Part shown: in pieces, positions 1 to 44,365 of the stretch
How the letters are laid out: the number at the start of each line of letters is the position of its first letter
Position numbering within the stretch: position 1 is the stretch's first letter
Assembly (NCBI GenBank): GCA_000697455.1
Contig: JNET01032621.1
Coordinates: 1 to 44,365 of the forward strand
DNA length: 44,365 bases
Source: Basidiobolus heterosporus B8920
Lineage: Eukaryota > Basidiobolomycota > Basidiobolomycetes > Basidiobolales > Basidiobolaceae
Direction: 5' to 3'
Translations under genes and position numbers: made by a program
The notes under the pieces: model-generated
The model's database searches: none
Seen by the model: only the letters and a program-made list of their open reading frames with translations
What the model was told of the DNA's origin: nothing

Positions 1-881
1 ATCTTTTAATTAATCCAAATTGATGTTATGCATTTCAACTCTCCAAATATCTCATAAATACAAAATATAAGTTATATACCTAATTATATGAGTACCTAGG
101 TGCTAAACTAACTTAATTTCAACAGATTGTAGATTTGAAAAACTTATTTCAATGTATTTAGTCATAGTTAGGGTCATATAAATACACATTCATCTGTCAG
201 TAAATGTGTCATCTAATATATGCTTAGGAAGGTCAGAAAAGCCAGAGTACAAAGTGGGGGCCATTTGGGAATGCTTACATCAAATAATACAAGTACATCT
301 GTTAAAATGATTAGTGCACTACTTTTGAGTATATTTTAGGTAAGGAGAAATTAATCAGTAGGTATGCTATGGGAGGAATTTTGTATAAATCATTAGGTAC
401 CAGGTTATTTAAATATTATCATATACAACGGGTAGCGAGGAGGGTTAGAATGATTTGTTTCAAGTACTAAATAAGATTACACCTGCTGGTCCCTTTCATC
501 TTTCTCCCCTTTGCATAGTCTTTCATGATGCAACTTATAGTATTAGTAACACTGCCCCTGTATCTTGTATGACTGCCCTTTTGTTCCTGCAGTTGTATTC
601 TATTGATGTACAATTCCTTTACTGACTGTCTCTCTACCCTTACCTTGCCTGTAGAGATCATTGTTTCCCCTTTTATTTCACCCTTCCCCTTCAACCATAT
701 ACTTACTTTTATTATGTAATCTGTGATGAACAGTGGTATTCCTTCAAATCTCCGTTGGCACCGTTTTTCCTTAATCTCAGCGTTATTTATCTCCTGCTGT
801 GATCTCTTTGACTGTGGGAATCTATACTTACCTTACTTGTTAATTCGAAAATTCCTTCCTCCTTTCAGATACGATTTCAAA
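1..881. other. intergenic, no gene seen
   Basis: This AT-rich stretch lies upstream of the permease. Short open frames here have no recognisable domain and no supporting splice structure. A pyrimidine-rich tract ending in CAG at 867, just before the permease ATG, could be the acceptor of a 5'-UTR intron. Nothing else is identified. Confidence 0.5.
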
Positions 882-2619
882 ATGTCTAATGCAGAATTAA
901 AGGACTCTACAGCAGATCTTTCATTGGTAAATGGCCTTTCTGCATCCTTTGCCCCATCCACTGACTCATGCTTGTCGCGTTGATTAGGATATCCGTAAAG
1001 AATTATCCTCCTTTACCAACTTCTCCGTTTCTTTCTCCATTATCTCAGTGATTACTGGCATCAGCTCTCTGTACGGTAGCGGTCTAACAGCAGGTGGACC
1101 CGCGGTACTTGTATGGGGCTGGCTTACTGTCTCTATATTTACCTTGTTTGTAGCTCTTTCTATGGCGGAAATCTGCTCGGCTTACCCTAAAGCAGGGGGG
1201 CCATACTCTTGGAGTCGGCTACTTTCTGGAGAGGTTCATGGGCCTCTCATAAGCTGGGTTACAGGTTGGTTTAACCTTTTCGGCCAGGTAAGTTGATGTG
1301 TGCATGCGAGGTATTCTTAACCAACTCAAAAACGACATGTAGTTTGCCGTTGGAGCAGGAGCCAACTACGGGTTAGCCTTGGCCATCAGTGCGTCCTATA
1401 CTATCTTTTCTGGTGAGGGAACAGGTAACCTCACTACTATGCACGTCTACCTCATTTACTTGGGTATTCTAGGGATTCATGGTCTTCTCAATACTTTCAC
1501 TACAAGAGGTGTCGCCATTCTGAATACACTGTCGGTTTGGTGGCATATTGCAGGAGTGCTTGGGATTTCTATTTCTCTACTCGTCGCATCCCCCAGGCTT
1601 CAGTCTCCCAGCTGGGTCTTTACTCATTGGATTAACGAAACGGGCTTCCCAATCCCCTATGCTGCTTGGATAGGTCTATTAATGAGTCAGTTCACCATGA
1701 CTGGGTACGACGCCTCTGCACAAATGGTAGGATACTACACAGTTGTCAAATTGTACCATGATTGTCTAAGGTCTTGATCCATTACCATTGTACAGACGGA
1801 AGAGACAAGGCGAGCGAATGTGGCAGCCCCGATAGCCATTGTCGTTAGCATCCTCGTCTCATTTGGAGCTGATTGGCTCCTCATCCTCTCTCTGACCTTT
1901 TCCATCCAAAATGTTCAAGCTGTCATGGACACCAGTGCACAGCTTCCCGTAGTACAAATATTTTTAGTACGTTGTAAAAGTTCATTATTTCTCAGGCTCT
2001 TCCTTCTCGTGTGTATGCTCACTTATTCTTACCCTTCCTCCTCGATGGCCAGGATTCAATTGGGAAACCCGGAGCATTAGTCTTGTTGATAATTGTGATG
2101 GGGGCTATGTTTTTCTGTGGGGATGCGTGCATCACATCCAATTCACGAATGTTGTACGCATTTGCCGGGGATGGTGGACTTCCAGCTAGCAAATACATTC
2201 ATCACATTCATTCCACCTATCATACACCAGTGATCGGGGTATGGGCTTCCGTGGGTGTGGCAGCACTCCTAGGTATTTTATCATTAGTGAGTACGGACGC
2301 ATTTACGGCAATCACATCCTTGGCCACCATCTGCTTGTATATTGCCTATGTCATCCCTATAGCCTGTCGTCTCCGTTTAGCTCATTCCTTTTGTCCTGGG
2401 CCTTTAAGTCTGGGCCGATGGGGTGCTCCCATAGGTACAATTTCGGTGCTTTGGGTTGTCGTGATTACAATTGGCTTTTGCCTCCCCACTACTCGGCCCG
2501 TTACGGTCAGAAACATGAACTGGGCTGCTGCCTTAATTCTTACCTTGATCATCGGGGTTCTGGCTTCCTGGTGGTTAGGGATGTCCCGCCGATTTACCGG
2601 CCCTTCAAAGCTTGAGTGA
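882..2619 (+). CDS. amino acid/GABA permease (APC superfamily)
   Basis: Predicted plasma-membrane transporter of the fungal amino acid/choline/GABA permease group, a 12-helix H+-symporter family. Exons 882-926, 988-1287, 1343-1726, 1796-1966 and 2053-2619 give 488 residues, close to the usual 500; all four introns (55-86 nt) are phase 0. Family hallmarks are visible: the first-helix region VITGISSLYGSGLTAGGPA, then ALSMAEICSAYPKAGGPYSW, MTGYDASAQM followed by TEETRRAN, and CITSNSRMLYAFAGDGGLP in the second half. The cytosolic N-terminus is short (about 30 residues). The ATG at 882 is chosen because it opens the frame spliced onto the conserved SSFTNFSVSFSIISV segment. Substrate cannot be assigned from sequence; amino acids, GABA or choline are the options. 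Confidence 0.9.
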
Positions 2620-3045
2620 GGGGTTTGAATGGACACAGGGATCGAAGAATAGACGTGGATTAGGCGAATAGTAGACGTGGATTAGGAGAATAGAACAACT
2701 AACATCAGTGTACATAATATGGATGTTGACTATAGATAAGTCTAGAAAGTCACAACAAAGAGTGAAATAGTGATCTGGTGGCTTATAAAACTACATCCAG
2801 ACTTTCAACAAGATCCCAGGTTCCTACTCATGACCTCAGTTTTTGTATTCTTCATGTGATCTTGGGATGGCATGGTACGATCCTAAGTTGATCTGGATTG
2901 ATTGCCAATATAGGCTATTCGAGGCAACGAAGGGAAAAAATTGAGTATGAAAGCAAACTTATATGTTATCCCTTTTGAGTTGGACCGTGGACAACTACTT
3001 CACTAGATATTACTGGGCATATTTTGAATCTTTGAGCTTGCTGTA
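2620..3045. other. intergenic between permease and COQ9
   Basis: Downstream of the permease stop and upstream of COQ9. It holds a 22-bp tandem duplication (listed separately); no gene is seen. Confidence 0.6.
2650..2693. repeat. 22-bp tandem duplication
   Basis: Two adjacent 22-bp units beginning TAGACGTGGATTAGG (2650-2671 and 2672-2693) differ at one position (C versus A). They start 31 bp after the permease stop codon, so they probably lie in its 3' UTR. Confidence 0.9.
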
Positions 3046-4363
3046 ATGAATCCTACCTTTGTCACTGTACTCAAGCCCTTTACTTTTGGAGCCCTCGGAC
3101 TGACCAGCTTCAGGAGTGCCCTAAGAACTAGCTTAGTTCAAGGTCAGAGAGCTTACACAACTGGCCAAAACTCGGCGCAAGTTGTGTCAGAATCCAAGAC
3201 AAGGTAATTTGCGAATATTTTCCAAACATTCACTTATTTTCCTTTTAGAATGACATGTTGGTATGACATGATACTATTCCTATATTTTTTCGTTAACCTG
3301 CTCTTTAAATTCGTATTTCTCTCTTCAAAGGCTCACTTCCCCCCCTTCCAAACCTCAACCAGACACAGATGTTCCTTCGAAAATCCTTGAAGCCTCCCTA
3401 CCGTATGTTCGTACATTTGGCTGGTCTACTGGTTCTATTGCAAAAGGAGCACAAGATCTAGGATACTTACCGGTGACGCATGGTCTTTTCCCAAATGGTG
3501 GATTGGATCTTATAGATTATTTCATGGAGGGTGCCAGACTTAAAACAGTCCAAAGTTTAGAGGGGAAACTCGAAGGGTAGCTAAATAATATTTCTCACCA
3601 AGCATTCATTTCGGTTTAAACCTTATTTATTGAAATATAGGCTTTCAACCACCGAAAAAGTGAAAAAAGCTTGTATTACCCGCCTACAATATACTATGCC
3701 ATACGCTGAAAGTTGGCCTGAGGTAATTTCAAGCATCATGACTGGTAGAATCGCATAGATGCTTAAAGGAATATCGATTCGAATCGTAGGCTGCTGCTAT
3801 CTTAGCAGAACCTTGGAATGCGCCAGTTGCTTTACGTCATTTGAGCAGCTTGGTAGATGATATTTGGTATTTGGCTGGAGATAAGAGCTTTGATGTACTT
3901 TTAATTCTATTCTATTTTTTGCAAGCCGAGAGTAACCACTATTTTGTTCTAGTTCAACTGGTATACAAAGCGCTTTTTGCTGTCTGGTGTTTACACCTCA
4001 ACCGGTAATTTGACATTGATCTAAATGTGTTACAGTTGAACCAATTTCTAATATCTGACCAGAGATGTACATGACTAAGGACCGCTCGCCTGACTTTATC
4101 AACACACTTCAATTCCTTGACCGACGCCTGGAGGATGTTGCACAGATCGGAAGTACCAGTAGAGAGGTAGCGTGCTCATACATTGACTTAATCCGTCTTT
4201 CCAAGAAACTCAAATTGTTTCTGTAGATTTCTATGTTGGCATCATTTGGATTCCAGACTGCCCGTGGTATCCTTAATTCTGTATGACTCAGTTTCTCGTA
4301 AATATTTTAACAAAAAACGTTGCTGACTAGCCATTGTTTTGACAGAAGGGGATTCGTATATAA
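3046..4363 (+). CDS. COQ9: ubiquinone biosynthesis protein COQ9
   Basis: Mitochondrial lipid-binding protein of the coenzyme Q synthome; in other eukaryotes it presents Q intermediates to the hydroxylase COQ7. Exons 3046-3203, 3331-3576, 3641-3722, 3790-3894, 3953-4004, 4063-4166, 4227-4280 and 4346-4363 give 272 residues. The first 50 residues are rich in Ser, Thr and Arg with few acids, as expected for a matrix presequence. The COQ9 core follows: LPYVRTFGWSTGSIAKGAQ, VTHGLFPNGGLDLIDYF, WNAPVALRHLSSLVDDIWYLAGD, DFNWYTKRFLLSGVYTSTEM and TKDRSPDFINTLQFLDRRLE. The last coding exon is only 18 nt (KGIRI and stop). The gene is convergent with the HAD phosphatase, 201 bp away. Confidence 0.93.
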
Positions 4364-4511
4364 TCCATCAAGGCGGTGAATGCGTTCATAGCCTCTGAAA
4401 TCAATGTTAAAGAATGCCTCAAAGGGACAGCATATATATCACCGAGCTCGAGTAACGTAGGAATTTTTTAAGCTGAGATTTGGAGTAAAAGGGATGAATA
4501 AAACGTTTATT

Positions 4512-4558
4512 ATGGTTACCATACAAATTAACTAACCCTAATGGTTACCATACAAATT
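4512..4558. repeat. 18-bp direct repeat flanking a telomere-like motif
   Basis: ATGGTTACCATACAAATT occurs at 4512-4529 and again at 4541-4558, with an 11-bp spacer that contains CTAACCCTA. The pair sits between the convergent 3' ends of COQ9 and the HAD phosphatase, the second copy 6 bp from the phosphatase stop codon. It may be part of both 3' UTRs. Confidence 0.9.
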
Positions 4559-4564
4559 CATGGA

Positions 4565-5236
4565 CTAAAGCGCATTCAATACTTTGATTGTATAATAACC
4601 AGTATCTTGATTGTATTCTATATCTAAGTCATTATAACTCTTGATGTGTACAAGAGCACCGTCAAGCGAATCTTTGGTGTGAGTTGAGACAATGCCAATT
4701 ACCCGCATGTTTCCGTTTAATGCGGCCTGAACACCTGCTGGTGCATCCTCAAAAACAACGCAATCTGCCGGGTCGATTCCCAGTTCTTTGGAAGCCTTGA
4801 GGTAACCTTCTGGATGGGGCTTCCCATTTTTCACTTCAGATCCGGTGACGAAAACACGAGGAATGGGTAATTTTTGCTGATTGAATCTAAGCTGGGCCAT
4901 TTCACGGCCAGCAGAGGTGACAGTTCCCCACTTGTTTGGTGGAAGTTTATGCAATAAATTGTATGCACCCTCGATCGCTAGGATCCCTTCCACATCTAGG
5001 GCAGCCTCGTTCTCAATCAATGTTGCCTGCTCTGGCGTAGCCATATGGGGAGTAAACCGTTTCAATACCTCAATACTTCTTAGGCCATGACACATGCTGA
5101 AAAGCTCCTCTTCACTGATATTATTTTCTTTACAGAAACGTTTCCAGTAACGCTCCACAGCTGGCGTAGTGTCAATCAAGGTGCCATCCATATCAAATAG
5201 CAAGGCCCGGCATTGAATTTGAGTGATCATATTCAC
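4565..5236 (-). CDS. HAD-family phosphatase (GPP/DOG-like)
   Basis: Single-exon 223-residue haloacid-dehalogenase phosphatase, subfamily IA, resembling fungal glycerol-1-phosphate phosphatase (Gpp/Rhr2) and 2-deoxyglucose-6-phosphate phosphatase (Dog). All four HAD motifs are present: motif I DMDGTLIDT with nucleophile Asp15 and Asp17, motif II VTSAG (Ser108), motif III Lys139 in NGKPHPEGY, and motif IV VFEDAPAG (Glu163-Asp164). A helical cap domain lies between motifs I and II. Length fits the family (220-250). The ATG at 5236 is used; Met3 is an alternative start. No targeting signal is visible, so it is probably cytosolic. Gpp versus Dog substrate cannot be told from this sequence. Confidence 0.88.
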   Translation of the reverse strand: MNMITQIQCRALLFDMDGTLIDTTPAVERYWKRFCKENNISEEELFSMCHGLRSIEVLKRFTPHMATPEQATLIENEAALDVEGILAIEGAYNLLHKLPPNKWGTVTSAGREMAQLRFNQQKLPIPRVFVTGSEVKNGKPHPEGYLKASKELGIDPADCVVFEDAPAGVQAALNGNMRVIGIVSTHTKDSLDGALVHIKSYNDLDIEYNQDTGYYTIKVLNAL

Positions 5237-7170
5237 AAAGTGTGGTAGTAATTTTTACTTGAACCCAGGGAACCTTGTCTTCTTAAATACTTGGTCAATG
5301 CTGCATTGTTTTGATGGTTCCTATGATAAATTTAGAAGCATCTTGATTTGGCTCTAGACCGGTAGTAACCAAGTACTTAAAACGCCACTACCCTATTTGT
5401 TGTTATAAATAATCACTACACTGCAGAGCTTTGATTAGCTGTTGAATAACATTCTGCCAAACCTTGCACGAGAGGAGCCCAATACCTGATGCTTAAGTAT
5501 CGGTAACTATTCGGTATATTTTGACCATTTACCCATTCCTATATACTCAGGGTTAACCCTAACCCACTGAATATAACCATATTAGGTGTGGACTTGAAGG
5601 TGAGGGAGGGGGAGGGGCAGGAGAGGATTTGGGTTAAGGGACTACGATAATCTTGTATTTCTTCATGCCTGAGCACTCTCAGTATAAGAGAGCCCTCCTT
5701 TCTATCTTCAGCATATCCTTAAGGGGTGTGTAATGTAATATCCTGATTGATAGGAGGTTGTGATTAGGCAAGATCTGACTAAACATCTTCGGGTATCCAA
5801 ACACCATCGGAATAGTTTCTGCATAACCTATATCCTCTTAGTTAACCAACTCAAATAGCCGCCACAAGTAGTATGTACTTATGCTAACATGAATACGAAA
5901 AGGCTTGTTATGAAATAGAGACCAGAAGAATCAAAGGTCGTAGAAATATGCAGCAGCGGCAAGTATAGTCAATATATATATATGGGAATTCCAATTATGG
6001 GAATCTCGTAATGATATTACTAATACGCTTACCAATGCACGCTTACCAACGTACTCAACAAGTAAATCAAGTCTAGAGTCTCGCTAAACATCTGTCAAGT
6101 TTGGGAATCAATGGAATAATGTTACCAACCAGTAAGAGATGACAAAACGTGAAGCAAATCATGACGTAATTCACTGGTCTGCCAGTACCAATCATTGTTG
6201 GCTCCAAACTTGAACAAAGTCCATCGAGACTGCATTACCATAAAAGTCAATAAACACGTTATTGATGAATGGAATTTTCAGCCTAACGAGCAATTGAGTG
6301 GGCGTGAAGAAATTTTAAAGTGGGCTTTGATTTTACAGATGTTAAAAGGAATAATAAGAAACTAAGCACATGCTCAAGTCACTCCACTTTTATCAAGAGA
6401 AGTTATACATTGAAGTTGCTGAAAGTCAGATGCATCGGTAATTTGATTTCCGCAGAAAACCGTCGTTCAACTTTTGACTTCCTTTATAATTAATATTAGA
6501 GTTTACTTTAATCCGAGCGCCGTGGGTATTCATAGTGGGCGTTCATAGTGGATATTCTCAAATCCGGTAAACCATTCTTAATAATTATTTATTGGCAAAT
6601 GACTCTAATCAGCATCATTATTCTTCCCAATGATGTTACGATTTCAAGTAAAGCCCTTGAAGAGAATATCTTTCAGGGGGATCTTCGAGGGAGAGCTGGA
6701 GAGTCGTACCACCAACAAGAAAGCAAGTTCTTTCAAATATCCAATAGCTAATTTAGATGCAAATAATTGGGTTGGGAATTATTGATAAAATTTACTGACG
6801 AACCAAGTGAAGAAATATATCCTATCGGTTACTAGATCCATAAGAGGTTTCCTTTTTTTGTTATATACGGAAAGATGTTTGTCCAACTTAATATAGATCC
6901 GATTACGGAAGCCGATTAGAGGCGGCCAAATCACATATATAATTTACCCGTTGACAATATATAATGGAGCTTTAGATCTGAAAGCCAGCCACAATTACAT
7001 TTCTTTTAACTACTCTTTTACTTCTATCCACATTACTCAACTGATCCGTGGCATTAGCCTAACTTCTCGGTATGTTTTCCCGTCTTTTAATAATTTGTTC
7101 CTCAGTAGAGTCCTAATACACTTAACCAAGTCAGTTTACGCTAATTAACTTAAGCTGACTAGTAGAAGCA
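5237..7170. other. 1.9 kb intergenic region
   Basis: Between the divergent phosphatase and sterol acyltransferase starts. It contains a telomere-like motif (AGGGTTAACCCTAACCC, 5549-5565) and a G-rich tract (5604-5617). The open frames at 6548-6751 and 6951-7148 show no domain and are probably chance. No tRNA-like B box was found by eye. Confidence 0.5.
5549..5565. promoter_or_regulatory. telomere-like (telobox-type) motif
   Basis: AGGGTTAACCCTAACCC lies about 315 bp upstream of the phosphatase start. Its two halves form a short inverted repeat of the TTAGGG unit. A regulatory role is inferred only from resemblance to teloboxes bound by Myb/Tbf1/TRF-like proteins. Confidence 0.35.
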
Positions 7171-8999
7171 ATGTCAGAGTTTTCTTGTTTGCTGGAAAAG
7201 CGTACTATTTTGGATGGTACCAAGCCGTTTAACTTCCCTATACTTACCAACGAATCCAAAAACACGAAGATGGAAAGTATCGAAATCAAAAGTACCAACG
7301 TGGAAAGCAACGAAACCAAAAGTATGAAGGTGAAAAGCATTGAAATCAAAAGTACCAACGTGGAAAGCAACGAAACCAAAAGTATGAAGGTGAAAAGCAT
7401 TGAAATCAAAAGTGCCAAGTTAGAAAGCAACGGAACTAAAAGTACGAAGGTGAAAACCATCGAAGCCCCTCTCCAATCACACCAATTTACGTTCCAGGAG
7501 AGACCCTCTCTTTTCGATGTTCCAACCATGGTCAAGGAAGAGAATCCATTCCGCGGGTTCTACATTTTGTTCTGGATTACTATGGGAGTCTTTTTGATCC
7601 AAACATTCATAAACAACCTAAAACAAACAGGGCACATTACTGGCTCTTATCTATATTCGGTGTTATCCAAGGATCTGGGCAGTTTGTTCATTTCTGATAT
7701 GGTGATGATTGCTGCCACTTTCATTAGTCTGGGAATCCAAAAAGCCATCGTATACAGATGGATCCATAGAGAATATGCCGGCATGGTTATCCAACATGTA
7801 TATCAAACCTCTTATCTGGCCTTCGCCATCAGCTGGGCGCTTTGGAAGTATGCCTCATTAATCAGGTTTTGAAAAATTATGCATAACTGACATTTGTGAT
7901 ATTGGTAGAGACTGGCCCTGGGTTCAATGCACCTTCTTTGTGTTGCATGCTCTCGTCAACTTGATGAAGGTTCACTCTTACATATGTTATAATGGTGAAT
8001 TATCTGTATACCACGAGCAACTAGCCATACTGCTCAAGGAGGAAGAAGCTATGATTAAGGCTCAGAAGAAAGAAGACCAGAAATCTGACGAAAATGCACT
8101 TGCTGAACTAAGAGACCAGATCGATCACCTTCGTGCTAATCTAACTAAGGGAAGCGTCCAGTACCCAGAGAATGTTACAGTGAAAAACTTTTGGGAATAC
8201 CTGCTGTTCCCTACAGTAGTATACGAACTAGAGTATCCAAGAACCAAATGGTATGAATCTACAGACGTAGAAGATATTCAAGCAAGAACAAACACTAACT
8301 CATTTGTATAGCATTCGCCCATGGTATCTGTTTGAAAAGTGTTTGGCTTTAGCGGGAACCTTTACTCTCGCATACGTATTAGTCGAGAATCAAATCATCC
8401 CTGTGTTGAACGAGTCTGTTGATACCTGGGTGGTATACACCGTTCTACAGCTCATATTTCCATTCATGCTGTCGTTTCTTTTCATATTCTACATCATGTT
8501 CGAGTGCGTCTGTAACGGATTTGCTGAGATCAGTAGGTTAGTAATATGTGATTGGGTCTTGATTTGGGAAGTGTTACTTATGCCAACGAAATCTAGATTC
8601 GCTGATAGATCGTTCTACGATGATTGGTGGAACTGTACCACGTTCGATGAATACGCACGTAAATGGAACAAACCAGTTCATCTATTTTTGCTTCGACATG
8701 TCTACCTGCAATCCATTCAAACGTACAAGCTTTCTAAAAAGAGCGCTACTTATTTGACATTCTTACTCAGCTCCTGTGTGCATGAGCTAGTTATGGTCGT
8801 CATCACCAGGAGATTCCGACCATATCTGTTCTTTTTGCAGATGTTCCAACTTCCATTGATTTGGATGGCCAGATTGCCAATTGTACGTCGGCATCCTTCG
8901 CTAGGAATCACCTTATTTTGGATGGGCATTCTCTCAGGCCCCCCATTACTTGCTGTTCTTTACTGCAGACAGCTAATTATTGAAGCCAGTAGTGCATAG
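7171..8999 (+). CDS. sterol O-acyltransferase / DGAT1-type MBOAT
   Basis: ER membrane acyltransferase that esterifies sterol or diacylglycerol with acyl-CoA for lipid-droplet storage (ARE1/ARE2, SOAT, DGAT1 family). Exons 7171-7865, 7909-8250, 8312-8536 and 8597-8999 give 554 residues. Family signatures: FRGFYILFWITMGVF, RDWPWVQCTFFVLHALVNLM, RFADRSFYDDWWNCTTFDEY (the FYxDWWN motif), RKWNKPVHLFLLRHVY, and SCVHELVMVV with the MBOAT active-site His. The HELVM-to-LFFLQM stretch looks more ARE/SOAT than DGAT1. The 8537-8596 intron is 60 nt without a stop and could be missed. Residues 31-100 are a Lys/Glu/Ser-rich decapeptide repeat, an unusual cytosolic extension. The gene converges on the P450, 131 bp away. 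Confidence 0.9.
7261..7470 (+). repeat. 30-bp coding tandem repeat (decapeptide array)
   Basis: Seven 30-nt units encode decapeptides of the type STNVESNETK and SMKVKSIEIK, alternating in a 60-nt higher-order unit. The copies at 7291-7350 and 7351-7410 are identical, which points to recent duplication; the end units are degenerate. They code for residues 31-100 of the acyltransferase. Confidence 0.95.
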
Positions 9000-9130
9000 C
9001 CATCATCAACGCCAAGTAAATATCCCTCAACCACCCCTCCCTTTATAGATGGTACATATCCACGATTCCTTCAGCTCAATAAATATAGAAATCCTTTTTT
9101 TTAAATATATATTAATATAAAATTTCTTGT

Positions 9131-10639
9131 CTAAATCTTGGCTAAAATGTCCGCATGTCTAGGTATGAACTTGACCTTGAAATCTGTTGGGTAATTGGCC
9201 AAACCATTAATCATGTCCTCATCTCTGAGCCGTTGCTTTGTAGAGAATGCTTGGCATTCCGTAATCGTAAAGGCCCAGATAATTCCAGCAACGGCAGTCC
9301 AAACCTCCCTGCTAGCGAGCTGTGACCCTGCACAGATGCGTCTTCCAGCCCCAAATGCGTAATGATCCCAATCTTCAGCATTTCTGCCAGTTTGTAAAAA
9401 GCGCTCGGGCTTGAATTTTTCGGGAGAGTCATATCTATTGGGATCGAAGTGTATAGCATGAGAGTTCAGGAGAATCAGGGTGTTTTTTGGAATGAAATAT
9501 TGCTCATAGAAGTCATCCTGTACGCTAGCATGAGGAATCCCCAAAAAATTCGGTGTTCGGAATCGAAATAGCTCTTTTAGGAACGCGTTGAGGTACGGTA
9601 AATCCTGGGAATCCATTTGATAATCTGGAAGTCGGTTTGACCCAACTACTTGATCGATCTCTAGGTAGAGCTTCTCTTGAATCTCAGGGGTTTTAGCCAG
9701 AATCACGGCAGCCCAGTTCAGCGAGCATGCAGCACTATCAAACCCACCACGAAGCAAACTATCACATATATACACGATATCCAAGTCTTCTAAGTCTTCT
9801 TTATCCGTCGATTTTTGAATCGTTTCTAGTAGAGTCTCTGGATAGCCAGAGTTCCGACCCTCATCTTTCAAACTAGCCAATCTTTGTAGTTCGTGAACGA
9901 TTTGCTCTCTCTTATCTCTATTTCTACGGCCTTTTCGGAATATCGGATTAAAATTGAGCTTGTTGAGAAATGGGAAATAGGCCAGGAAACTAGCACCAAA
10001 GCTATTCATATGATGAAGATCGTCAGCAGTTTGAACAAACTCCTTCATAAGGTGTTCTTCTGAAGGGCGTAAACCACGCCCAATGAGCAAGGCTACGATG
10101 ACATTGAAAGAGAATTTCTTCATGATCTCTTCCGGGAATACTCCGAGATCTTGGCTTTTATCAGAGGCAGTCAACAGATCCGTTAGCAAGCATTTTGTCT
10201 GTGTACTCAATACCGGCAAGTAATACTTCACTACTGTAGAATTGAGGACTTTATGCATTACTTTGCGCATTTTTCTCCATTGGTCACCATAGGGTAGAAC
10301 GGAAACCCCTTTTCCCGTACGAAAGCACACATCATTTATTAAATGTGATTGATTACGCGAAGAATAGTTGGAGCCTTTTTTTACGAAGATTTCCTTAACC
10401 GATTGAGCGTCGTTTACGACTATACAAGTTCTGACACCTAACCTTATACTGAACACCGGCCCGTACTTACGCGCCCATGTTGTAAGTTTCAAGTGTGGCA
10501 GGCGTCCAAGTTGAAGAAAGTTCCCAACAACTGGTAGCCCAAGTGGTCCAGGTGGTAGAAGCTTACGGGCGTAGATGGTTGCATAGATGAACTTCAGTAT
10601 GTATGTAAGAGCAAGTAGTGCCAGCGTAGTCAATATCAT
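9131..10639 (-). CDS. cytochrome P450 (E-class, ER-anchored)
   Basis: Intronless 502-residue P450 monooxygenase. An N-terminal membrane anchor (residues 1-22) is followed by a proline-rich hinge (PPGPLGLPVVGN, 29-40). The K-helix ExxR is Glu356-Arg359, PERF is at 411-414, and the haem-binding loop FGAGRRICAG carries Cys436 as the fifth iron ligand. The I-helix reads GGFDSA (298-303), so the usual Thr of A/GGxD/ET is Ser and the next residue is Ala. General style is that of fungal microsomal class II enzymes needing NADPH-P450 reductase. Substrate is unknown and no biosynthetic partner genes lie nearby. Absence of introns contrasts with intron-rich neighbours. Confidence 0.93.
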   Translation of the reverse strand: MILTTLALLALTYILKFIYATIYARKLLPPGPLGLPVVGNFLQLGRLPHLKLTTWARKYGPVFSIRLGVRTCIVVNDAQSVKEIFVKKGSNYSSRNQSHLINDVCFRTGKGVSVLPYGDQWRKMRKVMHKVLNSTVVKYYLPVLSTQTKCLLTDLLTASDKSQDLGVFPEEIMKKFSFNVIVALLIGRGLRPSEEHLMKEFVQTADDLHHMNSFGASFLAYFPFLNKLNFNPIFRKGRRNRDKREQIVHELQRLASLKDEGRNSGYPETLLETIQKSTDKEDLEDLDIVYICDSLLRGGFDSAACSLNWAAVILAKTPEIQEKLYLEIDQVVGSNRLPDYQMDSQDLPYLNAFLKELFRFRTPNFLGIPHASVQDDFYEQYFIPKNTLILLNSHAIHFDPNRYDSPEKFKPERFLQTGRNAEDWDHYAFGAGRRICAGSQLASREVWTAVAGIIWAFTITECQAFSTKQRLRDEDMINGLANYPTDFKVKFIPRHADILAKI

Positions 10640-12382
10640 ATTATTGAAGGAGCAGATGATTGTTAGAGAAATATTACGTTTGGTTGCTCATCTGGTTAGG
10701 CACTTGTACTGCTTTATATACGTATCTGAGCTAAAGACGAGTAAAGCCGTCAACTTTACACTTGATCACATATTTGAATTCTTTTTAAGACTACACTATT
10801 GAGTAGAAGTGATTTATGGCTAAGAAGTTGAATATGTGAAAGGCATCAGTTCACAATAATCTAACATTTGATTCGATTTGTTTTAGATGAAGGTCAATAG
10901 TACACATTCATCAATTTATGCAACACTGACCATTTGCTGTAGAGAAATGTTAAAGGTATTCTTATCACATGTTGTAGTACCTGGGTAATTATATCTTCCA
11001 CCAATTGCTGAATTAATTGTAATACCATTCTCACAATCCTCAACTCAATATCAGAGGATTCAATCAAATATCGATCACTTAAATATGATCAATAATCGAT
11101 CAAATCAAGGAAAGAACCATATATATATCCAGGGATAGTCAGAATAATAAGAAATAATGAGTGTGGGGTCAAGGTTACGCAAGACTCATCATCCTTCGAC
11201 ATCCAGCCACTCCCAGTCAGCTCTGCAGGGATCCAAATGTCAACAAAACACTGTCAATCGGTACCACTAAGTTTGTCATACCCTTGGATATAATAATGAC
11301 AGCTGGGACAGTAATTCAACAATTTTGGGATTTTGTAATTCCCGGACTGATCCCAATTTAATTAGCTAGTACAGGGTAACTCTATGTAACTTATGGTACT
11401 ACTATTCTCAAACATGCCCTCTATATATAGATCTAACTTTATAAAGATTAGACTAGGAAGCAACGAATCTTCGGTTTTCAGAATTTCTTAGTTCTGAACA
11501 TATTGAAAAGCTACTAAAGAACCAAATGAAGCCACTTCTTTACGAGCAGCGACACAACTGTCAACACTTAGCTTCCTTGTTTTATTACACTGATGAGCAG
11601 TTCGGATAATGTTTCCTCAGTTCTAGTCAGTACGAAAATGGTGTCATTTGAAATAGGGCCTATAAACCAATGAATTTCCTTAACGTTATCAAGACGATTG
11701 GGCTTATTTGGAGATACGATAACAAAGTGGAAGATTTACAGAGCAATGTGAATAATGGTTTTGACTTAAGTGGTCGGTCTTACCTCAAATAGCTAGTTCC
11801 ATAAGGGGAGGAATTCCAACGTTTCCCCAAATGATGTTGATTAGCAGATACAAGCGGGAGTTAGTACATTAACCAAACGTGGTTGAATATGGACAAAGTC
11901 GTTAGAGCTATGGGTCATCATTGCTCATGACCAGGGATTAATTTATAGTACACTGGCTAATGGTGTGATTGTGTGATTGTGTACTAAACGATCTAGAGTG
12001 TTGAGCCACAATTGCTAGAACGACTTTTGTCCGCCCTGATCAATATATCGAGAAAGTAAATATTTCGGTAATTTACGTCGTTTTTGGTTTATATTCTTTA
12101 GTACTCTTCTCTAGACCCCACCGCTTGGGATTGGTATAACCTAGAGATCGCCATTTTTATGATTTTATGGCCTGAGTAAAAGCGCAATTGTAGCGCAATC
12201 GTAGACAAAGAAATCCTAAGTGGGATAAAAATGGAAGGTGAGAAAAAATCCTTACTCCGACGAAATATTTGTGATATAAATTGAACTGTTATTTCTAAAG
12301 GCCGCAAGCATATTCGAAATCTCTATTTGATTATTAAATCTCTCGGGCTTACTTTTCGTTGTATAGATCAATCTTCTCATCC
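10640..12382. other. 1.7 kb divergent intergenic region
   Basis: AT-rich DNA between the P450 start and the first ThrE gene. It includes a small GTGTGATT duplication near 11960. The open frame at 11161-11361 has no recognisable domain. No gene or RNA was recognised. Confidence 0.5.
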
Positions 12383-14074
12383 ATGGTTGACAATCAATCA
12401 GATGAGAATGAGGTAAAGAAGCCAGTTACTTTGGAAGATTACCAAGAGACAAATGAGCTGACTGCCCAGGTTGACGAGAAGGCGGATATTTCTGCTGTTA
12501 CTATAGATATCTCACCCACAAGTACTGTTTCAGATCCTCCCATCAAAAGGGGTAAAACTCTTCGCAAGAAGAAAAATGAGGCCAAAAAAATGGTCAAGAG
12601 CATGTCAGAGTGTCAGTCTCAGAGTACTGGTGGTATTCTATCTCAGTTACTCAGACTGAATCATGCCTCTCGTCCGAAAAGATCTCGTAAATCCTTTGAT
12701 AAGAGGGTCAATTCTTCTTCTAGCCTGGCAACATTGGTGCAGAATCCTAATGCATTTCTTGGCCTCCAGTCTAATAGAAGTAGCTTCTATGACGATGGTA
12801 CTATTAGCCCCTTGAGTTTAGAAGAAAAATTGCACATCACCGGCAACATTGCTGACATTCTTTTGAAACAAGAATACTTGCTATTGTTGTCTCAGTGCAT
12901 GGTCAAGTACGGCTCTCCCGCACATCGACTTGAACGGAATATGGCTCTTAATTCTCAGGCGCTCAAGGTTGACAGTAGTTTTGTTTTCCTCCCTGGTGTA
13001 GCACTTATCACCTTCGGTGATTCGAATACCCACACCAGTGATACTCATATCATCAAAGTGGACCGGGAGTACGACATGGGTAAATTGGAAAGAGTCTACG
13101 AAATTTCTCGGTGCTTAATATATGGGGAAGTCGATCTCGAGGATGCGTTCGAGAAGCTGGAGAGTATTAAAGCTGAGCCTCCGACATGGCCGTGGTGGGT
13201 TCATATCCTCAACTACGGTGCCTGTTCATTCTTTGTGGCCCCACTCTGTTTCAATGGCAGTTGGATTGATGGCCTTGTGAGTGGGTTCATTGGCCTCTGT
13301 ATTGGTGCTTTGAGTATTCTGTCGGCTAAAATATTTAACTACGCAAATGTTTTCGAAATCTCCGCAGCTGTGGTTACAGCCTTTGTAGCCACCGCTCTTC
13401 ATAAACATATATGCTACATCTCTGTGGTCATGTCCTCGGTGGTATTATTGTTGCCCGGACTTTCCTTTACTACATCTGTAGTCGAATTGGCCTCGAAGAA
13501 CATAATCTCTGGTGTGATCCGAATTATTTTCTCTCTAGTAATCTCATTCATGCTCGGGTTTGGTCTCAACTTGGGATCCAATCTCTGGAAGGTGATTGAG
13601 AATGGGGTATCATTGAACAATACCTGTTCAAGTGTTAGTTACTATTGGTACTTCCTGCTGTGCCCCCCTCTTGCCATCACGTATGCAATATATTTGAATG
13701 CTTCTTGGCGGCAATGGTTCCCGATGATCATCCTAAGCATAATTGGATTTACCGTATCATTCTTCACCAATCGAGTGGTTGATGTCTCCACTGCTTCAGC
13801 CATATCGACCTTTGTCATTGCGTTATTTGGTAATCTGTATTCCCGTATCACGCATAGATTTGGATATGCTTCGGTTCTTGGAGCCACGATCATGCTGGTC
13901 CCGGGAAGCTTAGGTGTGCGTGGCATCATGGATATCTTTGAAAATAGCTCACAAGGAGTTAGCCTGGCATTCCAAATGATCGTGATCTCCATGAGCATGT
14001 CGGTTGGCTTGTTTATTGGAACTCTATTGGTTTATCCCATGGGCAAGAAAAGAACATCCATGATGATGTTCTAA
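12383..14074 (+). CDS. PRM10: ThrE/Prm10-like membrane protein, copy A
   Basis: Single-exon, 563 residues; homologue of yeast pheromone-regulated membrane protein Prm10 and of the bacterial threonine/serine exporter family ThrE (DUF1212 plus DUF3815). A polar N-terminus has a basic patch KRGKTLRKKKNEAKKMVK (55-72). The ThrE region follows: ADILLKQEYLLLLSQCMVKY, GSPAHRLERNM and SSFVFLPGVALITFGDSNTH. Then come about ten hydrophobic helices, including VFEISAAVVTAFVATALHKH and MSSVVLLLPGLSF, ending YPMGKKRTSMMMF. The open frame extends 8 codons upstream, but the first ATG is at 12383. Copy B (14562-16319) is a tail-to-tail paralogue with the same C-terminal 13 residues. Substrate in fungi is not established. 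Confidence 0.9.
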   Translation: MVDNQSDENEVKKPVTLEDYQETNELTAQVDEKADISAVTIDISPTSTVSDPPIKRGKTLRKKKNEAKKMVKSMSECQSQSTGGILSQLLRLNHASRPKRSRKSFDKRVNSSSSLATLVQNPNAFLGLQSNRSSFYDDGTISPLSLEEKLHITGNIADILLKQEYLLLLSQCMVKYGSPAHRLERNMALNSQALKVDSSFVFLPGVALITFGDSNTHTSDTHIIKVDREYDMGKLERVYEISRCLIYGEVDLEDAFEKLESIKAEPPTWPWWVHILNYGACSFFVAPLCFNGSWIDGLVSGFIGLCIGALSILSAKIFNYANVFEISAAVVTAFVATALHKHICYISVVMSSVVLLLPGLSFTTSVVELASKNIISGVIRIIFSLVISFMLGFGLNLGSNLWKVIENGVSLNNTCSSVSYYWYFLLCPPLAITYAIYLNASWRQWFPMIILSIIGFTVSFFTNRVVDVSTASAISTFVIALFGNLYSRITHRFGYASVLGATIMLVPGSLGVRGIMDIFENSSQGVSLAFQMIVISMSMSVGLFIGTLLVYPMGKKRTSMMMF

Positions 14075-14561
14075 GCACCGTTGTAAAATATCTGGAACCC
14101 ATTCGTATAGAAGTTTCAATTCACTGTAATATAAGTACATGAGCCTAGAAACCATCTAGATAGAAAGATATATATGCATAGATACTGTAATCACTTCTAA
14201 TAATAAACCCATGTACAGCTGTAATCCAAGAAATCCTAGGACATCATTCTTATCTGGAGGTTGGTTTTGTGGCCACGTGAAATGCGTTGACTCGAACATT
14301 CTCCGATTGTTCTCCAAATGGAAAATTACTTAATAAGAAATCGCTCTATCCACCAATGATTTACACGCATGATTCATAGATCCACAACCATATGAAGACT
14401 ACAGCTAGGATTTGGATGATCAGAATTTATTTGGGTTATGATACAGTAATAATAATGGCGATCAATAAGAAATAGTATGTTACACGATAAGGGGCTATCT
14501 ATAGGCTGTTTGTTAGGTTTACAAGATTCTGGTGTTTCAGATGGTGAGTTTGGTGCGAACA
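14075..14561. other. shared 3' region of the ThrE pair
   Basis: The 487 bp between the two convergent stops hold AATAAA-like signals (near 14203) and no credible gene. An open frame at 14374-14562 on the minus strand simply continues upstream of chance sequence and has no domain. Confidence 0.5.
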
Positions 14562-16319
14562 CTAGAACATCATCATAGACGTTCTCTTCTTTCCCATGGG
14601 GTAAATGATCAATGATCCAATGAATAAGCCAACTGCTAGACTCATAGAGATGACGATCATTTGGAACGGAAGTCCTGTGCCTTGTTGTGAGTTATCTAAG
14701 GCGGCAAGAATTCCTTTGACTCCTAGACTCCCTGGCACAAGCATGATGGTAGCCCCAAGGACGGCAACGTATCCTAATCGATGGGTGATCCTGGAGTACA
14801 AATTGCCAACTACTGCAATAGCAAAGGTAGAAATAGCTGATGAGGTAGTGGCATCCAGTACTTTTCCGGTAAAATAAGAAACAGCAAAGCCCACGCTACT
14901 TAAAACGATTATAAAGGGCCATTGCCGAGGTGCCGCATTCAAATACACCGCATAGGTAATGGCGTTGATAGGGCAGAGAATGATATACCAGTAAGGACTA
15001 ACTGTGGTACAGATTTCAGTATTCATAGTTGCCGAGTCAATTGCTTTCCAAACGTTGGAGCCAAAGCTAAGTCCGAATCCAAGCATAAACGACATGACAA
15101 GTGCAAATACCAACCGAACAACACCGGATATTAGGCTTCTAGCAGCCAGTTCAATGATAGAAAAGGTCAAAGATAATCCAGGGAGAAGAAGAACAACTGA
15201 TGACATGACCACAGGCATATAGCATATATGATTGTGGAAAGCAGTTGCTATGAAGGCGGTGACAACTGTTGCGGATATTTCGAATACGTTGGCGTAGTTG
15301 AACAATTTGGTCGAAAGCAGACCAAGTGAACATATACAAGCACTGAGAACTCCACTAACCAAAGCATCGATCCAATTACCGTTAAACATAAATGGACAGA
15401 CAACGAATGAGCAAACTGCGTAGTTTAGGATTCGAGCCCACCAAGGATACAATGGTGGCTCGTCCATAAGAAGTTCCAACTTATCAAAGGCATCTTCAAG
15501 TTCCACCTGGCCATGAATGATACTACGTGAGATCTCATAGACACGTTCTAGCCTATACATGTCGTAATCACGATCCGCTTTGATAATATGAGTGTCACTA
15601 GTATGAGTGTTCGAATCATCAAAAGTAATTAAAGCCACTCCAGGCAAGAACACAAATGAACTTTCGACTCGTAGAGCTTGAGAGTTCAAAACCATGTTTT
15701 GCTCCAGGCGATGAGAAGGTGAGCCATATACGACCATTGCTCGGGAAAGTAAGAGCAGATAATCTTGCTTCAACAATATATCAGCAATATTAGCAGTAAT
15801 ATTAAGTCGTTCTTCGAGTATGACTGGCGAAGTTAAAGGAGAATTGACGGAAGACATTCCAGTCTCCTCGGAAAAACTAGTACGAGTAGACTGAAATCCT
15901 AGTAAGTTTGTTGAACTTTGGATCAGTGAACCCAAACTAGAAGTCGAATGAACTCTGTTAGAAGGTCTAAGATAATCGTTCTTTTCCTTCTCGTTATGTC
16001 CTCTGTGCTGCCTCGACCGGGTCATATTCTGAAGCTTTAAAAGCTGAGAAAGTACACTGCCACCTGTATGTGCGCTGTGGACATCTGACAAATTTTTGAC
16101 TAGATGCTTTGCTTCCTTTCTCTTTCGTCTCAACGTTTTGCTACGCTTTAATTTGGAAACATATTTCGTCTCGCCGTTTGGTGGAGAGAGCTCAATAGTA
16201 GGAGTATTGAATGGGGAATCAACATAAGGTGGAGAATCGGCGCCATCAGCTTCGTCTAGAATGTTAAAGGACACACTAACACCTGATGGATGCTCAATAT
16301 CAAAGTATCCCTCGGGCAT
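14562..16319 (-). CDS. PRM10: ThrE/Prm10-like membrane protein, copy B
   Basis: Single-exon, 585 residues, paralogue of the convergent copy A. By eye the two agree at roughly two-thirds of positions from the ThrE region onward, and in the N-terminal basic patch (KRSKTLRRKRKEAKHLVK versus KRGKTLRKKKNEAKKMVK). The extreme N-termini are unrelated. Core motifs: ADILLKQDYLLLLSRAMVVY, GSPSHRLEQNM and SSFVFLPGVALITFDDSNTH. Multiple membrane helices follow and the protein ends YPMGKKRTSMMMF. DNA has diverged at many third positions, so the duplication is not recent. The ATG at 16319 is the first in frame. Transport of amino acids or other small molecules is a family inference only. Confidence 0.9.
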   Translation of the reverse strand: MPEGYFDIEHPSGVSVSFNILDEADGADSPPYVDSPFNTPTIELSPPNGETKYVSKLKRSKTLRRKRKEAKHLVKNLSDVHSAHTGGSVLSQLLKLQNMTRSRQHRGHNEKEKNDYLRPSNRVHSTSSLGSLIQSSTNLLGFQSTRTSFSEETGMSSVNSPLTSPVILEERLNITANIADILLKQDYLLLLSRAMVVYGSPSHRLEQNMVLNSQALRVESSFVFLPGVALITFDDSNTHTSDTHIIKADRDYDMYRLERVYEISRSIIHGQVELEDAFDKLELLMDEPPLYPWWARILNYAVCSFVVCPFMFNGNWIDALVSGVLSACICSLGLLSTKLFNYANVFEISATVVTAFIATAFHNHICYMPVVMSSVVLLLPGLSLTFSIIELAARSLISGVVRLVFALVMSFMLGFGLSFGSNVWKAIDSATMNTEICTTVSPYWYIILCPINAITYAVYLNAAPRQWPFIIVLSSVGFAVSYFTGKVLDATTSSAISTFAIAVVGNLYSRITHRLGYVAVLGATIMLVPGSLGVKGILAALDNSQQGTGLPFQMIVISMSLAVGLFIGSLIIYPMGKKRTSMMMF

Positions 16320-17891
16320 ATTAAACCAGCGAAAAACAAGTAAAATTTAAAGCTGAAAACGAATGTAAATTGGAGTATATTAAAAAGTAGAGAGAGGAAA
16401 TTTTTGACCTTTGCATATTTATAGTCTCAGATATTTTCATGTCCTTGATCGATTTAGGTTCTTCCCAAAAACATGACCTGTTCCAAATTTAGATAGTCCA
16501 AATACCATTTCCTGATTTCTATATCCGATCATTTGGGTCTAAGTACATCCAAAAATGGATACAATAGCCAATTCTGAATGACAGGTTTAAGTTGTGCAGA
16601 AAACCTATCTCATGTCAATGACTCAGCACACATGTTCTTCCTAGGTTGGCTCAGCGATCGCAATCATGAAGTATTATGAATGAGCAGAAAGGTAGAACTA
16701 AAAAAGGACCACTAACGGGACGATGACAATTATAGTCAGCCAGAGTTGGATTTAGTATAAGTCGCCATTTTTCTCACCCGTATCCAATGATACTGATGGA
16801 ATTCTGGAATCTATGAATACTGGCCACTGATTAGATAAGCAATTCTTTAGTTGGCAAGCTAAAAGGACAATACCCCGATCTTAAAAACACTCCAAATGGA
16901 TAATCAGGTTCCATGATTTTGCCTTACTGAAAATATTAGCTCAAGTAGACTAAGCATTCGTGCATGTTGGGTGTAATATCTACAAGTCAAGCAGCTAGTC
17001 ACTCAACTCAGCCACCTTAAGTAATCCAGTGTCGTAGGTCAGCTTGGGTGAAAACAACTCCGAGAAAGAGAACCATCACCAGATCTCACTACCAATAACT
17101 GTATTGTTTGTTCTGATTCACAGCATTTTGGATCAGCAATGATATTTTTAGCCATCCTTGCATATTAATGGTTGAGTGAAAGTGTTAGCTTGTGGAATAT
17201 CGAAGTCCACCTTTGACAAGGGATTTGCACTTGAGATAAGGAGTGCTTATCCTAAAAATAAACATTGGAATCTAACTAAATATGTAATGTAAAAAAACTG
17301 ATAAAGAAAATATGGGAACTCATGTAAATTTATCCAAGCTATAAAAAGAGTATATTCTTGATATTTTGATGTTTGTCCTTAGGATTAACTGATAATAAAG
17401 TATGTATATTGATGTCCAACACGCGAAGTAATGGTTTTCTGATAAAGACCAGTGTACCAGGTTATGCTCATGTAATCAAATCCAATGGATGATATGGTAG
17501 GGTAGGAATAATATTACTATGTTTAGTTGTCTTCCCTTAATGAAGTAGAATACGCCCCTTACACCCTTCCCTTCAAGAACAGTCCAATGATTCTAGACAG
17601 TAATGTTAACACTCAAGTGATAGATCAATGGAAAAATCATTCTGTACAACCGTTTAATTGAGTAGTCGAGAAATCAAACAAGATCAGAGCAATGCTCACA
17701 TGTGTTCTTATAGATAAATGAATGTTAGGTATGTGGCAACGTTGAGTCCGGGGTATGCAAATGATCTGGATACAACATGACTGGAGTGATGCTTAGAGTG
17801 ATGTAGTAATGGGTATTTGTATGTTCACATTGAACGGTTGCTAAATATATGTATATATCTGACAATGTACATGAAGGGTATCGTAAATCTG
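16320..17891. other. 1.6 kb intergenic region
   Basis: Between the ThrE copy B start and the 3' end of the RSPRY1-like gene. AT-rich; the minus-strand open frame at 17725-17958 overlaps the RING exon out of frame. No gene, tRNA or repeat array was recognised. Confidence 0.5.
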
Positions 17892-20009
17892 CTAAGCTTT
17901 TACAGCGTATTCGACGGGTGTAGTAGCAGTGACTCGTTGGTGTATATGTGTGCGACATAGAGGACAGCTTTCCAAAAGTGCGGCACAGCGAGTACAGAAT
18001 CCATCATGATCACATGGATCCAGTGTTACTGTACTTTCACCATCGTAACAGATAGAGCACACTTGCTCCACATTTACTTCGGTGGCATCAAGGCCTAGTA
18101 CGTCCTGCATACTAGGCCGAGAATACACACTTCGTAATCGGAGGCTTTCAGGTAATTTACCTTCCTGACTAAAGTTACTATGTGGGTGAACTGGTGGATA
18201 TCTATCAGGCAATGATAAGCACCAAGGTTGAAAATGTACTTCTCGATATCAAACTTACCTGAAAGGTTTTTGCCCGAAATTTAGTGCCACTTGTTGGAAG
18301 GAGGTAAGGGAAAGAGCTGGATAAAAACCGCCTTCGTTGTGGATATAATGGGATAACTGATCTCCGGTGAATTCGAATGCGATTCCCAGATCATATCCGT
18401 TCAAGTAAAATCGAATGATTCCGTATTCCATATCCAAATACACGCCTAAAGTATCGCCTAGTAAGATGATGTCAGTCACGATCTGCTGAACAAATCCTTT
18501 CTGAAATTCACGCACCTTCTTTCCAAGAGCCACGCTTACCATAAGACATTGGGTATCCGGAAGACTACAATAAGTTGGTATTAGATCCATAGAATTGGAA
18601 GTGTCTGTGGAACTGCTTACCCATGCCAGCTTACGACAACCATCAAAAGCGAATGAATGCTCATCATCACCAACCCCTAATAAAAAGGATAGATTAGGGC
18701 CGAAATAAATGCACAATTTTAAGAACTAGGGTTAGGGCTAGATATGTACCGATCCCATCTTCTGGACGAAATTGGCTAGATTTGGTAGCCCATCCAATTT
18801 GCATGATACCAGCGGTGATTAAATGGACCTCATAGAACCAGCAACCTGATAATGATTGGGGTCAGACTGGGTGCTTGAATAGTGAGCACAATAGCATACT
18901 AACCCTTGGTTACACCCATTGTTCCACGGACTGACTCGAAAGCAGTGCTGTCATTACGTATCTAGAGATAGGTATATGAACAAATGAACTACCAAGTATA
19001 TATACTTTGACGACTTACGGCTAAGCCAGTTGGATCCCACTTTAGTCGAGATGTAGCATCAAACCAATTGAGAGCAACATTTATGCTCTCTAAGGCTTTA
19101 ATCTCAGAATCTTCTTTGGATAAAAACAACGATGGAGATGAGGCTATTTGTAAAGGACGGTTAGCATAAAGAAACCATCGAAGAATAATACAGAATCATA
19201 CATAATGAGCATTTAAGCGCCCAAGGGGCGCACATGGTTAGCTCAGCAATGTGTCGGTTGTGAGTCAGATTGGATGATGATTGTAGCATTGAGTGCACCA
19301 AGCTTGTAACGTTTGAATTTATAATTCGCATCTTGTTTTCACCTAGACAAGAGATTCAAATGCTTAGTGGAATGTTGTGCAGCAAAATCAGATACACACG
19401 CTTCGCTTACCAGTCAAAGCAAAATTCTCCAATGCAATTAAACTCAAGCACTGTACACTCCATGGATGAATATCACGAAGTCCATCCAAAAGTGTGTCAA
19501 ATACCTGGTTGGTGAAGATTGCTGCGCTTACTTTCCCTATTATTCCAGTTGTATGTTTAGGATCAAATCAAAGCGAACAAATACAAAGATATTCCTCAGC
19601 TACCTGCCAGTCTTTCGGCCAGGACGCACCAGACGATACAGGAGTTGATTCTATACCGGTACTTGAGTTTAGGGCGAAATAAAGCTTTTGAATGAATTTT
19701 ATGCAGTAAGCAGGTGCCAAGCTTTAATGCAGCCTTTATGGATGGAAGAGCAGATAGTTCAAGTATATGACACAGAAACGCCGAAGATAAAGGGTCAGCC
19801 TCATCCAAAGTTTCTACCATTGTTAGCACAATCCGTATGAACTTTGATTCTCTTTGCGACAGAGAAATGAGAATATCTGAGGCTTCTGATAATGCTTCCT
19901 TCTCGCTATCGGGGTTCATGCTTTTGCATGCTTGGCGTATTAAACGCGCATATCGTTCTTTAACGAAGCGCCCAAAGATATGATGGCTTAGAATTTTTCG
20001 CAACTGCAT
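17892..20009 (-). CDS. RSPRY1: RSPRY1-like RING and SPRY domain protein
   Basis: Likely E3 ubiquitin ligase related to animal RSPRY1. Exons in transcript order: 20009-19604, 19536-19411, 19342-19202, 19143-19019, 18961-18904, 18845-18750, 18676-18621, 18564-18516, 18457-18259 and 18201-17892; 521 residues (human 576). An alpha-helical N-terminal half contains CVLAERLAG and SVQCLSLIALENFALTGENK. A SPRY domain spans about 250-415: FESVRGTMGVTKGCWFYEV, GIMQIGWATKSSQF, GVGDDEHSFAFDGCRKLAW, WKEGDTLGVYLDM and ALNFGQKPF. A C-terminal RING follows, with Cys467, Cys470, Cys482, His484, Cys488, Cys491, Cys498 and Cys501. Two stop-free introns (56 and 58 nt) sit in what looks like one open exon at 18259-18676; removing them restores the conserved SWKEGDTLG. 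Start ATG at 20009 is the first in frame, but an upstream coding exon cannot be excluded. Confidence 0.87.
18727..18737 (+). promoter_or_regulatory. telomere-like motif inside an RSPRY1 intron
   Basis: TAGGGTTAGGG lies within the 73-nt intron 18749-18677. It is one of several copies of this motif in the window; function unknown. Confidence 0.3.
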
Positions 20010-20551
20010 TCCAAAAACAAACAGGGATTTTTTGGGAGAAGTAACTGAAAGAGAAGGAAAGTAGAATCTTTAAGAAAAGAGAGATGGTCAAGTAGTACAC
20101 ACAAGATACCGGACACTGAACATGAAATACTAAGAGTGGCACATCTATTAGAATTCTAGGAGGAAGTAACGCGCTAAACTTATCCTAAAATTAAACTAGG
20201 GATGAAATATCTGTAAGACAAAGGTATATTAGTTCATATCGATATCCGAAAACGTGACTCCAAAAAAAAGAAACATTAGGTTGTCACTGGCTACTTCCAT
20301 ATATAAACAAGATTGGTAGGAGGCCTCGTTTAATTGATGGCTCAAGGATCACACAGCTGTAATCATCATACTAACGGCGGTTATATTGGTTGGAATGCTC
20401 TCTTAGCGCTAAGGCTCGGATACACTATATTCTCTTGAGTTTGCAATGTGCTTCAAATGGTAATGAATGTGTGCCATTGTCCAATTACAACGATGTGTTT
20501 CAGATTCTAGATCAAAGTAATCAAGGTGGCTTGGAAAGAGGATGGAGGTGT

Positions 20552-20607
20552 GGGTTAGGGTTACAGAAATCAATATGTAAGGCTACTTTACAATGAGGGT
20601 TAGGGTT
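20552..20607 (+). promoter_or_regulatory. two telomere-like motifs
   Basis: GGGTTAGGGTTA (20552-20563) and AGGGTTAGGGTT (20596-20607) lie 33 bp apart in the divergent RSPRY1/kinase upstream region. They are short, separate matches to TTAGGG repeats, not an array. Confidence 0.4.
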
Positions 20608-20945
20608 GGCTAGAAAAAAGAACTGGGTTATAATAGGAAGTTCTTTAATTGCTCGGGAACTGAGTTGAACAGCGGATTGGTGACTTTGTTAGACTAGTGT
20701 GCGTGGGTGTCAGAGTACGCGAGTGTCAGTGTGTGTAGCCACCATGGCGAGCTCTGCTTTTCCCCCTTCCTCCCCTTCCTCCTCGTTCTCTCTTTTCTCA
20801 TTATCAATCAATTCAAGGTCATGTGGTATCGCACATGATTTCTTTCATAGATAATGGGGTAATTGTTTCTATATTATTGTCGTGATTATGGTTAACCGAG
20901 ATCAGTCGGCATCTCTTCGATAGGCTAAACTTATGTTAACAACGA

Positions 20946-20987
20946 TTGACGGTTGACGGTTGACGGTTGACCGTTAACCGTTAACCA
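20946..20987 (+). repeat. six-unit 7-bp repeat forming a 16-bp hairpin
   Basis: Six heptamers change stepwise: TTGACGG three times, TTGACCG, TTAACCG, TTAACCA. As a result 20951-20966 pairs with 20971-20986 along 16 positions around the loop TTGA, with two G-T positions that become G-U wobbles in RNA. It lies about 270 bp upstream of the kinase ATG and may be in its 5' UTR or promoter. Confidence 0.85.
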
Positions 20988-21257
20988 CTCACTGGTTTTA
21001 ATACTTCAAATACCTACTTTTGTGATGAACATTCAGGCCATGTTGAATGCATTCAAGGATTGTCATCAATTAGATGGTTTGATATGCTCTGAAAATCACG
21101 TGTCAAATAGAGGTAGTAGATTGGGATTATTAGGTGTATTATGATTATGGTTCGTGATTCTGTTTGCCTGTGACTCTTAACAATCGAAAGTATAGGCCAG
21201 TGTAACAAAACTTTTCCCTTTCCACTTTACTCTCTTTGTAACCAACTTTGAAGGAGT

Positions 21258-23206
21258 ATGAATAAGATTCCAGCGAAACTTCATGATAAAATCAAATATT
21301 TTGCCACCTTTCCCCAAACAGGAGTATCTCTCCGACAGATGGTGAAGTTCGGTTAGTTTACTTCAAAACAGAGTAAGAATTTTCCCATGGTTTAACCTGA
21401 TGCGGTTTATCGAGAATAGGTCAAAAACCATCACAGGGGACTCTTCTAAGGGCTAGTCAATTTCTGTTGGGTTTGTACTTCTATAACATGCTTTACTAGT
21501 AATTCTTTTGAAAAGGTAGTAACAGCGTATATTTCAGAGGAGCTTCCTATCCGTCTAGCTCATCGTGTGGTTGAACTTGAAAATCTTCCGCATGGCCTTA
21601 GTTTGATGCCTTCAGTGATAAAAGTCAAAGATTGGTACGCCGAGTCCTTTTCCGTAAGCAAAGTCCAAACAAAATCTCATCTGTTTCGACCTAGGATAAC
21701 CATGATTGATGCAGGACTTCACGAACTTCCCTAGACCGGATTTGCCTCAGGATGTTAGAGACAAACTAAAGGCCACCCTACGTCCCATCAAGGATGGAAT
21801 TGAACTAACAAATTCTAGCAAGCATTCAATCTATGAAAATGGAAATCGTTCGGTTCCATTGCCTCACAGGTTGACAATCATCCACAAATTATATATCATG
21901 GGCCGCCTCTAATCTCATCAATCATTTAGATATTATGCTTCAGTCAAAGATATCGAATTCCCATCTGAGATTGGGGAGTACAACAATGCGTTCTGTCGTA
22001 TGATTGAAGGGGTCAAGCGGAGACACGATCCTGTTGTAACAACTATTGTAAGCATACATTTCGTTAGAATGCTTTATGATCTTGCTCTAACCAGTTATTC
22101 CTTAATAGGGTATGTTGTGATAATTGCTCTGGATGGTAACAACAAGTTTAGTATCTAACATCAAATTTGCCCCCAAGCAAACGGGATTCTGGAGTTTAAA
22201 CATGCTCGGAGGTCTGACAATGTCGATGTGGATATACAGTCATTTTTGGATCGCTTCTACATGTCACGTATCGGAATCCGTATGCTAATTGGTAAATGGT
22301 GCAGATTTTACATACACATGAACAACCCAAGGCTTACTTCCATGTCGTGAAGGTCAACACATCACCCTGCAAAAAGGTCCACACAACCCTGATCATGTGG
22401 GTATCATTTGCACCAAAACAAATCTAGCTGAGGTCGCCCAGGAGGCCATAGATAACGCAAAGTTCATTTGTGAAGATTATTATGGGCTCTTCAGAGCACC
22501 GGAGGTCAGATTAATTTGCAAAGATGATTTGGAATTCATGTACGTTCCGAGCCATCTTCATCACATGCTCTTTGAGCTGTTGAAGAATAGTCTGAGAGCC
22601 ATAGTGGAAACCTACGGCACGGACCCAGATGACAGCTATCCACCGATCAAAATCATCGTTGCTGAAGGAAAAGAGGTTCGACCCATATTAGTGTTTAATT
22701 AAGCATTCGTCCATTGCTTACCCATTTTGTTAAGGATATAACCATTAAAATCTCGGATGAGGGCGGTGGGATCCCAAGAAGTGGATTGCCAATGGTTTGG
22801 ACTTATATGTTAGTATTGATTTCGATAGCGAATGCCAGCTTGAGCTTCTCGTGCGCTAACCTATTACTGCCAGGTATACCACCGCATCAACTCCTTCATT
22901 AGACCCAGATTTCAATCGGAGTGATTTCAAGGCTCCCCTCGCTGGTTTTGGATACGGTCTGCCACTGAGTCGTTTGGTGAGTTTATAGAGTTGTTCTTTT
23001 CTCGCATCGTCTAGGCTCCTTGGACCTAATCTTAGTTTCTAGTACTCCCGATATTTTGGTGGTGACCTAAAGATCATATCTATGGAAGGGTAATAGCAAC
23101 GCCGTATATTGTTAGGCCACTCACTAACCTCCATTCTGTTAGGTACGGGACTGATGCCTACCTTCATCTATCTCGTCTCAGTGATAGTGAGGAGCCATTG
23201 CCTTAG
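21258..23206 (+). CDS. mitochondrial pyruvate/branched-chain dehydrogenase kinase
   Basis: GHKL-fold protein kinase of the PDK/BCKDK family that phosphorylates and inactivates the E1 subunit of matrix 2-oxoacid dehydrogenases. Exons 21258-21351, 21420-21470, 21538-21653, 21715-21869, 21930-22047, 22109 (one nucleotide), 22178-22291, 22353-22675, 22735-22808, 22874-22976, 23043-23089 and 23143-23206; 419 residues. The allosteric helical domain has FPQTGVSLRQMVKFGQKPSQ, LPIRLAHRVVEL and RRHDPVVTT; the ATP domain has N-box ELLKNSLRA (Glu291, Asn295), G1 DEGGG (332-336) and G2 GFGYGLP (373-379), then YGTDAYLHL near the end. No clear presequence is seen; an in-frame stop precedes the ATG. PDK versus BCKDK cannot be settled here. 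Confidence 0.9.
22048..22177 (+). other. two introns flanking a 1-nt microexon
   Basis: Intron 22048-22108 (61 nt; GTAAGC donor, CTAACC branch-like site, TAG end) and intron 22110-22177 (68 nt; GTATGT donor, CTAACA branch-like site, AAG end) leave only G22109 between them. That G plus CA from the next exon makes Ala179 in the conserved VVTTIANGILEFK region. Treating the 130 nt as one intron shifts the frame and hits a stop. Confidence 0.75.
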
Positions 23207-23253
23207 AGTTCACTCATTGCAATGCCATATAGAAAATACACCACTGTATCGTC

Positions 23254-23267
23254 TAGGGTTAGGGTAA
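23254..23267 (+). promoter_or_regulatory. telomere-like motif upstream of ZNF277-like gene
   Basis: TAGGGTTAGGGTAA lies in the 282-bp gap between the kinase stop and the ZNF277-like start, 222 bp from that ATG. A weaker TTAGGGTT follows near 23309. Confidence 0.4.
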
Positions 23268-23488
23268 CCACCAGTTAAACAGAATACTCCTATTCCTTTA
23301 ATTAAACTTAGGGTTGAAATCCGAAATTTCTCTTAAATATTCAAATTTGGTGATGGTTGAGAAAAAAAGAATCCACTACGAACTCCGAGAATATGTAAAA
23401 AAAGGGCGAATCATCACCAGGATTTAAATATGTGAAGTTCAATAAAATTCCAAATCTTAGGATACAGACTTTCTCAATACAAAATAAT

Positions 23489-25395
23489 ATGTCGAGTGAA
23501 GAGTGGACGGAAGTCATTTCGAAAAACGTGAACCGTAATAATGAGGCTTTGGCTGCTCATGTATCGCCAAGAAAGACTTCGAAAAAGAAGAGCATGAAGT
23601 TACGTCCCAAAACCACTGCCGAAAGAGAGGATCTATCCAAGGGTAAATCTCAAGGAAAGGGACAAAGTTCGAAAGAGGGTAAAAGATCCAAATCTAGCAA
23701 ACAAACCAATTCAACTGGAAAATCCCGTAAGGAATCTACTCCTAACGAGTCCCCTGCTGAGCCTAAAACTAGACAACGCTCGAACTCTGAAGCTTCCATT
23801 TCTTCGGTGAAGTCCGATTCCTCAGTCGAGGAAGAAGCTCCTGCTATTCAGCCTCACATTTTAATTCTTTGTCCCTTCAATGATTGCTCCTCCGAGACTA
23901 GACCTTTTACTGATCCTGCTACTTTAAAGAGCCATCTTAAAGAGCAACACAAAGTTGTGTTCCGTCATCTCACCCATATGTATATCGCTCTCGAAAACTA
24001 TCTTACTTTCTGGGCCAAGAAGGTACAAGAGGGTGAACTTGAAAAGTACGCTAAGAAGGAAACAACTGAAGGCAAGTTTAAACCCGTTTAGCTGCCATGT
24101 AATTATTTGACCTTTTCTTATGAGATATGATTTATTAGAGGGAGATATCTACATCATTGACCCCGTTTTCTGCCAGATTGATAAGGAAAAGCGGGATGAA
24201 TTACAACGTGAGAAACTGGTATGTCACTAGCACAGTTTATCCTACGCTCTTTTAAATCCCAACAAATTTTAATCCGAACTTGAACAGAACGAGATCCTTA
24301 GAATACAGGATAAGGAAAGACACGAAGACAGTCTCAAATCGCGTAAATGTCTTTTCTGCAAGAATGTTTGCGATAACAGGCAAGAGATGTAGCAGTCACG
24401 AGTGGCGCGAATATATTAGCTAATGGAAGTTCATTTGTAGACCTATATTGTTCAAGCATATGTTTGGTGAACATAATTTCAATATCGGTCTTCCGGACAA
24501 TCTTGTAGATGTCGATGAATTCCTCGACATTCTCGAAGGCAAACTAAACAAGTATCAACGACACTGCTAGATGCTTCGCAACGACCTTTATCTCACCTAT
24601 TTCTACTTATGTAGTCTCCAATGCCTTTACTGTGAGAAAATATTCACTTCTCCAGCAGTTCTTCGCAAGCATATGCGTAAGAAGAAGCACTTCAAGATCA
24701 GTGCACGTAATAGAATGTACGACCGTTTTTACGTGATCAACTATTTGGAGCCTGGCAAAAACTGGGAAACATTCGAGAACGAGAAGTACGACAGTGAGGA
24801 AGATCGTCGAGATGATTCCTGGGCTGATTGGGACGAGGAAGAGCCAGAGGAGACCATGTGCCTTTTCGATGATTACGTGGCATCTTCACCAAAGGAAGCT
24901 TGCGAGCACATGATTGAGGCACATGGATTTGATCTCAAGGGAGTCCAGGAGCAAAATCGTGAGTCCATAGCACCTTCAGTAGACCGAGTCCAAATAGCGT
25001 ATCTAATAGATTTTTGTAGACCTCGACTTCTATAAGACGATTGCACTTATAAACTACATTCGTCACAAAACTGCGAACAATACTTGCATGGGATGCAACG
25101 CCAGCTTCGAAACTTTGAAGGAAATGACTGAACATATGGAGCAAAACGGCTGCTTCCAAAAGGTGCCAGCTGCTGATAGCGAGATCTGGAAGGATCCTCA
25201 GTAAGTAGATTTAATTTACTTCAAAGCCTTTCTGGAGTCTAAGTAGGTTGCACTAGGTACCTCTTCCCAACATACGCGAATGACCCACTTCTCACTGGTA
25301 TCGACGATTCAGATGAGTTTGATGACAGCGATGAGCTCCAACATTCTCTTTCCTCAGTCCAATTGACCAAAGAAGAGGTCACTACCCAGGAGTAA
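23489..25395 (+). CDS. ZNF277: ZNF277-like C2H2 zinc-finger protein
   Basis: Homologue of the ZNF277 family, which in animals binds ribosomal protein uS5/RPS2 and is linked to chromatin. Exons 23489-24085, 24141-24218, 24288-24388, 24441-24551, 24615-24958, 25020-25200 and 25257-25395; 516 residues. A Lys/Ser-rich N-terminal 130 residues (low complexity, probably disordered) is peculiar to this protein. Family blocks follow: CLFCKNVCDNRQE, FKHMFGEHNFNIGLPDN, LQCLYCEKIF (finger Cys299, Cys302, His315, His321), YDRFYVINYLEPGKNW, WADWDEEEP, LDFYKTIALINYIRHK and YLFPTYANDPLL. A further finger has Asp381 where the second Cys is expected (CLFD). The first intron uses a GTTTAG donor and is the least certain join. 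Start is the first ATG in frame. Confidence 0.88.
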
Positions 25396-25599
25396 TAGAT
25401 GTATTGCAATTCCATAGGAATTCTTTCTCTTTGTATTTCCAACCTCACGTTCTCTTCCTTCTTAATAACTAAAGAGCAATTCAATACAACCACAATAGGG
25501 ATTTATTATTGACATGGGCATCTTATCTATTGCGTTTTATTGCTGTTGTAAAGCAGTTGAAATAACCAGAGGGAGGATAAGTGCAGTGATTTACAATGA

Positions 25600-28761
<3,162 letters not shown>

Positions 28762-29288
28762 ATACAAGATGTTCTATAAACCTTCAATGAATTTTAGTGA
28801 ATTGCCTGTCACTCCAGTTGTTAGATATAATATAAATCACAATATCTTGTAGCTCTTGGATTGAATTCACTGATATTCAAGATTCCATATCGTCATCCGG
28901 AACTCCGCAGATTTCCAATTTGCATGAATAGTAACTACATTGTTGGTAAATTGTGTTCTTCGGCTATTTCAAGGAGAGATGAGCGATCAAACGACTGGTT
29001 TAAAATGCAACATTGTATTTCAGAATATTTCTTTCCAATTAATTAATTGCACTCTACGCTGCTATGTTTATAGAATTTAATTCATAAAAGATCGTGATTA
29101 GGCGGTGGTATACAGATCATGCTAATAACAAAGAATAACGGATTCGATTTCGGACTATACATTGGCTACGTTCTCGCTTACATAATATGCCTACGTTTGT
29201 GGGCCCGTTGGGATGTATAGACTTTGACTTGAAGAGGTCTGTGTTTGCCATATAAATTTACCTGAGTTTGCTGAACGACCGGCGCTTT
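28762..29288. other. intergenic between WC-1 and DPP genes
   Basis: Downstream of the WC-1-like stop and upstream of the DPP start, both on the minus strand. AT-rich; no gene, repeat or RNA recognised. Confidence 0.5.
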
Positions 29289-31454
29289 TTACAGCGCTAC
29301 AATTTGGCTTGGAGGGGAACTTAAAGTATGCAAAGATGAAGAATCTGGAGAATTGGGGGAGCATAATTGGCACAGATTTCTTGATCCATCTTTGTACCAT
29401 TGAGGTGAGTCTTTTCGTTGGCACTGAGAGCATGTCTTTCCGGAGTGCGAGGTTACCTTTCTCTTTTTCTTTTTACGAGATGCGGTAAGCGCCTCTAGCT
29501 CCTCTTTCAATTTCTTGTTGACCAGCCTTAACTGATGCAACTCATACTGCCAAGTTGTGTTCCTAGTTAAATCTAACATGTCAAACATGTTATCTGCTTC
29601 GGTGGCAACATGGTCAGTTTGAGGTGATGGAAGTGTGGAAGAGTTGTTGGCGATATCTGCTGACACTTCTTCAGATGATAATTCCTTAGATTGACAGAGA
29701 ATAAATGAGGCTTTTCCGTTTTTGTAAATGTCCCCTGGATAAAACACGCTCAGGACTTCAATATATTGGCCCTTCTTGTTCTGGATGGTATGTCGAAGTT
29801 TCACAGTTGTTCCATCTCTAGCTTGGTGTAGAGCTTTGGTTAACGCTGCGGTTCGGTCAGAGCGGACAAGTTGATATAGCGATGTACCCATGAGTTCGTC
29901 AGATGTACTCCCTAACAGTTCCTGGCACTCGGAGGTAACATAGAGGTACATACCATCCAAAGATAGTTTGGCCCAAAATTCATTGTCAGACAAACCTCCA
30001 CAAATCTGTAGAGCCTCCCAAGAGAGCTGATAAACTGGTCGAGATCTTCCGACCAGTACAATACATTTACGGCCTTTACCTTGATCCGAGTGAAGTTTTC
30101 CCTGGGCCTCAAACCATGTATATCCTGAGTTTTTACGCTTGACTCGGTAAACTAGGCTGACCGTGTTTGAGCCATTATTAGTCGATTCCTTTAGCTCGCG
30201 CATTACGGGAACCAGATCGCTTGGCTCGCATACAGTGGATATAGCCTGGCCAACTAACTCCTCTGGATCATACTCCAGAACTTTTTTGCAGCTTGGCGAA
30301 CAGTATAAGAAGACGCCTTTCAATGAAAGAACGTGAATAACATCTTCAGAATGCTCCAGAAGCATGCGATTCCATAGACGATTTGTGACCTGCTCATCTG
30401 TGGATGGCTCCAGTCCAACCAAATCATACACTTCCAAAGGTATAGCATTGTTAACGTTAGTGTTGGCTTGTTGGAAGAAATCTTCGAAGGGATGATGGTA
30501 TAATTCGGTAGAAACCAAAGGCGGAATGTTTAACAAGTTATAATTAACTACATAGGTTCCGTCTTTCATTCGCTCCAATATGCTGTTGGGTTGTTCCACC
30601 AAATCAATCTGAAAACCAACAAAATGAGTGATTTCATCACCGTCGTATGCGATAGGAACGACTGTAATGAGATTAATGAAAGGCTGTCCATTTTTCTTGT
30701 AGTTAACCAGTGAATTTTGAGATTCTTTTCCTTGAATCATGGTTGACTTGATGTTGTGTACTGCTGAGTTATCAGTAAACTTACGACGAGACCCGAGAGT
30801 TACTTGACCATCAGGAGATTGTAAGAACCGGCAGTTTCTACCAATGATTTCAGGCCCTGAGTAACCAGATAATTTCTCAAAGGAAGCACTAGCATAAACG
30901 ATAGGGAAATCAAAACGACGTGCATCCACTACAAGGAAAGCACAGCTCATATCTACGGAACCTATGTTGATCTGGGCATTGGTACGAGTGGCAACTTTGG
31001 CTAGGATTCCTATCATATCGAAACCAGAATTTGAGTATAGTCCCGGAAAACTACTCAAAGAAGCATTGGAGGAAGGGGGTGTACTAGGTTTAGAGAGGTC
31101 ACTATGAATGGGCGATACAGGCTCTGCCGTAGGTTTGGTGAAAGTAGAAAAATCTGGGCTCGAATATAGATCGGGGATTTCGGAGTTAAATATCGGTTCA
31201 TAACTATTAAGAGGATTTGCATAAGGGAAATCGAGTAAAAGAGGGGTAAATCCGCCAGTTTTGGCAGCCAGAAGTTTTGGGTCAGTTGGACTCATTGGCA
31301 TTGAATAATTATTCAGTGGACGAGGTGAAAACTGAAACTGAAAAGAAGGATCCATCCCAAGATTGGGCATGAAGAGTAGATTGTTTTGTGCTTTCAGTTC
31401 CACTTCAGACTCCTCATTTTGGTTGAATGCGCCACTTTGAAGAGGGACACTCAT
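29289..31454 (-). CDS. wc-1: WC-1-like blue-light receptor (LOV-PAS-PAS, degenerate GATA finger)
   Basis: Single-exon 721-residue homologue of fungal White Collar-1/MadA/WcoA, the flavin photoreceptor subunit of the white-collar transcription complex. The LOV domain (about 165-285) has the photoactive Cys208 in GRNCRFLQSPDG, then NYKKNGQPFIN and VGFQ. Two more PAS domains follow (HSEDVIHVLSLKGVFLYCSP and FWAKLSLDGMYLYVTSECQE). A basic stretch RKKKKRK (660-666) could be a nuclear signal. The terminal zinc knuckle has Cys675, Cys678, Cys695 and Cys698 with a 16-residue loop (WC-1 and GATA factors usually have 17-18) and ends 23 residues later in a Ser/Pro-rich tail instead of the usual basic GLRYAK-type helix. 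The N-terminus is Pro/Ser/Asn-rich. ATG at 31454 is the first in frame. Confidence 0.92.
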   Translation of the reverse strand: MSVPLQSGAFNQNEESEVELKAQNNLLFMPNLGMDPSFQFQFSPRPLNNYSMPMSPTDPKLLAAKTGGFTPLLLDFPYANPLNSYEPIFNSEIPDLYSSPDFSTFTKPTAEPVSPIHSDLSKPSTPPSSNASLSSFPGLYSNSGFDMIGILAKVATRTNAQINIGSVDMSCAFLVVDARRFDFPIVYASASFEKLSGYSGPEIIGRNCRFLQSPDGQVTLGSRRKFTDNSAVHNIKSTMIQGKESQNSLVNYKKNGQPFINLITVVPIAYDGDEITHFVGFQIDLVEQPNSILERMKDGTYVVNYNLLNIPPLVSTELYHHPFEDFFQQANTNVNNAIPLEVYDLVGLEPSTDEQVTNRLWNRMLLEHSEDVIHVLSLKGVFLYCSPSCKKVLEYDPEELVGQAISTVCEPSDLVPVMRELKESTNNGSNTVSLVYRVKRKNSGYTWFEAQGKLHSDQGKGRKCIVLVGRSRPVYQLSWEALQICGGLSDNEFWAKLSLDGMYLYVTSECQELLGSTSDELMGTSLYQLVRSDRTAALTKALHQARDGTTVKLRHTIQNKKGQYIEVLSVFYPGDIYKNGKASFILCQSKELSSEEVSADIANNSSTLPSPQTDHVATEADNMFDMLDLTRNTTWQYELHQLRLVNKKLKEELEALTASRKKKKRKVTSHSGKTCSQCQRKDSPQWYKDGSRNLCQLCSPNSPDSSSLHTLSSPPSQIVAL

Positions 31455-31972
31455 GGTAATATCGACTTTCAGAAATAAAGCGAAGGAAAAAAGAAGTTAA
31501 ATAAAATTGAGTTATAACAGTGTCAAGTCGAATTGACTAAATACTTTAGGAAAATCGGAAGACAAGAAATGACTTTATAGTCACTTCGAACTCCATACTG
31601 CCAAGTTTTGAGACTGTATTTGGGGAAACATATAGGATCTTTATAAAATAAATGAGCAAATCAAGCAGAAAATGAATAGGAATGTTTCGGGCCACATCAT
31701 GTTACATAGCCATTATAGCATGTATATATATATGCTTGAATTCATTGTTTCAAAAGAATCTAAAGCAGTCAAATTAGTTGAAATTTCAGCAGGGATATGC
31801 AATTTCACAAAATCAGACGATTATTGGATCGCAGTCTGTGCCCCAAGTTACTTGATCCGTCACCCCTGAATGTGTGATTTGTCAATTCGATACCAAAAGC
31901 GCTTTGCAGTCAGCGTGTTCTGAACCCTCAAAACTCGCACTAGATCCTGATTTAATTAATCAGTAAGATATG
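31455..31972. other. upstream region of the WC-1-like gene
   Basis: 518 bp between the WC-1-like start and the 3' end of the small candidate gene. AT-rich, with a TA-dinucleotide run near 31722. The open frame at 31672-31869 has no domain. No gene supported. Confidence 0.5.
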
Positions 31973-32334
31973 CTAGTTCTCAGCATATTTAGCAAGTGGT
32001 TGAGGTGCGACAAACCCCAGACACTCCCCAACAGATCGTGCAAGTTGAGTTAGAGGATCACATTTAATCGGAATGATAGGATTCACGACTGGATTCATGA
32101 CTGGATTCACTACTGCTTTAGGGGAAACATAGGGGGTAAGTATTACTTTTGGTTTATCAGGTATCTCTTTGATACCAATTTTGGCTTTATTAAGCAGTGG
32201 TAAGGAATAGTAAGGAATGGTAGAAAAGGGTTGACAATGGTTGGTGATGACTGTGGTAATGAATTGGGCTGTTTTCCTGTACAGCGGCATGTACCTTGAT
32301 GCATACTAGCCAGAAAATCGCAACATGTTGACAT
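31973..32334 (-). CDS. possible small gene, unknown product (105 aa)
   Basis: Two overlapping minus-strand open frames can be joined by a 44-nt GT-AG intron (32294-32251): exon 32334-32295 (40 nt) and exon 32250-31973 (278 nt), frame preserved, 105 residues. The protein begins MSTCCDFLASMHQ, is Pro/Val/Ile-rich, has a short internal repeat (VVNPVMNPVVNPIIP), and ends CDPLTQLARSVGECLGFVAP and so on. I do not recognise a family; no signal peptide or membrane helix is evident. Modest support comes from a telomere-like CCCTAACCCT motif (32347-32356) 13 bp upstream of the ATG, similar to motifs near other gene starts here. It could equally be a chance frame. Confidence 0.3.
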
Positions 32335-32777
32335 TACAATGAATCGAGGGTTAGGGCCATTTCGATGTAGTCATTGTGGTGTAACAAAATCGCTAGAGTT
32401 AGTGTTATCACAAACAATTCATTGTTGATGATGTATTATGCTTTGGTGAACAGCGGCCTTTATGTGTTGAACCTATACAATATGGGAAACCTTAATCCCA
32501 TCAAATAATGTGCTTATTGGCTCCAAGTAAATTGTAAATTCCTAAATCCGGTGGGATAATCATATCATAAAATAAGACGGGTGCGAGTGCAGGCGCTCTA
32601 TTGACTGAGAAATCCAGTTTTAGGCTGAATCCAACTGGCACAAACCTTGGCCAACTAAAACAGTAAAACCACTTAACCTCTACTTACGTTCTTTACCTTG
32701 GCCAAAGTTGGACGTTCTCTTCCTTTAAACCGATCCTTTTGCACTTAACGCTCCTTTAATTTACAATCAAGCTTAAC
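32335..32777. other. intergenic upstream of synaptobrevin
   Basis: Divergent region between the small candidate gene and synaptobrevin. It holds one telomere-like motif (AGGGTTAGGG, 32347-32356). No gene seen. Confidence 0.5.
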
Positions 32778-32831
32778 ATGTAAGTTTCTTTGAAAGTTTA
32801 GTTATACTAGAGTGAACAACTTACCACTACC

Positions 32832-33262
32832 ATGAAAAGGTCGCAGAATAAGGCCCAAGGAATCCAGAAACAAGTTGATGAGGTCGTTGGAATTATGCAA
32901 AACAATGTTGAGCGGGTCATGGAACGTGGAGAAAAGTTGGATTCGCTTAACAACAAAGCTGGTACAGTGAATGTCGTTTGCTATTGTCTCATAAGCAAAC
33001 AGAACACTAAGGTCTTAATTATAACCTATCTCTCTAGATCAACTTGAGGCTGGTGCTTTGCGCTTCAAACAAGGCACAAACAGAGTTCGTAAAGCCATGT
33101 GGTGGAAGAATATGAAGTTGAAATTGATTATTGCTGCTATAGTGGTCATTATATTAATTGCTATAATTGGTAAAGTGAATCTCGTTTGCCTTTCAGTGCC
33201 ATTACATTTGACTCACTTTCTCTTTCAATATAGTACCTGTTGTTTTGCATTTCCAAAAGTAA
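32832..33262 (+). CDS. SNC1: synaptobrevin/VAMP R-SNARE (Snc-like)
   Basis: Small tail-anchored v-SNARE of secretory and endocytic vesicles. Exons 32832-32961, 33038-33169 and 33234-33262 give 96 residues. The SNARE motif runs QKQVDEVVGIMQNNVERVMERGEKLDSLNNK and onward, with the zero-layer Arg in MERGEKL. A juxtamembrane RVRKAMWWKNMK and a C-terminal anchor LIIAAIVVIILIAIIVPVVL follow. An alternative start is attractive: a 60-nt intron 32780-32839 (GTAAGT donor) would join AT (32778-32779) to G32840, giving MSQNKAQG and 94 residues. Both starts are in the same frame. Confidence 0.93.
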
Positions 33263-35289
33263 CTTTTCTCTTATGGACATGCGCTAGTTGAAAATACTTT
33301 TGTTTACCCACAATCATAACCTTTGGCTTTCTATGTTGTTGTGAGATTCTTATAGTTTCAGTGGCTTCCCTCATTGACAAAAAGTACTCTCGAACTTAAA
33401 CCAGCCAGTTTCTTATTTTGATGTTTTTGCCATAAAGTTGACCAACAGAGTTTCTGCTCTTCCTCTACGTAACATAAAGGCTGACAGTATCCTGTAAGCA
33501 ATTGCGACTTCGTATAGTGGTTGTCTATTTACACTGTAGTATAAATATACATATAATAAGTGTTCTCATCGGTGATAATGTTTAACATTGCTATAGTTTC
33601 GCATAATCATATGTAGCCATAGGAATGATTCAAAACTACAACTTGTCCTTATGATAACAACTAGTTTCATAATTATGATGATCATAAGTAAGTGTGTATT
33701 TCTTTTAAGCCGATGTTCTCACATTTCCTCGCTTAGCATTGGTCTTTGCGATGCATTTCCTATTGTTTCGAGTACCCAAAAACATACTCATTACGAAATT
33801 GTTATTTGTTGATTCCATATCCGTGCTTGGCATAAAAGCGTCTCTCCTAGCCTGATTTTTACATGCATATGTATAAATGAGCAGGTCATAGACCAACATT
33901 CAAGGCGTTCATATACGGCTAGTTGTGGCAGCAGTAATCATCAGATAGTTTACGGGCTACGGGGGACTATTAGATGGTAGTTCCATCAAGTAAATAACAT
34001 ATATATTATCCAATCTACTAAGGTAACTATAGGCTTAGAGTCTTGGATCCATGCTTTTCAAGACACTACTGACAATCTAGATTAGCGAGGGACATACTCA
34101 AATGATTCCAATCACCCAGACTTCCAATGCCATATAGCTTCCTATCTTTCAGTAGCTATACCTGAAAGTATTTACCCCATTATGATGTGTTCTACGAAAT
34201 TTGCAGCCATTCCCCACACAACTTATAAACAGCAAGTCGTATCTTGATGTATCATAGATGTTATAAGGATTCCATATTAAACCAACTGAATATATGTTTC
34301 TCCAAGTTGATGGTTACACCAATATATGTATGTGAGCGGTTCTCATAACCCTAGTCTTATTGGACATTTGCCAAGCATGTTGGTGGTACTACAATAAAAA
34401 AGAATACAAATCCAGACGGGGTACATTACTCATCAATGCCTCTGTTTCAAGACTCGACAATGTATGTCTTTTGTACTCGTATTCACTTGAAATTCATACC
34501 ACCAAGCTACTTTTACTGGTTTTTTAAGGCATTTCATCCGACAATAACCTGAAGAAGAATTTGGGTTGGGTATTTATGTATATATATGTTCCCTAACATC
34601 GCACTAAACATTCCCATCAAATATCCGTCTAACTGGATAGAATTTGTTAACCAACGATTGTCATTTACTTGGAAGAAGTTTACGATTCTATGATAACAAT
34701 TTTGTCGATCTTCTGGCTAAATTTAGTTAAATATGCATTAAAATTATTGATTGTTTACTGATTAAGGAAAAGTAAACATGGCGAAAGTTTAGCCACAGTT
34801 CATAGAATGCAAAGCAAATAGTGCGAAGAGCTTACTATAGCATTGCACTCGTGGATACACTTGTTCTATATCCTCTCCTCCACCAAACCCCATACAACAT
34901 CAAAAACATTCTAGTGGATATTCCCGAGTTTCATGAATTGAGAATGCTGTATTGGTATGTACGTTCTGTATGTACCTCCTAGCACTTCATTTCCCTTTGT
35001 TAACATTGTGAAGCGCCTGCCCACTTGGCTATATTTTCCTTACAATCTTAGCCTGATTCTTTTTATTTATTGGTGCAACCTGCCTTTTTCCTCTATAAAT
35101 CCCTTGGCCATAATCTCTACAATATATTAATTACCATTAAATTTTATTATTAGCTAGTCTAATATACTATTTGTGCGACTTTTTAACTTTTATTCGTCCT
35201 GAACGTTGTTCTAGCTTTATTTTCTTCCAGTCCACAACTTCACTTTCCCATTTGAACACGAGCACGAGTTTGGATTTGCATGAAATATA
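33263..35289. other. 2.0 kb intergenic region
   Basis: Between synaptobrevin and the kinesin gene. AT-rich throughout; only short open frames without domains (for example 33705-33899, minus). No tRNA, repeat array or mobile element signature was recognised by eye. Confidence 0.5.
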
Positions 35290-38200
35290 ATGCCAAATCT
35301 TAACTCTACGCAAGGACCACTCACGGTCCAAGTAGGTGTGTACTTGTTTCTTTGACATAGGCCAATTCATGGACTAATCCAATATTCAAATAGCTGTCCG
35401 AGTTAGACCAATCCAGCCTAATGAACGACTTAAAGGCACTCGGGGAAGCACCGAAGTTTTAGCATATACACCAGAAGCTCCTATTGTTAGTGTCATCCCC
35501 CACAACCGTCAGTTTACTTATGATCATGTCTTCGGCCCGGATGCTGGACAAAGCGATATTTATTCCCAAAGCGTCCTCCAACTTATGGACAAATTTACCC
35601 AAGGTTTTTAATATATAACCTACTTTTAAATTTGTTTTTTTATTCATTTGTGTCATTTGATAGGATTTAACGCTACCATCTTGGCATATGTAAGTGCTTC
35701 TTACACTCGGCCTTCCTCTACAACAACAAAACAAGTGTTAAATATTAACTTGGCCTTTCATATTCGCTTTAGGGACAAACCTCTTCTGGAAAAACATTCA
35801 CCATGGGAACTGGTTCCCGTAAGTATACTGCTGTTGAGACCCAAGGTTAGTAGTCATTGTTGTGAATATATTTGAGTCACTTATTTACGATTATTCTCCA
35901 TAGGAATTATTCCTCGTGCGGTAAATACTCTTTTCGACGTTTTAAAAAATTCTCCGGGGAATTTCCAAGTTCGTGTATCTTACCTGGAAATCTACAACGA
36001 AGAATTAATCGATTTGCTGGCTGCGTATGAGGGTGTGCGCTCTCAAGTCAGCATTCGGGAAGATCCTCGTGGTAACATATATTGGACGGGGGTGAAAGAA
36101 GCCGTGGTGTATTCACCGGATGATGTTCTCAAGTACTCTATATTTGTATAAGCAATGGGTATTTATTCAACCCTAACTTTGGATTTCTTTTAGCCATCTT
36201 GAATGTGGTTCTCTTGCTCGACAAACTGGTGCCACAGAGATGAATGAGAAATCTTCTCGTTCACATGCAATCTTCTCCATTAGTTTACGTCAAGAAAAGG
36301 TGGTTGATTCCAGTATGGCGGATCCTACAACTCCCACTTCACCAACGTTTGGCAAAAGACCAACTTCTTTAAACGAGGGAGACAAGATGATATTGAACTC
36401 CAAATTTCATTTCGTTGATTTGGCAGGCTCAGAAAGGGTACATATACATACGAAACACCCTTGTCACATCAAGGACTCGACTAAATCTCTTGCTTTAAAA
36501 GCTTAAAAGAACCAACGCCATTGGAGAACGTGCTAAGGAAGGAATCAGTATCAATGCTGGTCTGTTAGCTCTAGGAAATGTGATTTCGGCGCTCGGTGAC
36601 CAAGCCAAGAAAAATGCACATGTTCCGTACAGAGGTAATACCCGATATTCTTGAGTAAACCAAGAAAGGTACTAAACTGGGATCCTGTTGTTAGATTCCA
36701 AGCTCACAAGACTACTTCAAGACTCACTTGGCGGAAACAGCTACACTCTCATGATTGCATGTGTTTCCCCAGTCGAAGCGAATCTTAACGAAACGTTGGT
36801 ACGTATTACAGACGTATACAAATTTAATTAGATGCATTATCTAATAATGATCCATTGATTGGTATGTCTAGAATACGCTTCAATACGCAAATCGGGCCAG
36901 AAATATCAAAAATCAGGTGGTTCTTAATTCCGAGCTTTCTGGAGATGTCGACTATCTTCGAACTCTGGTTAAGAAGCTAAAAGCAGAGCTTAGATCCATC
37001 AAAGGCGAAAGCCGAGTTTCAGATGGTAATGAAGATTGTTTACTAGTAGATACATAGACGTCATTCTTTTGTCTGACACCAAACCCTTCCACCATATTCA
37101 ATAGACATAATTCAAGTCTCTCCAGAACAAGAGAACGTCATTGCTGCCCTTAAAATTCGTACAGAGACACTTGAACAAGATCTTCTGCAGGTTGATAACA
37201 ATTACAACAGCTTGTTACAGCATTACAACCAAGCCTGTTTTGATCTAGCGAAATTGCGTGCTGAGCATCAGCAACTTAAGAAACGTATTGCTCGCGAGAA
37301 AGAGGCATCGGAGGATTTCCAGAAAGATGTAGAGCCGATCATTGAAGAGTACGAGAAATACATTGAGACTTTAGAGGCTCAACTTCAAGAGGCTCGCTTC
37401 ACTGCTGAAAATGCTGAGATTAATGTTCGCGTTAGCCTTACCAAACTCAAAGCAGCTCAATCTGAGAATGAACTCAACGAGGTTACAATGGCCGAATTGA
37501 AAGCACAGTTGGCACATGTTGAGGGTGAGTATTCCGATGCCGTTCAACATATTGAGGAATTGCAAAATCGGATCAATGAGACCAAAAACACTCAATCAGA
37601 AGGTGTTCATGATGCAGAAGAGCACTTAAAGACCGTCGATGAGCTAAGGATAAAGCTTGAACAATCGGAACGTGCTGAAAAAGAGCATCTAGAGAAAGTT
37701 GAAGAGCTTGAAGAAAAGTTGAACCAATCAATCAGACAGGCACAGGAGAGTGCTCGTTTGGCCGAGTCGTTGCTCGCTCAACTAGAGGAATCTAAAAGCC
37801 GTATTGAATCCTTAGAAAAGGATCTATCAAATGCTCATCAAGAGCACGCGGACGCCGATTATCCGCACAAACTTGAGCAAGCAGAGATTCTCAGCCAGAA
37901 CTACGCCAAACATGTTCAAGAGCTTGAAGCAGCTTTGGCCCTAGCTCAAAACGAGATTACTCGTATGAAAGACGATACATCCCTTACGGAAAAATTGGAA
38001 AGCGAAGTAATAAGTCTAAAGCAAGTCGTCGACACCCTCCAGAAAGATAAAGATCAACTCAGCTCGATTATCCAGGCTTCCCATACTGAAAAGGATCAAC
38101 GCAATATTGACCTACCTTCAGAAGATCGTCAGATGTACACTCAGAAAATCACTTCTCTGGAAGCTATGGTCGCATCGTTGGAAAACGAGAAGTCCTCGCT

Positions 38201-39854
38201 AGAAGAGACTAAGCTGATGTTGGAAAGAGAGTTGGCTGAATTCAAGGAAGCTCAGACTCATTCTGATCACCAAAGATCTGAAACCCTCACCAGCCAGATT
38301 CAATCACTGCAAAACACAGTGAATTCTCTAACAAAGCAAAATGAAGATTATCGAAACTCTATTGGAGAATTGGAAACGTTGAATGATCAGCTAAAGACCA
38401 AAATAGATGAAGAACTCGCACAAGCAAAGGAAGATAGCTCTCGTGAGATTGAGGAACTCAAGGCTCAAGTTACATTAGCAAGCGTAGAGAAAGAAAAACT
38501 GAGCTTGATCATCGCACAGTTAGAAGAATCCCAAAAGGCATTGGAGCAAGATGTCAACAGTCGTGTTGGAGCCAAACAGATCGAATATGAACAAAAAGAA
38601 AACACCTTGAATGAGCGTATTGTCAAGTTGGAAAACATTCAAAAGACTCTTGAAGAGAACAACAAGGGTTATATTGACGATATTAGGACAATGGAGCAAT
38701 ACATTGAGGAACTTGATGAAAAGAACCGAAATCTGGCTGAACAAATCGTTCAACTGCAAGAGTACAAACCGGAGGGCGGAGTTAGTGAAGAAGAAATGAA
38801 CATTTTGATGGCTCAGATTGAAGAGTTAAACTTGACGAACCAGGCCCTTCACCAACGTCTATCCCTCGCAGATGGGCAAACAACCAACTATGTTAAACTT
38901 AGCTCAGAAGTGAGAAATCTAACCGACCTCATTAATCAACTGGAAAAAGAAAACAAAGAGCTGAGTGCTGGGAACGTTAGATATTGTCAAAACATCGCTA
39001 AGCTTGAAGCCCAAATCGCTGATTTGTCTCGGAGTAGAAGAAGCACTGATCCAGTTAAATCCATATCGACTGAAGGTGATAATCCACTGAAATCCCCACC
39101 TACCCCATCACCCCGGTCTTTTTTCTCGGAGGCGACCTTTGATCAATGTCAACAAACCGGCGGGGACGTTGATCAAATGGTCGTGACCCTTCGTGCCAAG
39201 CTTTCTGAAAATGAAAGCATTATTGAACAGCAGACTAAATTGATTAAGAAACAGGATGAGAAGATTGGCGAGCTCGAACGTAAAATTCTGGAAATCAACC
39301 TTGAATTGAAGAACAGCCAGGACCTTCCACCCAAAAATATCCATTCATCTGCAGTTTCTCCCCCGCCGGTTCCCCCTCCATCTATCCCACCACCTATCCT
39401 AGCCACTGACATTCACCAGAGCGAGTCAGTAACCCCCTCCTCAACCCCACCATCACCCAAACCCTCACGCACTCAATCACCGCCCGTTACCCAGGAAAAT
39501 AGTGAAACACTCACTCTTCGTTCCAAGGTAGTGAACTTGGAAAAAGATCTCGAAACCCACGTTAAAACCATTGGAAACTTGGAGCTCACCCTGTCGGAGA
39601 GTGAAGCACGTCAAAACGAACTTCAAACCACCATCAATGATCTTCGTAAGCACGTAGGAGACCATTCTACCAAGAATGAAAAGCTAGGCAGATCCATTGA
39701 AGAACTAAAGATGAAAGTTGAAAGTGCACGCAAAGAATTGGAACAAGAGCGTGCCAAGGGAGATAGTTTATCTCAACGAAATACCATGTTGGAAGCAAGA
39801 ATTGAAGAATTGCTTGTAGAGGCGAGAAAGAAGAGTAAATTCCTATGTTTCTAA
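35290..39854 (+). CDS. kinesin-4-like motor protein
   Basis: Microtubule motor with an N-terminal motor domain (about residues 12-365), 1322 residues. Exons 35290-35335, 35394-35603, 35664-35689, 35773-35845, 35904-36132, 36194-36437, 36502-36634, 36695-36798, 36872-37025 and 37105-39854. P-loop GQTSSGKT (95-102), switch I NEKSSRSH (212-219), switch II DLAGSER (270-276). The stretch [20 protein letters not shown] followed by [20 protein letters not shown] is typical of kinesin-4 (KIF4/KIF21). One 2.75-kb last exon encodes a long coiled coil, broken near residues 1155-1205 by a Pro/Ser-rich linker, then a final coiled coil ending KKSKFLCF. The first exon was found by splicing across 35336-35393, which yields TVQVAVRVRP. 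The 26-nt third exon is unusually small. Confidence 0.92.
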
Positions 39855-40622
39855 GCTCCCCTGGGCATTGATTTAGTTTAGTTTTTTGTAATCGTAATAT
39901 TTTAGAACTTGATGCATTCTCCTTTCCTTCAGATGTTTGACTTGCTTGGACTTTTGTTTATACAACACCATTATTTTATTTACTTGGAATAAACAAAACC
40001 TAAATCATTGACATCCACTTGCCATCCGAAACGGGACTAACCAGATTAGTATCAATAAAAGATTGTTAGATAAATTATTTGATGAAATGATTACAAAATA
40101 GATGTTACTGTACAATCAGTTGACTCATTTCGGATGTGAGTGCTATCACTCCCTACCATATATGGAAGGGTGCGTATTAATCAGCAACATGACTACGGAA
40201 CAATCAAACATAATGACAGTGGACTTCTTGTTGTGGAAGTCTGATTATGAACAAGATGATCAGATGGAATTCTAATCAATTGCTGTATTTAGTTTTGTTA
40301 GTCACCCAAGCTCTAACTCTCCCACCAATGTTAAGTTGGGAACGAATTTGGGTTTGGTAGACGCAAAAGTGTAAGTACGTATTGACACCAACAAATTTAT
40401 TGAATAGAACAGCTTTAAAGAGGCGTGAAGTCAAGAGTACTATTGGATGCTAAAGCCTTCCGTATTATCAGTCTCGATATGATGAATAGAATAAACTAGT
40501 ACGGAGATTATTGGATGAAAAGACATGTGAAAAACTTTAGCAATATGCTAGGGTTTCCAATAAAGCTTGACTTATATTTTATAATAATTCGTGAAAATAC
40601 TAGTAAACTATTTGCGGTCGAT
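39855..40622. other. shared 3' region of kinesin and Bsd2-like genes
   Basis: 768 bp between convergent stops. AATAAA occurs near 39988. Open frame 40515-40718 overlaps the neighbouring gene antisense and has no domain. Nothing else recognised. Confidence 0.5.
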
Positions 40623-41695
40623 TTACACTGCTTCTTCAGGTGTGGCAAGCATAGCTGCTTCAAGTTTACGTACACGGATGTATTCCGAGATGGACCGAAT
40701 GACCAGGATCCAACCTAGGATCATCACCACATAAGAGAGCCATATACTATGAATGGGCTCAATACCTTCGGAGACTTCATTCTCATCAGTGTTGGCTCCA
40801 TCTTCATATCCTTGACCGCGTAGGTAAAAGCCGAATTGAATGAGGGTAAATCCGAGACCAGCAGTTGACCCGTTCTAAATTTTGGATGTTAAGAACATAA
40901 ACTTGCTACTAGTCTTCTGAAGCTCTAGAACTTACCTTTGAGGCATGTGAAGTGTGAAGCAAGTATGTCAGTAAGAATCCAACGAATTGGAAGCACATAG
41001 ATACTAAAGAATGGTTTAGTAAGCGATCTAGATTATGAAACGCAGTTAAAATTAGTTACCAAGCAAACTCCAGAGGAACGAGAAAATATTTCCAACTGGT
41101 AGTCCTTCTACGAAATATTCATCTCCGGAAGGTGCTAGAAGTGCGTTAGTGTAGTATGAAGGGGCAGAATCCCGGGAAGCTTCTTCGTAACTCTACATAT
41201 AACAAGTATGTTGATGAGTGAGTTGCAAGTATTGCCAATTCTTGTGCATACATACCGGTAGATTCTCGTTTTTGGTACTCTCCGTTGATGGTTTGGCAGG
41301 AATGTTGGAGAATACACCGTCGTTAGAAACAGGCAGTATAGCAGGCTGATCGTGCCTGTCAGTTGTACGAGCTTCAGAGGACGAGGGAGTTAGAGGAGCT
41401 TCAGTGATTTCAATCTCAATCGTATCGGGATGTGAGTTTTGTACGGTTGTAGAGGGAGGAATTTCGCTGGTAGGTTGTTGGGTAGTTTCTTCGCCATCTA
41501 TTATATGGTCTTCAACATCTCTATGCTCATCATGGATTAGAGTAGCACTTTCAGAAGTAGAGACCTCTGGATCATCTAATTCCTGTGTTGGAATCTGATA
41601 AAAAAATAGAATGATTAGGAAGAAAGCTCTCAGTGAATTGGAAATAGTAAACGAACTTGTTGATATTTCTCGGGTTTCGTTTGTTTAGGAGCCAT
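40623..41695 (-). CDS. BSD2: Bsd2/NDFIP-like ubiquitin-ligase adaptor (DUF2370)
   Basis: Three-helix membrane adaptor that in yeast (Bsd2) and animals (NDFIP1/2) recruits NEDD4-type ligases such as Rsp5 to sort membrane proteins for vacuolar degradation. Exons 41695-41657, 41594-41256, 41192-41060, 41003-40936 and 40874-40623; 276 residues. An acidic, Ser/Thr-rich N-terminus leads to DGVFSNIPAKP, then LPSYEEA (125-131), an LPxY-type WW-binding motif formed exactly across the exon 2/3 junction, then FVEGLPVGNIFSFLWSLL, FQFVGFLLTYLLHTSHASK, GSTAGLGFTLIQFGFYLRG and WLSYVVMILGWILVIRSI. These are the three helices typical of the family. It is convergent with the kinesin gene. Confidence 0.9.
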
Positions 41696-42943
41696 AAATG
41701 GGGAGTAGGTTAGAAACGGGTACGGCTTTCAAGAATAAAACGTATATAAAGAGTATTGATAAAGAAAGGATTAGAAAACAAAACGGTCAAAACGGTCAAA
41801 AAGATGAAACAGATAGAAAGTATGAAGAGATAAGAAAATTTCCATCCCAAGAGGGGCCCAATGGACATTTATTGGCGCCAAATCAGCCATCGTCGGTGAT
41901 TGGATCAAGGATTCCAGTACCCCGATCTCAGCCTATGGGTCAAGAAACACGAGAACCTAACCCGTCTCACAGAAGAAACTTTAAGTATATTCAATTAAAA
42001 TGAATCAAGAGGGCTAGTGATGGATTGCGTGAAACCTTTCGCGAGATCACTCGGCGAAATTCTCCCATTATCCGGCCATTGGTCTTCTCATTTCCTCACT
42101 CATTTCTTAGTCTCCCTCTTCTTCTATTGCCATCTGTTGCCATTTGCCCAAATCGATCTGCTTCAATAGAACATTCGAGGGGATCCTTAAATATCGGCAA
42201 ATCCATTGTTCAGTGAACCAAGAAAGTGGCTGGATCCCAATGTCCCCAATACAGATGATTGTTACTGCTACTGGCATCTTGGCGTCCCAAACAAGCATGC
42301 ACTAGGTGCGTACTAGATTTACCATGATTTGCCCGTCTCTGGAAATATCATCCCTTTTGTTGATGCCCATCTTTTTTTGGTATTTGCGGTTATTTACTGC
42401 TCTCTAACGTTATTGTGGTTATTCGGTGCTAAACACGTTTCATCAGGATTCCATAGCTTGATCTCATTGCTGAATTCCATAACCTTTCACTCACATATAT
42501 TCCCATGAATGATTGCCAACGTACGGTCACTTTTCCCATCTGAGAGCTCTAATTCTACTCCTCAAACGCATAACAAAGTTCAACGAAGAAGTTCACTCAT
42601 CTTGTTTGTTAGCGTAAATACTACTCCTAATCTTATCAGTCGATGGTCTAGTAACATTCGCGGCTTTGGAAATCAAAAACTATCGCATCACACATGCAGA
42701 CACGTATATAAATATCCGATGAATCCATTTAAATGAGGGTGATGATGTTGTGACCATGATTCTGATCATTTCCCTCAGATTTGGTCATATCCAAGCAATT
42801 TACTTTTATTGTATTCAAAATTCCACAAAAATGAAGTAATTGTTAAAATGACAATGAAAGAATGTACATTGTTCGTCAAATAAAGCGGAACCAGAGTGAT
42901 GTGACGAGGTGTGCAGTCTCTGATTCCAGTAGGTGGAAGCCTC
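41696..42943. other. 1.25 kb intergenic region
   Basis: Between the Bsd2-like start and the IF-3 3' end. A plus-strand 101-codon open frame (41698-42003) starts 3 bp from the Bsd2 ATG but is low-complexity and has no domain. A palindrome TTGGCGCCAA lies at 41872-41881. No gene supported. Confidence 0.5.
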
Positions 42944-43633
42944 TCAGTTGGTCTTTTTCTTCTCCGTTTTCTTATGGAATATCATTAAAGTGTTTCTTCC
43001 ATGATTCACAGGTCCTTTGACGAGAGTTCCGTGTTCCTCAAGACTATCGACGATTCCGGTTATCAGTTCGGACTTGTGGTCTCGGTCATTCCTGAGGGAG
43101 CCTTTGTTGGAAATGACCACTTGGAGTCGGTTGCCTTTTTCTAATATCTCACTTGCTTTCTTGAGCTTATGCTCTAAGTCGTGAATAGAAACACTAGCAC
43201 CGATTTGGACTTCTTTCAAAACTGCCTCAGGGGAAGTTTTATTCTTGGACTTTGCTTCCTTTTTTTTCTCGTAGAGTTGTTTTTTCGAGACTATGCGACA
43301 AATGGGAGGCTTAGAGGTTGGGTCTACTTCCACTAGAAAGTATGCTTCTCTGTCGATTCCTTGAAGTGCTTGCTCCTTTGTCACAACCCCTTGCATTTTA
43401 CCAGTCTCATCGATGAACTGGATAAAGTTGGATTCTATTTCCTCATCACGACGAGGTCGACTCTCTTTAGCTGCCCTTAGAGGCGAAACCGAGCTCAAGC
43501 TACGAGAGAGTACGGGAATTCCAGTGGGGAGACTTCGAGGTGAGCGTAAAATAACGCTACTCAAGGGGCGAGCGATGGTGGAGTGTACATAGGATTTGGC
43601 GCCAAGCAAACGAATCAAAGGAGAAATCTTCAT
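42944..43633 (-). CDS. AIM23: mitochondrial translation initiation factor IF-3
   Basis: Single-exon 229-residue IF-3 homologue, acting on the small mitochondrial ribosomal subunit during initiation. Residues 1-60 are rich in Arg and Ser with few acids (RPLSSVILRSPRSLP), fitting a matrix presequence. The N-domain follows: FIQFIDETGKMQGVVTKEQA, YFLVEVDPTSKPPICRIVSK, then a Lys-rich linker helix (QLYEKKKEAKSKNK). The C-domain has LKEVQIGASVSIHDLEHKLK and GNRLQVVISNKGSLR. Length is typical of fungal mitochondrial IF-3 (Aim23). The start at 43633 gives the presequence. It is divergent from the partial gene at 44009 across 375 bp. Confidence 0.9.
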   Translation of the reverse strand: MKISPLIRLLGAKSYVHSTIARPLSSVILRSPRSLPTGIPVLSRSLSSVSPLRAAKESRPRRDEEIESNFIQFIDETGKMQGVVTKEQALQGIDREAYFLVEVDPTSKPPICRIVSKKQLYEKKKEAKSKNKTSPEAVLKEVQIGASVSIHDLEHKLKKASEILEKGNRLQVVISNKGSLRNDRDHKSELITGIVDSLEEHGTLVKGPVNHGRNTLMIFHKKTEKKKTN

Positions 43634-44008
43634 TAGTATTCAAGCCGAAGAATGGTTACGTATAGTGTATACTTAAATTTTCCTCAACTTCTTTCTATGT
43701 AGTCCTGTCCCCAGTATCACATGATTCCTCCACAGGATCTAGAAGGATGTTACGAAGCCAACAATTGACATCAAATTTTCTAAAAGCTGTTTATTCTTTC
43801 ATGATGATTTATTTAAATTCTATTTCGAATACTATGGCTCTTTCTTTCATAGAGGGTTGAATTCATATTCAATTTATCTTGCAAAATATTATATGAAATA
43901 AAAATCCATGAATTTTTCTCTGGATCATTAGACCTGGATAGCAGTCACACTATACTTAAAAAAAATCCTACCAAGCGAAAAAGTAAACTCACTTGGAAGA
44001 ATATAGAA
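43634..44008. promoter_or_regulatory. divergent promoter region, IF-3 / Lys-rich gene
   Basis: 375 bp separate two divergent starts, so the region must hold both promoters. It is AT-rich. No specific element was recognised with confidence. Confidence 0.4.
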
Positions 44009-44365
44009 ATGGCAAAGAGAAAACAGAGAGTACAGAAGGTAATCAGAGAATCAAGAAGCTCCATTTAACCCTAGTAATACAAACCAACCACTTTGGATTT
44101 CATAAAGGTCGATAGTGATCCTGTCGAGGTAGTAGAAACACCTACCGAAGAAGTGAATGAAGTACGATTTTATGGATGCCTTTTTGTATGTCCCCAATCC
44201 CCATCCCAACCTCGAATTTCTCTCTATTCAAGGATGTTGAAGACACCCCATTAGATACAGATAGTGATCATGAAATAGAGCCTCCTAAAAAGAAAGGAAA
44301 GAAGGGAAAGAAGTTTGCGGATCAGGTACATTCTTGTGTTTTCTGGGACTTTGAGATATCCAAGG
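44009..44365 (+). CDS. Lys-rich protein, 5' part only, unknown
   Basis: Partial gene running off the window. Exons 44009-44038, 44108-44161 and 44233-44325, with a further donor GTACAT at 44326; all introns phase 0 (69 and 71 nt). The 59 visible residues start MAKRKQRVQK, pass through an acidic stretch (EVVETPTEEVNEDVEDTPLD) and then a basic one (PPKKKGKKGKKFADQ). This acid-basic pattern is common in nucleolar and ribosome-biogenesis proteins, but no domain is visible and no name is assigned. The first intron contains TTTAACCCTAG. Confidence 0.65.

Follow-up and report, generated by a model that had tools for sequence, protein, structure and literature searches.

The kinase gene analyzed here raises the question of how its reading frame is carried from the fifth exon into the next recognizable coding block, and whether the intervening interval holds a coding exon of a single nucleotide. 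The gene occupies positions 21258..23206 of the forward strand, the latter being the end of its stop codon, in a window of 44,365 nt (the whole stretch of DNA that was analyzed, which is contig C260 of an 8.1-Mb assembly in 428 contigs). Its structure, 12 exons encoding 419 amino acids, was derived by hand splicing, Pfam searches and comparison with a homologue. The encoded protein contains BCDHK_Adom3 and HATPase_c domains, both scoring over the Pfam cut-off, and is therefore assigned to the pyruvate/branched-chain dehydrogenase kinase (PDK/BCKDK) family. Among the matches listed, the closest is a protein of equal length from Basidiobolus meristosporus CBS 931.73, with 94% identity over 419 residues, followed by two B. 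ranarum proteins with 90% and 87% identity, which places the source organism within or near Basidiobolus.

Exon 5 (21930..22047, forward strand) ends in phase 0 after the ATT codon that completes VVTTI. Exon 7 (22178..22291, forward strand) starts with CA AAC GGG ATT CTG, that is, (x)CA followed by NGIL and onwards through NGILEFK, and is thus one base short of what is needed to read TTIANG. The 130-nt gap between these exons holds AG/G/GTATGT at 22107-22115, in which the G at 22109 has AG before it and GT after it, with complete sequence signals of U2-type introns on either side. Intron A (22048..22108) is 61 nt long and has a GTAAGC donor, a TAG acceptor and a CTAAC branch-site motif at 22087..22091, whereas intron B (22110..22177) is 68 nt long and has a GTATGT donor, an AAG acceptor and a CTAAC motif at 22155..22159, all of these features lying on the forward strand. 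The CTAAC motif begins 22 nt before the end of intron A and 23 nt before the end of intron B. If included in the mRNA, the G at 22109 (forward strand) would form exon 6 on its own and provide the first base of the Ala179 codon (G/CA). With this G the gene encodes the 419-residue kinase, its omission truncates the product to 214 residues, and the frame of the conserved kinase protein needs base 22109. A preliminary description of the locus had given the end of exon 5, the position of the G, the sizes of both flanking introns, the phase-0 end after VVTTI, the base missing from the next block, the consensus donors with one CTAAC-type branch site per intron, and the frameshift and stop that a single 130-nt intron would cause, and the sequence agrees with it on each of these points. 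It had also considered introns of 61 and 68 nt to be normal for the gene, in keeping with the nine remaining introns, which measure 68, 67, 61, 60, 61, 59, 65, 66 and 53 nt; an exact CTAAC is present in 2 of these nine, versus both introns flanking 22109. Elsewhere in the window, fusion of open reading frames yielded 10 candidate introns, half of them 58-61 nt and the other half 104-162 nt long; going by the longer candidates, introns of neighbouring genes may exceed those of the kinase gene in length. Intron-length statistics computed on 244 kb revealed no clear peak above a reversed-sequence control. Taken together with the evidence presented below, a one-base exon is very probably the best account of this junction.

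The likelihood of such an arrangement arising by chance was assessed with 200,000 dinucleotide shuffles of the interval, in which the first 6 and last 30 bases were kept fixed. Under a strict criterion, demanding a one-base exon, CTAAC, a GTATGT or GTAAGT donor and proper spacing, the configuration was obtained in 7 of the 200,000 shuffles (3.5e-5); under a loose consensus this frequency was 1.3e-3, and it reached 5.5e-3 for any micro-exon of 1, 4, 7, 10 or 13 nt. A bare AG.GT arises mid-interval in 11% of shuffles. Hence, it is the joint occurrence of frame, branch sites, donors and sizes that makes the evidence strong. Across the 8.1-Mb assembly, the strict branch-AG-N-donor-branch pattern has one match, at the 22109 site, and the same pattern with a spacing of 2, 3 or 4 nt has 0 matches. 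Reading the assembly backward as a control, however, produced 5 matches for the 1-nt spacing (and 0, 0 and 1 for 2, 3 and 4 nt), so the genomic count proves little by itself. The shuffling results bear on the possibility that the junction contains a single 130-nt intron and that one base was lost at an exon edge through an assembly or sequencing error. An extra G at either exon edge would restore the frame, and one assembly was seen. Such an error would nevertheless leave unexplained the internal AG/G/GTATGT and the second CTAAC, as well as the doubled length of the gap, and the irregularities and the one-G deficit observed at the same site in other species argue against it, making this a very improbable explanation.

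In order to compare the one-base exon with other ways of splicing the interval, we listed the single micro-exons whose length is 1 mod 3, keeping the donor at 22048 and the acceptor at 22177 constant, together with single introns that use a GT or GC donor. The one-nucleotide exon is the sole enumerated structure that gives TTIANG without gaining or losing residues; the remaining structures gain or lose residues, contain stops or require introns that are unusably short. Eight splice models were scored against a profile built from 200 homologues, with the window protein and 16 scarred sequences (those presenting putative annotation scars at the junction) omitted. The one-nucleotide exon obtained the top score, 754.0 bits, followed by a GC-donor model (746.9 bits), a 4-nt exon (745.9 bits), a 19-nt exon (741.0 bits) and a 42-nt intron (732.4 bits), and models skipping the G or retaining introns received 235.5-237.8 bits (237.8 for skipping). 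Two of the single-intron models are open in frame, a possibility omitted from the preliminary description, whose preferred one-nucleotide exon still scores best: one uses a donor at 22136, giving an intron of 42 nt and 29 additional residues, and the other a GC donor at 22052, giving an intron of 126 nt and one additional residue. It is hardly to be expected that either is used instead of the one-nucleotide exon. At 42 nt, the first intron falls under the 53-68 nt range of the gene, and both intron size and homologues speak against the donor at 22136. The GC donor reads GCATAC, which is poor relative to the donor consensus. An insert from alternative splicing would, moreover, break the VVTTxAxG motif, and both models score below the one-nucleotide exon against the profile.

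The conservation of the site was analyzed in 216 distinct homologues, compiled from three protein searches by taking the best 120 of 5847, 5170 and 5705 matches. Scarred proteins served as seeds for the second and third searches, so that scars make up a larger fraction of the pooled homologues. The B. meristosporus protein reads VVTTIANG at the site, and solved PDK chains are gapless through it in two alignments. With the window protein included in the alignment, 15 of 217 sequences present an indel at residues 178-181, as compared to at most 5 of 217 in comparison windows of the kinase core, defined as four-residue windows within residues 150-414 after removal of those overlapping the site and of three loops with length differences in 51-101 sequences. 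For the first, unseeded search alone, indels were found at the site in 9 of 121 sequences and in at most 4 at other windows. Another intron of the gene, at codon 138, has indels nearby in 14 sequences, and was left out as a comparison because it lies beside a length-variable linker. These alignment counts supersede those of a regular expression applied to the 216 relatives, which classified 171 as having the regular A.G form and 13 as irregular, and whose pattern did not fit the remaining 32. The carriers of the 15 indels are two B. ranarum proteins, Geosiphon, two Ambispora proteins, Funneliformis, Diversispora, Cetraspora, Dentiscutata, Paraglomus, Acaulospora, Dichotomocladium, Linnemannia, and the incompletely named P0008 and P0029; those that are named we take to be, without exception, zygomycete-grade fungi. 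Many relatives read regularly at the site, including early-diverging fungi (e.g. P0005, P0007, P0010, P0012), and scars are thus a minority; for these regular early-diverging fungi, either the scar pattern is not universal or their models are correct.

Judged by eye, the indels at the site read as annotation scars, and errors at this same junction in the gene models of relatives are what the preliminary description had led one to expect when it held that annotation would go wrong here. Frame decoding was scripted for a single protein, P0048 of Neoconidiobolus thromboides, and the remaining scars were read by eye. Among the B. ranarum proteins, P0002 has VSY after TTI, as if a GTAAGY donor had been read through, and P0003 has GTY in the same position, as would result from extension of the G exon into a GTAC donor. 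Two residues are absent (TTV-GI) from the proteins of Geosiphon and Funneliformis and from both Ambispora proteins, a pattern that joining a donor directly after V to the AG inside a CAG codon would produce, and the scars of Cetraspora and Dentiscutata also appear compatible with a donor directly after V. The G-K scars of P0008, P0029, P0123, P0126 and P0129 would agree equally well with a micro-exon that had been stretched and with a single intron in phase 1, the G then belonging to the preceding exon, and decoding by eye of P0054 and P0139 gave no reading. One of the retrieved proteins, P0025, is listed as belonging to the plant Anthurium amnicola and is 86% identical to a Funneliformis kinase, and probably represents fungal contamination of a plant data set.

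The strongest case among relatives for the one-base exon is that of N. thromboides P0048, which stands outside the 15 of 217 indel count. This protein reads VVTTL-LKELWNIN, and its back-translated sequence, preceded by one G, becomes AQGIVEYK, a result that is obtained with no other single base and with no two bases. Among 33,631 distinct octamers taken from the retrieved proteins, only the one from P0048 passes with a G. Its nearest listed relatives, P0017 and P0023, which are 73% identical to it and encoded on contigs of 1349 and 1534 bases, read VVTTLAQGIVEYK. The back-translation and the reading of these relatives thus indicate that what the P0048 model is missing at this junction is precisely the G that begins the corresponding Ala codon, and a shared one-base exon seems the likeliest cause of this error. 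From such errors in their gene models we infer that the same exon is present in other Basidiobolus species and in Neoconidiobolus. We consider the chances roughly even that the G exon is ancient, predating the split of Basidiobolus, Entomophthorales (Neoconidiobolus) and arbuscular mycorrhizal fungi, and that it has been kept ever since and missed or mangled in many models. Were this the case, fungi would have spliced a one-nucleotide exon reliably, through intron definition, for very long periods, and, should the exon be as widespread as the scars hint, some deposited kinase sequences of early-diverging fungi would be wrong in a conserved motif. The clustering of indels at one junction of homologous gene models also suggests a cheap means to search for hidden micro-exons without RNA.

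Introns that are short and carry their own strong signals are recognized singly, by intron definition. In the mechanism that we propose, the G at 22109 would act as a one-nucleotide coding exon between adjacent U2-type introns of 61 and 68 nt, each of which, having its own donor, CTAAC and acceptor, would be recognized by intron definition. Two successive removal reactions would then leave the G between ATT and CA, generating the GCA codon of Ala179, which belongs to the conserved motif VVTTxA(Q/N)G, and a mature junction of the form ATT-G-CAAACGGG; skipping of the G would result in a frameshift and an early stop, with a 214-residue product. Since a single base separates the first acceptor from the second donor, factors at these two sites would overlap and are unlikely to occupy them together, so that removal would probably be sequential. 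Either order of removal would be possible, because the second donor has a G at -1 both before and after the first splice, and the idea in the preliminary description that the first splice creates the context of the second donor is for this reason unneeded. The same combination of intron definition and removal of introns one by one is proposed for plant APC11, and in the potato mini-exon cited in that report the downstream intron is described as leaving first (PMC4674806).

Instead of two introns around an exon, the interval might conceivably hold a nested twin intron (stwintron) or a minor (U12) intron, explanations to which we assign a very small probability. The Lipomyces stwintrons, strict and sensu lato, resemble the kinase junction in consisting of two neighbouring U2 introns excised in two consecutive reactions, but they are nested, and the stwintron route leaves no base between the introns (PMC7138796). 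According to the definition used here (PMC12403724), a [D1,2] stwintron needs the G of the external donor just before the internal donor, whereas the base before GTAAGC is T. On our reading, nestings of the enumerated sites lose the G and the frame, or result in the same two introns again. Stwintrons are the nearest other fungal arrangement, without their defining nesting being found in the kinase gene. B. meristosporus is described as rich in minor introns, with the highest density found in fungi (PMC10639083). The interval itself contains TTCCTTAAT at 22098-22106, which resembles a U12 branch site. The donors GTAAGC and GTATGT are, however, U2-type, and the U12-like motif directly abuts the AG, too near to be able to act as the branch site of intron A. 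U12 introns have an RTATCCTT donor and a TTCCTTRAY branch site located some 10-20 nt before the acceptor; TTCCTTAAT is near the latter consensus.

One-nucleotide exons had been regarded in the preliminary description as rare and known in plants. Plant cases are indeed on record, but so is one in a fungus: a 2026 report described the exon of CYP621A in Fusarium as the first of its kind among fungal genes (PMC12940212). CYP621A shares with the kinase a fungal nuclear gene as its setting, a G within AG/G/GT, a conserved protein motif, wrong gene models and an undivided gap of about twice the usual intron (139 nt, as compared to 130 nt in the kinase); it differs in gene and fungal lineage, and its exon is backed by 18 RNA reads, whereas the kinase exon is predicted from sequence signals (PMC12940212). 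Plant APC11 likewise needs a single base between two introns to maintain the frame, with successive intron definition proposed, but there the base is an A and was proven by cDNA and mutation (PMC4674806). The exon of plant VPS55 is comparable in being conserved between distant species and missed by annotation, and differs in belonging to a plant gene and having RNA-seq and RT-PCR support (PMC8831610). A placozoan mitochondrial case has also been described (PMC5436844). Among the titles and abstracts listed by our literature search, none mentions a one-nucleotide exon for this gene or for Basidiobolus. With the kinase, a conserved metabolic regulator, fungi would have a second gene among the few cases of one-nucleotide exons, and a series of species would be at hand in which to study how splicing proceeds, and in what sequence, when a single base separates the acceptor of one intron from the donor of the next.

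Two more genes of the kinase family are found in the same genome, L002 (1501-1977, contig C414) and L003 (1501-1965, contig C58), with open frames of 414 aa and 361 aa, respectively, the latter having one TAG within its Pfam match. The C58 paralogue is intronless and gapless at the site in the multiple alignment, whereas pairwise BLASTP aligns the region otherwise, with gaps; it was dropped as a length marker on account of its divergence, the conflicting alignments and the TAG in the Pfam match. The search of genome contigs for the DNA of relatives returned 5 loci (L027-L031), all on contigs from bacterial metagenome-assembled genomes (among them two Acidobacteria, Acidimicrobiia and Sumerlaeia) and each encoding a near full-length homologue of the kinase with 39-50% identity, and the search of viral contigs returned none. 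In the window, TTAGGG/CCCTAA hexamers occur 20 times versus about 19 expected, a tandem repeat array with a 30/60-bp unit is located at 7248-7464, and a short tandem repeat of ACGGTTG, with 4.9 copies, lies upstream of the kinase gene at 20942-20975.
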